This document shows positions 1 through 49,148 of a stretch of 49,148 nucleotides of DNA, piece by piece. Within the stretch, counting starts at the first letter, position 1, and the number at the start of each line of letters is the position of its first letter. The stretch comes from a virus. Made by a program: the position numbers and the translations under genes. The stretch is taken from the IMG/VR virus record IMGVR_UViG_3300028800_000139, positions 1 through 49,148 of that record; one strand, given 5' to 3'. Under the pieces are notes generated by a model that saw only the letters and a program-made list of their open reading frames with translations, searched no databases and was not told the DNA's origin.

Positions 1-126
1 CAGACCAAGCAAGTGCTGAGTCAATAGACGATGCCGTCGTTGTCAGCGACGACGCTGTGCGCCAGGCCGCTCAACGGACCCGGGGGCTTGGTGCGGGCAG
101 GCCGGGTGCGCCTACGCCCGCCCCCC
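1..126. repeat. Terminal direct repeat, left copy
   Basis: Bases 1-126 are identical to 49013-49138. The repeat lies inside the TerS-like gene. It is most simply the overlap left when a circular or circularly permuted molecule is assembled linearly, but a short physical terminal repeat cannot be excluded from sequence alone. Identity stops inside a C-rich run, where the right copy reads AA and the left TT; the last 10 bases of the window may be unreliable. Confidence 0.95.
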
Positions 127-413
127 TTCCCCCTCGACAGGCTGATACCACCGAAAATGTCGAGCCCGAACAGGTGTTCGGTAACCTTGACCTCACGGCC
201 GACCAGATCAAGACCGCAGCCGCCTCCATCGGGCTCACCGAGGAGACGTTCCTCGCTGGCTTAGCAGCCAAGCGCATCAAGGAAGTCAAGCACCCGGAGT
301 GGAACGGCAACCCCGCCGCCACGAAGGAAGAACGCAGAGCCGCTGGTTACGCCGACATCGAGGTGGCCGACAACCGCATCGTCCAAGACCTCAGCATCCA
401 CCCGACCGGATAG
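1..413 (+). CDS. Terminase small subunit-like protein, C-terminal part (continues from the right end)
   Basis: This is the 3' part of the gene that begins at 48463. The frame is continuous if base 1 is joined to base 49013, so the first full codon here starts at base 3. Joined, the protein is about 320 residues. The part seen here holds a Pro/Gly-rich linker and then a compact charged domain (roughly the last 90 residues, rich in Lys, Glu and Ala) ending in IHPTG. In small terminases the N-terminal HTH binds DNA and the C-terminal part contacts the large subunit; that role here is inferred from the N-terminal half. The gene ends at TAG 411-413, before a GC-rich hairpin and the promoter of the helicase gene. 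Confidence 0.75.
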   Translation, partial: DQASAESIDDAVVVSDDAVRQAAQRTRGLGAGRPGAPTPAPLPPRQADTTENVEPEQVFGNLDLTADQIKTAAASIGLTEETFLAGLAAKRIKEVKHPEWNGNPAATKEERRAAGYADIEVADNRIVQDLSIHPTG

Positions 414-430
414 CTGGCGCAGCAGGAGGG

Positions 431-463
431 CTCCCCCCCGGTGTCTAAAGACACACCGGGAGG
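431..463. terminator. GC-rich hairpin after TerS
   Basis: CCCGGTGT (437-444) pairs with ACACCGGG (453-460) around loop CTAAAGAC, and the flanking C-rich and GGGAGGG runs extend the stem with a bulge. There is no T-tract. It lies between the TerS stop and the next promoter, so a tract-less terminator of the kind common in high-GC bacteria is plausible. A second register, GTGTC-TAAA-GACAC, means an operator role is also possible. Confidence 0.5.
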
Positions 464-474
464 GAACCACCTAC

Positions 475-503
475 TTGCATGTGCCGATGGGGGTGTGTAC
501 TGT
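475..503 (+). promoter_or_regulatory. Candidate sigma-70-type promoter for the RepA-like helicase gene
   Basis: TTGCAT (475-480) and TACTGT (498-503) are separated by exactly 17 bp. It is one of the few places in the window with both -35-like and -10-like boxes. An inverted repeat TACTG-N6-CAGTA (498-502/509-513) covers the -10 box and the expected start site, so a repressor or activator may bind there. The transcript would carry a leader of about 30 nt with AGGAG before the ATG at 539. Confidence 0.6.
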
Positions 504-538
504 ACCGTCAGTACCAAGGACTCAACCCAGGAGCCAGC

Positions 539-1693
539 ATGTCTGACCAGGACTTCAAGCACCCAGCCGACCCCTACCCGGACGGCCAAGAACTCACCGA
601 AGAGGACTGGGCCGAGGTCCGCAACCTCCTCTCCGCCCCCGACGACCCCGCCCCCACCCCAGCCCCCCGGGTCGAGCGGGCCAAGACCCTGAGCCGTGGA
701 GCGCACAAACTCATCACCGACCACCGGCTGATGACCACCCGCACCCTGCTCGACAAGCCCGACCCGCCGTGGTTCATCGAGAACCTCGTGCCCGAGTTTC
801 AGGATCTCGTGCTGCACGGCGACCCCGGCTCCCGCAAGACCTTCGTCATGCTCGACCTGATGGCCCACGCCGCCCACGCCGTCCCGTGGCACGGGCGCAA
901 CCTCACCCCCGGCAAAGTGCTCTATGTGCTGGGCGAAGGCGTGGCCGGGGTCGGCAAAAGGCTAAGAGCCCTCGCTCACGGTATGGGCATTGACCCATAC
1001 GACCTCAAGATCGACTGGGTGCCCGAACCCCTCAACATCTTCAAGCAGACGCCGGAGTCGATCGTTCTCTGGGCTGAGTTCGTGAAGGTGCGGGAGTACA
1101 AGTACGTGGTGTTCGACACGCTGCACAAGAACACCGAGGGCATGGACGAGAACTCATCCTCCGAGATGGGCGTTGCGTTCGCCAACGCACGCAAGATCGC
1201 ACCCGACTCGCATCGCATATACGTCCACCACGACACGAAGGCGGGCAAGTCACCAAGAGGCTCGGGCTCCATTGTCGGTGACGTGGACGCTGTGATCTCG
1301 GTCAAGAGCACCGGCACGCTCTCAAGCAGAATCAAGAGCGACAAGATCCGTGACGCCGAAGCGTTCGACAACATCGAGATCACGTTCGATGAACACGACG
1401 AGTCCAACAGCATCTTCATCAAGACGGTCGGCGCACCTGCACCCTCCGCCACGAAGCGCCAACTCATCGTGCGCAGCATCCTTGCGCAGCCGGGCGAGTT
1501 CACCAGGGGCGACGTTTGCTGCACGGTGGGTGACGGCGGCTCAACTCAAGACGCCTTCTCGTCTCTGCTCGCTGACGGCAGCTTGTACACCGAGCCCCGT
1601 GCCAACCCCAAGTACGGGCAGCCCGGCCAGCGCAAGCAGATTCAGGTACTATTCGTGGACACCGCCGCCTGCCCCTTTGAGGACTTGCCATGA
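539..1693 (+). CDS. RepA-like AAA ATPase / hexameric replicative helicase
   Basis: A 384-residue P-loop ATPase of the RepA/RecA-fold helicase type (AAA_25-like). Walker A is GDPGSRKT at residues 94-101 and Walker B is VVFDT with D193. A conserved VHHD at 229-232 is followed by the RGSGSIVGD segment typical of RepA helicases. A short winged-helix-like domain follows after about residue 305. The likely role is unwinding at the phage origin or fork, together with the prim-pol and family A polymerase encoded 35 kb away. AGGAG at 529-533 supports the ATG at 539. The gene overlaps the next one by ATGA. Family-level confidence is high; origin specificity is unknown. Confidence 0.85.
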   Translation: MSDQDFKHPADPYPDGQELTEEDWAEVRNLLSAPDDPAPTPAPRVERAKTLSRGAHKLITDHRLMTTRTLLDKPDPPWFIENLVPEFQDLVLHGDPGSRKTFVMLDLMAHAAHAVPWHGRNLTPGKVLYVLGEGVAGVGKRLRALAHGMGIDPYDLKIDWVPEPLNIFKQTPESIVLWAEFVKVREYKYVVFDTLHKNTEGMDENSSSEMGVAFANARKIAPDSHRIYVHHDTKAGKSPRGSGSIVGDVDAVISVKSTGTLSSRIKSDKIRDAEAFDNIEITFDEHDESNSIFIKTVGAPAPSATKRQLIVRSILAQPGEFTRGDVCCTVGDGGSTQDAFSSLLADGSLYTEPRANPKYGQPGQRKQIQVLFVDTAACPFEDLP

Positions 1694-2055
1694 CCGGCTT
1701 CGTGATTCCCGACACCTGCACCGACGCAATCGGCTGCACCGAGGCGCATCACCTCGACTCGTGCCCTGCATGGCAGGAGACAGCACCCGACGGGTTCGTC
1801 ACCGAGTACGCAATCACACTCGGCATCTACGACGACAACGACGTGGTGCCCACCGTCGTGTTCGGCGTCGTGCTCCCGTACAACGGCTGCGACCTCAACG
1901 CTCTCGTCAGCGAGATGTGCCAGTCACTGCTCCTCGCTGCACGCAAGGAGTACGGATCGAAGATCCACCGGCACGCAGCGTTCTGGTCCGGTAGCGAACG
2001 ACAGGTACCCGTCGAGCAGTCGCTCGCCGTAACACAAGGAGCGCAACCCGAATGA
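1690..2055 (+). CDS. Hypothetical protein, 121 aa
   Basis: Not recognised. It starts at an ATGA overlap with the helicase gene and ends overlapping the next gene, so it is translationally coupled on both sides. The first 30 residues contain three Cys and two adjacent His (C10, C16, HH, C25), which could hold a metal. The middle has alternating hydrophobic stretches suggesting beta strands. There is no signal peptide or membrane segment. GC-rich third positions and the overlaps support a real gene of unknown function. Confidence 0.75.
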   Translation: MTGFVIPDTCTDAIGCTEAHHLDSCPAWQETAPDGFVTEYAITLGIYDDNDVVPTVVFGVVLPYNGCDLNALVSEMCQSLLLAARKEYGSKIHRHAAFWSGSERQVPVEQSLAVTQGAQPE

Positions 2056-2522
2056 CCAACTACGGCATCCCGTTCAACGATCACGACTACTCGCCCGACG
2101 ACCTCGTGGCACTCGCCTCTGTGCCCAACCCGTTCATGGCACGCAAGGCGAGGGACACGCTCGACTTCATCCTCACTCCGAAAGAGGAGCGCATCGCCCA
2201 GAGCGAGTGGCGCAAGCAGAACCTCGCCATGCTCGCACTGCAAGCCAAGCGTGAGCTACCGGCGTTCCCGTGGGAAGCGAAGCAGCCCGGCTACGACGAC
2301 GAGGAAGTGCCGAACATGCCCGCATGGTGGAAGCGTGCCGTCGCCCCGCCTCGCTGGCTACGCCTGCTCATCCGTCTGCGCATCGTGACACCTCGACCCG
2401 CTTCGCAGGTGTTCAAGGACTGGCGGAGGGATGAGGAGCAGTGGGAAGCCAAGTTCCCCAACACACCGTTCCGCTATCCCGGCGACCCGTACCGCTACGA
2501 GCGCATGCACCGCAAGTCATGA
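2052..2522 (+). CDS. Hypothetical protein, 156 aa
   Basis: Not recognised. A charged, Trp- and Arg-rich protein with the segment WKRAVAPPRWLRLLIRLRIV (around residues 93-112), which looks like a basic amphipathic helix that could lie on a membrane or bind nucleic acid. The C-terminus is rich in Arg, Tyr and Pro. It overlaps both neighbours by ATGA, so it belongs to the early rightward chain that starts at the promoter near 475. Confidence 0.75.
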   Translation: MTNYGIPFNDHDYSPDDLVALASVPNPFMARKARDTLDFILTPKEERIAQSEWRKQNLAMLALQAKRELPAFPWEAKQPGYDDEEVPNMPAWWKRAVAPPRWLRLLIRLRIVTPRPASQVFKDWRRDEEQWEAKFPNTPFRYPGDPYRYERMHRKS

Positions 2523-2584
2523 TCGTCTGGGTTGTGATCGGGTGCCTTCTTATGCTCGCCAACTTCGTAGTGCCGTCGCTCTGA
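2519..2584 (+). CDS. 21-residue single-span membrane microprotein
   Basis: The reading frame MIVWVVIGCLLMLANFVVPSL is almost entirely hydrophobic and would form one membrane helix. Its ATG overlaps the preceding stop (ATGA), and its TGA overlaps the next ATG (TGATG at 2582-2586), so it fills the space between two genes exactly with no spare bases. That placement is the main reason to call it real. Function unknown; small single-span phage proteins often modulate host membrane proteins, but nothing here shows that. Confidence 0.55.
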   Translation: MIVWVVIGCLLMLANFVVPSL

Positions 2585-2847
2585 TGTTCTGGAGCGAAGA
2601 AGCCACCCGGCGCATGAACGCCGTCAACGCACAGCGTGAGGAGCAGCGCCTGCAACGCAGCAACTTCACGATGACGACCGAAGAGGCGAAGAAGGACCCG
2701 GCACAACTCGACATCACGGCGTGCGCTGAGTACGACCGTGCCGCCGATGCACGCAAGGCTGCGTGGGAAGCCAGCCCGTTCGCCGTATCCTTCGATAACC
2801 TCACGAGTAAACCAAGGTTGACCTCACAGATTGCGAGCAACGAATGA
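2584..2847 (+). CDS. Hypothetical protein, 87 aa, charged helical
   Basis: Not recognised. The start is the ATG of a TGATG junction with the microprotein gene. Residues 1-30 are Arg/Glu/Gln-rich and likely helical; the rest is soluble and of mixed composition. It overlaps the next gene by ATGA. An upstream extension in the same frame would swallow the microprotein and was not chosen. Confidence 0.65.
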   Translation: MFWSEEATRRMNAVNAQREEQRLQRSNFTMTTEEAKKDPAQLDITACAEYDRAADARKAAWEASPFAVSFDNLTSKPRLTSQIASNE

Positions 2848-3221
2848 ACCTGCCGTGCTTGGTGTGTGCAGCGCCGGTACCCGACTGGGACTACCCGGCG
2901 CACTACAAGGCGTGCGTGAATATCCGGCTCGGGCTCTCGCCCATCGAGTCGGCCGGAGCAGACCCGAGAGTCGACCGGTTCGCCGCATGGCAGCGCAACG
3001 CCCTGGCGGGTCACACGGCGTGGCCCCCGGAGGTGCCGACGCACGTACCGCCGCCGTCGCCGGAGCCGCCGCAGACGCCAGCGGACAAGGTGAAGTCGTG
3101 GTACGCCCAGCGTGAGCACCGGTCGCCCGTGCCCGAGGGCCACGTCCAGTGCGCAAGCTGCAACGGGCTCACGCAGATGTACCCGGACTGCCATGCGTGC
3201 CACGGTCGTGGGTGGCTATAG
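2844..3221 (+). CDS. Zinc-ribbon protein, 125 aa
   Basis: Two Cys pairs frame this protein. CLVC lies at residues 5-8 with a following H-x3-C, and the C-terminal segment is CASCNG...CHACHGRGWL, the CxxCxG spacing of DnaJ-type zinc ribbons. A Pro-rich linker sits in between. It probably binds one or two zinc ions and acts as a nucleic-acid or protein adaptor; the function is unknown. Its stop TAG (3219-3221) is also the first half of the -10-like hexamer of the next gene. Confidence 0.75.
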   Translation: MNLPCLVCAAPVPDWDYPAHYKACVNIRLGLSPIESAGADPRVDRFAAWQRNALAGHTAWPPEVPTHVPPPSPEPPQTPADKVKSWYAQREHRSPVPEGHVQCASCNGLTQMYPDCHACHGRGWL

Positions 3222-3224
3222 GCT
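3219..3224 (+). promoter_or_regulatory. -10-like hexamer TAGGCT, leaderless geometry
   Basis: Six bases (ACGGAC) separate it from the ATG at 3231. There is no Shine-Dalgarno site and no recognisable -35. The TAG is the upstream gene's stop. Confidence 0.6.
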
Positions 3225-3230
3225 ACGGAC

Positions 3231-3428
3231 ATGGCAATGACCGTGACCGTCGTCATCAACGTGAACGACACCAAGTTCGACAAGTCCAAGCTGGCAACGG
3301 CGACCGCCGGGCAGGGGCAGGCGCTCCACCTCGTCGGCAAGCTGGCCCAGCGTGCAGTGCGCCAGTCGTTGGGCGACATCGTGTCCGCCGACTCGGACGT
3401 GACGGTCACCTCCGTCACGGTGGCGTAG
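3231..3428 (+). CDS. Small beta-rich protein A of a tandem trio, 65 aa
   Basis: Starts with a beta-strand-like run (TVTVVINVN), has a basic helical middle and ends VTVTSVTVA. The two following genes share this plan and end in similar strands, so the three look like diverged tandem duplicates. Ala/Thr/Val-rich composition resembles small capsid-decorating or tail proteins, but no family is recognised. The start follows a leaderless-type hexamer with 6-nt spacing. Confidence 0.7.
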   Translation: MAMTVTVVINVNDTKFDKSKLATATAGQGQALHLVGKLAQRAVRQSLGDIVSADSDVTVTSVTVA

Positions 3429-3434
3429 TAGGCT
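3429..3434 (+). promoter_or_regulatory. -10-like hexamer TAGGCT, leaderless geometry
   Basis: It directly follows the stop TAG at 3426-3428 and lies 6 nt before the ATG at 3441. No ribosome site is present. Confidence 0.6.
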
Positions 3435-3440
3435 CTCGAC

Positions 3441-3596
3441 ATGGCCTCCACGCTCGTCATCACCCTCTCCGCCGGTTCGGTTGCTGCGGCCACCGTCAGT
3501 AACGACTCCGCTCAGCGGATTGCCGAGGCTGCTCGGAAGCAGTTGCAGAACAGCCTCAACTCGCCGGTGGTCACCGTCTCCGCCGTGGTCGCATAG
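3441..3596 (+). CDS. Small beta-rich protein B of a tandem trio, 51 aa
   Basis: Architecture matches the gene before it: an N-terminal strand (TLVITLS), a helix with AQRIAEAARKQLQNSL, then a C-terminal strand VVTVSAVVA. The helix aligns with the AQRAVRQSL region of protein A. Function unknown. Its stop TAG (3594-3596) forms the start of the next -10-like hexamer. Confidence 0.65.
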   Translation: MASTLVITLSAGSVAAATVSNDSAQRIAEAARKQLQNSLNSPVVTVSAVVA

Positions 3597-3599
3597 GCT
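3594..3599 (+). promoter_or_regulatory. -10-like hexamer TAGGCT, leaderless geometry
   Basis: Spacer GTCGTC (6 nt) to the ATG at 3606. The TAG is shared with the stop codon of the upstream gene. Confidence 0.6.
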
Positions 3600-3605
3600 G
3601 TCGTC

Positions 3606-3836
3606 ATGGCAACCATCGTGATCCGGGTGGACGTAACCGTCACCTCCTCCTTCACCAAGACGACCCTTCCCCCGGCTGCGTCGGACGCCTCTGGCACCGC
3701 ACGCACGATGGCGTCGACCGACAAGGGCGTGACCGACTACGCCGAGCGTGCCCGGCAGTACTGGCGTGACCAGTTCAATGGCATCGTGCCGAACGCCGAC
3801 GCCGCAGTCACGGTGTCGAACATCACCATCACGTAG
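3606..3836 (+). CDS. Small beta-rich protein C of a tandem trio, 76 aa
   Basis: N-terminal strand TIVIRVDVTVT, a helical middle around YAERARQYWRDQF and a C-terminal strand AAVTVSNITIT, the same plan as the two preceding genes with a longer insert. A virion accessory role is a guess from location, just ahead of other beta-rich genes. Its stop is followed by an ordinary ribosome site for the next gene. Confidence 0.65.
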   Translation: MATIVIRVDVTVTSSFTKTTLPPAASDASGTARTMASTDKGVTDYAERARQYWRDQFNGIVPNADAAVTVSNITIT

Positions 3837-3843
3837 GAGCACC

Positions 3844-4083
3844 ATGCACGTCACCAAGACCGGGCAGTCCTGCGATGGCCGGTTCTGCCTGGAGTGCGGG
3901 AAGTGCGAGCGTTGCTCGACCAAGGCGAAGACCGCCGTTGCCGTCCTCGGCCGGAGCCACACGCCGCACGTCTACGAGCGTGTAACCCACAAGTCACAGG
4001 CTGTCAAAGCGGTCGATTGTGACAACCCACAGGCTGTCAAGAAGCCTCGTGCAAAGCGTGCGAAGACGGGTGCTACCGTTTAG
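3844..4083 (+). CDS. Cys-rich basic protein, 79 aa
   Basis: Residues 10-25 carry five Cys in the pattern C-x4-C-x2-C-x2-C-x2-C, expected to bind zinc. The C-terminal half is Lys/Arg-rich with two QAVK units, encoded by a 13-bp direct repeat (3995-4007 and 4028-4040). It could bind nucleic acid. AGGAG ahead of the ATG makes this one of the few genes in the region with a Shine-Dalgarno start. Function unknown. Confidence 0.7.
   Translation: MHVTKTGQSCDGRFCLECGKCERCSTKAKTAVAVLGRSHTPHVYERVTHKSQAVKAVDCDNPQAVKKPRAKRAKTGATV
4074..4079 (+). promoter_or_regulatory. -10-like hexamer TACCGT, leaderless geometry
   Basis: Seven bases before the ATG at 4087. It lies inside the end of the upstream coding region, whose stop falls within the spacer. 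Confidence 0.45.
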
Positions 4084-4086
4084 CGC

Positions 4087-4479
4087 ATGACCTCCTCTGT
4101 GACCTCTCAGGCAATCAACTTGCCCTCCAACCTCCGCATGTCGTTCGGCACGATCACGCTCGACACGGCGTACGCCGGAGGCACCGTCCTCACTGCTGCG
4201 CAGTTCGGCGGTGGGTCCAACGGACTCCCCAACCGGTTGCCTGACGCTGTGGTCCCGGTCGGCCGCACTGGCACGCTCGACTTCACCAACCAGGGCGTGA
4301 TCTCGTACGACCGTGCGACCGGCAAGATCCACGTCTACGGCACGGCGTTCAACGCCGACCAGGACACCACGGGCGGCATCTCCGAAGAGGCCACCGAGAC
4401 GTTGGGCGCTCTGCTCATCGACTACGTGGCGTTCTGGTTCGACGGCGCTGCGGCCACGCTCACCACGGTCGTGGCGTAG
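4087..4479 (+). CDS. Putative virion protein, 130 aa
   Basis: Not recognised by family. Thr/Gly/Ala-rich with alternating strand-like segments, no membrane span and only conservative charge, as in small head-decoration or fibre proteins. It begins the block of beta-rich genes and has a leaderless-type start. The last 14 bases of its coding sequence are repeated just downstream (4486-4499), a local duplication that leaves a second stop-like end outside the gene. Confidence 0.7.
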   Translation: MTSSVTSQAINLPSNLRMSFGTITLDTAYAGGTVLTAAQFGGGSNGLPNRLPDAVVPVGRTGTLDFTNQGVISYDRATGKIHVYGTAFNADQDTTGGISEEATETLGALLIDYVAFWFDGAAATLTTVVA

Positions 4480-4499
4480 GGACTGACGGTCGTGGCGTA
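4465..4499 (+). repeat. 14-bp direct repeat at the 3' end of the 130-aa gene
   Basis: ACGGTCGTGGCGTA occurs at 4465-4478, ending in the TAG stop, and again at 4486-4499, ending in TAA. The second copy is non-coding and looks like a remnant of a small slippage or duplication event. Confidence 0.8.
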
Positions 4500-4520
4500 A
4501 GCCACTGCAACTCGTCCGCT

Positions 4521-4551
4521 GAGCCCGTCACCAGATGGTGGCGGGCTCTTT
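4521..4551 (+). terminator. Rho-independent terminator
   Basis: GAGCCCGTCACC (4521-4532) pairs with GGTGGCGGGCTC (4537-4548) around loop AGAT, 12 bp with one G-T pair, followed by a short TTT. It ends the transcript of the 130-aa gene just before the -10 box of the next gene. Confidence 0.75.
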
Positions 4552-4563
4552 GCGTGAGCGCAC

Positions 4564-4569
4564 TATGCT
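4564..4569 (+). promoter_or_regulatory. -10-like hexamer TATGCT, leaderless geometry
   Basis: Spacer CGTGAC (6 nt) to the ATG at 4576. It sits about 15 bp after a terminator hairpin, so it must start its own transcript if the terminator works. Confidence 0.65.
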
Positions 4570-4575
4570 CGTGAC

Positions 4576-5052
4576 ATGGCAGAGATCGCATTCGTCGTCA
4601 ACGTCCCGAAGTACAGCACCTCGGGGCTCGGCAACTTCCTCAAGGCCGGGCGTGAACTCGTCCGCCAGGTCGCAAAGGATCTGCCGCTGGAGAGCCCCGG
4701 CAGCGTCACGTTGCTGGAGGTGCTCGTCAGCGACAAGCACCTCGTGCCCGATGTGTACGCCAACTGGAAGACGCCGCCCGCCGTGGGCAACCCGACCGTC
4801 GCTCCGGTCGGCAAGGTGACGACCACCAACCTCACCGTCGTTGGCGGAGCGGCTGGCAACCTCACGGTTGCTGGCATCCTCACCACCGACACGCTCAAGT
4901 CCGTGGTCAGCATTGACGACACCACGCACGCAGCGACCGACCTCATGACGGGTGCGAACCCCATGACGATCACGGCCACCAACACGATCAACAACACGGG
5001 TGGCACCGCCTCAACCGGCGGGCACGTCGTGGTGACGTGGGACCGCACGTAG
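4576..5052 (+). CDS. Putative virion protein with Ig-like beta domain, 158 aa
   Basis: The N-terminal 70 residues are a mixed alpha/beta region. Residues about 85-155 form a Thr/Val/Asn-rich beta domain containing SVVSIDDTTHAATD and NTINNTGGTASTGGHVVV. The same domain recurs in the adaptor protein at 19556-20419 (SVVAVNDTTHASTD, NTINNSGGTSSVGSHLVV), with similarity visible even in the DNA. Phage Ig-like domains usually decorate capsids or tails and bind surface carbohydrate, so a surface-exposed virion role is inferred. Confidence 0.7.
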   Translation: MAEIAFVVNVPKYSTSGLGNFLKAGRELVRQVAKDLPLESPGSVTLLEVLVSDKHLVPDVYANWKTPPAVGNPTVAPVGKVTTTNLTVVGGAAGNLTVAGILTTDTLKSVVSIDDTTHAATDLMTGANPMTITATNTINNTGGTASTGGHVVVTWDRT

Positions 5053-5054
5053 TC

Positions 5055-6092
5055 ATGGCGAACAACGCACGGCCCATGCAGAACAAGAACGGCCAGGCGA
5101 AGATGCCGAGCGCCAACCCCGATGGGAAGGCCCGCCCCGGCGCTGGTGCCACCGTGCCTGCGATCAACCCGATGACGCATCCCGGTCACCCGCTCGTGCA
5201 GAATCCGCCCGGCGGTCCGCAAGGGCCGTCGCTCTCGGGCGCTGTGCCCGAGGTGGGTGCGAACCCGACGGGCAACCCGCTCGGCAACATCACGCCGGAG
5301 CCGACGCAAGACGTGCGCCAGATGCGCACGAACATCAACTTCAAGGACTTGCAACCGATCGAGCAGGGCCAGGTTGCGCAGCAGCAGGGACTCGACCCGT
5401 ACATGCCGTTGCAGATGTTGCAGCAGCAGGCGCAGACCGCCGCCGGGCAAGGCCCGTCGAGTGGACCGGTGCCGAACACGCTGATGGGTCCGTTCACGCC
5501 GCCCGGCGTCGAGAACTTCCCCGACGATATGGCGCACCTCACCACGCTCATGCAGCAAGGCATGGGTCCGGGCGCAGCGCCGAGCGAACGTGCGATGGCC
5601 GAGAACGCAGGAGCACTCGCTCGTGCGAAGCTGGCTGCCGCCGGAGCGCAGAACGACCAGAGCGGTCCGATCCAACACCCCGGTGCGCCGCTCGCACCGC
5701 CTAACCCGCCCGCCGCACCGATGGGTCCGCCGCCGGGCTCGTCCGCCATGCCGCCGCAAGGCAGTGGCTACGGTGCGCCGCAACCCGCCCCTGGCGCTTC
5801 GCCCATGCCGGGCTCGATTCCGATGCCCTCGATGCAGCCCCCGATCCCGACGCCGCAAGGCCCGGCCGGTCAGGCGCAGCCCGATGGTGGTGCGGGACCG
5901 GGTGCTCCGGTGCAGCAAGGCCCGGCACCGAGTCCGAGCCCTTCACCGGCCCCGAGTCCCTCACCCGGCACACCGAGCCCGAGTCCCGCAGCAGGGACAC
6001 CGGACGGTCAGGTGTCGCCCGATGGCTTCGGCATCCACCCTGCGCTGATCGCACAGATGCTCGCCAAGCACTTGAAGAAGGTGGGCAAGTAG
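5055..6092 (+). CDS. Pro/Gly/Gln-rich, largely disordered protein, 345 aa
   Basis: Low-complexity sequence dominated by Pro, Gly, Gln and Ala, including a run of Ser-Pro repeats near residues 295-320 and a short basic helix at the C-terminus (MLAKHLKKVGK). No enzymatic motif. The ATG at 5055 lies 2 nt after the previous stop, so it is probably translated by reinitiation. Position among virion genes suggests a structural, linker or scaffold-like role, but this is weak inference. The sequence bias gives long false reading frames on the other strand. Confidence 0.7.
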   Translation: MANNARPMQNKNGQAKMPSANPDGKARPGAGATVPAINPMTHPGHPLVQNPPGGPQGPSLSGAVPEVGANPTGNPLGNITPEPTQDVRQMRTNINFKDLQPIEQGQVAQQQGLDPYMPLQMLQQQAQTAAGQGPSSGPVPNTLMGPFTPPGVENFPDDMAHLTTLMQQGMGPGAAPSERAMAENAGALARAKLAAAGAQNDQSGPIQHPGAPLAPPNPPAAPMGPPPGSSAMPPQGSGYGAPQPAPGASPMPGSIPMPSMQPPIPTPQGPAGQAQPDGGAGPGAPVQQGPAPSPSPSPAPSPSPGTPSPSPAAGTPDGQVSPDGFGIHPALIAQMLAKHLKKVGK

Positions 6093-6100
6093 CCCCGTGC

Positions 6101-6106
6101 TACGCT
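6101..6106 (+). promoter_or_regulatory. -10-like hexamer TACGCT, leaderless geometry
   Basis: Seven bases (CTCAGTC) before the ATG at 6114. No ribosome site. Confidence 0.6.
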
Positions 6107-6113
6107 CTCAGTC

Positions 6114-6455
6114 ATGGCTGATGCAATCACCGTTTCCAGTGTCGACGCAGGCACCAAGACTTCCGGTCGCAATGAGGACTACTGGGGCAACCGCCGGGTG
6201 GCGCTCTATCGGGTAACCCCCGACCCGACCGCCAACGTCGGCGGTGTCTCCTTCGACGCCCGCAAGTTCGGGTTCGACCGACCGGTCGCTGCCGTGTTCG
6301 TGAACGTGCGCTACAACAGCACGGACAAGAACCGGTACACCTGGCAGTACGACGCCACGAACAAGAAGCTGGTCCAGTACGACAACACCGACAACGACGA
6401 CGGCAACGGCGACACCATCGCCTCGGTCCTCGACGTTCTCGTGATCTCGGAGTAA
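6114..6455 (+). CDS. Putative virion protein, 113 aa
   Basis: Not recognised. Beta-rich and soluble, with an acidic Asp/Asn loop around residues 88-100 (DNTDNDDGNGD). Its start carries a leaderless-type hexamer, and the next gene begins 8 nt after its stop without its own -10 at the right distance, so the two probably share a transcript. Confidence 0.7.
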   Translation: MADAITVSSVDAGTKTSGRNEDYWGNRRVALYRVTPDPTANVGGVSFDARKFGFDRPVAAVFVNVRYNSTDKNRYTWQYDATNKKLVQYDNTDNDDGNGDTIASVLDVLVISE

Positions 6456-6462
6456 CCCTCCG

Positions 6463-6879
6463 ATGGCAGCGTTCACGGCGCAGGACGTGCGTGTGCGGGG
6501 GTCGTTTGACGACCTCCCGCAGTCGGTACCCCTGGTCCTCTCGGGCTCGTATACGGCGACGGCCTCGGCTGAGTTCGGCCTGGGTCCCAACGCCACGAAG
6601 GTCGAGGCGACGGTGGTTCAGACCTCCGGCACGGCGACCCCTGCGTACACCGTGGGCATCGACGCCTGGAACCCTGCCGACTCGACGTGGGAGAACCTCA
6701 TCACCAGCGCCTCGGTGGCGTCGACCGGTGCGGTCACCACGGCCGTGCAGGTGAACCCCGACACGCCGTCGGTCACGAACGTGTCGGCGCAGCGCCTCGT
6801 GCGCCGCAAGATGCGGGTCACGGTAACGCACACCAACGCCACGGCAGCCATCTACTCCGTGAACGTCCACGCCTCGTAG
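6463..6879 (+). CDS. Putative virion protein, 138 aa
   Basis: Not recognised by name. Sequence alternates Thr/Val/Ala strands (KVEATVVQTSGTATPAYTVG, MRVTVTHTNATAAIYSVNV) as in phage beta-sandwich structural proteins. It follows the 113-aa gene closely without a separate ribosome site or hexamer. A head or tail accessory role is inferred only from composition and position. Confidence 0.7.
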   Translation: MAAFTAQDVRVRGSFDDLPQSVPLVLSGSYTATASAEFGLGPNATKVEATVVQTSGTATPAYTVGIDAWNPADSTWENLITSASVASTGAVTTAVQVNPDTPSVTNVSAQRLVRRKMRVTVTHTNATAAIYSVNVHAS

Positions 6880-6885
6880 TAGGAT
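6880..6885 (+). promoter_or_regulatory. -10-like hexamer TAGGAT, leaderless geometry
   Basis: Spacer CAGATC (6 nt) to the ATG at 6892. It directly follows the upstream stop TAG (6877-6879). Confidence 0.6.
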
Positions 6886-6891
6886 CAGATC

Positions 6892-7218
6892 ATGCCCAGA
6901 GCAGATGCCACCTTCGTCCAGCCGGTCCTCCTGACCGGCACCGCCGCCACTCTCGCCACCAGCCCCGCTGCTGGGTCGAAGTGGATCATCCGGCACATTC
7001 ACTTTGCGAACGAGGACACCTCGGCTCGCACGGTCACGTTCTCCATCGGCGCTGACGCTGCCGGTACGGAGATCGTCAAGGCCAAGTCGATCCCGGCCAA
7101 CGACGTGCTGGATATGTACGGCATCTGGGAAGTCCCGGCCTCGACCGTGCTCCAAGGGCTCGCCTCGGTCACCTCCGTCGTCAACATCACCGTCAGCGGA
7201 ACACTCAACACGCCGTAG
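6892..7218 (+). CDS. Putative virion protein, 108 aa
   Basis: A compact beta-rich protein with WIIRHIHFAN and ARTVTFSIGADAAG segments, resembling small jelly-roll or sandwich proteins common beside phage fibre genes. No specific family assigned. Its stop TAG (7216-7218) doubles as the beginning of the next gene's -10-like hexamer. Confidence 0.7.
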   Translation: MPRADATFVQPVLLTGTAATLATSPAAGSKWIIRHIHFANEDTSARTVTFSIGADAAGTEIVKAKSIPANDVLDMYGIWEVPASTVLQGLASVTSVVNITVSGTLNTP

Positions 7219-7221
7219 GCT
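7216..7221 (+). promoter_or_regulatory. -10-like hexamer TAGGCT, leaderless geometry
   Basis: Spacer GGGGCC (6 nt) to the ATG at 7228. The TAG is shared with the stop codon of the 108-aa gene. The spacer is G-rich but too close to the ATG for a ribosome site. Confidence 0.6.
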
Positions 7222-7227
7222 GGGGCC

Positions 7228-7914
7228 ATGAAGAAGCGGCCCCCCGTCCCATACCGGTTCATCACCGGGCTCGACCCTGTTGCACAACGGGAGATCGAGC
7301 GGGACTTTGCATCGGTCACCGATACCCCGTACAACACGGGCTTCTCCCAGTTCGTGGCGTGCAGCGATGCGCAGGACTGGGAGAAGGAAGCGGCCGATCT
7401 CGTGCTCACGGGCACCGACGACCAGACGCTGCTGAACGCTCTGATCCAGACGTTTCCTGGTGCGAACATCGTCATGTCGAGCGGGCACGTCTACCCGACC
7501 GGGCAGATCGAGACTCGTGGCAGCAACGGTGCGAGCATCGTGCGCATCTACTGCAAGGGCATGGGCTTCGCCAGTGAGGGTGACTTCCCCGACGGCTCGA
7601 TGGAGCCGGGCTCATTCACGCAGTGGTCCTTCGCCACCGGTAGCTACCCGTCGCAGGAGTTCATCGACCCGTCGGACACCGGCATCGGACTCTTCGCCGG
7701 AGGCAGCAACTTCACGCTGTGGGACTGCATCGTTGACGGCACTGCCATCGACGGTGAGACTCGTGCAGCGTTCTCGCTCGCCGGTACATCGAGCAACGTG
7801 CGTCGTGTCGTGGTCAACAACTGCGAGTTCCTCATCGTCGGCGGCAACGGTCAGCAGATCAGCGAGCCGTACTTTGAGGACGTGCGCATGGACAACACTG
7901 GGGCGTTCTCGTAA
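7228..7914 (+). CDS. Tail fibre/spike component with beta-helix rungs, 228 aa
   Basis: The first 70 residues are an alpha/beta head. From about residue 80 the sequence reads as parallel beta-helix rungs (NIVMSSGHVYPTG, FTLWDCIVDGTAIDG, VRRVVVNNCEFLIVGG). The helix does not end with a cap: the next gene, starting in the TAATG overlap at 7912-7916, continues with similar rungs. The two products may assemble side by side in one fibre, or the gene was split by a stop. Host-surface recognition is the likely role. Confidence 0.7.
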   Translation: MKKRPPVPYRFITGLDPVAQREIERDFASVTDTPYNTGFSQFVACSDAQDWEKEAADLVLTGTDDQTLLNALIQTFPGANIVMSSGHVYPTGQIETRGSNGASIVRIYCKGMGFASEGDFPDGSMEPGSFTQWSFATGSYPSQEFIDPSDTGIGLFAGGSNFTLWDCIVDGTAIDGETRAAFSLAGTSSNVRRVVVNNCEFLIVGGNGQQISEPYFEDVRMDNTGAFS

Positions 7915-9731
7915 TGGCCGAGATCCCCGGCGATACAACGAGCCAACTCATCACGGGCGGCTCGGCAAACATCATCCACGGCACGTTCATTCGCTGTGGT
8001 GCGTTCACGTCCGACATCAAGGCGTCGGACTCGGCGTTCGTCTTCTGCGACCTCGGTGCGTTCCACGACCGTGACACCACCAACCAGAACGTCCACTTCC
8101 CGGGACCCGACATCGACACGTCGGTGTCGAACCTGCGTGGTCACCCGCTGCCTGGGCTCGCATCGCTCGGTGGCACCGACCCCGTTGCGGGGCAGTTCCC
8201 GATCTACAACGCCGACACGACGTTCCACTGGGGCACCGTGCCGGGCGTTGCCGGTCCGACTGGCCCCGCTGGACCGGGCGGTCCCGCAGGCGGTGGCTTC
8301 GTTGGTCCGCAAGGCGACCCTGGCGAAGACGGCATGGACGGCTTCCCCGGTCCGCCGGGTGCGACCGGCCCGACCGGTGCGCAAGGTCCCGCCGGTATCG
8401 GCGCTCGTGGTCAGGCAGGCGAAGACGGCGAGGACGGGCTCGACGGCCTGCCGGGTCCGCAAGGTGCGATCGGCTTCACGGGCCTGCAAGGACCGAGGGG
8501 CGTGCAAGGCGACCCTGGCGTTGACGGCGAAGACGGGCTCGATGGCTTCCCCGGACCGAAGGGTGTCGACGGTGCGCAAGGCGTGCAGGGCATCACGGGT
8601 CCGATCGGCCAGGGGAAGGCGGGCGACGACGGTGAGGATGGCTTCGATGGCTTCCCGGGTCCGCCCGGCGCAGTCGGCGCTGTTGGTCCTCAAGGTCCGA
8701 GAGGACTCACGGGTGAAGACGGCGTGCCGGGTGAAGACGGCTACGACGGGTTCCCCGGACCGGCAGGTGCTCCCGGTGCGCAAGGTGCGCAGGGTGCAAC
8801 CGGTGCGAACGTCGTAGGCGCTGCTGCGCCGGGTGCCGACGGCGAAGACGGCTGGGACGCAATGATCGTCGGCCCGAGCACGGCGACGATCAACCCGGTC
8901 GGTGCGATCGTCATGTACGGCGGTGCGGCTGCGCCTACCGGCTGGTTACTGTGCCAAGGTCAGTCGTTGCTGCGCACCGATTACGGTGCGTTGTTCGACG
9001 TACTCGGCACGGCGTACGGCAGCGTCGATGGCACGCACTTCACGCTGCCGAACCTGCAAGAAGCGTTCCCGCTCGGCAAGGGTGCCACGCACGCACTCGG
9101 TGCGACGGGTGGTGCGACGACGCACACGCACGGCATCACTGGACTTACTCTCGGGTCGCACACGCACACGATTCCTTCGCTGTCGGTCGACGCACACACG
9201 CACAGTGTCGACTCAACCAGCACTGGTGCGACCGCAGCGTTTCGTGACCACACGCACGGCCTCGGCACCGCAGCGGTCACCGGTACCAACAACATTCCTT
9301 CGCACACGCACAACCTCGGTACCGGCACTGGCTTCGCAAAGATCCACACCGTGTCGGCCAACTCCGATGTGCAGGAGTTGGGTTCTTCCGTCACGGCGTA
9401 CACGGCTACCACCAAGTACACGGCGACCGGCGGTGCGGTTACCGCCATCTCGTCTTCGACCGCTGTCGGTACAAACCTTGGTGGTGCGACTGACACGCCG
9501 AGCGTGACGGCCATGTCCATCTCGGTCAACATCACCGCCGGGCAGAGCACGACGGGCGTATCGGACGCCATCTTCTCGCTGTCGGGCTCGACCAGCACGC
9601 AGTCGGTCAGCACGATCACCGGCTCGGGCGGCACGACGAGCGCCCCCACCGGAGGCCCGGGTGGTACGATCGACAACGCCACCGGTCCGATCGACCCTTT
9701 CGTGACCGTCAACTTCATCATCAAGTTCTAA
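7914..9731 (+). CDS. Collagen-like tail fibre with tail-collar domain, 605 aa
   Basis: Residues 1-100 look like beta-helix rungs continuing the previous protein. About residues 113-320 are Gly-X-Y collagen repeats, expected to form a trimeric triple helix. Residues about 325-395 match the phage tail-collar fold (PVGAIVMYGGAAAPTGWLLC, then HFTLPNLQEAFPLGKG). A Thr/Ser-rich C-terminal region with five HTH tripeptides follows. In T4 gp37, HxH motifs bind iron along the fibre needle, so these may do the same. The protein is the probable receptor-binding fibre. Start is coupled by TAATG. Confidence 0.85.
   Translation: MAEIPGDTTSQLITGGSANIIHGTFIRCGAFTSDIKASDSAFVFCDLGAFHDRDTTNQNVHFPGPDIDTSVSNLRGHPLPGLASLGGTDPVAGQFPIYNADTTFHWGTVPGVAGPTGPAGPGGPAGGGFVGPQGDPGEDGMDGFPGPPGATGPTGAQGPAGIGARGQAGEDGEDGLDGLPGPQGAIGFTGLQGPRGVQGDPGVDGEDGLDGFPGPKGVDGAQGVQGITGPIGQGKAGDDGEDGFDGFPGPPGAVGAVGPQGPRGLTGEDGVPGEDGYDGFPGPAGAPGAQGAQGATGANVVGAAAPGADGEDGWDAMIVGPSTATINPVGAIVMYGGAAAPTGWLLCQGQSLLRTDYGALFDVLGTAYGSVDGTHFTLPNLQEAFPLGKGATHALGATGGATTHTHGITGLTLGSHTHTIPSLSVDAHTHSVDSTSTGATAAFRDHTHGLGTAAVTGTNNIPSHTHNLGTGTGFAKIHTVSANSDVQELGSSVTAYTATTKYTATGGAVTAISSSTAVGTNLGGATDTPSVTAMSISVNITAGQSTTGVSDAIFSLSGSTSTQSVSTITGSGGTTSAPTGGPGGTIDNATGPIDPFVTVNFIIKF
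8322..8861 (+). repeat. Tandem super-repeat in the collagen region
   Basis: Six units each begin with a Gly-Glu-Asp-Gly-x-Asp motif, at 8322, 8427, 8526, 8631, 8730 and 8841, so the period is 33-37 residues. Most are followed by GFPGP. The pattern shows growth of the fibre shaft by duplication of about 100-bp units. Confidence 0.8.
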
Positions 9732-9740
9732 GGAGCCAGG

Positions 9741-10535
9741 ATGCACACCAATCCCCGACAGAGCGCCATCACCAAGATCATCCTCCACGACAACGAGGGG
9801 CCGGAGGGCATCAACGCTGCGTTCGACCTCGCCATCTACTGCCACAACAACGGCCCCAACGGTGGTGGCTACCAGTGTGCGGTGGACCAGACGGTGTGCG
9901 CCCGCATCCAGCCCGACAACGTGGTGTGCTGGGCCAACGGTGCCGTCAACGAGACAAGCGTCGACATCTGCTTCATCGGCTACGCAGCGCAGACCGCTGC
10001 CGAGTGGGCCGACGCCTACAGCAAGGGCGAGTTGGAAGTCGCTGCGCAGCAGGTCGCAGCGTGGTGCAAGGAGTACAACATTCCGCCTGTGCTATTGCAG
10101 GGCATCGACCTGCACAGCGTGAACACCCGTGGCATCTCGACGCACGGCCTACTCACCGCAGCGGGCTACGCAGGCACCGACGGTCACACCGACCCCGGGC
10201 CGAACTTCCCGCTCATGGCGTTCATCGGCCGTGTCGCCAACATCGTGACGCCGCCGAAGCCGATCGACTGGGGTGCCATCGCCAAGATCCAAGCGTGGAT
10301 CGAGCGCCTCACGAAGACACCGCTCCGTTACGGTGACATCAGCCCCGACGTGTACGACCTGCAAGCGTGGCTGCTCGTGAACGGTCAGGACGCCGGGCAC
10401 GGTGACGCCTACGGCATCCAGGTCGAGGGCGGTGTCGCACGGTTCAAGGCGCAGTGGGCGCTGGAGAACCGTGACGGTGCAGTGTGTGGTGGAGCGTGCG
10501 CAGCGGCGCTCGTGCAGCACGCAAACCAGAAGTGA
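9741..10535 (+). CDS. Endolysin: N-acetylmuramoyl-L-alanine amidase with C-terminal wall-binding domain
   Basis: Residues 1-165 form an Amidase_2 (T7 lysozyme-like) domain that cuts the amide bond between muramic acid and the peptide stem. Expected zinc ligands are H16 in ILHDN and H149 in GHTDPGPNFP, with H135 in the ISTHG segment also in the active site. Residues about 195-262 resemble a peptidoglycan-binding domain (DVYDLQAWL). There is no signal peptide, so release would need a holin; membrane protein genes at 29.8-30.7 kb are candidates. AGGAG precedes the ATG, unlike most neighbours. It lies immediately before the terminase. Confidence 0.9.
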   Translation: MHTNPRQSAITKIILHDNEGPEGINAAFDLAIYCHNNGPNGGGYQCAVDQTVCARIQPDNVVCWANGAVNETSVDICFIGYAAQTAAEWADAYSKGELEVAAQQVAAWCKEYNIPPVLLQGIDLHSVNTRGISTHGLLTAAGYAGTDGHTDPGPNFPLMAFIGRVANIVTPPKPIDWGAIAKIQAWIERLTKTPLRYGDISPDVYDLQAWLLVNGQDAGHGDAYGIQVEGGVARFKAQWALENRDGAVCGGACAAALVQHANQK

Positions 10536-10536
10536 C

Positions 10537-12159
10537 GTGGAGGACAACGACCCGGCCCGAGTTGCACTAAGGCAACTCGGGCAGGTCAGCCTCGGTGCGT
10601 GGATTCGCACAGCCCGGGGGCTCGACCTGTGGTCCATTCAGGACGAGATCCTCGATGAGTTGAGCGTGCCACGGTCGAAGCTGGCCGTGCCGAGCACCAA
10701 CGCATCGGGCAAGACGTTCCTCGCTGCCAACGCATGCGTGGCGTTCTACGACGCCTTCACACCCGGCACGCCGTGCATCCAGTGCGACCCCGACGGCACC
10801 AAGGGTGGCTGCCGTGGCAGCAAGGTGCTGAACACCTCGTCCAAGGAAACTCACCTCAAGGACAACCTGTGGGGTGAGATCCGCATGTGCATCGCCGCCC
10901 TGGCGAGAAGGGGCATCCTCATCAGAGGCACGCTCGCTCCCGCCGACACGATGCTCGTGGACTCGTGGGGTGACCACGCCATGCGAGGGCAGGTCGCCAC
11001 CAAAGAGGAAGGCTTCCAGGGTTACCATGCGGCCCACAAACTCATCGTCGGTGACGAGGCCACTTCCGTGTCAAGGGAAGTCGCCCGTGGCATCACCTCC
11101 CTCATGGCTACGGCGGATACTCGCCTCCTGCTCATCTTCAACCCAACAACGAACGACACGTACGCCGCACAGATGAGCCGTGCCGCCAACGTGAAGACCA
11201 TCAAGATCACGGCGTTCCACACGCCACACTTCACGGGTGAGCACATTCCCGAGGGCAGCAACCTCACGACGCCGAACTTCCTTGAGGACTTGATCGACCA
11301 GGGCATGGGTCCCGGCTCGTACGAGTGGGAGACTCGTATCCTCGCCAACTTCTGGGACAAGGGCGACGACTCGCTCATCACCGAGACGTGGGTGCAGGAA
11401 GCGCACAACCGTGACCCGCTGTTGCTCGGCACCGTCGGGCTCGGCATCGACCTCGCTGCGTACGGCACCGACGAGTCGACCATCGGCGTGCGCCGTGGTG
11501 ACAACCTCGTGAACCTCGTTGCGCACCCGGCCGGTCGCATCGACCACTTCATCAACGGCGACCCCGACGATCCCAACACGTTGTCGCCCGTGCGTCGTGC
11601 GGTGAAGGACTACCGCCCGTGGGTGATTGTGTTCGACGCTGATGGCCCGGGTGCCGGTGCGATGGGTGAGTTCACCCGGCTGCACGAGTGGGCAATCCGC
11701 AACCGCTACATGGAGCAGGGCTCTGTAATCATCCCGTTCCGTGGTGGCAAGCGTGTGAGCGACCACTTCCTCAACGCCCGCTCGGCGTGGTGGTGGGCGC
11801 TGCGCAAGCGGTACGAACGTGGGCGCATCGCCATGCAGGTCATCGACCCCAAGCTGGACCACCAGCTTGCCCAGTTGACGTACGAGATCACTAGCGCCGG
11901 GCAGATCAAGGTCGAGACGAAGAAGTCCATGAAGGACCGGGGCGAAACCAGCCCTGACCGGGGTGACGCCGTGATGTACACGTTCGCCTTCTCCGAGGAG
12001 CTACCCAACCCCAACAGCCCGGCCGGAGCCGACTACGTGAGCGCCGAGGGCTACGCTGTGGATCGAAGCGAGCGGGCCATGTGGGAGAAGGATCTCGACC
12101 CCCGACGCAACAAGCCCAGGCAGAGCAACCCCATCACCGGCATAGACGACGAGTTGTGA
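10537..12159 (+). CDS. terL: Terminase large subunit
   Basis: A 540-residue packaging motor. The ATPase domain has the Walker A-like PSTNASGKT at 52-60 and Walker B LIVGDE with D173-E174. The nuclease domain shows the RNase H-like acidic residues D305 (GIDLAAYGTDE), D367 (VFDADGPG) and D477 (DRGDAV). It pumps DNA through the portal and cuts headful or end sites. The GTG at 10537 lies one base after the amidase stop, so translation is coupled; longer upstream in-frame sequence is inside the amidase gene and was rejected. The small subunit is encoded far away at the window ends. Confidence 0.93.
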   Translation: MEDNDPARVALRQLGQVSLGAWIRTARGLDLWSIQDEILDELSVPRSKLAVPSTNASGKTFLAANACVAFYDAFTPGTPCIQCDPDGTKGGCRGSKVLNTSSKETHLKDNLWGEIRMCIAALARRGILIRGTLAPADTMLVDSWGDHAMRGQVATKEEGFQGYHAAHKLIVGDEATSVSREVARGITSLMATADTRLLLIFNPTTNDTYAAQMSRAANVKTIKITAFHTPHFTGEHIPEGSNLTTPNFLEDLIDQGMGPGSYEWETRILANFWDKGDDSLITETWVQEAHNRDPLLLGTVGLGIDLAAYGTDESTIGVRRGDNLVNLVAHPAGRIDHFINGDPDDPNTLSPVRRAVKDYRPWVIVFDADGPGAGAMGEFTRLHEWAIRNRYMEQGSVIIPFRGGKRVSDHFLNARSAWWWALRKRYERGRIAMQVIDPKLDHQLAQLTYEITSAGQIKVETKKSMKDRGETSPDRGDAVMYTFAFSEELPNPNSPAGADYVSAEGYAVDRSERAMWEKDLDPRRNKPRQSNPITGIDDEL

Positions 12160-12166
12160 GGACAAG

Positions 12167-12532
12167 ATGGCAACGAGAGAGCATGGCTTGTACCGGCTGC
12201 TGGAGCGCCCGGCCAACGACGCAGCGCACGGTGGCTGCTACATCACCGGCTCGCAGGGTCCGTGTGTGGACACGGGCATCCTGATCGAGCAAGAGGGCAC
12301 GCTGACCATCGGGCTCAACGCCCTGGTCGAGTTGTGCGAGGTGGCGGGGTTCAGCTTCAACGCCGAGGCCCGCAAGCTGGAAGAGAACCTCGCCCATGCG
12401 CAGCAGGCCAGCCTCCTGCTCATCGAAGAGAACCGTGAGCTACGGTCGCAACTCGATGCCGTCGGCGTGGCCGTGGCGTACGCCGCCAACAACAAGACTG
12501 GCCTCCAGCCCGGACCGAAGGCGAAGAAGTAG
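12167..12532 (+). CDS. Hypothetical protein between terminase and portal, 121 aa
   Basis: Not recognised. A GAGGA ribosome site precedes the ATG. Residues 1-50 include several Gly/Cys and an acidic strand region, and residues 60-105 form a likely coiled coil (LEENLAHAQQASLLLIEENRELRSQL). Gene position is conserved-looking for packaging accessories, but no role can be read from sequence. It overlaps the next gene at the stop/GTG. Confidence 0.7.
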   Translation: MATREHGLYRLLERPANDAAHGGCYITGSQGPCVDTGILIEQEGTLTIGLNALVELCEVAGFSFNAEARKLEENLAHAQQASLLLIEENRELRSQLDAVGVAVAYAANNKTGLQPGPKAKK

Positions 12533-12834
12533 TGCAGTCCAAGGCGTACTGGAAGGCACGGGCCGAAGCGGCCGAGATGGTGTCCCGCAACTGGATGGAG
12601 ATGGCCGAGCACTACCGTGCCCGCATCACCGAGTTGGAGGACCGCATGATCGCCTCGTCCCTGGCGGAGTTGAAGGCCAGCCGTGGTGAGGGTGGCTTCG
12701 CCATGCCCGCCGACGAAGACAACGACGACGACGAGATATGGGCCACCGGACCGTTCGGTCACGACCCCGTGAAGCTGCCGCCGTTGACCCCTGCTGAGGC
12801 CGAGTACGCCCGCCAGCAGGGCTTCATCGAGTAG
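12532..12834 (+). CDS. Hypothetical protein, 100 aa, coiled coil plus acidic tail
   Basis: Starts with GTG overlapping the upstream TAG. The first 45 residues are helical (KAYWKARAEAAEMVSRNW...), the middle is an Asp-rich acidic stretch (DEDNDDDEIW), and the end is PPLTPAEAEYARQQGF. Function unknown. Its stop TAG (12832-12834) is part of the portal gene's -10-like hexamer. Confidence 0.7.
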   Translation: MQSKAYWKARAEAAEMVSRNWMEMAEHYRARITELEDRMIASSLAELKASRGEGGFAMPADEDNDDDEIWATGPFGHDPVKLPPLTPAEAEYARQQGFIE

Positions 12835-12837
12835 CCT
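12832..12837 (+). promoter_or_regulatory. -10-like hexamer TAGCCT, leaderless geometry (portal gene)
   Basis: Spacer CGTCTC (6 nt) to the ATG at 12844. Shares the TAG stop of the upstream gene. Confidence 0.6.
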
Positions 12838-12843
12838 CGTCTC

Positions 12844-14964
12844 ATGGCCCAGTCGCTGAACGTCGCCCCTGCGGGCGGCACCGTCGTCCGTGGTGCGGAC
12901 GCAGGCAAGTCCTTCCGCCTCCCCACCGAGGAGAAGGAACTCATCCAGTGGCTCAACGCCAAGCGTGAGCAGGGCAAGCCGATGATGCCCTACAACCAGA
13001 TGAAGCTGAACATGGCGATGTATCTGGGGTTCCAGTGGGTGACCTGGGACCACCGCATGCGGGCGTACCGTCGGCCGACGATTGACATTCAGGACCCCAA
13101 CACCCCGGTCCGCATCTCGTCCAACAAGATCGGTGGGCTCGGTGAGCGCACCATCGCCAAGCTGACGAAGACGCTGCCCGAGCCCGAGGTGCGTCCTGTA
13201 TCCGACGACGACGACGACGTGGACTCGGCCAGGGTCGGCACTCGCATCCTCGGTCACGAGTTGGACCGCCTCGACTGGAACGTGCGTTTGCAGCAGTTCC
13301 TCCAGTGGCCGGTCGCTCTGGGCTGGGGCTACGCCCACCCGTGGTGGAACCCGAAGGCTGGCAGCAAGGTTGCTGCCGACCCCGACGACGACATGGGCGA
13401 GCCCATCATGGAGGGCGATGTCGAGATCGACTACGTTGCTCCGTTCGACCTCAACGTCGACCCGTCTGCACGCAGCATGCGTGAGGCACGGTGGGCGGTG
13501 CGCACGACGTGCATGACTCGTGAAGAGGCGTGGGAAAAGTTCGACGTGGAGTTGACCGGCGGCGAAGCACGCTCGCTGGAACACGAGGTGCAGGCGCTCG
13601 GGTCGACTGGGCAGGTGGACCCGGCGCACCCCTCGGAGGAGTGGGTCAACGTCTACCAACTGTGGATGGTTCCGTGCAAGGCTGCGCCGCAAGGCTGCGT
13701 CATCACCTGGGCCAACCAAGAAGTCATCGAGAAGAAGATGAAGTTCCCGTACCAGCACAACGAGTTGCCGTTCCTCCAGTGCAACTTGCTGCCGGGCTTC
13801 TCCCGTGAGGGCCGCACCTGGGTCACCGACCTGTTGCCGTTGCAGACCGACTACAACGACACGCTCTCCCGTGAGGCGACGATCCGTCGCCAACTCACTC
13901 CCAAGTTCATCGGCGCTGTCGGTCAGGTAGACCCGCAGCGCATCACCTCTCGTGTCGAGGTGCTCCAGTACATGCCCGGCTTCGGTAACCCGCCGTCGCT
14001 GATGGAGCCCAATGGTTCGTGGGCGCAGCAGTTTGAGATGGGTATGGCTCGTGACGCCGCCGACATGGGCGAGCGTTCAGGCATGAGCGATGCGAGCACC
14101 GGGAAGGCAGCAAGTACCGCACCGGCTGCGAGCATCATGGCGTTGCAGGAGACTGACGACACCAAGATGTTCCTGTCGGCTACGTGCCTCGCATCGTTCA
14201 TCTCGCAAGTCGGTCGGCAGATCCTGTTGCTCTGCCGTCAGTTCTGGACCGAGGAGCGCACGGTGCGCACATGGTCCGACGCCGACTACCCGGCTGCGTA
14301 CCGCTACCTCGGCGCTGACATTGACGAGCGTCTTGACGTTCACATCTCCGCTGAGTCGGCGCTGCCACGCAGCAAGGCCGCTCGTGCGCAACTCATCCTT
14401 GAGTTGCAGCAACGCTTCCCCGGGCTCATCGGTCCGCAGGAAGTCATGACGTTGCTGGAAGTGCCCGGCGTCGACCTCATTACACGCACGTTGGACGAGG
14501 ACACTCGGCTCCAGCAGCGTGAGATCGGTGAGATGTTGCAGGGACAGAACCCTGTGGTCAAGCCGTTCCACAACCACACGATCCACCTCAAGGTGCTCAA
14601 CAGCTTCCGCAAGTCGCTGGAGTACCTGCGCATGCAGCCGATCGACCAGGCACGTATCGACGCACACGCTGCGGTCCACGAGATGCTCGTGCTCCGCCAG
14701 CAGGGTGTGAACATCGAGACGCCGAACCCGCAGATGGACCCGACCTCGTTGCAGCAGTCGCAGCAGGCGGGCCAGCCCGGCGGGCTCAGTGGTCCCGGCG
14801 CTCCGGCGGCACCGCAAGGACCGCAAGATCAACCGCAGCCTCCGGGCGGCTCAAGCCTGAGCGATCAGGCCACCGCCCTAGCGGCTGGGATCGGTGCGAC
14901 CGGACAGCCCGGACGTGTGCCGAACATGCCGGTTGACCAGCAAGCTGCAAGCATGGGCTCGTAG
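12844..14964 (+). CDS. Portal protein, P22-like podovirus type
   Basis: A 706-residue protein directly downstream of the terminase and upstream of scaffold and capsid, the usual portal place. The length, the N-terminal region with YNQMKLNMAMYLGFQWVTW, the stem-like segment around residues 320-420 and a long helical C-terminus fit the large P22-type portals (about 700 residues) rather than siphovirus portals (about 450). A Gln/Pro/Gly-rich tail from about residue 630 may be the barrel end or disordered. It forms the dodecameric DNA channel at one capsid vertex and docks the terminase. Confidence 0.85.
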   Translation: MAQSLNVAPAGGTVVRGADAGKSFRLPTEEKELIQWLNAKREQGKPMMPYNQMKLNMAMYLGFQWVTWDHRMRAYRRPTIDIQDPNTPVRISSNKIGGLGERTIAKLTKTLPEPEVRPVSDDDDDVDSARVGTRILGHELDRLDWNVRLQQFLQWPVALGWGYAHPWWNPKAGSKVAADPDDDMGEPIMEGDVEIDYVAPFDLNVDPSARSMREARWAVRTTCMTREEAWEKFDVELTGGEARSLEHEVQALGSTGQVDPAHPSEEWVNVYQLWMVPCKAAPQGCVITWANQEVIEKKMKFPYQHNELPFLQCNLLPGFSREGRTWVTDLLPLQTDYNDTLSREATIRRQLTPKFIGAVGQVDPQRITSRVEVLQYMPGFGNPPSLMEPNGSWAQQFEMGMARDAADMGERSGMSDASTGKAASTAPAASIMALQETDDTKMFLSATCLASFISQVGRQILLLCRQFWTEERTVRTWSDADYPAAYRYLGADIDERLDVHISAESALPRSKAARAQLILELQQRFPGLIGPQEVMTLLEVPGVDLITRTLDEDTRLQQREIGEMLQGQNPVVKPFHNHTIHLKVLNSFRKSLEYLRMQPIDQARIDAHAAVHEMLVLRQQGVNIETPNPQMDPTSLQQSQQAGQPGGLSGPGAPAAPQGPQDQPQPPGGSSLSDQATALAAGIGATGQPGRVPNMPVDQQAASMGS

Positions 14965-14969
14965 CCCTG

Positions 14970-14975
14970 TACCCT
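14970..14975 (+). promoter_or_regulatory. Candidate -10 box TACCCT upstream of the scaffold gene
   Basis: Expected start near 14982 would give a leader of about 35 nt that includes the ribosome site CGAGG at 15006-15010. No convincing -35 is seen. This differs from the leaderless pattern of neighbours. Confidence 0.4.
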
Positions 14976-15016
14976 GTTCCGGTAACACAATCCTCCGATC
15001 AAACACGAGGTTCATG

Positions 15017-16117
15017 ATGTTCATTCGCACTCCAGTGTTCTTCGACGGTGCCGACGAGACTCCCGGCGGTGCCGGTGTCGAGCAGCCCGTTGGTGGCTCC
15101 GACGACCTCGGCCACGCCTCACCCGACGAGCAGTCGTTCGGCTCGGCCAAGGACTTCGACGCCGCACGCCGTGCGCTCCTGCGTGAGCCGCCGGTCGTGT
15201 TGCACGACGACTCGCCTGCGCCGCCGACGCCGCCCGCCGGAACCGACGACGCATCGCTGCTCGCAGAGTTGGCGGCAACGCCTGCGCCTGCCGCACCTGC
15301 GCCGGGCGCTCCCGCACCTGAGCAGTTCGTGGTCGGTCGCACGAGCGACGGCCGTGAGATCGTGCTCACGCCGGAGCAGGCGAAGACCAACTGGGAAGTG
15401 GCCGAGGCACTGCGCACCGAGCAGGGCATCAAGGGCATGGTGGGTCAGGGACTCGTCGCTCTCGGTTACTCGCCGGAGGAGATCCAAGCATTCGTGGCCG
15501 CACACAACGGCCAAACACCCGTGGGGGCTCCGGCAACGCAGCCTGGTGCAACGCCGGAAGCCCCTGCGCCAGTCGATCCGTTCGCTGACCTGGAAGACGG
15601 CGAGGTGGTGTCGGGCGCTGACCTCAAGCGTGCGTACGCACTGCTCCGTGACCAGGCGGCGCAAGCGGCAGCGGCTGCAACGCAGGCTGCAACGCAGCCG
15701 TTGGAAGCGACCATCGCCCAGCAGCAAGCGGCGCTGGAGGCTCGGGAGCAGGCGGTCATCAACCAAGTCGCCACGAGCACGTACCACGAGTTGCTCGGGC
15801 AGCCGCCGACCGAGCCCGAGGCCAACCGCCGGTACATGGCGCAAGCGGCCAGGGTGCAGCAGTTGGCCGACAGCGTGGTGGTGCAGGGCAGCCGTGACCC
15901 GGGCGAGATCCGCCGGGCGCTCATCGCCGGGCACGCCATGTTCGTGGACGAGATGGAGACGGCCTTCCGGGGCTACGCCGCCGGGAAGAAGCAGGCTGCG
16001 GCCGACCTCCCGACCAACATCGGCGGCGGTTCCGCCCCTGGCGGGGAGCCCGTGAAGGAGCCGGTGGACCTCAAGGACGCACGCCGCCAAGCGAAGGCAG
16101 CGGGCTTCTTCGGGTAG
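15017..16117 (+). CDS. Putative capsid scaffold protein, 366 aa
   Basis: Located between portal and major capsid protein. Composition is Ala/Pro/Glu/Gln-rich: an acidic N-terminal half with Pro-rich linkers, a long helical coiled-coil region (about residues 205-260) and a basic C-terminus (DARRQAKAAGFFG), the layout of scaffolds whose basic tail contacts the coat. It should direct procapsid assembly and leave the head. Two adjacent ATGs exist; 15017 has better spacing (6 nt) to CGAGG than 15014. The transcript ends at the strong hairpin at 16147. Confidence 0.75.
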   Translation: MFIRTPVFFDGADETPGGAGVEQPVGGSDDLGHASPDEQSFGSAKDFDAARRALLREPPVVLHDDSPAPPTPPAGTDDASLLAELAATPAPAAPAPGAPAPEQFVVGRTSDGREIVLTPEQAKTNWEVAEALRTEQGIKGMVGQGLVALGYSPEEIQAFVAAHNGQTPVGAPATQPGATPEAPAPVDPFADLEDGEVVSGADLKRAYALLRDQAAQAAAAATQAATQPLEATIAQQQAALEAREQAVINQVATSTYHELLGQPPTEPEANRRYMAQAARVQQLADSVVVQGSRDPGEIRRALIAGHAMFVDEMETAFRGYAAGKKQAAADLPTNIGGGSAPGGEPVKEPVDLKDARRQAKAAGFFG

Positions 16118-16146
16118 GGAATAACCGACCCGCCTCAGGTGTTGTG

Positions 16147-16175
16147 CAGCCCCTCCTCTGGAGGGGCTGTACTAT
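16147..16175 (+). terminator. Terminator hairpin abutting the capsid-gene -10 box
   Basis: CAGCCCCTCC (16147-16156) and GGAGGGGCTG (16160-16169) form a perfect 10-bp stem with loop TCT, followed by TACTATTTT. The tail of the terminator is the -10 hexamer of the capsid gene. Confidence 0.85.
16170..16175 (+). promoter_or_regulatory. -10-like hexamer TACTAT, leaderless geometry (capsid gene)
   Basis: Spacer TTTCCGC (7 nt) to the ATG at 16183. The position of a -35 would fall inside the terminator stem, so transcription probably depends on the -10 alone or on another factor. Confidence 0.65.
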
Positions 16176-16182
16176 TTTCCGC

Positions 16183-17439
16183 ATGGCCCAATCCCTTGCG
16201 AACTACGACGCAGCCCTCAAGAACATCTACGCCCCCGGGCTGCGCAACTCGATCAACAACTCCAACCCGATCCTCACCGAAGTCGTGCATGACACGGAGA
16301 ACGTGAGCGGTCGCAAGTGCATCTGGGCGGTTCACTCCGGCCGGTCCGCTTCGACCGGTGCTCGGGCCGAGTTCGGCACGCTGCCGACGGCGGACCGTCA
16401 GCGGTACATCGCCCCCGAGGACGACCTCGCTTACCTGTACCACACCATCAAGGTGTCGGGTCAGGCCAAGCACCTCACCCAGAACAACGCTGGTGCGTTC
16501 GCCAAGGCGCTCGACCAGGAGATGACGGGTGCGGAGAAGGACATCAAGAACGACCTGGCCCGCCAGATGTTCAACGCAGCGGTCACGATCGACGCTGCGC
16601 TGGTTGTCGGTGCGTACGCCCAGTGCTTCACCATCACCGACTCGACGCACATCGTCATCGAGTCGCTGGAGGCGCTCGACGCCGACGCCGCTGCCAACTC
16701 GGCGGACTCGGTGTTCCGGCCGTTCTTCGTCGGGCTCGTGTGCGACACGGTGACACCCGCCACGGGTGCTATCTCGGCCACGTTCACGATCACCGGCATC
16801 ACCAAGTCGACCGGCACGATCCAGACCACGACCAACACGGGTGCGACCGAGGACGACTACATCTTCCGCTCGGGCAACTACGGCGTGGCGGGCGGCGAGG
16901 GCAACGAGATCAACGGCCTTCGCTACCTCACCGGCACGCAGGACTACGCCGGGGTCACGGCGTCGACCAACCCGATCTGGAACGGCAACGCCGTCGGCTC
17001 GACCTCGACCGGCATCAGCGAGAACTTGCTGGAGTCGGCCATCGAGATCGTGCAGACCGACGGCGACGGCTCAACCCCGTCGTTCGCTCTGGCCGAGCAC
17101 TCGCAGGGTCGCAAGCTGGCGGTCATCGCCCAGCAAGCCAAGCGGTTCGCTCCTCCGGCGGTCACGCTGGAAGCGGGCTGGAAGGGCATCGAGGTTGCCG
17201 GGCTCAGCCTGGTCTTCGACCGCTTCTGCCCGACGCAGGACATCTTCGTCCTGACGCCGAGCGAGTTGGCGTGGTTCGTGGGCCTCGACTGGACCTGGGA
17301 CGACGACGACGGCAAGGTGCTCTACAAGGCACTCGACGGGTCGGACGCCGTGGAGGCACGCTTCAAGGCGTACGTCAACCTCCAGACGTACACCCGCAAC
17401 GCTCACACTGCGGTGAAGGCGGCGGTTCCGTCCTTCTAG
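16183..17439 (+). CDS. Major capsid protein
   Basis: A 418-residue protein placed after portal and scaffold and transcribed as a single-gene unit between two terminators, as expected for the most abundant virion protein. The N-terminal arm contains YDAALKNIYAPGLRNSINNS (residues 8-27). A Thr-rich insert around residues 195-235 could be an I-domain-like surface loop. The C-terminal part (FDRFCPTQDIFVLTPSELAW, about residues 344-363) fits the A-domain end of an HK97-type fold. No cleavage site is evident. A miniature relative is encoded at 39033-39569. Confidence 0.85.
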   Translation: MAQSLANYDAALKNIYAPGLRNSINNSNPILTEVVHDTENVSGRKCIWAVHSGRSASTGARAEFGTLPTADRQRYIAPEDDLAYLYHTIKVSGQAKHLTQNNAGAFAKALDQEMTGAEKDIKNDLARQMFNAAVTIDAALVVGAYAQCFTITDSTHIVIESLEALDADAAANSADSVFRPFFVGLVCDTVTPATGAISATFTITGITKSTGTIQTTTNTGATEDDYIFRSGNYGVAGGEGNEINGLRYLTGTQDYAGVTASTNPIWNGNAVGSTSTGISENLLESAIEIVQTDGDGSTPSFALAEHSQGRKLAVIAQQAKRFAPPAVTLEAGWKGIEVAGLSLVFDRFCPTQDIFVLTPSELAWFVGLDWTWDDDDGKVLYKALDGSDAVEARFKAYVNLQTYTRNAHTAVKAAVPSF

Positions 17440-17460
17440 TCGGTGAGCGAGTGAGTGTTG

Positions 17461-17492
17461 AACGGCCCCTCTTCGGAGGGGCCGTTCTCTTT
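17461..17492 (+). terminator. Rho-independent terminator with UUCG tetraloop after the capsid gene
   Basis: AACGGCCCCTC (17461-17471) pairs with GAGGGGCCGTT (17476-17486) around TTCG, an 11-bp stem with an extra-stable tetraloop, followed by CTCTTT. It isolates the capsid transcript from the connector genes. Confidence 0.9.
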
Positions 17493-17499
17493 GTGGGGC

Positions 17500-17505
17500 T
17501 ACACT
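17500..17505 (+). promoter_or_regulatory. -10-like hexamer TACACT, leaderless geometry
   Basis: Spacer GCACGTC (7 nt) to the ATG at 17513, just after a strong terminator. Confidence 0.65.
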
Positions 17506-17512
17506 GCACGTC

Positions 17513-18010
17513 ATGACCCAGGCACAACACGTAAGCGACATGCCCTACGAGGCCGAGGTACTGGCCGACAAGCTGACGATGGGAGATGGCATCATCGGCT
17601 GGAAGGGTGACCCTCGTCTCTCCCTCTTCTGCGGAATCATCGCCGCCCCCAAGACCGGGTACTCCAACCGGGCGGGGCGCTACGTGCGTGAGGGCGAAGT
17701 GCTCGCACGCCGCTGGGAGGTGTGGCGGCACAACGAGGATGGAACCGACACCCGGTTGATCTCTCGGCCGCTGCACCTCCTCCACGAGATCATCCCCGAG
17801 TTGTGCGAGATGGACCCCCGCAACCCCGGCCACACCGGCGTGATGGACCGTATCGAGAAGCACAACGAGAAGGTTGACGCCGAGAAGGAGTACGCCATCG
17901 GCCAGGTGGTTGGCGAGATGACCGAGCACCTCTGGAACGTCGCCCGCACCAAGCTGACCGGCGTCGAGCACTTCCACGCCGTCACCGATCACCACACACC
18001 GAGCGAGTAA
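17513..18010 (+). CDS. Conserved-type head-connector region protein, 165 aa
   Basis: No named family recognised. The central segment has a strand-rich region (GDPRLSLFCGIIAAPKTGYS, WEVWRHNEDGTDTRLISRPL) and the C-terminal half is helical and His-rich. It is the first gene after the capsid and is coupled by TAATG to the nozzle-like protein, so a head-completion or adaptor role is likely but unproven. Confidence 0.7.
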   Translation: MTQAQHVSDMPYEAEVLADKLTMGDGIIGWKGDPRLSLFCGIIAAPKTGYSNRAGRYVREGEVLARRWEVWRHNEDGTDTRLISRPLHLLHEIIPELCEMDPRNPGHTGVMDRIEKHNEKVDAEKEYAIGQVVGEMTEHLWNVARTKLTGVEHFHAVTDHHTPSE

Positions 18011-19545
18011 TGCCGGTCAACACCCACCTCACCTGGGTGGAGGTGAGCGACTTCACCTCGGGCCTGTGGGACGTAGAGAGCCCGGCGGAGTTGCTCTCCG
18101 ACAAGCAGGCGTTCAGCGTGCTCACCGACTGGGAGCCGCAGATCGAAGGTGGGCTGCGTGCGTTCTACACCGGCACGTCGCTCGACGTGTCCACGATCGG
18201 TAGCTCGTCCTCGCAAGTTGCGACGGGCATCTTTTCTCGTGGTGGTGCAGTCGGCACCGCCGGTCAGGACAACGACCAGTTCCTCGCCACGATCAACCCG
18301 GCCAACGGGCGTGCGCACCTGTACCGCATGGACCTCGCCAACGGTGACACCGGCTGGACCTCGATGTGGGACGACGGCAGCGACGACGCCACGGTCGTAT
18401 CGCAGGTGAGCGAGTTCGTGCAGTTCGTGCAGAACAACGGCGACACCTGGCTCATGTGGGTCAAGCGTGGCGGCAACAACCAAGGCGTGTACTCGATCAA
18501 GGTTGCATCCGGTGCGTCCGACACGAGCAACACCACCGCCGCAGCGAGCGTGTCGAAGCGGTACGCCACCATCGGCCCCATCGTCACGTCGCAAGGCCGC
18601 TTCCTATGGGCCGACGGCCGCAACATCAACTGGTCCGACCTCGGCTCGATCCTCTACGCCGCAGGCGACGGTGCGAACACGCAGCAGATCGGTGAGGGTG
18701 AGCCCGACGGCATCATCGGCATGCTCTCGCAGCGTGCGCCCGCAGACCTGCTCGTCGGCTTGGCCGGTGCGCCTTGGTACGAGATCAACGGCAGCATCGC
18801 TGACGTGGGCGTGCCGATCCGTGCGATGGGTGACGACCACCACCAACGCATCCACTTCCAGAAGCCCTGCCGTGTGCCGGGAGGCATCGCCTTCATCGAG
18901 CCCGGCGGGCGCATCTACATCACCGACGGCAACACGTTCACGTCGCTCTCGGACCCCATCGGCCGCTTCGACATCGACACCGGCAGCAACCTCGGCCCCG
19001 GCCAACTGGCCTTCCTGAACGACTACATCTTCGCCCCTGGCGGGCGTGTCTATGACATGCGCACCAAGGCATGGTTCCGCTGCTCGTTCATGCACGACTC
19101 GGCGTACCACCACGGTGTGCAGAGTGGCCGTGTGTACTGCTGCAACAGCGGCCCCGGCTTGGAGGCTGGTTACATTCGCCTCTACGAAGGCGGCGCTTCG
19201 CTCTCTCGTTCATCGAGCGCATCGTTCCAGACGGTGCCGTTCTCGGACGCCAACGGCAAGAACGTGCGCATGCGTGAGTTGCAGGTGCTCGCCAAGAACT
19301 ACGCAGCCACCACCTACGTGGCGACGGTGATCGACAGCCGGGACGTGGTGGTGGCGAAGTTCACCATCGCATCGAAGCCTGCCGGTCGGCACATGCACTC
19401 GTTCCTGTTCCCCGACGTTGGCGACCACTACCTCTCGATCGCACTGACCGCCTCGTGCGACGACAACACGAGCGAGGCTCCGACCGTCGAGCGTGTGCGC
19501 TTCGGCTTCGGTCCCAACAACCTCATCGGCAACTCCTCCGAGTAG
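18010..19545 (+). CDS. Tail nozzle / hub protein, beta-propeller-like, 511 aa
   Basis: Strand-rich throughout with repeated blade-like units (GRFLWADGRNINWSDLG, GGIAFIEPGGRIYITDG, NDYIFAPGGRVYDMRTKAWF), typical of the propeller nozzle proteins of short-tailed phages (P22 gp10 or T7 gp12 role). It would form the tail tip through which DNA leaves. Followed directly by the adaptor protein gene. Assignment is by architecture and gene order, not by a diagnostic motif. Its stop TAG is part of the next -10-like hexamer. Confidence 0.65.
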   Translation: MPVNTHLTWVEVSDFTSGLWDVESPAELLSDKQAFSVLTDWEPQIEGGLRAFYTGTSLDVSTIGSSSSQVATGIFSRGGAVGTAGQDNDQFLATINPANGRAHLYRMDLANGDTGWTSMWDDGSDDATVVSQVSEFVQFVQNNGDTWLMWVKRGGNNQGVYSIKVASGASDTSNTTAAASVSKRYATIGPIVTSQGRFLWADGRNINWSDLGSILYAAGDGANTQQIGEGEPDGIIGMLSQRAPADLLVGLAGAPWYEINGSIADVGVPIRAMGDDHHQRIHFQKPCRVPGGIAFIEPGGRIYITDGNTFTSLSDPIGRFDIDTGSNLGPGQLAFLNDYIFAPGGRVYDMRTKAWFRCSFMHDSAYHHGVQSGRVYCCNSGPGLEAGYIRLYEGGASLSRSSSASFQTVPFSDANGKNVRMRELQVLAKNYAATTYVATVIDSRDVVVAKFTIASKPAGRHMHSFLFPDVGDHYLSIALTASCDDNTSEAPTVERVRFGFGPNNLIGNSSE

Positions 19546-19548
19546 GCT
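19543..19548 (+). promoter_or_regulatory. -10-like hexamer TAGGCT, leaderless geometry (GTG start)
   Basis: Seven bases before the GTG at 19556. Shares the stop TAG (19543-19545). It is the only leaderless-type start in the window that uses GTG. Confidence 0.6.
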
Positions 19549-19555
19549 GGACCCC

Positions 19556-20419
19556 GTGACCACCGCATCCACGCTCATCGCCCAGGCCGCAGTGCGGTAC
19601 AAGGACCCGTCCAACGCCGTCATCTCGGCGGGGCAGTGGCTCCAGTACCTCAACCAGTGCTACTCCGACGTGAACGAAGCGAGCCCGCTGTGGCCGTGGC
19701 TGGAGTCGGCGGAGGAGACGGTGACCGTACTCGCCGGGCAGCGCAGCGGTGCGCTCCCGGCCAACGTGTTCCAGGTCAACTGGGCGTACGACACCACCGA
19801 CGACTACCGGCTGGTCGACCAGCAGGGCCGTGGCGACCAGTGGCACCAGGACCACCTACGCAGCGAGACGGGGCAGCCCGTCACCTATCGGCTGCGTGCG
19901 AACGTGCTGGAGTTGTTCCCTGCGCCACTCGTGAACACCACGGTGGTGTGCGAGTGCGTGGAGTACCCGGCCGACCTCGGCACTGTGACGACCACGGTGT
20001 ACGGCATCGCAGGCGCAGCGGCCGGTGACCACACCGTGACCGGCATCGCCGTCGGTGACCAACTCATCTCGGTCGTGGCGGTCAACGACACCACGCACGC
20101 ATCGACTGACGTGACGAGCGAGTACACGGTGACCGTGACGAATACGATCAACAACTCGGGCGGCACCTCGTCGGTGGGCTCGCACCTCGTCGTGACGGCG
20201 CAGCGCCCGAGCACCACGGGCTCGCCCGTGTACCCCTCGATCTACCACAGCGACCTGCTTGACGGGATGCTCGCCCTGGCGTACTTGGACGAGGGCAACG
20301 ACAAGATGTACGGGCTGCTCTGGCCCAAGTTTGAGGCGTCGATCACGCAGATGCGTGCCGACATGCTGCTGTACCGGTCGGAGACGAACCCTCCGATCCG
20401 TGACACGTTCTGGTCGTAG
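19556..20419 (+). CDS. Head-tail adaptor / tail tube A-like protein with inserted Ig-like domain, 287 aa
   Basis: Residues 1-135 (LIAQAAVRYKD...WLQYLNQCYSDVNEASPLWPWLES) and the last 60 residues (YHSDLLDGMLALAYLDEGNDKMY...) resemble the adaptor proteins below the portal in short-tailed phages (P22 gp4 or T7 gp11 role). Between them, residues about 140-215 are a Thr/Val-rich domain nearly duplicating the one in the 158-aa protein at 4576-5052. The insertion projects a beta domain from the connector. The GTG start is supported by a leaderless-type hexamer. Confidence 0.7.
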   Translation: MTTASTLIAQAAVRYKDPSNAVISAGQWLQYLNQCYSDVNEASPLWPWLESAEETVTVLAGQRSGALPANVFQVNWAYDTTDDYRLVDQQGRGDQWHQDHLRSETGQPVTYRLRANVLELFPAPLVNTTVVCECVEYPADLGTVTTTVYGIAGAAAGDHTVTGIAVGDQLISVVAVNDTTHASTDVTSEYTVTVTNTINNSGGTSSVGSHLVVTAQRPSTTGSPVYPSIYHSDLLDGMLALAYLDEGNDKMYGLLWPKFEASITQMRADMLLYRSETNPPIRDTFWS

Positions 20420-20420
20420 G

Positions 20421-20426
20421 TACACT
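20421..20426 (+). promoter_or_regulatory. -10-like hexamer TACACT, leaderless geometry
   Basis: Spacer GAGCGC (6 nt) to the ATG at 20433. No -35 or ribosome site. Confidence 0.6.
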
Positions 20427-20432
20427 GAGCGC

Positions 20433-20771
20433 ATGGCCGCAACCGTTCCCACCTACCAGCCCCCCGGCGGTGCTGCTTCGGCGTACACGCTCGGGGCGAG
20501 CGACCTTATGAACGCCCAGACCACGCAGGGCCAAGGCAACTACCAGCTTGGTGCGCTGGAGAGCAACGCCAAGGACGAGCAGATCCCGCAGATGGAAGAC
20601 GCTGCCGGTGCCAACGGGCGCTGGTTCGGCGGACCTCGGCGTGTGGCTGAGGGCAACATGGACCGCTCGATCAAGGACCAGGGCTTCAACATCTACTCGG
20701 GCATGTTCGACGCCATGAACCAGATGACGTACAACCAGGGCGCTGCGGCAATCGGCTACACCACGGCCTAA
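20433..20771 (+). CDS. Putative internal/ejection protein, 112 aa
   Basis: Gln/Asn/Gly/Ala-rich with helical segments and no membrane span (NAQTTQGQGNYQLGALESNAKDEQ, NIYSGMFDAMNQMTYNQGAAA). Small proteins of this composition just upstream of giant internal proteins are common in podoviruses and are often ejected with DNA. The role is inferred from position only. Confidence 0.65.
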   Translation: MAATVPTYQPPGGAASAYTLGASDLMNAQTTQGQGNYQLGALESNAKDEQIPQMEDAAGANGRWFGGPRRVAEGNMDRSIKDQGFNIYSGMFDAMNQMTYNQGAAAIGYTTA

Positions 20772-20776
20772 GCGGG

Positions 20777-20782
20777 TACACT
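20777..20782 (+). promoter_or_regulatory. -10-like hexamer TACACT, leaderless geometry
   Basis: Spacer GCCCTGC (7 nt) to the ATG at 20790. Confidence 0.6.
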
Positions 20783-20789
20783 GCCCTGC

Positions 20790-21983
20790 ATGGCAGGAAC
20801 CGTACCCAGTGCATCCCCGGCGGCAGCGCCGGGCACATTCGTCGGCCCCAACGGGCAGACGTACTCTCTGCCGACCGGCTACACCCCGCCCACGCCGACC
20901 GCCTCGGCCGGTCCGCTGAGCCCCGGCGTTCCGCCGTCGACCCCCGACACGAACCCCAAGGACTACGAGGGCGGGGTGGTGCCGTACACCGTCTCCTCGC
21001 AGGTGCCGGGCTCGGGCTCTACGCCCTGGTCGCCGTACGGCCCCACCTCCGGCCCCGGTGCCAACCCGCCGGTCGCTCCGCACAACGACGGCACGCCGAA
21101 CTCGGCGCTCCCCAACCCCGACAACCAGTACGTGGATGCGTTCAACGCCCACATGGGGGAGATGCGCCAGGCGATCGACAACCAGCTTGCGTCCTCGGTT
21201 CAGCAACTCGGCGCACGGCGTGACGCTGCTGCGGCTGTAGTAGCTGGGCTCCCGGCGGCGTTCGCCAAGCACCTCGCTGCTGCGAAGGTCGACGCCGGTA
21301 CGCTGGCGCACACGCTCGGCGGCACCGTCGGCGGACGGCAGGCCATCGGTGCGAACGACAACGACAAGCTGGCAGGCGCTGCGATCAGCGGGGGCAACGC
21401 CGCTGCGTTGGACACCGTGCCGCTGCTCAACCTCGGCAACACCGCCAACTACGGAGCCGGGCTCGATACGCTCAACGCTGCGCACACCGACGCCATCTCC
21501 AACCTCGACCAAGCAGCGATGAACTTCGACGCCTCGCAGGCATCGCAGGCATCGAGCCTCGCCGGGCAGAAGTCGATGTGGACGCTGGAGCACACGCAGA
21601 TCGACCCGACGACCGGGCAGCCGATGTACGACAAGAACGGCAACCCGATCCTCAGCAACGGCGGCACGCCTCCGACGCAGACGCAACTCGACACGCAGGC
21701 GCAGAACCGTGGGTACACCGACTCCAACGGCATGGCGACTGGTGCGAAGGTGGCGACGGCAATCCTCTCGCACGAGAAGGGGCTCACCAACGTGCCGCCC
21801 ACGTCGACCGCAGCGTCAAGCTGGAAGTCGTGGACGCCTGCGCAGCAAGCTGGCTACATGAACGCCGTCAACCAGGCGCTCTCCTCGGTGAAGGTGGACG
21901 ACATTCACAACGTGAAGCAGTACCTCGCAGACCAGGGGCTCATCTACGGCCCGGCATTCGGTATCAAGTCGATCACGGGATAG
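20790..21983 (+). CDS. Putative internal/ejection protein, 397 aa
   Basis: The first 110 residues are Pro/Gly-rich and disordered. From about residue 115 the sequence is helical (NAHMGEMRQAIDNQLASSVQQLG..., HTDAISNLDQAAMNFDASQASQA). The C-terminus has a compact domain with KVDDIHNVKQYLADQGLIYG. It lies between the 112-aa protein and the giant protein and is probably a second component ejected into the cell. The giant gene starts 3 nt after its stop with no independent hexamer, so the two are likely cotranscribed. Confidence 0.65.
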   Translation: MAGTVPSASPAAAPGTFVGPNGQTYSLPTGYTPPTPTASAGPLSPGVPPSTPDTNPKDYEGGVVPYTVSSQVPGSGSTPWSPYGPTSGPGANPPVAPHNDGTPNSALPNPDNQYVDAFNAHMGEMRQAIDNQLASSVQQLGARRDAAAAVVAGLPAAFAKHLAAAKVDAGTLAHTLGGTVGGRQAIGANDNDKLAGAAISGGNAAALDTVPLLNLGNTANYGAGLDTLNAAHTDAISNLDQAAMNFDASQASQASSLAGQKSMWTLEHTQIDPTTGQPMYDKNGNPILSNGGTPPTQTQLDTQAQNRGYTDSNGMATGAKVATAILSHEKGLTNVPPTSTAASSWKSWTPAQQAGYMNAVNQALSSVKVDDIHNVKQYLADQGLIYGPAFGIKSITG

Positions 21984-21986
21984 GCC

Positions 21987-24900
21987 ATGACATCTGTAGA
22001 CCTGACTCTCGGCGGCGTCTCCTCGACCGGCGGGTCGAGCAGCACTGTGCCCGGACTCGGTGGCGGTGGCACCGCTGCTGACTTCTACAAGATCGGTGGT
22101 GGCAGCAGCGGCTCATCGCCGTGGGGCTGGAACCCGATCACCGACCTCGGTAACGCAGCGCACGCTGCGTACGACTACCTGAACCCGGTCGGCGCAGTCA
22201 AGTCGTTCGTCACCGGCATCGGCTCGTCACTCGGTGAGCCCATCGTCAACGTCGGCCGTGCCGTCGGTGACATCGCCACCGGCAACACCGACGCCGCAGG
22301 ACGTGCAGCGATCGACGCCGTGCGTGGCGTGGGTGACATCGGTGGTCAGACGATCACCGGCTTGCAGAACCTGGGCGCTGATGCGTTCCACGCAGTCGGC
22401 ACGGTGCCGGGGCTGGAGCAGGTGAGCAACCAGTACGACCAGTTCATGCAGCGTGAGAACTTGCTGATGTCGCACTTCGTCGGGTTCTCCGACGCCGAGC
22501 GCCAGCAACTCGCAGGTGTGCCCGACGCCAACGGCTACGTGCGTGGCGCTGCGCCGAGCGACGTGATCCAGCAGGCCGAGCACGGCGGGCTCGCCTCCGC
22601 CGTCATCGGCCACCTCGGCACCCTGGCGATGGTGGCCGGGCCGGTTGCGAGCATGACCGGCGCTGCGGCCGAGACGACGACGGGCGCTGCTGCCTCTGCG
22701 TTGGAGGCAGGCGACACCGCTCTCTCGCACCCGCTCATCAACTCGATCGCAGAGGGCGCTGCGCACCCCTACCGTTTCATCTCCGAGCAGACTGCCGGGT
22801 TCCTCAAGGCCAACCAGCTTGAGGCCGCAGGCCAGGCGCTCCAAGGTGTCACCGACGCCGTGAGCGGTATCCGCACACCTACGCCGGTCACCGCACCCAC
22901 GCACATGACGCCGGAGGATCACGCTGCCGTGACCGCCTCGATGGACCCGCAGGTTGCGGGTGCTGAGGCGATGACGGCTTCGCACACGGTCATGACGGCA
23001 CCCGCCGACTCGGGCAGTCTCTTCGCTGAGGCCGGGCTCGGTGTGCCGCCGGGCACCACACGGTTCAGCCGTGTCGGTGCGCCGGGCTCGGAGTACGTCG
23101 AGGGCTTGCCCAACCCGAGCCGTGCGAGCGGCACGAGCGCAGCCGACATGGGCCGTGTCCACACGGTCGACGTGCCGAGCGACGTGGCGGCGACGTTGCC
23201 TCGTGGACCCAACGGCGAAGTGACGATCCCCGACGAGTACATCAAGTCGAACGGGCAGGAGCGTGCGAGCACGCCGAACCCCACGAAGATCAAGGTGCCG
23301 AACCGGATGAACCCGGACGGCACGATGCGCACGAAGAGTCAGATGGCTGACGACGCTGCGCAGTTGCACGATGAGGAACGCCAGGCTGCGGAGAGCGCCC
23401 CGACCCTGGTGGCCGAAGACCGTGCCGGTCAGCGCATCGCAATGCCGCCGCCCGCATGGGCGCAGCGTGTGGCGCAGGCGTTGCCCGACTCGATGAACCG
23501 TGTGCTCGCAAAGGTTGCCAACGGCACCGTCGACAAGGTGGCGTTCAAGGAGTTGCAGCGCAACGTGCAGCAGTTCGCTGAGCGTGCGCAGCAGCATGGC
23601 CGCTCGTCGGCGTTCATGCACGCCGGGCAGGCAGCCGCCGACATCATCTGGTCCGCCAACCGCAGCCTCGATCCCGAGAAGGTGTCGCAGGCGCTCGGCC
23701 AGGAGATCATCAAGCGGGTCAACGGTGACATGCTCACGCAGAACTTCGTCAACCGGGAACTCTCCCCCGGCGACCCGTTGCCCGAGCCGATCCTCAAGGC
23801 GCTGCTGGAGAAGGCCGGGGCGAACTACCCCGGCGTCACCTCCGACATGACAGCCGGGCTCAGCGATGCGCAGAAGACGCAGTTGGAAGCGACGATCCAA
23901 GCGGGCGTCGAGCAGTACAAGGCCGACACGTTGCAGACGATGCAGACGTTGCTGTCCACACGGTACGGCGCACGAGGCTTGGAGTCGCAACTCCTCGACC
24001 CCAACGAGGTGGTCATGTCCGCCAAGGACGTGGCGCTGTACCGCAAGGCGATGGGTGACCTGCGCAGGGAGCAGGTGTGGCGGGGCAAGTTGCCCGACCT
24101 CATCCAGCGCAACCAGCAGCAGGCGATCCAGTCAGCGTGGCACGGCAACCGTATCGCTGACTCGCTCGTGCGTTTGCAGGACCGCATCGGCATCAACCAC
24201 CAGACCATCGAGGATCTCCACCAGGGTGTCGCACCCGGGCTCAAGGACGATGCCTCGATCGCAGCGTCTGCGCACGCACTGCTCGATGACGCTGCTCGTA
24301 CGGAGGCAGCCGGTGGACGGTGGGGCGCAACGCTCGACGCCGGAACCGGCGAGGCCATCCACCCCACGCTCGGTCACACTGTGGCGACGGCGCACCAGGC
24401 GACGATCGACGCTGCCACGTTTGAGGCGGACCCGGTGGGTGCGATCCAGAACGCCATCCTCCACCCGCATAACACCGACGGCTCGACCAACTACGACCCC
24501 AACTCGCTGTGGGGTGGCACCGACGCACACCTCACGGTGAGCAAGTCGCCCGACGGCACGAGCTACAACATCGACATCACGCAGCACACCCTCAACGGTG
24601 TGCCGATGAACGTGATGCAGGCGAGCACACTGGGCGAGGCGTTTGAGCAGCCGAGCATCCACATCAACGCAAGCGGCGAAGACCTCCCGCTCTCCGAGCA
24701 CCCGCTCGACCAGGCCATCGCTGCGCACTACCTCGATCAGATCATGGACCCGTCCTCGCCGGTCAACACCATGTGGAACACGGCGCAGGCGACGGCGCAG
24801 GAAGTCGGCATCCCGCAGCACCAGTTGCTGCGTGAGTTCAACAACCGCATGCTCATGGACTACGCCTTCGCCCAGCGCAGCAGCCTCCACGAGATCGGTG

Positions 24901-27900
24901 ACTTGTTCAACGCCAAGTACGAGGTGGCCGAGGGCATGCCTCGCAACGCTGCGCTGTTCGGCACCACCGTCGACATGACGACGGCCGCTGGTGTGGAGGC
25001 TGCACTCAAGACGTACCAGGGCAAGCAACTCACGAAGATCCTCGGATGGTACAAGGAGTCGCACGACTACATCGAGCAGAACTACCGGGGCAAGGTGCTG
25101 CCCGGCACCACACGAGACGCCGCCGACGTGTTCTACGACCTGCTCGCTGTCACCTCGGTGATGGCGAGCCCGTTGCAGAATCTCGGCCGTGCGCTCATGG
25201 GGTTCAGCAACCTGGACGAGTTGTACCGACAGCGTGCTGGGTCGGCGCTCGTGACGCAGGAGATCATGGACAAGGCCATGTCACTGCCGCCGGGGTCGAG
25301 CTACGTCAAGGACATCGGCAAGCCGACCGAGCGGTTGGTGGGTCCGGGCGAAGGCACGAAGGTGTCGGACCGCTTCCTCAACACGCCGGAGTTCCGCAAG
25401 CTGACGCATCAGACGAGCATGACGACCTCGCCCAAGTACAACGTCATCGACATCTTGACCGGGCGTCTCGACCTCGGTAACGCAACGGCCGACACGATCG
25501 ACCGCATGCCAGAGTTCTGGACCGGCGAGCGCCGTGGCCTGAGCAACGAGAACCTGCGACCGAACGACGTGGCCGGTTGGATCGACCGGCTCGGCATCAA
25601 GACCAAGGGTGCGCAGGCTGCGGTCGACGCTGGTGCGCAACTCGACGCACTCCAGAACCACCCGAGCACGCCCATCACCGAGAGCGACATGGCGAACCAG
25701 AGCGGCCGTGGCCGCACGGTGACGCCGGTCGAGTCACGGGCACTCGCTGAGGAGGGCAAGGTTGAAGTCGACCGCCGCCTGGCGAACTCGTCTGCGCCGA
25801 CGGGGCTCGACAACCTCGACGTGCATCGGCTGTACCAAGAGACACGGCCCGAGGTGAACGACGGTTGGGGTGGCGACACCATCGACGCACACACGGGCGC
25901 TTCGGTCGTGAAGGCCACCGACGGCACCGATCAGATGTCCCTCACCGTGCGCCTGCCGGGCATGAAGGAGATCACCGTCGACCCGAACGCCGACGAGGCC
26001 ACGTTCGCCAGGGGCATCGAGCAAGCGAAGCAGGAGTACGCCACCATCCTCGCCTCCGAGGGTGCGCACCTCGGCATCTTCCGCAACGACACCACCGGCC
26101 GCATCGAGATCGACCCCACCTACGTGGTGGGCGACTCGCATCAGGTCGAGACGATCGGCTCGTACACGCACGCCAACGGTGGTGCGTACCACTACCAGAC
26201 CGGCAACGGCGTGTGGGTACCGAACATCACCGACGCCTCGGCCGACGTGGGCGCAGCCCGCCGCAACTTCCTCAAGCTGGCGCAGTCCAAGAGCGTGCGC
26301 CCGGCGTACGAGCAGGCGATGCTGGAGCACACCGGCTCGGCCGGGCTCGCCAAGCTGCGCTCGTTCCGTGCCAACCTCAGCGACCCCGACCACTCGCTCA
26401 ACGTCACCCTCGACTCGGTGATGGCGAAGCTGTGGGGTATGGACAAGACCGACTGGGGCAAGGGCACCAACTACGCCGACAAGGCGCAGGAGATCCGTGA
26501 CCAGGCAACGCAGTTGAGCGCACGGCTCGGCCGCACCGTCATGCCGCACGAGGTGCAGGCGCTGCTCTGGGTGTTCACCAAGGAGTACGTCGGCACGCAG
26601 GACTGGTCCCGCTTGCTCGCCCACCACGACGTGGCGATGAGCGAGTTGAACACGATCGGTGACACACTCGCAGCCGGTGGCAAGGTCGACCCTCGCACGC
26701 TCAAGTTCCTTGACGACTGGAAGGAAGAGGAGTTGGGCTACTCCCGCTCCGCCCTTGCAGTGCGTGGCGAGCGCAAGGCGCTCAGTGCGAAGGCTACGGC
26801 GGGAACGCTGACGCCCGAGGAGCGCACGACGCTCGACCAGTTGCAGCAGTTCCCCGACCGGCACGCACAGCCGGTGCGCATCGACGTGAACGCCAACTCC
26901 CGTGGCAAGGACATCTCCGACACGAGCGGTGCCAACTACCAGGAGGTGCAGCGTAACGAGTCGCCGTACGACGCCAAGGTGCTTGCCTCCAAGGAGGCGC
27001 AGTTCGTCAAGTACGACAAGGTGAAGGCCGAGGTGCAGGCGCTCATCGCCAAGGGCACGCCCGACGCCATCAGCGAGGCCAAGGCCAAGCTGTCGTCGTA
27101 CGTGGCGAAGCGTGAGCGCAGCATCAAGGGTGACGCCGAGGGCGGCAACTTCCGTGACGTTGGCGACAAGGCCATCAAGCAGAGCAAGAGCGTGCAGCGC
27201 ACCGCAGCCGACCGCCTCGCCCAGCCTGGCGGTTACGTGCCGTCACCCGGGGCCAGCATGGGCTCGACCGACGCTCTGCGTGAGACGTTCAACGGCCAGG
27301 TGCGGGGCGTCACGATGCTCGACGCTGGGCGCACCGGCCGCATGGTCGCTCGGCTGTTCCAGGGTGCGGACATCGCCACGCTGGTCCACGAGGACATGCA
27401 CCTCCTGCGCCTCATGGCTCCGGCCGACGAGGTGGCGCAGATGGAGGCGCACTACCCCCACATCAACGACCCGCTCGTCAACGGCACGCTCACCGCAGCA
27501 CGCCGTGCGGACGAGGAGAAGTTCGTTGAGGACTTCATGGGGTACATGGCGCAGAAGGCGCACAACGGTGATATGCCGTGGACCCGCAGCCCGAGCGCAG
27601 CGTTCCGCTCCGCAGCGCAGACGATGGACGACATCTACGCCTCGCACCTCAGCACCGCCGCCGGTCAGACGACGCCGCTCGACGTGCGCAACTACTGGGA
27701 CGGGCTGCTCAACCCCGAGATCGTGAAGCCGTCGGTGTACACCGACCCGCTGTCGTCGCAGTACGTCAAGCCCGTCGGGGGCGTGCAGACCGTGCAGCGC
27801 CGCTTTGAGTCCGACGCCCAGTACGCCCAGCGTGTGCGCCAGTTCGGTGAAGCCCGGCAGCGCAGCGCCACGTTGCAGGTGCAGAAGCAGGCGCTGCTAC

Positions 27901-29801
27901 AGCAGCAGGCCAAGGTCGACCGGGCCACGTCGAAGATGATGGGGCTGTGGAACGAGGGCGGCGAGGCGGGCGTGCAGGTCGCACGCATGGCCGACCAGGC
28001 GCACCGGCTCGCAGAGCGCAGCCTCGGCAAGATTGACGAGCGCCTGGGCAACCCGTCCCTGGCGAACGTGCCCCGTGCGTGGCAGCCGATGGTGCAGTCG
28101 TTCCAAGAGATGGCGGCGCTCATCCGTGAGGACCCCAACGCCGGGGAGATGGCGACGGTGCTCTCCGAGATCCCCGACACGTTCCAGGCAGTGATGCAGT
28201 ACGCAGCGGCACACGGCTTTGAGCCGACGTACGTGCCGGAGATGACCGAGGAAGCAGCGGCCAAGCTGATGTACCGGCACATGAACCTCTCGGCTGACCC
28301 CGAGATGGCCCGCATGCGCAAGGCCAACCTGGGCGTGCTGCGTGGCAAGGACATCGCAGCCCGCAACCTGGAGGTGCTGTCGTCGGCGCAGGTCGCAGCG
28401 ACCAAGGAGATGTTGCAGTCGAAGGTCATTGACTTCGTGGAGAAGTATTGGGCCAAGCCGCTGGTCGACGGCACCACCGTGCCGCCGGGCTACGAGGCGT
28501 GGGATGCGGCTCGCCAGGGGATCATCACCGGCAAGGAGCAGACCGGGCTCGGCCGTCGCATCGCAGCGACCGCCGGAGACACGAGCTACATCATCCCCAA
28601 GCACGTCGGTGACGCACTGCGCAAGATGCAGGAGCCCTACTCACGGTGGGGTGGCGACACGGGCGTGCCCCGCTTCATCCTCAAGGGTGGACCGACGGCG
28701 CTGTGGAAGAACATCATGCTGACGTACTCACCGACGTGGTACATGAAGCACTTTCTCGGTGCGGTCAGCAACGCCGTGCTCGCAGGCGCACACTGGACCG
28801 ACTTCCGCACGGCCGTGCGGCAGGCGTGGACGAAGGACGAGTTCGGCATCCGTGGTGCGGACCTGCCCGACGCTGTACGTGGCCGCTCGATTTGGGGCAT
28901 GACCGACGAGGAGGGCTCGGCCACGCCGGGCTCGTTCCTCCAGCGTGGGCTGCGCACGACGGCGGCGAGCGAGGGCACACGAGGTGTGCTCCACGACCTC
29001 AACGCACGCATGCGCAACATCGTCAAGGTGACCGACGGGCTCGGCCGTGCCGCTGTGTACGCATCGAAGATGCGAGAGGGGCTCGGCCCCGAGGTGGCAG
29101 CCGAGGCAGCGTTCACCAGCCTCGGTGACTTCGGCAACCTCAGCGCCATCGAGCGTGGCCTGGTCGCCACCATCCTCCCCTTCTACCCGTTCCAGAAGGC
29201 GATGTTCAAGATCATGATGCGCCTGCCTGCGGATCACCCGTACGCATCGAGCATCTTCATGAACGTCGGCCAGATGCACCAGCAGATGTTGGAGCAGGAG
29301 TTGAACGGGAGCATCCCCGACAACCTCATCGGCTCCGACATGATCGGCGGGCACCTCATCAGCTACGCCAAGATCAACCCGCTGATCGACACGTACAAGC
29401 TGGTGACGCCGCAGGGCATCCTGTCGTCGGTACACCCGTTCATCCAGTTGTTCTTGCAGGACGGCTTGCACGCACCCACGTTCTCCGGCAAGGCGGGCAT
29501 GGGCGAGTACGGCCAACTCGTGAGCAAGCCCGCCGTCGGGCAGCAGCTTCAAGACGTGTTCGGCTCGGCACCCACCATCGGTGCGGGGGCGGACATCTTC
29601 GGGTCGAGCAACGCCGTGGCCGGTGCCGTGGTGCCGGTCAAGACGTACACCGACGCCCAGTGGCAGGCGCTCCTCAAGCGGATCTCCAAGACGGCGGCGA
29701 GCATCGCCACGGCCGACAAGACCGGGGGCTACCTGGCCCTGGACGCCGTTGCCCCTACAGGCGGCTCTGGCTCTGGGGGCTACGGCTCAGGTACCTACTA
29801 A
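21987..29801 (+). CDS. Giant internal (polyvalent-type) protein with a zincin metallopeptidase motif, 2604 aa
   Basis: About 16% of the genome. Residues 1-35 are Gly/Ser-rich; about 196-230 are hydrophobic (ASAVIGHLGTLAMVAGPVAS) and might insert in a membrane. Long helical regions follow. VHEDMHLL gives a HExxH zinc-protease motif, H1801, E1802 and H1805, with a possible third ligand E1848 in KFVEDF. A segment near 1515-1530 (MPHEVQALLWVFTKEY) resembles motifs in large polyvalent phage proteins. The C-terminal 370 residues include amphipathic or hydrophobic helices (WYMKHFLGAVSNAVL; FYPFQKAMFKIMMRLP). It is probably packaged, ejected and possibly self- or host-cleaving. No RNA polymerase motifs were noticed. 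Confidence 0.8.
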   Translation: MTSVDLTLGGVSSTGGSSSTVPGLGGGGTAADFYKIGGGSSGSSPWGWNPITDLGNAAHAAYDYLNPVGAVKSFVTGIGSSLGEPIVNVGRAVGDIATGNTDAAGRAAIDAVRGVGDIGGQTITGLQNLGADAFHAVGTVPGLEQVSNQYDQFMQRENLLMSHFVGFSDAERQQLAGVPDANGYVRGAAPSDVIQQAEHGGLASAVIGHLGTLAMVAGPVASMTGAAAETTTGAAASALEAGDTALSHPLINSIAEGAAHPYRFISEQTAGFLKANQLEAAGQALQGVTDAVSGIRTPTPVTAPTHMTPEDHAAVTASMDPQVAGAEAMTASHTVMTAPADSGSLFAEAGLGVPPGTTRFSRVGAPGSEYVEGLPNPSRASGTSAADMGRVHTVDVPSDVAATLPRGPNGEVTIPDEYIKSNGQERASTPNPTKIKVPNRMNPDGTMRTKSQMADDAAQLHDEERQAAESAPTLVAEDRAGQRIAMPPPAWAQRVAQALPDSMNRVLAKVANGTVDKVAFKELQRNVQQFAERAQQHGRSSAFMHAGQAAADIIWSANRSLDPEKVSQALGQEIIKRVNGDMLTQNFVNRELSPGDPLPEPILKALLEKAGANYPGVTSDMTAGLSDAQKTQLEATIQAGVEQYKADTLQTMQTLLSTRYGARGLESQLLDPNEVVMSAKDVALYRKAMGDLRREQVWRGKLPDLIQRNQQQAIQSAWHGNRIADSLVRLQDRIGINHQTIEDLHQGVAPGLKDDASIAASAHALLDDAARTEAAGGRWGATLDAGTGEAIHPTLGHTVATAHQATIDAATFEADPVGAIQNAILHPHNTDGSTNYDPNSLWGGTDAHLTVSKSPDGTSYNIDITQHTLNGVPMNVMQASTLGEAFEQPSIHINASGEDLPLSEHPLDQAIAAHYLDQIMDPSSPVNTMWNTAQATAQEVGIPQHQLLREFNNRMLMDYAFAQRSSLHEIGDLFNAKYEVAEGMPRNAALFGTTVDMTTAAGVEAALKTYQGKQLTKILGWYKESHDYIEQNYRGKVLPGTTRDAADVFYDLLAVTSVMASPLQNLGRALMGFSNLDELYRQRAGSALVTQEIMDKAMSLPPGSSYVKDIGKPTERLVGPGEGTKVSDRFLNTPEFRKLTHQTSMTTSPKYNVIDILTGRLDLGNATADTIDRMPEFWTGERRGLSNENLRPNDVAGWIDRLGIKTKGAQAAVDAGAQLDALQNHPSTPITESDMANQSGRGRTVTPVESRALAEEGKVEVDRRLANSSAPTGLDNLDVHRLYQETRPEVNDGWGGDTIDAHTGASVVKATDGTDQMSLTVRLPGMKEITVDPNADEATFARGIEQAKQEYATILASEGAHLGIFRNDTTGRIEIDPTYVVGDSHQVETIGSYTHANGGAYHYQTGNGVWVPNITDASADVGAARRNFLKLAQSKSVRPAYEQAMLEHTGSAGLAKLRSFRANLSDPDHSLNVTLDSVMAKLWGMDKTDWGKGTNYADKAQEIRDQATQLSARLGRTVMPHEVQALLWVFTKEYVGTQDWSRLLAHHDVAMSELNTIGDTLAAGGKVDPRTLKFLDDWKEEELGYSRSALAVRGERKALSAKATAGTLTPEERTTLDQLQQFPDRHAQPVRIDVNANSRGKDISDTSGANYQEVQRNESPYDAKVLASKEAQFVKYDKVKAEVQALIAKGTPDAISEAKAKLSSYVAKRERSIKGDAEGGNFRDVGDKAIKQSKSVQRTAADRLAQPGGYVPSPGASMGSTDALRETFNGQVRGVTMLDAGRTGRMVARLFQGADIATLVHEDMHLLRLMAPADEVAQMEAHYPHINDPLVNGTLTAARRADEEKFVEDFMGYMAQKAHNGDMPWTRSPSAAFRSAAQTMDDIYASHLSTAAGQTTPLDVRNYWDGLLNPEIVKPSVYTDPLSSQYVKPVGGVQTVQRRFESDAQYAQRVRQFGEARQRSATLQVQKQALLQQQAKVDRATSKMMGLWNEGGEAGVQVARMADQAHRLAERSLGKIDERLGNPSLANVPRAWQPMVQSFQEMAALIREDPNAGEMATVLSEIPDTFQAVMQYAAAHGFEPTYVPEMTEEAAAKLMYRHMNLSADPEMARMRKANLGVLRGKDIAARNLEVLSSAQVAATKEMLQSKVIDFVEKYWAKPLVDGTTVPPGYEAWDAARQGIITGKEQTGLGRRIAATAGDTSYIIPKHVGDALRKMQEPYSRWGGDTGVPRFILKGGPTALWKNIMLTYSPTWYMKHFLGAVSNAVLAGAHWTDFRTAVRQAWTKDEFGIRGADLPDAVRGRSIWGMTDEEGSATPGSFLQRGLRTTAASEGTRGVLHDLNARMRNIVKVTDGLGRAAVYASKMREGLGPEVAAEAAFTSLGDFGNLSAIERGLVATILPFYPFQKAMFKIMMRLPADHPYASSIFMNVGQMHQQMLEQELNGSIPDNLIGSDMIGGHLISYAKINPLIDTYKLVTPQGILSSVHPFIQLFLQDGLHAPTFSGKAGMGEYGQLVSKPAVGQQLQDVFGSAPTIGAGADIFGSSNAVAGAVVPVKTYTDAQWQALLKRISKTAASIATADKTGGYLALDAVAPTGGSGSGGYGSGTY

Positions 29802-29804
29802 GCT
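29799..29804 (+). promoter_or_regulatory. -10-like hexamer TAAGCT, leaderless geometry
   Basis: Spacer GCGGGT (6 nt) to the ATG at 29811. The TAA is the stop of the giant gene. Confidence 0.55.
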
Positions 29805-29810
29805 GCGGGT

Positions 29811-30152
29811 ATGCTCGCAGTCAGCACCTCCTCCGGTACCTGGGTCGCCATCGCCACCCTCATCATCCTGATCCTCCCCATCTACTTCATGACCCTCAAG
29901 GCGGCAAACAGCTACGGGCGGTTGGAGCAGAAGGTCGACCAGCTTGGGCTCTCGCAGGCCGAGACGGCGAAGCAGAACGCAGAGACGGCACGCCTGGCGG
30001 TGCTGGCGATGTCGAAGCTGTCCGAGCAGTTCGGGGCGCACGCTCTCCTCGACGCCCAGAACTTCGGTGAGCTACGGGGGCTGCTCCACATCATCCCGGG
30101 TGCGGCACCCACGGTCGTGGCCCTGCCCACGCCGCCGACCACCACCTCGTAG
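29811..30152 (+). CDS. Membrane-anchored coiled-coil protein, 113 aa (lysis candidate)
   Basis: One N-terminal membrane helix (about residues 10-29, VAIATLIILILPIYFMTL), then a coiled coil (LEQKVDQLGLSQAETAKQNAETARL) and a Pro/Thr tail. The topology fits a spanin-like or holin-accessory protein or a small virion-associated membrane protein. Leaderless-type start; the next membrane gene begins 2 nt after its stop. Confidence 0.65.
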   Translation: MLAVSTSSGTWVAIATLIILILPIYFMTLKAANSYGRLEQKVDQLGLSQAETAKQNAETARLAVLAMSKLSEQFGAHALLDAQNFGELRGLLHIIPGAAPTVVALPTPPTTTS

Positions 30153-30154
30153 CC

Positions 30155-30436
30155 ATGTGGCTCACACTGGTGGCCGTCCTGGCGATGGGCGTGTCCGACA
30201 TCTTCGACGTGGTGCAGACCATCGCTGAGGCTCGCAACCGGCCGTGGCTGGCCGGTGGCAGCAACGCCGTCAACAACACCCTGAGCCTCTTCGTGGGCAT
30301 CCTGGGGGCCGACACGCTCATCACCCACGGGTGGAAGCAGGCTGCGGTTCTCGGGGTGCTGGTGTTCGCCACCAACTTCCTCTGCACCTCCCTGACTGCC
30401 AAGTGGGCGACGGGTCGTGTAGGCTCGGGCACATGA
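30155..30436 (+). CDS. Multi-span membrane protein, 93 aa (holin candidate)
   Basis: Two or three predicted membrane segments (residues about 2-18, 40-58 and 62-80) separated by short loops, with a basic C-terminus. Size and topology suit a holin, which would release the amidase encoded at 9741-10535, but no holin family was recognised. It overlaps the next gene by ATGA. Confidence 0.6.
   Translation: MWLTLVAVLAMGVSDIFDVVQTIAEARNRPWLAGGSNAVNNTLSLFVGILGADTLITHGWKQAAVLGVLVFATNFLCTSLTAKWATGRVGSGT
30420..30425 (+). promoter_or_regulatory. -10-like hexamer TAGGCT inside the end of the membrane-protein gene
   Basis: Seven bases (CGGGCAC) before the ATG at 30433. It lies within the upstream coding region, so the next gene could be read both by coupling (ATGA) and from its own leaderless transcript. 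Confidence 0.5.
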
Positions 30437-30747
30437 CATGGACACTGATCTCCCAGGACACGCTCACCCGCATCGCCAAGACCATCGGTGAGGTGGCAGT
30501 AGCCATCACCACCGTGGAAGCGACGGTGCCGAACGCCTCGACCGCCGTCCACGCCGTGAGTGTGGTGGGTGGCTCGGGGCTCGCTGCGTTGCTGCTCAAC
30601 GTGGGCATCTCGTACTTCACCACGGCCAAGAGCAAGTGGCTCGATCGCATCGCACAGGCGATCGACAATGCCGTCGATGCCCGCCTGGCGGCTCAGGCGG
30701 AGGTGCCTTCTCCCTCGCAGGCGGGAATACCCCAGACCGGCGTGTAG
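30433..30747 (+). CDS. Small membrane protein, 104 aa (holin or lysis candidate)
   Basis: Residues 1-40 are a mixed helical region; residues about 43-65 are a membrane segment (VSVVGGSGLAALLLNVGISYFT). The C-terminus is charged and helical (KWLDRIAQAIDNAVDARL). Together with the two preceding genes it forms a three-gene membrane cassette at the end of the virion block, the usual place for lysis genes when the endolysin is elsewhere. Function unproven. Confidence 0.6.
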   Translation: MTWTLISQDTLTRIAKTIGEVAVAITTVEATVPNASTAVHAVSVVGGSGLAALLLNVGISYFTTAKSKWLDRIAQAIDNAVDARLAAQAEVPSPSQAGIPQTGV

Positions 30748-30758
30748 TTGGGGTCGGC

Positions 30759-32177
30759 ATGCAGCCGACACTCGACAACTTCCAGCACGAGGTGCTGGAC
30801 TTCATGGACGCCACGGCCGGGCGGTGTATCTACGCCGACCCGGTGGGCGCACGCAAGACGGGCACCACGCTGACGTGGTTGTCGCAGCAGACCGACCTCC
30901 CTCGCACTCTGGTAGTCGCCCCCAAGGCCGTTCACGGTCACTGGCGCAGAGAGGCGGCTCGGTTCTTCCCTGCTGCGGAAGTAGGAATGCCGGGCCGCAC
31001 GAGGGAGGACCGGCACATCGGGTACGACCTCGCCCACGGTGCGACGAACCCGCTCATCCAACTCACGACCTACGAGTCGATGAAGCTGGACGAGAAGCAG
31101 ATCATCGCTGCCAAGTTCCAGACGGTGGTGTTCGATGAGGGGCACCGGCTCAAGGGTCGGCGCACGGGCGTGGCTCTCACCGCCGACCTCCTCGCTCACC
31201 GGGCGGAGTGCTGCCTCATCGTGACCGGCACGCCCATCATGAACCACGCCGACGAGACGTGGCAGTACCTGCACATGCTGTGGCCCAAGCAGTACCCCTC
31301 GTTCAAGCGGTGGGTCGAGGCCAACTTCAACGTCGAGTACACCACGTTCCACGGCAAGCTGCCCCGGCCCGTGCGCATCGTCCACGACATGCTGCCGCAC
31401 CGGGTGGTAACCGTGCGTGAACAACTTGCCAAGGTGATGATCCAGCGGCAGATCCACGAGTTGTTCCCTGGCGAGGCTTGGACGCAGGAGCCCGAGCACA
31501 CCGTCATCGACGTGACCATGCTGCCAGCCGAGAAGAAGGCGTACGACAAGCTGGTCAAGCACGGCTGGGCCACCGTAGGTGCGATCGAAGTGGCGACAGA
31601 CAACAAGCTGTCTCTGTGGACCCGACTGCGCCAGCTTGCCTCCGACGTGGGTAACATCGACGCATCGACCGACGATGGCTCCAAGGTCGCAGCCGCCGCC
31701 GAGTTGATCGGAGACATTGCCCGACGGGAATGCGTCGTGGCGTTCACCGGTTACAAGGCGACAGCACATCGCCTTGTAGCACGCCTCAACAAGACCGGGT
31801 GGATCAGGGCACGGGCGTACGACGGCGACCTGACGGGAGAAGAACGTGAAGCTGTCTTGCTGGACTGGAAGAACGGCGACGTTGACGTGGTGGTCGGAAC
31901 ACTGGCCGCACTCGGTACCGGTGTGGATGGGCTCCAAAGCCGAGGCAGTTCGGTGGTCTTCCTCGACCGTGATTGGAACCCTGCGATCAACGAGCAGGCA
32001 GTCGGACGCCGACGAAGAAGTGGTCAGAGCGAACGTGTCCTCGTGTATCACCTCATGTACGACGGGACCATCGACGTGGCAGTCGTTCAGGCGTGCCTGG
32101 ACAAGACCAACGTCATCGAGACGTTGGCTGATCGCCCGTTGAGCGACGTGATCTACGGAAAGGGGTTCTCACTGTGA
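30759..32177 (+). CDS. SNF2-type superfamily 2 helicase, 472 aa
   Basis: Motif I is DPVGARKT (residues 27-34), Ia VVAPKAVHGHW, II DEGH (126-129), III VTGTPIMN, V GTLAALGTGVDGLQ and VI QAVGRRRRSGQ (near 413-423), the SNF2/DEAD set of phage ATPases. Motif I differs from the usual DEMGLGKT of SNF2 proteins but keeps the GKT-equivalent RKT. The enzyme moves on double-stranded DNA and likely acts in replication or recombination with the nuclease and Sak4-like genes downstream. No clear ribosome site precedes the ATG. It overlaps the next gene by GTGA. Confidence 0.85.
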   Translation: MQPTLDNFQHEVLDFMDATAGRCIYADPVGARKTGTTLTWLSQQTDLPRTLVVAPKAVHGHWRREAARFFPAAEVGMPGRTREDRHIGYDLAHGATNPLIQLTTYESMKLDEKQIIAAKFQTVVFDEGHRLKGRRTGVALTADLLAHRAECCLIVTGTPIMNHADETWQYLHMLWPKQYPSFKRWVEANFNVEYTTFHGKLPRPVRIVHDMLPHRVVTVREQLAKVMIQRQIHELFPGEAWTQEPEHTVIDVTMLPAEKKAYDKLVKHGWATVGAIEVATDNKLSLWTRLRQLASDVGNIDASTDDGSKVAAAAELIGDIARRECVVAFTGYKATAHRLVARLNKTGWIRARAYDGDLTGEEREAVLLDWKNGDVDVVVGTLAALGTGVDGLQSRGSSVVFLDRDWNPAINEQAVGRRRRSGQSERVLVYHLMYDGTIDVAVVQACLDKTNVIETLADRPLSDVIYGKGFSL

Positions 32178-32572
32178 AGATGTCCGACATCGACCGGGCT
32201 AACGCCATCATCATGCCACTCGTGCAGTTGTACGCCGCCGAGCACATACCGCCAGGCGTGCAGATCCAGGGCATCGAGTCGCACCTCGACATCATCACCC
32301 AGTCGCTCGTGCTCTCGCTGCGTGCGTACTGCATGGGCGACGAGGGGCCACGGGAGGGACAGCGGTACGTGTGGTACCGGTACAAGTTCCCTCGCTACGT
32401 GCCCAAGTGGCTGCGCAACCGGTGGCGCACGAAGCAGGTCATCGACTGCTCGTGGCAGGGCCGGGTCATCTACCCCGAGGCAAGAAATATCCCAGACCTG
32501 GGAATGGGTCGGCGTGTCGTGGAGTTCTATCAGTACGGACCAACACCACCGCCTGAGGAGGCAACGCAATGA
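32174..32572 (+). CDS. Hypothetical protein, 132 aa
   Basis: Not recognised. Starts GTG (32174) overlapping the helicase stop, with an ATG two codons later. The first half is helical (ESHLDIITQSLVLSLRAYC). The second half is basic and aromatic (YVWYRYKFPRYVPKWLRNRW) and suggests nucleic-acid contact. Embedded in the replication operon by overlaps on both sides. Confidence 0.7.
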   Translation: MKMSDIDRANAIIMPLVQLYAAEHIPPGVQIQGIESHLDIITQSLVLSLRAYCMGDEGPREGQRYVWYRYKFPRYVPKWLRNRWRTKQVIDCSWQGRVIYPEARNIPDLGMGRRVVEFYQYGPTPPPEEATQ

Positions 32573-32985
32573 GTGACGAGATTCCGCCGGAGGACAGCGG
32601 CTGGGACGCAGGGGGCATCAAGCGCACCGCTGCGGACATGGCCTTCGTGTTGAAGCTGCTGCAAGATGGGCAGTGGTGGTTGCTGGACGATCTGTCCGTG
32701 GCCGTCGGCTGCCCCACGCAGTCAGTGTCTGCGCATATCCGTGGCCTGCGTGAGCGGCGCAACGGTGCGTGGATCATCAAGCGTGAGCACGTCGGCGGTG
32801 GACTCCACCGCTACCAACTGACCGGGCAGTACCCGGCAGGCGAGGGGCCGGTGACCAAGCGTGGCCGCAAGCAGGCGGGCATCGCACTGGCCGACCAGGC
32901 CATCACGTTCGCAGACGAGTTGCCCGAGGGCACGCCGCTCTACGACTTCCTCGTGGAAGTCGCCTACCACCTGGACCCATCATGA
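32569..32985 (+). CDS. Winged-helix DNA-binding protein, 138 aa
   Basis: Residues about 18-80 read as a winged HTH: a helix (RTAADMAFVLKLLQDGQWWLL), a recognition helix after a turn (GCPTQSVSAHIRGLRERR) and a beta wing (WIIKREHVGGGLHRYQLT). The C-terminus is a second helical part. It could regulate this operon or recruit replication proteins. Coupled by ATGA to both neighbours. Confidence 0.65.
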   Translation: MSDEIPPEDSGWDAGGIKRTAADMAFVLKLLQDGQWWLLDDLSVAVGCPTQSVSAHIRGLRERRNGAWIIKREHVGGGLHRYQLTGQYPAGEGPVTKRGRKQAGIALADQAITFADELPEGTPLYDFLVEVAYHLDPS

Positions 32986-33965
32986 CGCCGAAGAAGCTGA
33001 TCCCCGTCATCAACTACTCCGAGTTCAACACGCTCTCGCAGTGCGAGGAGAAGTGGCGGCGCTCGTACGTCAACCTGGAGGAAGAGACGGGCACCAAAGA
33101 CGCCATGCACCTCGGCACCCTGCTGCACCTCGCACTCGGGCGCTGGCAGAACGGCGAGGGCGCTACTCTGCCGGAGGTATGGACGGACGACATCAACACA
33201 GGCGGCAAGCCGGGGGAGATCAAGACCCTGCGACTAGCCGAGTTCAACCCGGAGATCGTGGAGCGGTGCGAGTGGCTGCTGGAGCGGTACGTGCAGCACT
33301 ACGGCTCGGCCCCGCCTTCCTCTTGGAACGTCATTACTTCGGAAGAGTGGCTCACGAGGGACTTCGGGAGCGGCACCGGTAAGTGGACGCTCGTGGGCCG
33401 CACCGACGGTGCGGTCATGATCGACGGCCAACTCTGGTTGCTTGAGCGCAAGAGCTACGGGAGCAAGGGACGCCTCGACTACGTGGGCGTCGACCCGCAA
33501 CTCGCTGCGTACTGCCTGCTCTACGAGGCGAAGCACGGCGTGCGTCCGTTCGGCATCATCTACGACGGCATCTACACGTACCAGTGGGCGCTCAAGAAGC
33601 CGACGCAGAAGCAGGTCATCGAGGAGTCGCTGTCGCAGGCCGACTCCCCGCTGCACAACCTCACCGGCAAGCAGCGCACCGAGTGGGCACGACAGTACGT
33701 TGAACGCCACCCTGGCGTGCAGACCCGGGAACCGTACGAGTCCTTCGACCGGCGTGAGATCGAGTTGGGCGACGGCCACCTCGCTGCGGCCAAGGCGTAT
33801 CTCGCTGGAGCGATCCGCCGTCGGCGTGTGATCCAGCGCCGACCGTCGGACGCCATCCCCAACGTCGGTCGTGACTGCTCGTGGTGCGGGCACAAGCGTG
33901 CGTGCTGGTCCGACCTCGGCGGCGTCGAGGAAGAGTCGATCTACTACGACGACTCGGAGGACTGA
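32982..33965 (+). CDS. PD-(D/E)XK nuclease with Fe-S cluster, Cas4/AddB-like, 327 aa
   Basis: Nuclease core: H49, D142 (GRTDGAV) and E155-x-K157 (LLERKS) followed by QLAAY, the RecB/Cas4 motif order. C21 near the N-terminus and C299, C302 and C308 (CSWCGHKRAC) near the C-terminus are spaced as the four ligands of a [4Fe-4S] cluster that clamps the domain in Cas4 and AddB. It probably resects DNA ends to give single strands for the Sak4-like annealing or recombination protein two genes downstream. No CRISPR genes are present. Confidence 0.85.
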   Translation: MTPKKLIPVINYSEFNTLSQCEEKWRRSYVNLEEETGTKDAMHLGTLLHLALGRWQNGEGATLPEVWTDDINTGGKPGEIKTLRLAEFNPEIVERCEWLLERYVQHYGSAPPSSWNVITSEEWLTRDFGSGTGKWTLVGRTDGAVMIDGQLWLLERKSYGSKGRLDYVGVDPQLAAYCLLYEAKHGVRPFGIIYDGIYTYQWALKKPTQKQVIEESLSQADSPLHNLTGKQRTEWARQYVERHPGVQTREPYESFDRREIELGDGHLAAAKAYLAGAIRRRRVIQRRPSDAIPNVGRDCSWCGHKRACWSDLGGVEEESIYYDDSED

Positions 33966-34576
33966 TGTCCTGGGACGAGAACGCACTGTGCCGCAACGAC
34001 CCGCACCCCGAGCGGTGGTTCAACTACACCAAGAAGGAGACGACACTCTCATCCGGCAAGGCCGTCGGTGGCATCCTCGACCTGCAAGACATCTGCGCAC
34101 TGTGCCCGGTACGCCAGGGGTGCGGGGAAGCTGCGCTCGCTGAGGAGTCCAAGGGCGACAGCGTGACGGGGCGCTACGGCTTCCGTGCGTACATGACGCC
34201 GGAGCAGCGGGCTGCGATCGTGCGCCTCGGTGGACTGCGTGGGCGTGACCCGATGAAGGTCGTGATGGGGCTCGGCAAGAAGACCAAGGTGCGGGGCGAG
34301 GTGGTCACCGAGACGGTGCCGCCGATCCCCGAGCAGGGCATCGAGTGGAACCGTGCGCACACTGCGCTCGCTCGCAAGCTGACTCGACGCCTGCGTGACA
34401 CCGTGCGCCCCGGCCGGAATATCCCCGGCGACAAGACGTTGTGCAAGTTCCTCGGCTGCTCGCCTGAGCGACTGCACGTTGTGCTCGACTCGCTCTTGCA
34501 GTCAGGTACATTGCTGGAGCACGAACCAGGCAAGTACGTGCTGACAACCAACCAACGGTCCAAGGAGATCCTATGA
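33965..34576 (+). CDS. WhiB-like Fe-S regulator fused to a C-terminal HTH-like domain, 203 aa
   Basis: C9, C44, C47 and C53 (C-x34-C-x2-C-x5-C) are the four [4Fe-4S] ligands of WhiB proteins. GRYGFRAYMTPEQRAAI (about 69-85) takes the place of the usual Gly/Trp turn. Typical WhiB proteins are 80-120 residues; here residues about 115-203 add a basic helical part and a winged-HTH-like end (DKTLCKFLGCSPERLHVVLDSLLQSGTLL). WhiB proteins bind the primary sigma factor, so this may redirect host RNA polymerase. The start ATG shares its A with the previous stop. Confidence 0.85.
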   Translation: MSWDENALCRNDPHPERWFNYTKKETTLSSGKAVGGILDLQDICALCPVRQGCGEAALAEESKGDSVTGRYGFRAYMTPEQRAAIVRLGGLRGRDPMKVVMGLGKKTKVRGEVVTETVPPIPEQGIEWNRAHTALARKLTRRLRDTVRPGRNIPGDKTLCKFLGCSPERLHVVLDSLLQSGTLLEHEPGKYVLTTNQRSKEIL

Positions 34577-35415
34577 CCCGCACACTTCGGCAGCAGCCGA
34601 AACCAATCACAGCTACAGGCATGCCCCCGCATCGGGCGTGTTACTACGGAGACGGTGGTGTCGGCAAGACGACGCTGCTGCTCTCGTACCCGTCACCCCT
34701 CGTCATCGACACCGACGGCGGACTTGAGGGTGACGCCCTCGGTTCCATCGGCGGCAAGGCCGAGGAGTGGGCACCGGAGAAATGGTCCGACCTCGCTGAC
34801 TTGTACTTCTGGCTCAAGACAGAGGTGAAGCGCAAGGGGTATCAGACCATCGGCATCGACAGCATCGACCAGCTTGCACGGCTGCTCCGCTACGAGGCCA
34901 CCGACATGCCGAACAAGAGCCGGTCCGAGAACCAGTGGCAGGAAGAGTTGACCACCTCGGACCAGCAGGACTACGGCAAGGTGTCCGACGCCATCGACCG
35001 GTTCCTCTCCAACCTGCGCATCCTCTCCCGTGAGTCAGGCGTCCACGTCGTGCTCACGAGTGCGGTGCGCTTGCCCGACAAAGAGAAGGGCCGGTTCAAG
35101 CGGACGTTCGACGTGCAGCCTGCCGTGGAGGGCACCATCAAGTATTGGTGCAACATCTACGGCGAGTTGGTGTTAGTCGAGACGAACGACGGCGGCAAGA
35201 AGAACGCCAAGAACGAGCCCATCATGGTGGAGCACCGCATCCTCTGGACTCGTGCGAGCGACCCCGCTCGTGTGGGCAAGACACGCTTCGGGGCGCTCCG
35301 CCCTGGCGTCACCGATCCGACTTTCGCACTCATGCGGAAGAAGATCGAAGCATCCGTTGTTGCACCCGCAGCAACGACAACGAAGACCGCTGCGGCGGGG
35401 AAGGCAGGTAAGTAA
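34573..35415 (+). CDS. RecA-fold ATPase, Sak4-like recombinase, 280 aa
   Basis: GDGGVGKTT (residues 26-34) is a textbook Walker A, followed by LVIDTDGG. A Walker B-like IGIDSIDQL lies near residue 95, and LTSAVRLPD further on is typical of phage AAA_24/Sak4 proteins that promote single-strand annealing or strand exchange. An Ala/Lys/Thr-rich tail ends the protein. The next gene encodes its likely single-strand-binding partner, and the upstream nuclease would supply ends. Confidence 0.8.
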   Translation: MTRTLRQQPKPITATGMPPHRACYYGDGGVGKTTLLLSYPSPLVIDTDGGLEGDALGSIGGKAEEWAPEKWSDLADLYFWLKTEVKRKGYQTIGIDSIDQLARLLRYEATDMPNKSRSENQWQEELTTSDQQDYGKVSDAIDRFLSNLRILSRESGVHVVLTSAVRLPDKEKGRFKRTFDVQPAVEGTIKYWCNIYGELVLVETNDGGKKNAKNEPIMVEHRILWTRASDPARVGKTRFGALRPGVTDPTFALMRKKIEASVVAPAATTTKTAAAGKAGK

Positions 35416-35966
35416 TGCCCCGTAAGACGAAGGCTCAACTCGCTGCGGAAGCGGAGGCGGAAGCACTTGCCGCAGCCGAAGCGGGTGACTCCCCCGAGGA
35501 GTTGGACGCACTGCTCCAAGCTGGCTACGAAGCCGGTGAGGACGAAGACAACTGGGACTTGGACGAGGACGACCTCGCAGCCCTCGACGCCGCCGAGGAA
35601 GCGGGTGACTACGACGCCTTCAAGGCGGACGTGACGATCCTCTGCACCAAGGTGGAGAAGTTGTCGGGCAAGGACTCCGGCGACCCGTACCTCAAGCTGA
35701 CGTGGGTCGTGCAGGACGGCCCGCACGAGAAGGCCCACATCTGGGACCTCATCATGCTCCGTGGCAAGGGGCTCGGCTTCGCCAAGAAGAAGCTGAACCA
35801 ACTCGGCCTCTCGGTGCAGGGTCTGAGCCGCAAGTCCTTGGAGGGACTGCTCGTCACGGCGAAGACCAAGGTCCAGAAGGGCAAGGACGACTACGACGAC
35901 AAGACGGTGATCCAGAAGTACACCGGCATCGTCGGAGCGGTCACGGCAGAAGACCTGCCGGAATAG
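35415..35966 (+). CDS. DUF669-like single-strand DNA-binding partner, 183 aa
   Basis: Residues 1-65 are a highly acidic Ala/Glu/Asp-rich tract. The rest resembles the small beta-barrel proteins (DUF669 type) that accompany Sak4 recombinases: KADVTILCTKVEKLSGKDSG, YLKLTWVVQDGP, then VQGLSRKSLEGLLVTAKTKV. Here the acidic tail is N-terminal rather than C-terminal as in ordinary SSB. The start is coupled by TAATG to the ATPase. Family assignment is moderate. Confidence 0.6.
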   Translation: MPRKTKAQLAAEAEAEALAAAEAGDSPEELDALLQAGYEAGEDEDNWDLDEDDLAALDAAEEAGDYDAFKADVTILCTKVEKLSGKDSGDPYLKLTWVVQDGPHEKAHIWDLIMLRGKGLGFAKKKLNQLGLSVQGLSRKSLEGLLVTAKTKVQKGKDDYDDKTVIQKYTGIVGAVTAEDLPE

Positions 35967-35985
35967 CGGCCCCGCCGCCACGCAC

Positions 35986-36018
35986 GGCCGGGTGGGTACT
36001 CCTCCTCCCCACCCGGCC
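35986..36018 (+). terminator. Perfect 11-bp GC-rich hairpin
   Basis: GGCCGGGTGGG (35986-35996) pairs with CCCACCCGGCC (36008-36018) around an 11-nt C/T-rich loop. There is no T-tract. It stands at the only sizeable gap in the replication operon and could attenuate transcription before the prim-pol and polymerase genes. Confidence 0.55.
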
Positions 36019-36021
36019 CTG

Positions 36022-36070
36022 CGCAGTGTGCAGTCGAGTGTTCCCTTCCGTCCACTCGCTGCGCACTGCG
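36022..36070 (+). promoter_or_regulatory. Long imperfect stem-loop ending at the prim-pol ribosome site
   Basis: CGCAGTGTGCAGTCGAGTG (36022-36040) is nearly complementary to CACTCGCTGCGCACTGCG (36053-36070). The stem ends at the first G of GGAGG (36070-36074), so folding could influence ribosome access to the prim-pol start. Confidence 0.55.
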
Positions 36071-36082
36071 GAGGTGACGTGC

Positions 36083-36823
36083 ATGACGATCTTCGTAGCA
36101 CTCAACGGACCCAACGACGACGGCAAGAAGCCGAAGGCACCCGCCAACAACGGGTGGCAGTCGCCTGGGCACAAGGGCATCAACCCCAAGACGTTCAAGG
36201 GCTGGTACGGACTGCGCTGTGACGGGCTCATCGTCATCGACTGCGACAGCGAAGAGGCGTTCAACCACTGGATGGACATTGCCCACCCGGAGGCCAGAGA
36301 CGACGCCGACTTCGCAGACACCTGGATACGCAAGACGCCTCGTGGCTACCACGTCATATACCGGTGGCATGACCCGCTCGGTGAGTTGGACCACCTCAAG
36401 GGACCGCACGCTGGTGTGCTGCCCGGTGTCGACATCAGGCAGGGTGCGTCGTCGCAGATCGTGTACGCAGCGCCGGGGCTCCGGCCTGGGTATGAAACCC
36501 TCACGGGGTCACCCTCAACGGTGCAGGATTTTCACCCGCCGTGGGCCAAGGACTTCGTGGTCGGGAAACGTGCCATCGAGGGCGACACCTGGGACGAGAT
36601 GCCCGAGGGGGTCGGAAATACGACCCTCGCCGCCATCGCCGGGACGATGCGCAAGCAGGGAATGGGGCCGACGGCAATGGTGCGGTGCCTCTCCGCCATC
36701 AACAAGATCACGATGACGCTCGACCCCATGCCCCGGGACCAGATCATCGCCATCGCCCGCTCGGTCAGCCGCTACGAGGTGGACCCCATGATTGACGAGA
36801 TCACCGTCTATGGCTTCGACTGA
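36083..36823 (+). CDS. Bifunctional primase/polymerase (prim-pol), 246 aa
   Basis: Prim-pol fold with D53 and D55 in VIDCDS, H90 in PRGYHVIYRW and D117 in GVDIRQGASSQIVYAAPG, the metal- and nucleotide-binding set of the family. Residues about 185-240 form a helical C-terminal domain. It makes primers and perhaps short extensions for the family A polymerase that follows. There is no helicase domain in the protein; the RepA-like helicase at 539 is the likely partner. GGAGG lies 8 nt before the ATG. Overlaps the polymerase start by 14 nt. Confidence 0.85.
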   Translation: MTIFVALNGPNDDGKKPKAPANNGWQSPGHKGINPKTFKGWYGLRCDGLIVIDCDSEEAFNHWMDIAHPEARDDADFADTWIRKTPRGYHVIYRWHDPLGELDHLKGPHAGVLPGVDIRQGASSQIVYAAPGLRPGYETLTGSPSTVQDFHPPWAKDFVVGKRAIEGDTWDEMPEGVGNTTLAAIAGTMRKQGMGPTAMVRCLSAINKITMTLDPMPRDQIIAIARSVSRYEVDPMIDEITVYGFD

Positions 36824-38834
36824 CCCCCTCCTCACCGACCCTGGCGAGATCGTGGCCCTGGCCGAGTACATCGAGAGCGTCGGCCCCGACGGCTACGTGG
36901 CCTGGGACACCGAGTCCGGGGCCACCGAGGAGATGCGGGCCATCTTCCCCAAGGCCGAGCTACACCCCTACGTGAGCGCCTACTGCACCGGTCTGAGCCT
37001 CTGCGTGGTCGAGCGGCCCGGGATGGACCCGGCCGACCTGGAGGGCGTCTACGTGCCCGTGGGGCACCCGGGGAGCAACGCCCCCACGAGGGCCGTGAGG
37101 CGGCTCCTGAGGGCGCTGAACCGCACCGATGCCACCCAGGTCACCCACCACTGCCTCCACGACTGGCCGATCCTGGCGGGCCTGGGGCTGGGCTACCGCC
37201 CCCCGGACGGCCGGAGGGGTCGCCGCCGACCCCACATCGACACCCAGGTGGTCGCCTGGCACCAGGACGAGAACCGTGTGAAGGGGCTCAAGCCGCTCGG
37301 GGAGATGTACCTGGACGAAGACGCCGCCGCCGAGAAGGAGGCGCTGGACGCCATCAGGAAGGCACCCTACGGGCTCGCTGACGCCCGGCGGGTGGTGGTG
37401 GCTGCCTACCCCGAGCTAGGGGCGCTGCTCAAGAACGGGAAGCGGTCGATTGCCCGCCCTGGCGATGAGGGCGAGCGGCTGGCCCGGCAACTCGCCAGGG
37501 GTCGTAGCTGGGGCCAGATCACCGCCCGGGAGATGGCCGAGTACGCAGCCCGGGACGCCACGCTGACCGCCGAGTTGGCGGAGTTCCTGCTGCAAGCGCA
37601 CCCCGTCGCCACGGTGCTCAGCAAGGGGCAGAAGCGGGAGCACGACTACCAGGGTGTGTTGTACCGGCTCACCGAGCGAGGTGTGTCGGTGAAGCTGGAC
37701 GAGTTGGACTCCGCCGCTGCGGAGTACGCCCGGCGTGCCGAGGTGGTGCGCATCGGGTTGGAGGAGGAGTTCGGCATCGAGAACCCCGCCTCGCCCGACC
37801 AGTGCAAGGCGTTGCTGTATGGCAAGCTGGGGCTGCCCATAATGGGCCGCTCAAAGAAGACCGGCTCCCCCTCAGCCGACAAGAACGCCCTGGAGATGTT
37901 GCAGGGCCACCCTGTCGCTGCTCGTGTGTTGGAGTATCGGAAGTGGAAGCACGCAGAGGGTCAAGCGACAACGTACGGGAACCACGCTCGGTACTCGACC
38001 GACGGTCGGATACACGGGCACTTCTCATCCACGCAGACGGTCACTGGGCGCTTGTCTGCGTCTGGACCGAACGTGATGAACGTGCCGAGGGACGACTCAC
38101 TCCCCGAGATCAGGCGTGCCTTCTATACGGCGAAGCCCGGGTTCAAGAGATACGGCTTCGACATCAACAGCGCCGAGTTGTGGGTCACCGCTTCCGTCAC
38201 GCAAGACCCGCTGCTGACTGAGACGTTGATGTCCGGTGCCAACCTGCACGCCACCACGATGGTGCAGGTGTTCGGCGGGGAGATGGACAAGACCCGCCGG
38301 GAGTACACGCTCAGCAAGAACGTGAACTTCGGCATCGAGTACGGAGCCGGGCTCGACCAGATCACCGTGTTCGCTGCGAAGGCGGGCTACTCCCCGAGGG
38401 AGGCCCGGCGTGTCGCCAAGAAGATGCGTGACGGCCACAAAGAGGCGTACGCCGTGCAGCACCGTATGGCTAAGTTCCTCGCCCAGCACGCTGAGAAGGT
38501 TGGCAAGATTCCGCTCTACGGGAACAACGACCGGTATCGGCACTTCTGGTCGCCGGGCAAGCGCATCCACGCCTACACGGCGCTGAACGCACTCGTGCAG
38601 GGTGGCGTTGCGGAGTTCGTGAAGGACACGATGCTGGCGCTCGACAACACCTGGGCACGCAACTACCTCGTGCTCCAAGTGCATGACGAGTTGGCGTTCG
38701 ACGCACCCGACGAACCGGGAATGGAAGCACGCCTCCACAAGTTGTTGACGAAGATCGCAGCAGACCTCAATCCGTTCCGGTACCCACTCGTGTGGAGTGC
38801 CAAGACCTGGGAGCAAGACCTTGACGCTGACTAA
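36810..38834 (+). CDS. Family A DNA polymerase with 3'-5' exonuclease, 674 aa
   Basis: Exonuclease domain: D33-x-E35 (AWDTESG), a middle motif near HHCLHDWP and a YAARDA third motif. Polymerase domain: motif A GFDINSAEL (D451), motif B ...YTLSKNVNFGIEYGAG (K503, F507, Y511) and motif C HDE (625-627). The residue four before the motif B lysine, usually Arg, is Tyr499; Arg496 and Arg497 lie nearby. It is the main replicative polymerase. A TTG 18 nt upstream is in frame, but the ATG at 36810 is a likelier start. Confidence 0.92.
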   Translation: MASTDPLLTDPGEIVALAEYIESVGPDGYVAWDTESGATEEMRAIFPKAELHPYVSAYCTGLSLCVVERPGMDPADLEGVYVPVGHPGSNAPTRAVRRLLRALNRTDATQVTHHCLHDWPILAGLGLGYRPPDGRRGRRRPHIDTQVVAWHQDENRVKGLKPLGEMYLDEDAAAEKEALDAIRKAPYGLADARRVVVAAYPELGALLKNGKRSIARPGDEGERLARQLARGRSWGQITAREMAEYAARDATLTAELAEFLLQAHPVATVLSKGQKREHDYQGVLYRLTERGVSVKLDELDSAAAEYARRAEVVRIGLEEEFGIENPASPDQCKALLYGKLGLPIMGRSKKTGSPSADKNALEMLQGHPVAARVLEYRKWKHAEGQATTYGNHARYSTDGRIHGHFSSTQTVTGRLSASGPNVMNVPRDDSLPEIRRAFYTAKPGFKRYGFDINSAELWVTASVTQDPLLTETLMSGANLHATTMVQVFGGEMDKTRREYTLSKNVNFGIEYGAGLDQITVFAAKAGYSPREARRVAKKMRDGHKEAYAVQHRMAKFLAQHAEKVGKIPLYGNNDRYRHFWSPGKRIHAYTALNALVQGGVAEFVKDTMLALDNTWARNYLVLQVHDELAFDAPDEPGMEARLHKLLTKIAADLNPFRYPLVWSAKTWEQDLDAD

Positions 38835-39045
38835 GTTGATCGAGAACCTGACCGAGTGTGGCACCACACTCACCGAGTGCGGGAGCCATCCCGTGCTCGA
38901 CCTCGGGCAGAAGCAGATGATTGCCGAAGCCGAGGTGCGGGTGGCGCAGACCGTGCGGGAGTTGACGATGTTCGACGCCGAGCACGAGTACGTGGGCAAC
39001 AGCGACGACATCGCAGAGGCGGAGGAGAACGGATGGACGCACTGA
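38821..39045 (+). CDS. Hypothetical protein, 74 aa
   Basis: Not recognised. The TTG at 38821 has GGGAG seven bases upstream and overlaps the polymerase end by 14 nt; GTG 38797 and TTG 38836 are alternatives. Sequence is acidic and helical after a Cys-containing N-terminus (TECGTTLTECGSH). It ends overlapping the next gene by 13 nt. Confidence 0.55.
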   Translation: MTLTKLIENLTECGTTLTECGSHPVLDLGQKQMIAEAEVRVAQTVRELTMFDAEHEYVGNSDDIAEAEENGWTH

Positions 39046-39569
39046 CGCCCGACGAAGCCCTCGACGCTGCGGAGCGTTTCGCAGAGCAGGCAAAGATCCC
39101 GTTCACCGACTGGCAGAAGCGTGTGCTTGCTGCCGTGCTCGCAGGCGACCGGGAAGAGGTCGAGTACGCAGCGTGGTACGAGCCGCCGGTCCAGACGTGC
39201 ATCAACCTGACCGATGTCAACGGGCGGGGCATGTCGATGTCGGCGTTCGACCAGGCGCTGCGTGACGTGTACGCACCGGGCCTGCGTGATGCCATCAACA
39301 ACAGCCGCTCGTTCTTCGACATGATCGTGAAGGCCCCCGAGCGCAAGCGTGTGTGGTGGCAGCCGTGGACATGGCGTCGTGTGCAGCGGTGGTTGCCGAA
39401 GGGCATGCAGTACCACCCCAACTACGAGGGCCGTAAGTGCGTGTGGGACGTGAAGGTCGTGGAGAGCAAGCTGTGCCCGCCGGGTCAGGCGTTCCTGCTC
39501 AACACCGACGCCCTGGAATACGGCGACCCTGGCGACTGGATGGACGACGACTGGAGCGCAGCCGAGTGA
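39033..39569 (+). CDS. Miniature major-capsid-like protein, 178 aa
   Basis: Residues 1-65 are an unrelated helical, acidic region. Residues 72-92 (FDQALRDVYAPGLRDAINNSR) match residues 8-28 of the phage's own capsid protein at 13 of 21 positions, and YEGRKCVWDV (131-140) matches VSGRKCIWAV (41-50). CPPGQAFLLNTDALEYGDPG and the following WMDDDW (148-174) resemble the capsid C-terminal segment CPTQDIFVL...LDWTWDDDD. Between them lies a Trp/Arg-rich stretch. The bulk of the coat fold is missing. GAGGAG precedes the ATG. Role unknown: capsid-arm binder, assembly modulator or degenerate paralogue. Confidence 0.75.
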   Translation: MDALTPDEALDAAERFAEQAKIPFTDWQKRVLAAVLAGDREEVEYAAWYEPPVQTCINLTDVNGRGMSMSAFDQALRDVYAPGLRDAINNSRSFFDMIVKAPERKRVWWQPWTWRRVQRWLPKGMQYHPNYEGRKCVWDVKVVESKLCPPGQAFLLNTDALEYGDPGDWMDDDWSAAE

Positions 39570-39883
39570 CGCCGGTCGAGCAGTGGAAAAAGGACAACCC
39601 TGAGAAGGTTGCCGAGCTACTCGACGCCTGCGGTTGGCGCTGCTGCCTGTGCCGCAAGCGGTTCAGCCGCACCCGGCTGTGGGTACTCGACCACCGGCAC
39701 ATGGACGGGCTCGTGCGTGGCGTGCCGTGCTCGCCGTGCAACGAGAAGCTGGGCGTGCATCACGACGACGCAGGCTGGTTCGCCAGGGCTGCGGAATATC
39801 TCGACTCCCCTCCGGCGTTGGCTGTGATCGGAGAGCACTATGTGCCGGGCTCGCTCGGCGCTGCGAAGAAGGGACGGCCGTGA
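39566..39883 (+). CDS. Recombination endonuclease VII-like HNH nuclease, 105 aa
   Basis: Contains C26-x2-C29, DHRH (42-45), VRGVPCSPCN (50-59) and LG(V), the endonuclease VII pattern of T4 gp49: a structural zinc held by four Cys and a catalytic His/Asn ββα-metal site. It resolves branched DNA before packaging or cuts host DNA. The GTG start overlaps the upstream stop (GTGA), and the next gene starts the same way. Confidence 0.85.
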   Translation: MTPVEQWKKDNPEKVAELLDACGWRCCLCRKRFSRTRLWVLDHRHMDGLVRGVPCSPCNEKLGVHHDDAGWFARAAEYLDSPPALAVIGEHYVPGSLGAAKKGRP

Positions 39884-39975
39884 CCATTCTCGGCATGTCA
39901 GTACCAAGCTGGTTCTACTGCGCAGGCAGCGTCTGCTTCCTCGCCGGAACACTCATCAAGGAGTTTGCCAAGTGA
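39880..39975 (+). CDS. 31-residue single-span membrane microprotein
   Basis: VTILGMSVPSWFYCAGSVCF followed by LAGTLIKEFAK: one hydrophobic helix with a basic end. It starts at GTGA with the endonuclease stop and ends in GTGA with the next gene, so it is inserted seamlessly in the coupled chain. No known family. Confidence 0.55.
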   Translation: MTILGMSVPSWFYCAGSVCFLAGTLIKEFAK

Positions 39976-40496
39976 CCACCATCGAGTTCGACGGCGCAGA
40001 GCCGTACATCAGTGGCCCCATGACGGGCTACACCGACTTCAACTTCCCGATGTTCGACGCCTGCGAGCGTGACCTGCGTCTGCTTGGCTGCGGTGAGGTG
40101 TTCAGCCCGGCCAACCACGACCGCACCGTCATCAAGGAGGTGTGGGGCGACAACGCTCACCCCGAGGACTTCCCCGGCTACGCCGTGGGCGACGTGGGCG
40201 GCTACTTCGACGCCGTGACCAGCAAGGGCAAGTTCTCGCTGGAGACGATGTTCCAGTGGGACCTCGATGTCATCACCAACCACGCCACGCACCTCGTGAT
40301 GCTGCCCGGCTGGCAGGTGTCGACCGGCGCACGCTACGAGCGCACCGCCGCCGAGGCGCTGAGCAAGCCCATCGTGCTCGCCGTCAAGCAGACGGCCGAC
40401 GACGGCGTGCTGGCGCACACCAAGAGCGGGCTGTACTACGTGCTCGACCCCGAGCAGAAGCGCATGACCGAGTTCCTGCGAGGCTTCAATGCCTGA
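39972..40496 (+). CDS. DUF4406 / nucleoside deoxyribosyltransferase-like protein, 174 aa
   Basis: YISGPMTGYTDFNFPMFDACERDLRL opens a Rossmann-like fold seen in DUF4406 and nucleoside 2-deoxyribosyltransferase relatives, where the strand end binds a nucleotide. LVMLPGWQVSTGARYER is the second conserved stretch. It probably acts on modified or free nucleotides and sits next to a dGTP-diphosphohydrolase-like gene and a HAD phosphatase. GTG start coupled by GTGA. Confidence 0.75.
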   Translation: MTTIEFDGAEPYISGPMTGYTDFNFPMFDACERDLRLLGCGEVFSPANHDRTVIKEVWGDNAHPEDFPGYAVGDVGGYFDAVTSKGKFSLETMFQWDLDVITNHATHLVMLPGWQVSTGARYERTAAEALSKPIVLAVKQTADDGVLAHTKSGLYYVLDPEQKRMTEFLRGFNA

Positions 40497-40896
40497 CGGC
40501 CAAGAGACACGCATCGTTGACGCCGTGACCGGCGGGGCCAAGGGCTCCAAGCTGGCTGCGTTCCACCTGATCCCCTGGACGATCGTGCGTGAGGTGGCCG
40601 AGCACTTCGGCCGTGGCGCACGCAAGTACGAGGACCGAAACTGGGAGCGGGGCTACGCCTGGTCGCTCTCATTCGCTGCGCTCCACCGGCACCTGGAGGC
40701 GTTCTGGGCTCGTGACGACTTCGATCACGACCCGTCGCTCTACATCGAGGGGGAGCAGCACAACGCACGGCACATCGTGGCAGTCGTGTGGCACGCTCTC
40801 GTGCTCGCATGGTTCAGCCGGTACAAGGTAGGCACCGACGACCGACCGGCCCCGCCGACGCCCTACGACATCACCAACGTAGGTAAGCCGTCGTGA
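40489..40896 (+). CDS. dATP/dGTP diphosphohydrolase-like protein (N-terminal domain family), 135 aa
   Basis: The order KLAAFHLIPWTIVREVAEHFGRGARKYEDRNW, then ALHRHLEAFWARDDFDHD and EQHNARHIVAVVWHALVLAW, fits the phage dATP/dGTP diphosphohydrolase N-terminal family. That order is a GARKY-x3-NW motif, then a His/Glu helix, then a second helix with conserved His and Ala. These proteins adjust the deoxynucleotide pool. The start overlaps the previous gene by 8 nt. Confidence 0.7.
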   Translation: MPDGQETRIVDAVTGGAKGSKLAAFHLIPWTIVREVAEHFGRGARKYEDRNWERGYAWSLSFAALHRHLEAFWARDDFDHDPSLYIEGEQHNARHIVAVVWHALVLAWFSRYKVGTDDRPAPPTPYDITNVGKPS

Positions 40897-41135
40897 CCGG
40901 CGCACAGGAGGCGCTGCTGCGTCTAGACCCCATCGTTGCGGCCACGCCGGTCGAGCGCATCCTAAAGCAGCAGCGTGCTGACGGCGTGACCGAGATGACG
41001 CCTGGCTACGGTGTCGACTACCTGCGGCTCTCGCAGGCGGTCGACGGCGTTGGCTGGGACGAGGCAATGAAGCTGGGCGAGATCCGTCGCCTGGTGACCG
41101 AGTTCGGACTGATCGTGGAGGACACAGATGCGTAA
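40893..41135 (+). CDS. Hypothetical protein, 80 aa
   Basis: Not recognised. GTG start in a GTGA overlap. Predicted mostly helical; the segment RLSQAVDGVGWDEAMKLGEI could be an HTH, but this is weak. Ends by overlapping the following gene by 8 nt. Confidence 0.6.
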   Translation: MTGAQEALLRLDPIVAATPVERILKQQRADGVTEMTPGYGVDYLRLSQAVDGVGWDEAMKLGEIRRLVTEFGLIVEDTDA

Positions 41136-41793
41136 CGTCAAGTTGTGGGCAGACGTGGAAGGCGGCAGCGTGCTCATCTTGGAGCGCATCGTGGAGGACC
41201 ACGAGCGTGTCGACGTGCCGCCGGGCATCGTGATCGGCGCTGCCGAGAGCCTGCGCTGGGAGAGCGAGCAGCTTGCCCCGCCACCGGAGCCCGTCGAGGA
41301 CTTCACCGTGCGTCGTGCCGTCCTACAGGCCGTGGGGCACGCTTCGGTGTGCTGGGACCGTTATGGCGTGTTCGATGAGCGTGAGGCCATCACCGTGGCG
41401 GAGGATCTGATCGCCACGCTCGGGCTCGACGGTGACGCCATCGTTCACGACTCCGAGCCCAACGAGATCAAGGGGCTGCGGTACGTGGTCGAGGGCGACG
41501 AGTTCGTGGACACGCCAGCGGAGCCGCAGGTGCAGCCCGACTGGTTCATCGAGTGGAAGCTGAGCCAGTACCGTGCCGACGTGTGCGACCTGGCCGATCG
41601 GATCGCCGGGCTCAAGGCCACGGTCACCGACAGCATCACCCGCTTCCACGAGCGCATCGCCAACATGGAGCGCAAGATGGTCGAGTGGCCCAAGCGGTTC
41701 AAGCTGACCGCCAAGGCAAAGGCCGAGATCGACAAGTACGAAGAGATCGACACGCTGCGCAAGCGGCTGGAGGAGTTGGGTGAAGATGACTGA
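41128..41793 (+). CDS. Hypothetical protein with C-terminal coiled coil, 221 aa
   Basis: The N-terminal 70 residues are strand-rich (VKLWADVEGGSVLILERIV), the middle is acidic, and residues about 150-218 form a heptad-rich coiled coil (RADVCDLADRIAGLKATVTD...RFHERIANMERKMVEW). No enzyme motif. The end carries GGAGGAG, which acts as ribosome site for the next gene. Confidence 0.65.
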   Translation: MRNVKLWADVEGGSVLILERIVEDHERVDVPPGIVIGAAESLRWESEQLAPPPEPVEDFTVRRAVLQAVGHASVCWDRYGVFDEREAITVAEDLIATLGLDGDAIVHDSEPNEIKGLRYVVEGDEFVDTPAEPQVQPDWFIEWKLSQYRADVCDLADRIAGLKATVTDSITRFHERIANMERKMVEWPKRFKLTAKAKAEIDKYEEIDTLRKRLEELGEDD

Positions 41794-42055
41794 GCCGATC
41801 ATTGACGAGGTGTGGCTGGACGACGACGCACCTGCGCCGACGCCCGAGCCCGAGCACGGCCACTTCCAAGCGGTCTACGACACGCTGCCTACGCAGCGCC
41901 GTCGCAAGAACCGTGCGCAGCGACGTGCCGACGCCCGTTACTACTTGGGCAGGAACATGCGGCGCAACCTGCACGGCTGGGGTCGGTGGCGTCGTGGCAC
42001 CACGGTGACCACGGGCCGCTACGACTTCCCGTTCGCACAACGTCTCGACGGCTAA
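41780..42055 (+). CDS. Hypothetical basic protein, 91 aa
   Basis: An acidic, Pro-rich N-terminus is followed by an Arg-rich middle (QRRRKNRAQRRADARYY), likely to bind nucleic acid. Start is GTG 41780 or ATG 41786; the upstream GGAGGAG suits either. Function unknown. Confidence 0.6.
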   Translation: MKMTEPIIDEVWLDDDAPAPTPEPEHGHFQAVYDTLPTQRRRKNRAQRRADARYYLGRNMRRNLHGWGRWRRGTTVTTGRYDFPFAQRLDG

Positions 42056-42056
42056 C

Positions 42057-42881
42057 ATGGCCCGTACCGTGGTAGCTCCCAGACACCTCAACAGCGACGT
42101 GGTTCACGTCGTCATCCCCGACACGCAGGCCAAGTACGGAGTGCCGACAGCGCACCTCGACTGGATCGCCCAGTACATCACCGAGAAGTTCGTGGACCGC
42201 CCCAACGTGCGGATCATTCACCTCGGTGACCACTGGGACATGCCGTCGCTCTCGTCGTACGACAAGAAGGGTGGGCGGCTCATGGAGGGCCGTCGCTACA
42301 CCACCGACATCAGGTACGGCAACGAGGCGTGGCACCGGCTCATGGACCCGCTGCTGGGCAAGGGCTTCGACCTGCACTTCCTCTACGGCAACCACGAGGA
42401 GCGCATCGTGCGGGCAGGCAACCAAGACGCTCAGCTTGACGGGCTGGTCGACCTCGGTGACCTCGCCGTCCACCAGACGCCGGAGGTGAAGCAGCACAGC
42501 TTCCTCCAGCCGGTCATTCTCGACGGCGTGATGTACGCCCACTACTTCGCCAACCGCATGACGGGCCGACCGCTGAGCGGTCAGTCGATGGACGCACGCA
42601 TCAAGACCATCGGCCGGTCGTTCACGATGGGGCACCAGCAGGGGCTGTGGTTCGGTCGCCGTGAGATCGTCGGCGGCTCAGCGCACCTCGGGCTCGTGGC
42701 CGGATCGTGCTACCTGCACGACGAGGACTACTTGGGTGCGCAAGGCAACGACCACTGGCGGGGCATCATCATCTGCTACGACGTGCGCCGTGGCGACTAC
42801 GACTCCAAGTTCGTGTCACTCAACAGCCTCTGCAAGCGGTACGAGGGCAAGAGCCTGGGCGTGTTCAAGGGCAGGCACTGA
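42057..42881 (+). CDS. Calcineurin-like metallophosphoesterase, 274 aa
   Basis: Metal-site motifs in order: IPDTQ (residues 20-24, a D-x-Q variant of D-x-H), GDHWD (57-61), GNHEE and later YAHYF and GHQQG. This matches phage phosphoesterases acting on nucleotides, nucleic-acid ends or other phosphoesters; the exact substrate cannot be read. Its last 66 bases overlap an antisense membrane-protein gene. Confidence 0.85.
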   Translation: MARTVVAPRHLNSDVVHVVIPDTQAKYGVPTAHLDWIAQYITEKFVDRPNVRIIHLGDHWDMPSLSSYDKKGGRLMEGRRYTTDIRYGNEAWHRLMDPLLGKGFDLHFLYGNHEERIVRAGNQDAQLDGLVDLGDLAVHQTPEVKQHSFLQPVILDGVMYAHYFANRMTGRPLSGQSMDARIKTIGRSFTMGHQQGLWFGRREIVGGSAHLGLVAGSCYLHDEDYLGAQGNDHWRGIIICYDVRRGDYDSKFVSLNSLCKRYEGKSLGVFKGRH

Positions 42882-43073
42882 CTCGTCCACCTCCTCCTCG
42901 TCCTCGTAGTAGCGGGCCACGTACCACTGGCGAAGTTGCCAGAGCCGGGGGCACACAATGTCGAGGGCGAAGATGGTGAAGACGAGGATGAAGAAGGGGT
43001 CGGAGAGCACGGCCAAACGGTAGCAGGCAGTTGCCTGTTGCGTAATAAGACAACGAAACAAGGGGTTTTTCAT
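42816..43073 (-). CDS. Antisense single-span membrane protein, 85 aa
   Basis: Reading leftward from the ATG at 43073-43071: a short basic start, a hydrophobic helix (DPFFILVFTIFALDIVC), an aromatic-basic stretch (LWQLRQWYVARYY) and an acidic tail (EDEEEVDES). Third codon positions are strongly G/C and the sequence is protein-like, whereas the + strand in 42882-43071 has frequent stops. It occupies an otherwise empty gap in a rightward operon and overlaps the phosphoesterase 3' end. No good ribosome site is visible. Unrecognised. Confidence 0.5.
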   Translation of the reverse strand: MKNPLFRCLITQQATACYRLAVLSDPFFILVFTIFALDIVCPRLWQLRQWYVARYYEDEEEVDESVPALEHAQALALVPLAEAVE

Positions 43074-43188
43074 GCTGATCGCCTTGACGCTGCACTGCCG
43101 GTTCTGCGGGCGCAGCTTCACCATCAACGTGCAGCGCATACCCGACAAGGCTGTGTGTCCGCACTGCAACGAGGAGCACGTACTGTGA
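43072..43188 (+). CDS. Small zinc-ribbon protein, 38 aa
   Basis: MLIALTLHCRFCGRSF then VCPHCNEEHVL: two CxxC knuckles about 20 residues apart, a minimal zinc ribbon. AAGGGG six bases upstream is the ribosome site. The ATG lies on the same CATG that starts the antisense gene. It overlaps the next gene by GTGA. Confidence 0.65.
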   Translation: MLIALTLHCRFCGRSFTINVQRIPDKAVCPHCNEEHVL

Positions 43189-43394
43189 TTACGCCCACAT
43201 TCAACCTCGCCCCGCTGGTCGACAAGGTGGTCACCGTGTGGCTGCTCACGTCCAAGCGTGAGATCACCGGCTTCCTGACGGCGTACACCGAGGACGCCGT
43301 GGAGATCCGCTGCGACGACGGCAAGGGCACCACCACTGTGTGGCAGGTGCGCCGTGCCGACATCAGCGCCGTCGGCTGCAACCCCGAGTCATGA
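43185..43394 (+). CDS. Hypothetical protein, 69 aa, SH3/Sm-like barrel
   Basis: Strand pattern VVTVWLLTSKREITGFLTAY, VEIRCDDGKGTTTVWQVRRADISAV resembles a small five-strand barrel such as Sm-like or Tudor folds. Family not identified. GTG start in a GTGA overlap; ends in an ATGA overlap. Confidence 0.6.
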   Translation: MITPTFNLAPLVDKVVTVWLLTSKREITGFLTAYTEDAVEIRCDDGKGTTTVWQVRRADISAVGCNPES

Positions 43395-43498
43395 GGCCCG
43401 AGCGCAAGCTGGCGCTGCTCGTGATCGGCGTGTGGGCCGTGCTCGGAGGCGCTGCGCTCGCCATCTTCGTGTTCACCGGCACGAGGGTCGGGATATGA
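43391..43498 (+). CDS. 35-residue single-span membrane microprotein
   Basis: A basic N-terminus (MRPERK) is followed by one membrane helix (LALLVIGVWAVLGGAALAIF) and a short tail. ATGA overlap at its start. Another of the seamless membrane microproteins of this phage; unknown role. Confidence 0.6.
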   Translation: MRPERKLALLVIGVWAVLGGAALAIFVFTGTRVGI

Positions 43499-43530
43499 GC
43501 ACGAGCGTGCATAACGGAGGTGCGCAGTGA
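43495..43530 (+). CDS. Possible 11-codon relay peptide
   Basis: An ATG overlapping the previous TGA opens an 11-codon frame (MSTSVHNGGAQ) that ends in GTGA with the next gene. It contains that gene's GGAGG ribosome site. It may simply be a coincidental frame, or a relay keeping translation coupled. Confidence 0.3.
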   Translation: MSTSVHNGGAQ

Positions 43531-43865
43531 GGATCTGCCTCGACTTCGACGGCGTTCTGCACGATCATGCACACCGGGCACCGGGCAAGAAGATGGGACC
43601 GCCCATCGACGGCGCACACGACGCCGTGTGGCGGCTCGTGCGGCAAGGCCACGAGGTGACGGTACACACGAGCCGGGTCAAGATGATCGCAGCCCGTGAG
43701 CACGTCGAGCGGTGGCTGGCCTACTTCGACTTCCCGCCCCTGGCGGTTCACGTCTTCAAGCCTGACGCCGACGTGTACGTCGATGACCGTGGCCTGCGTC
43801 ACGAAGGTGACTGGGACGTGACGATGGTCAAGCTGCGCATGCTGGGGGCGACCGGTGGGCGCTGA
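43527..43865 (+). CDS. HAD-family phosphatase, 112 aa
   Basis: CLDFDGVLHD gives the nucleophile D6 and acid D8. HTSRVK is motif II-like, and VYVDDRGLRHEGDWD is the acidic motif III/IV end. The small size without a cap domain fits phage nucleotide or polynucleotide-end phosphatases. It likely belongs with the nucleotide-metabolism genes upstream. GTG start with GGAGG upstream. Confidence 0.8.
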   Translation: MRICLDFDGVLHDHAHRAPGKKMGPPIDGAHDAVWRLVRQGHEVTVHTSRVKMIAAREHVERWLAYFDFPPLAVHVFKPDADVYVDDRGLRHEGDWDVTMVKLRMLGATGGR

Positions 43866-44046
43866 GTCAGCGATGCCCGACATGCCGGTGCCCGAGGACC
43901 ACACGCATGCGTGGTACGAGATCCGGCTGGCAGACGCCAGGGTCGGGCTTGAGCGTGAGATCCCGTGGTGCGTGTGCAAGTTCGTGAACGGTCCAGACGC
44001 AACCGGCGCAGTGTTCCCGTGGTATCGGGCGCACTGCATGAACTAG
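43855..44046 (+). CDS. Hypothetical protein, 63 aa
   Basis: Not recognised. Contains HTHAWYEIRLADARVG and CVCKFVNGPD; three Cys and several His could bind metal. GTG 43855 overlaps the previous gene by 11 nt and has GGGGG seven bases before it; ATG 43873 is an alternative. Confidence 0.55.
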   Translation: MGAESAMPDMPVPEDHTHAWYEIRLADARVGLEREIPWCVCKFVNGPDATGAVFPWYRAHCMN

Positions 44047-44047
44047 G

Positions 44048-44053
44048 TAGACT
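44048..44053 (+). promoter_or_regulatory. Candidate -10 box TAGACT
   Basis: It lies right after the stop of the 63-aa gene. It would give a leader of about 45 nt containing a GCAA-loop hairpin before the 29-aa gene. Confidence 0.35.
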
Positions 44054-44076
44054 GAGGGCTGCGCTTCCCCGGACCC

Positions 44077-44092
44077 CGGTTCGCAAGAACCG
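44077..44092 (+). promoter_or_regulatory. Leader hairpin with GCAA tetraloop
   Basis: CGGTTC (44077-44082) and GAACCG (44087-44092) close a GNRA-type GCAA loop. The ribosome site GAGG starts at the last base of the stem, so the structure may protect or tune the leader of the 29-aa gene. Confidence 0.5.
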
Positions 44093-44103
44093 AGGTGATC
44101 GAC

Positions 44104-44193
44104 ATGGACGGCAACAGAGCAGTGTGGGTGATCGTGATGGTGCTCGCAGTGATTGCGCTCATCATCTACATCGCCCCGCACTTCCACGGGTAG
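44104..44193 (+). CDS. 29-residue single-span membrane microprotein
   Basis: MDGNRAVWVIVMVLAVIALI followed by IYIAPHFHG: one membrane helix with a His-containing end. It has its own leader with a hairpin and GAGG ribosome site, and is the last gene before the bidirectional terminator, so it can be expressed independently. Unknown role. Confidence 0.6.
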   Translation: MDGNRAVWVIVMVLAVIALIIYIAPHFHG

Positions 44194-44200
44194 AACGAGA

Positions 44201-44234
44201 AAAGGCCCGGCACCGATGATGGTGCCGGGCCTTT
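44201..44234. terminator. Bidirectional terminator between convergent operons
   Basis: AAAGGCCCGGCACC (44201-44214) and GGTGCCGGGCCTTT (44221-44234) form a perfect 14-bp stem around GATGAT, with A-run and T-run at the two sides. It ends both the rightward early/replication block and the leftward operon. Confidence 0.93.
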
Positions 44235-44244
44235 CCCGTATCGC

Positions 44245-44556
44245 TCACTCCTGGTAGCTGAGCAGCTTCTCCTCGACCAGCGCCAGTGTCTGGAGGTGGT
44301 CGAGTAGCTGCGACATCGGCACACCGTGCCGGATGCGTGCGGCCAGCGACCAGCGGCTGACGTTGAGCAGGCGTGCCTCGGGCGAACCCTCACCGGCCGG
44401 GCCGGGTTGCGGGCTGCTCTTGAGCAGTGCGTGCTTCTCGTCGTTGCTGACCGTGTAGGCCAGGTTGATCTCGGGTAGCTGGTGCCCACCGAACACGATG
44501 GGGCGCTGTGTGCGCTCCATCGACTCGATGTCATCCCCTTCGCAGCGGGTGCCCAT
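44245..44556 (-). CDS. Hypothetical protein, 103 aa, HTH-like C-terminus
   Basis: Not recognised. The C-terminal part (RLLNVSRWSLAARIRHGVPMSQLLDHLQTLALVEE) is helical and could hold an HTH. The ATG at 44556 has AGGGGG five bases upstream; a GTG two codons earlier is less likely. It is the last gene of the leftward operon, ending 11 nt before the terminator stem. Confidence 0.6.
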   Translation of the reverse strand: MGTRCEGDDIESMERTQRPIVFGGHQLPEINLAYTVSNDEKHALLKSSPQPGPAGEGSPEARLLNVSRWSLAARIRHGVPMSQLLDHLQTLALVEEKLLSYQE

Positions 44557-44626
44557 TGCCACCCCCTAGCAGAAGTTCAAGCAGCCCTTTCGCCATATAG
44601 GCAAGCTGCACGAGTCGACGTTTCAC
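44531..44626 (-). CDS. Possible 31-residue amphipathic peptide
   Basis: GTG overlaps the stop of the 111-aa gene (GTGA) and the frame runs 31 codons (VKRRLVQLAYMAKGLLELLL...), ending inside the next gene. A basic amphipathic helix is plausible. It could also be just the gap between two genes. Confidence 0.35.
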   Translation of the reverse strand: MKRRLVQLAYMAKGLLELLLGGGNGHPLRRG

Positions 44627-44958
44627 TTCTTGGCCTCCTTCTTTGCTTGAGCACGCTCTGCTGCTTGGCGCAGCGGGTCGTGCGTAGTTGCCTTGCGTTC
44701 CAGGCGTTCCGGCTTCACAAACTCGTAGCCGTTGCCTACCCACACGCCCTTCTCGGTGCGTTCCTGGCGCTGGACACAGGCGTAAAGACCGCCTTTGTCC
44801 TCGGCCACATACTGGAATCGTGCCGGTTGGCCGTGCGTGCCATCAGGTGAACCCTCACGGGGTGCGACCCTGACGAGATCGCCACGCCGAATGAAGTTCC
44901 GACCCGCTCTGTATTCCTCAGAGCGGGTCGGATCTTCAACGGGTTGGATCTTCCCCAC
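44623..44958 (-). CDS. Hypothetical protein, 111 aa, with KOW/SH3-like core
   Basis: Core reads IRRGDLVRVAPREGSPDG...ARFQYVAEDKGGLYACVQ, strand-rich and beginning like a KOW or SH3-type barrel, followed by a charged helical tail (LRQAAERAQAKKEAKK). The GTG at 44958 starts two bases after the previous gene's stop. Its codons 8-20 lie within a perfect 14-bp inverted repeat (44898-44932). A much longer frame upstream overlaps the 73-aa gene and was rejected. Confidence 0.6.
   Translation of the reverse strand: MGKIQPVEDPTRSEEYRAGRNFIRRGDLVRVAPREGSPDGTHGQPARFQYVAEDKGGLYACVQRQERTEKGVWVGNGYEFVKPERLERKATTHDPLRQAAERAQAKKEAKK
44898..44932. repeat. Perfect 14-bp inverted repeat in the start of the 111-aa gene
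   Basis: TCCGACCCGCTCTG (44898-44911) and CAGAGCGGGTCGGA (44919-44932) around TATTCCT. It looks like a terminator stem without a T-tract but lies within the first codons of the gene, so it may regulate this gene or mark that the true start is further in. Confidence 0.8.
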
Positions 44959-44960
44959 GC

Positions 44961-45182
44961 CTACGCAGAGGCAGTTGCGGGTTGGATCGCAGTCGCCCCG
45001 TTGAGACGGGGGTCGGGCGTGAACGTGAACGGCTGGTCGACGGCGGACCGTGCGATGTTGCCGTACACCCTCGTCCGGTCGACGTACACGAAGCCACGAA
45101 GGCTCGTGCTCGGTGACCGGTGCCACGCACGAGTCTGTCCATCGGGACAGATCACGGTCGTGGGGTCGAGTGTGTTGCTCAT
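44961..45182 (-). CDS. Hypothetical protein, 73 aa
   Basis: Not recognised. Strand-rich (TTVICPDGQTRAWHR, GFVYVDRTRVYGNIA). The ATG at 45182 follows a leader with AGAGGAAAGGGG and a hairpin. Part of the leftward operon. Confidence 0.6.
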   Translation of the reverse strand: MSNTLDPTTVICPDGQTRAWHRSPSTSLRGFVYVDRTRVYGNIARSAVDQPFTFTPDPRLNGATAIQPATASA

Positions 45183-45293
45183 AGAGCATCACCCCTTTCC
45201 TCTTGCTGACTGCTGCCGACCTGGCAGCCGTGCGCACGCAGGGAGTCGAACCCTGCACCCAGTACACGTCGGGGCATCCCGCTACGCTCCTCG
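45183..45293 (-). promoter_or_regulatory. Structured leader with a tRNA T-arm-like hairpin
   Basis: Read leftward, it contains GCAGGG-TTCGACT-CCCTGC (the sequence of a tRNA T-arm) followed by GTGCGCA, then a CTGCC-AGGTC-GGCAG hairpin and the ribosome site. No matching acceptor strand, D-arm or anticodon arm with a U33 could be found, so it is not called a tRNA. Confidence 0.45.
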
Positions 45294-45767
45294 CTACGAC
45301 TCGTGACCGAGCCGCTGGATCTCTTCACGCCGGTCGCAGTCCTGCTCCAGCGCACGCTGGAGGCGTGCCTGGTTGTGCTGGTCTGCCACGGTGGCGAGTT
45401 GGTTCAGGTGCCTGGCGAATGCGTGGACACCGCCCGGCGTGCCCCACAACGGCAGGGCGTGACCGGGAAACGAGATCGACACGATGGTGCCGTGATCCGG
45501 GTGGTCGAACGTGCAGGCGCTGAACGCATCACCGTTGCGGGCGATGTCGTTCAGCACGACGCTGCCACCGGGGATCTCGGAAGCGTGCGCAGTGGTCGGA
45601 GGGTTCACGAGCGTGTTCCCTGCGTCACGGCGGGCTTCGTTGTTGCCGATCGTCCGAGCAAGTTCCTCGGCACGAGCAGCGATCTGGGCGTCGGTGTCGG
45701 TCGGTGCGTCCGCATCTTTGATGCGCTCGCTGAACGGCACAGACACCCGGGTGTCGATGACTCTCAT
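45294..45767 (-). CDS. Hypothetical protein, 157 aa
   Basis: Not recognised. The middle half contains GGSVVLNDIARNGDAFSACT and GTIVSISFPGHALPLWG, a beta-rich soluble domain, and the end is helical and charged. The ATG at 45767 follows AGAGGAGCAAAC, the same cassette as the other leftward genes; an ATG at 45887 further upstream lies in the hairpin leader and is not used. Confidence 0.7.
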   Translation of the reverse strand: MRVIDTRVSVPFSERIKDADAPTDTDAQIAARAEELARTIGNNEARRDAGNTLVNPPTTAHASEIPGGSVVLNDIARNGDAFSACTFDHPDHGTIVSISFPGHALPLWGTPGGVHAFARHLNQLATVADQHNQARLQRALEQDCDRREEIQRLGHES

Positions 45768-45812
45768 GTTTGCTCCTCTCGTTTCAACAGCGACATGCTG
45801 CCGAAGCCAGCC

Positions 45813-45834
45813 CACCCTAGTCGAAACTAGGGTG
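45813..45834 (-). terminator. UUCG-loop hairpin in the leader between DUF932 and the 157-aa gene
   Basis: Read leftward, CACCCTAGT and ACTAGGGTG pair around TTCG, a 9-bp stem with a stable tetraloop but no T-tract. It may partly terminate after DUF932 or stabilise processed RNA ends. Confidence 0.5.
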
Positions 45835-45920
45835 AGCAGCCAGGGCATCACCTCACTTTCAGCCGCAGTAGCGGCACCACGGGGCACGCTGATGTGCGTG
45901 TGTCGCTTGCACCCGTGGTT

Positions 45921-46949
45921 CTAAGCGGTGACCAGTGCGAACGCCTGGTCAGTCAGCGCCTGCTTACCTGAGGTGAGGGCGTCGACCTGGCGCAGTGCCC
46001 GGGTCGTGTCCTCGCCGTACCCACCGGTCTTACGGATGGGTGCGCCCCAGTTCTCGTACGTGTTGACGGCCTGAACGAACGCCCAGGCGTTGCCGGAGTC
46101 GGCAACGACCGTGGGGCCGCTGGTCGCCTTGTACAAGGCCGTGACCTTCTCACGGGCGTCTTCGTTGACGTTGCGGGTCTTCACCGGCACGTCGTCGGTA
46201 GTCGGGAACAGTGCGTTGCACAGTTGCCCGTACTCCAGCGGCGTGACCGCACGAGTCAGCAGCGTCTCGCCAAGCGCCTTGAACACCGCACGATTCTGTG
46301 CGTGGCCCACAAGCGCCCGCTTGGCCTGCTCGACACGATCGAAGATCCCCGAGGTGTGCTTGAACCGGTAGTGCTTCACACCGGCTGCTTGAGCCGCTGC
46401 GATCGTGTTCGCACACACCTCGATCGTGGGGCTGCTGAGCACTTGCAGCGGCCACGATGAGTCGTAGCTGCCGTTCACGCTCAGGTAGTCACGCACGGCG
46501 TAATCACCGATTGAGAACTCCCCGAGATCGAAGGTCATGAACCACTTACGACCCTCTTGGATCGTGCCGAGCGACTTGAGATCGCACTGCACGCCCGTGC
46601 TCTCGGCCTGGTCACGAATGACCTGGCCGAAGGCGTAGCCCTCGACCGCAGGGAAGGCCGTCCACTGCTCACCGAGGCCAGAGGCCACGATGAGCCCGTC
46701 GCTGCGAACAGCCACGTAGTCGGACTCCTGCGCACGAAGGCTGGGACCGTCCAGGTCATCCCCGACGGGGAGACTCGACAGCACCGCTGAGAGCGGAACC
46801 TTGGTGACGGGAAACGTGATGGTGAGGTTGGCGGCTACAGCGTCGGCCCACGAGAACGTGCGATCGACCACTGTGCCCAACCGGTGCCATGCGACCCGCT
46901 CAAACATTGCCTGAGCGAACCCGTCGACAAACTCCAGTTCGTGACTCAT
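45921..46949 (-). CDS. DUF932 / phage-plasmid-like family protein, 342 aa
   Basis: Matches the DUF932 (TIGR03299-type) pattern: an N-terminal MSHELEFVDGFAQAMFERVAWHRLG, a middle with YVAVRSDGLIVASGLGEQW, LSSPTIEVCANTIAAA, and HTSGIFDRVEQAKRALVG. These proteins are common on actinobacterial phages and plasmids; their biochemical role is not established. Start is ATG 46949 with AGAGGAGCAACGAAA. The largest gene of the leftward operon. Confidence 0.85.
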   Translation of the reverse strand: MSHELEFVDGFAQAMFERVAWHRLGTVVDRTFSWADAVAANLTITFPVTKVPLSAVLSSLPVGDDLDGPSLRAQESDYVAVRSDGLIVASGLGEQWTAFPAVEGYAFGQVIRDQAESTGVQCDLKSLGTIQEGRKWFMTFDLGEFSIGDYAVRDYLSVNGSYDSSWPLQVLSSPTIEVCANTIAAAQAAGVKHYRFKHTSGIFDRVEQAKRALVGHAQNRAVFKALGETLLTRAVTPLEYGQLCNALFPTTDDVPVKTRNVNEDAREKVTALYKATSGPTVVADSGNAWAFVQAVNTYENWGAPIRKTGGYGEDTTRALRQVDALTSGKQALTDQAFALVTA

Positions 46950-47040
46950 TTTCGTTGCTCCTCTTGTGTGTTTGGTCCAGCGATGTGCTGGTGGAAGCCC
47001 ACCGCCGGAGCGATGGGCAACCATCAACGCAGCCCTGCGT
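46950..47040 (-). promoter_or_regulatory. Leader of the DUF932 gene with CAGC-N5-GCTG stem
   Basis: Read leftward, CAGCACATCGCTG lies about 17 nt before AGAGGAG. The 157-aa gene has CAGCATGTCGCTG in the same place, so the small stem appears to be a repeated leader element. Confidence 0.5.
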
Positions 47041-47358
47041 TCAGTCGCCCTTGTAGGCGTAGCTGTCAGCGTTGTACCGGTCCTCGTGATCGTGCGTGAT
47101 GCACGTCGGCAGCCAACCGTCCTGCGGACGGCTCGGGCTGCGTAGTGCCACACGATTGGGGCACGGCTCATCGGTGTGCAACGTACGTGGGCAGAACGGA
47201 GTCACGTCGAGCGGTTGCCCGTCGAGTGTGACCTCGCCCACGTCGTAACCGCCGTCGATCTCCTCACGTACGTGAGCGACGGCGGCTCGCACTGTCTGCC
47301 ACCTGGCCGTGATGGTCGAGTGGTAGTCATCCAGGTGAACCCGGAAACGAAGTTGCAT
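47041..47358 (-). CDS. Hypothetical protein, 105 aa
   Basis: The N-terminal half (MQLRFRVHLDDYHSTITARW...VREEIDGGYDVGEVTLDGQPLDV) is an alpha/beta domain. The second half has Cys and His (FCPRTLHTDEPCPNR, CITHDHEDRY) that might bind zinc. Family unknown. AGAGGAGCAACC precedes the ATG. Confidence 0.65.
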   Translation of the reverse strand: MQLRFRVHLDDYHSTITARWQTVRAAVAHVREEIDGGYDVGEVTLDGQPLDVTPFCPRTLHTDEPCPNRVALRSPSRPQDGWLPTCITHDHEDRYNADSYAYKGD

Positions 47359-47429
47359 GGTTGCTCCTCTTGGTAGTCGGGCCGAGTGGCTCGTGCCAGT
47401 CTCTCACCGGGGTGAGACACTGGGGCTTG

Positions 47430-47735
47430 CTACTCGACGCTGATGCCCAGCACCCGCTTGATCTCGGTTGCCTGGTCACGCAGACATGCAGCGAGGTGCG
47501 GGCGGTCGTAACCGTCGGCACCGTGCGCTACAGCCTCCAGCACGTTGCACACACTGACCAGCTTGAGTAGCTGCTCAGGCGGACCCCATACGTGCCCGTT
47601 CTCCTCGTGCGTCACGGTGCGGCGCTCAGTGTTTGAGCGGCGCTCGTGAGCCGTGGCTACGGGGCTCGGTGTGGCCCAGGTGGACTTGCTCGGTGCGTCC
47701 TTGAACGCTTCCCGTGCCCAGTCGCTGTTTGCCAT
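47430..47735 (-). CDS. Hypothetical protein, 101 aa, first gene of the leftward operon
   Basis: Residues 1-45 are hydrophilic and disordered; residues 55-100 are helical (EQLLKLVSVCNVLEAVAHGADGYDRPHLAACLRDQATEIKR would be one bundle). The ATG at 47735 has AGAGGAGAATGAC. A longer upstream frame runs through the leader with the 16-bp inverted repeat and was rejected. Confidence 0.65.
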   Translation of the reverse strand: MANSDWAREAFKDAPSKSTWATPSPVATAHERRSNTERRTVTHEENGHVWGPPEQLLKLVSVCNVLEAVAHGADGYDRPHLAACLRDQATEIKRVLGISVE

Positions 47736-48147
47736 GTCATTCTCCTCTGTTTGGGTGGTTTCACTGCTCAGAATCGCCCGGTCAGTCTGTACTTTGGACG
47801 CTGCTACTTCCGGCATTGTGCGCACGCCGCCTTACCTCGCATTGTCTGTTTCCGTTCCGCTTCCGTTTCGCTCACCTGGCCCGTTGATCGGCGGGCGAAC
47901 GCTTCGCAATCCCTGGCTTACGCCTGGTTCCTAACCCGGGCTGCTGCCCGCCTAGTTGCGTAGGCGATACACGATGCTGCCGAGGTGTTCCCTATGGATC
48001 GACTTATCCACGCCGTGGCCCCTCACCGGGGCCGAGCGATTCTGAGCAGTGGAGCAACGCTTGCCCTTTGACCGGTCTGTCGTTCGTAAGTCCGACGGTA
48101 CGGAGTGAAGGGGTAGAGGCGCTGCTCCACCGCACAAGAGGAGGAGC
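47736..48147. other. Divergent non-coding control region (about 0.4-0.7 kb)
   Basis: Between the leftward operon and the rightward TerS. Reading frames here are short and not protein-like, except a doubtful one at 48148. It holds the two arms of a 16-bp inverted repeat, a GGCCCC-TCACC-GGGGCC hairpin (48017-48033) and a TTATCCAC stretch (48004-48011) that equals the core of a DnaA box. It may be the origin or promoter hub of the phage. Confidence 0.5.
47762..48051. repeat. 16-bp inverted repeat, arms 47762-47777 and 48036-48051
   Basis: CACTGCTCAGAATCGC (47762-47777) and GCGATTCTGAGCAGTG (48036-48051) are exact reverse complements about 258 bp apart. Each arm points toward the gene on its side, as expected for one regulatory element placed at two divergent promoters. 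Confidence 0.85.
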
Positions 48148-48336
48148 TTGTCCCAGTTCGGAAGCACGCATTCCCACCGCCTGGAGCGGGTAGCGCAGGC
48201 GCACACCCTCGGGCATGCCCCACGACTCTGCGTGATCCTCAACGGCTGTGCTGGAGCCTCGCACTCTGGTGGGTGCGCTTCGCCGCTGGGTCCGGTGCTG
48301 CTGGCAGGCGAACCGGATCGCCTGATGACAGAGTAA
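48148..48336 (+). CDS. Doubtful small Cys-containing protein, 62 aa
   Basis: A TTG start has AAGAGGAGGAGC immediately upstream, the same kind of ribosome site as the leftward genes. The frame contains LCVILNGCAGASHSGGC, which might be a short zinc knuckle. Composition is not clearly coding; it may belong to a small RNA instead. Confidence 0.35.
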   Translation: MSQFGSTHSHRLERVAQAHTLGHAPRLCVILNGCAGASHSGGCASPLGPVLLAGEPDRLMTE

Positions 48337-48349
48337 CGGCACTGTCAAG

Positions 48350-48462
48350 CCCTGACTTGAGTCATTTGGCCCATTTTCTTCGATTGCTCGTGCAGCCCAG
48401 GCGGTTGGCGGGTCGTACCCTGAGGTGTCCGTTCCACCGTTCCAAGTGTCCGAGGTGAAGTG
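48350..48462 (+). promoter_or_regulatory. Candidate control region of the TerS-like gene
   Basis: TCAAG-N6-CTTGA with an internal TGACT-TG-AGTCA (around 48348-48364) is a possible operator. TACCCT (48416-48421) is a possible -10 box with a leader of about 35 nt and GAGG before the ATG at 48463. No good -35. Confidence 0.4.
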
Positions 48463-49148
48463 ATGGCCCTGCCCTGCCAAGTGTGCGTACACGTAGAGCG
48501 TGCCGAGATCGACCGGCTGCTGAGTCGGCAGCGGGTCAACGTGGCCGAGGTGGCCCGCATGTACGGCCTGCACGACAAGGCTATGCACCGGCATCGTGAC
48601 CGGCACCTAACCCAGTTCCTGCCTGCGTTTCGTGCGAACGCTCGCACGCTGACGCTGGAGCAGCTAGAGGCCGAGGCCGAGCGGCTGTATCAGGTCACGC
48701 TGGACAACCTGGCGGACGCCGAGGCCGGGACACTCACGAAGGTGAAGCACGTCGACCCTGAGACGGGCGAGGTGACGTACCCGTACCGGCGTGAGGTGAG
48801 TCACACGTCGATCGCTCGCATGATTCGGGAGGCAAGAGCGGGGCTCGTGCAGCTTGCTGCCCTGGCAGGCGACAGACCAGACGAGGAAGGTCGACCGACG
48901 AACGCAACCGATCGTGCCCTGTCTGCCGAGATCCGCACGGCGCTCGCTGCTGTTGTCGCCAGGTCCGCCACGAGACAGCAGGGGGAGTTGACCACCACCA
49001 CTGACACACACACAGACCAAGCAAGTGCTGAGTCAATAGACGATGCCGTCGTTGTCAGCGACGACGCTGTGCGCCAGGCCGCTCAACGGACCCGGGGGCT
49101 TGGTGCGGGCAGGCCGGGTGCGCCTACGCCCGCCCCCCAACCCCCCCG
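48463..49148 (+). CDS. Terminase small subunit-like protein, N-terminal part (continues at base 1)
   Basis: CQVCVHVERAEIDRLL followed by VAEVARMYGLHDKAMHRHRDRHL is the CxxC-x-H plus HTH head found on many phage small-terminase-like proteins; it should bind DNA near the packaging site. A helical middle (LEQLEAEAERLYQVTLDNLADAEAG) would oligomerise. The ATG has GAGGTGAAG upstream. The frame continues through the repeat into 1-413; the window's final ten bases differ from the left copy, so residues after about 225 are better read from the left end. It could also be a regulator. Confidence 0.75.
   Translation, partial: MALPCQVCVHVERAEIDRLLSRQRVNVAEVARMYGLHDKAMHRHRDRHLTQFLPAFRANARTLTLEQLEAEAERLYQVTLDNLADAEAGTLTKVKHVDPETGEVTYPYRREVSHTSIARMIREARAGLVQLAALAGDRPDEEGRPTNATDRALSAEIRTALAAVVARSATRQQGELTTTTDTHTDQASAESIDDAVVVSDDAVRQAAQRTRGLGAGRPGAPTPAPQPP
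49013..49138. repeat. Terminal direct repeat, right copy
   Basis: Identical to 1-126. Bases 49139-49148 do not match the left end and lie in a C-rich run, consistent with a read-end error. Confidence 0.95.

Follow-up and report, generated by a model that had tools for sequence, protein, structure and literature searches.

Capsid paralogues are already known, and capsid proteins are targeted by satellite parasites. In phage T4, gp24 is the product of an additional gene that stems from the capsid gene; it keeps the whole fold and is the vertex protein of the virion. Sid of P4 and CpmB of SaPI are satellite proteins that redirect capsid size or assembly and are not capsid fragments, and the Gag-derived mouse gene Fv1 is a host gene that interferes with the incoming capsid. 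We know of no stand-alone capsid arm encoded in a replication operon, and the open-access literature yielded nothing on phage accessory proteins made from capsid fragments. Here, we analyzed a 49,148-nucleotide stretch of viral DNA (IMG/VR record IMGVR_UViG_3300028800_000139; referred to as the window), which encodes a candidate of this kind, P0001. Its locus and the capsid gene comprise the following features:

16183-17439, plus strand: major capsid protein (MCP; PHROG 14242, SU10_MCP), parent family of the P0001 arm
36810-38834, plus strand: DNA polymerase family A (PolA), left border of the slot
38893-39045, plus strand: W042, a small 50-aa ORF between PolA and P0001, without any match
39021-39027, plus strand: ribosome-binding site GGAGGAG, 5 nt 5' of the P0001 ATG, read from the sequence
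39033-39569, plus strand: P0001, a 178-aa chimeric protein with an MCP N-terminal arm (sequence, BLASTP, tblastn, profile and shuffles)
39033-39176, plus strand: P0001 residues 1-48, new N-terminal domain, helical in AF2 models
39234-39335, plus strand: P0001 residues 68-101, MCP N-terminal arm segment (arm-only HMM, BLASTP)
39336-39419, plus strand: P0001 residues ~102-129, Trp/Arg-rich insertion between arm and strand (a 26-aa gap in the MCP alignment)
39423-39455, plus strand: P0001 residues 131-141, GRKCVWDV segment, corresponding to the first E-loop strand of MCP (BLASTP, profile)
39462-39551, plus strand: P0001 C-terminal segment, with a claimed likeness to the MCP C-terminus that is not significant
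39566-39883, plus strand: recombination endonuclease VII (EndoVII), right border of the slot, GTG start

The capsid gene product was assigned to the major head proteins of PHROG 14242 (1.5e-39) and to Pfam SU10_MCP (2.9e-6), and the profile of this family reaches the solved capsid structures 7f38 and 6j3q. P0001 is encoded outside the head block. An earlier note, made from the sequence alone, had assigned the small protein encoded at 39033-39569 to the replication block, at a distance of 23 kb from the MCP gene, and both statements were borne out: P0001 sits between PolA and EndoVII, and its ORF is intact, with an ATG at 39033, the ribosome-binding site, 178 codons and a stop that overlaps the start of the next gene by 4 bp (common GTGA). 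A simple codon-based gene call classified it as coding. Genes for an SNF2 helicase, a PD-(D/E)XK nuclease, WhiB, an AAA ATPase, a primase/polymerase and DNA polymerase A lie on its left side, and those for endonuclease VII, DUF4406 and dGTP diphosphohydrolase on its right side. A simple sigma-70 scan of 35900-40600 found no promoter, a result of little weight given the high GC content of the phage. The WhiB-family gene of the replication block (33965-34576) points to an actinobacterial host; a terminase scan across bacterial genomes found no relative. The window ends (1-136 and 49013-49148) are 97.8% identical over 136 bp, which suggests terminal redundancy or an assembly overlap, and the window is probably close to complete because of this identity.

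The similarity to MCP lies in P0001 residues 68-101, which correspond to the N-terminal arm, and 131-141, which correspond to the first E-loop strand. The arm core is identical at 13 of 21 positions and the GRKCxWxV strand is shared, exactly as had been reported. BLASTP of P0001 against its own MCP gave 44 bits (E 5e-10), and in a tblastn search of its own genome the MCP arm was the sole second match (E 1.9e-6). A family profile was built from 18 MCPs and searched against 8,359 six-frame ORFs in 26 records; P0001 was retrieved at E 9e-9, and still at E 2.1e-8 when its own MCP and the closest relative of that MCP were removed from the profile. The score of 34.9 bits compares with at most 7.1 bits in 3,000 shuffled versions. 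Besides P0001, the only non-MCP ORFs to stand out were P0011 (1.9e-5) and A40 (0.034), both described below, the next having an E value of 3. An arm-only HMM matched P0001 at E 4e-8 among 4,894 ORFs. Arm and strand are 39-52% identical to the family MCPs over 33-46 aa, and the match recurred against the MCP arm in all 10 MCP-bearing contigs of the family (10/10). In favour of chance similarity of the arm, only 34 residues plus 8 are involved; this explanation is already contradicted by the E value among 8,359 ORFs and by shuffled versions none of which came near, and we regard it as practically negligible. The core observation of the earlier note is confirmed.

This similarity covers a small part of the capsid protein. 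Only the arm is significant alone; the GRKC strand taken separately gave E 0.33 and is collinear with MCP, and the MCP spine, middle and A-domain profiles gave no match to P0001. The C-terminal segment, which the earlier note had likened to the CPTQDIFVL end of MCP, gave E 0.21 against the MCP C-terminal profile and 0.08 in BLAST, again collinear. This claim is unproven because MAFFT placed the P0001 C-terminus on the MCP E-loop instead, so that the segment aligns to two MCP regions depending on the method. Most of the coat fold is undetectable, in line with the earlier note, with no recognisable E-loop tip, spine helix, P-domain or A-domain. The term "miniature capsid" was overstated, as only the N-terminal arm and a short strand are demonstrably capsid. 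P0001 as a capsid protein was likewise rejected, since the defining fold elements are undetectable by profile.

The remainder of P0001 is different in kind. The N-terminal helical domain described in the earlier note is moderately supported by AF2, which predicted three helices (6-19, 26-36 and 40-48) with a pLDDT of ~77 for residues 1-40 and 60 for residues 41-50. By itself, this domain had no match in phage records, Pfam or PHROGs, and the whole protein had no Pfam, PHROG or PADLOC (defence-protein model) match. With MCP rows, the pLDDT of P0001 was 47 overall and mostly <50 in the arm region, and the HK97 fold was not predicted; that of A40 was 33, and below 50 throughout. These predictions neither support nor refute a capsid fold. 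The Trp/Arg-rich stretch, which had also been pointed out, is the densest in Trp plus Arg/Lys among 132 proteins, tied with that of A40. W034 of the window also has a Trp/Arg-rich stretch. As a signature of P0001, A40 and P0011 such a stretch is weak, because W034 scores like P0011 without a capsid match.

The arm of P0001 is identical to its own MCP at 15 of 34 positions and to the MCPs of relatives at 12-18 of 34, and 59 of 102 nt are identical to its own MCP gene, including 18 of 34 third codon positions. As the arm is no closer to its own MCP than to those of relatives, it is an old duplicate, and these identities, together with the third positions, show that it was not taken from the resident capsid gene recently. 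Conserved columns of the arm and strand are retained in P0001 more often (12 of 17) than variable ones (10 of 28), which suggests, as far as one sequence can tell, continued selection on the arm. The origin of P0001 as a repurposed fragment of the capsid protein is well supported by these sequence comparisons. Its source would be an old, partial duplication of the 5' end of the MCP gene that kept the arm and the first strand, with a new helical domain in front and the Trp/Arg-rich stretch inserted. The repurposed paralogue proposed in the earlier note is supported, as a paralogue or fragment, by the profile statistics and by a second capsid-like protein in the same slot of a relative.

Retention of conserved columns also bears on neutral or unrelated reuse, in which the arm would be no more than a helix that recombination happened to supply, with the function lying in the new N-terminal or Trp/Arg-rich part. 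The Trp/Arg stretch is prominent, and the same genome has another mobile structural domain, both of which favour such reuse; the preferential retention of conserved arm residues and the recurrence of capsid-like segments in the same PolA-EndoVII slot count against it, and we consider it unlikely. The other domain was seen in a control in which all called proteins of two phages were searched, giving one further domain-sharing case, W010/W026 and relatives. W010 (4576-5052) and the structural protein W026 (19556-20419; PHROG 399) have a common 82-aa segment, 54% identical, which is probably a mobile Ig-like domain. In G001, the segment is missing from the counterpart A025, and related ones are found in A005 and A012.

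The order SNF2, PD-(D/E)XK, WhiB, AAA, primase, PolA and EndoVII is kept across the phage family. PolA and EndoVII lie directly or almost directly next to each other in G004, G005, G006, G007, G014/G015 (near-identical), G020 and L104, whereas the junction between them is occupied in two phages: the window, by P0001 and the 50-aa ORF, and the 49-kb relative G001, by A40. No P0001 orthologue was found in 50,697 phage records or in IMG/VR. Two proteins of relatives are relevant here:

L013:18554-19357: A40, 267 aa, between PolA and EndoVII of G001, weakly similar to the spine helix and C-terminus of MCP
L021:1712-2113: P0011, 133 aa, with an MCP spine-helix segment, between the SNF2 helicase and the PD-(D/E)XK nuclease

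The start of A40 overlaps PolA, and its stop overlaps a GTG able to start EndoVII, as in the window. A40 resembles MCP residues 90-133, the spine-helix region (36% identity, 0 of 1000 shuffles), and scored 12.1 bits against the 18-MCP profile compared with at most 6.0 shuffled, with E 0.0025 for a spine-helix profile. Taken alone, this apparent resemblance is marginal. Beyond the primary match, the strongest argument is that both known slot occupants appear to resemble MCP. P0011 of G007 overlaps both of its neighbours and is present in two near-identical contigs; it scored 22.6 bits against the 18-MCP profile (at most 5.1 shuffled) and E 6.7e-6 against the spine-helix profile, with a possible arm match at E 0.35. 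Among 50,697 phage records, the MCP gene of phage DS1 (E 0.5) was all that P0011 matched at E values up to 1. P0001, A40 and P0011 have no detectable kinship to each other. Another variable slot lies at the SNF2-PD-(D/E)XK junction; it holds two unrelated small genes in the window (32180-32985), P0011 in G007 and a short ORF of ~70 aa in G004.

This distribution weighs on P0001 as a virion component, in which the arm would bring the N-terminal domain into the assembling head, where P0001 would serve as a minor or internal protein. The conserved arm residues retained in P0001 agree with such a role. However, the P0001 gene belongs to the replication operon and not to the head block, near-complete relatives do not have it, and the protein lacks most of the fold needed for a seat in the lattice, so that we consider a virion role quite improbable.

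We tentatively favour, at somewhat less than an even chance, molecular mimicry as the mode of action of this repurposed capsid fragment, the capsid being its partner. In favour of arm mimicry, the arm homology lies far beyond chance, the conserved columns are preferentially kept and capsid-like segments appear to recur in slots of the operon. P0001 would present the capsid arm outside the shell and occupy a site normally contacted by the MCP arm. Its likeliest partner would be the capsid protein or its scaffold (putatively W022, 15014-16117), and the free arm might delay, tune or poison assembly, either in the phage itself, ahead of the late phase, or in relatives or satellites that co-infect the cell. 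Against mimicry, such a protein would be expected to disturb assembly in its own phage as well, unless kept from doing so by timing or affinity.

The second-choice partner would be a host immune sensor that recognises the capsid protein. As an immune decoy, P0001 would bind MCP-sensing host proteins without triggering them, before the real MCP is made. CapRel (PMC9712102) as well as Sau-Thoeris and Lit (PMC11312562) are known to be triggered by MCP. A precedent for a phage-encoded competitor of a structural trigger is the phage protein DSAD1, which vies with the tail tube for the sensor DSR2 (PMC11087589). The patchy occurrence, the replication-operon slot and the change of MCP segment from phage to phage would also fit an anti-defence gene. 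Against this, no report was found of the arm as the sensed segment in CapRel, Sau-Thoeris or Lit, and P0001 had no PADLOC match. By analogy with these systems, a decoy is conceivable, if on the unlikely side.

The pieces kept are the arm in the window phage and the spine helix in G001 and G007. P0001, A40 and P0011 thus appear to retain different MCP segments and are mutually unrelated, which fits one mechanism only loosely. They may belong to a recurrent class of phage accessory proteins made from short pieces of the phage's own MCP, encoded in replication-operon slots and acting as capsid mimics against capsid-sensing immunity or the assembly of competing particles; we regard this class as possible, though less likely than not. 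If it holds, phage-encoded coat pieces in the replication operon would be natural evidence for selection on capsid mimicry, and the MCP pieces kept would mark surfaces that matter. The coat-protein-like gene in the same spot of a relative suggests that phages recycle coat pieces for a putative second job.

Compared with the capsid proteins of PHROG 14242 / SU10_MCP, which have the HK97 fold, P0001 likewise has the N-terminal arm and the GRKxxW strand; unlike them, it has no detectable E-loop tip, spine helix, P-domain or A-domain, and adds an N-terminal domain and a Trp/Arg insertion. Like T4 gp24, P0001 would derive from a capsid gene, but it keeps only the arm. P0001 may work like DSAD1, with no sequence relation claimed, but DSR2 senses the tail tube and not the capsid. 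Sid, CpmB and Fv1 are candidates for a similar way of working, by capsid interference, whereas P0001 is encoded by the phage itself.
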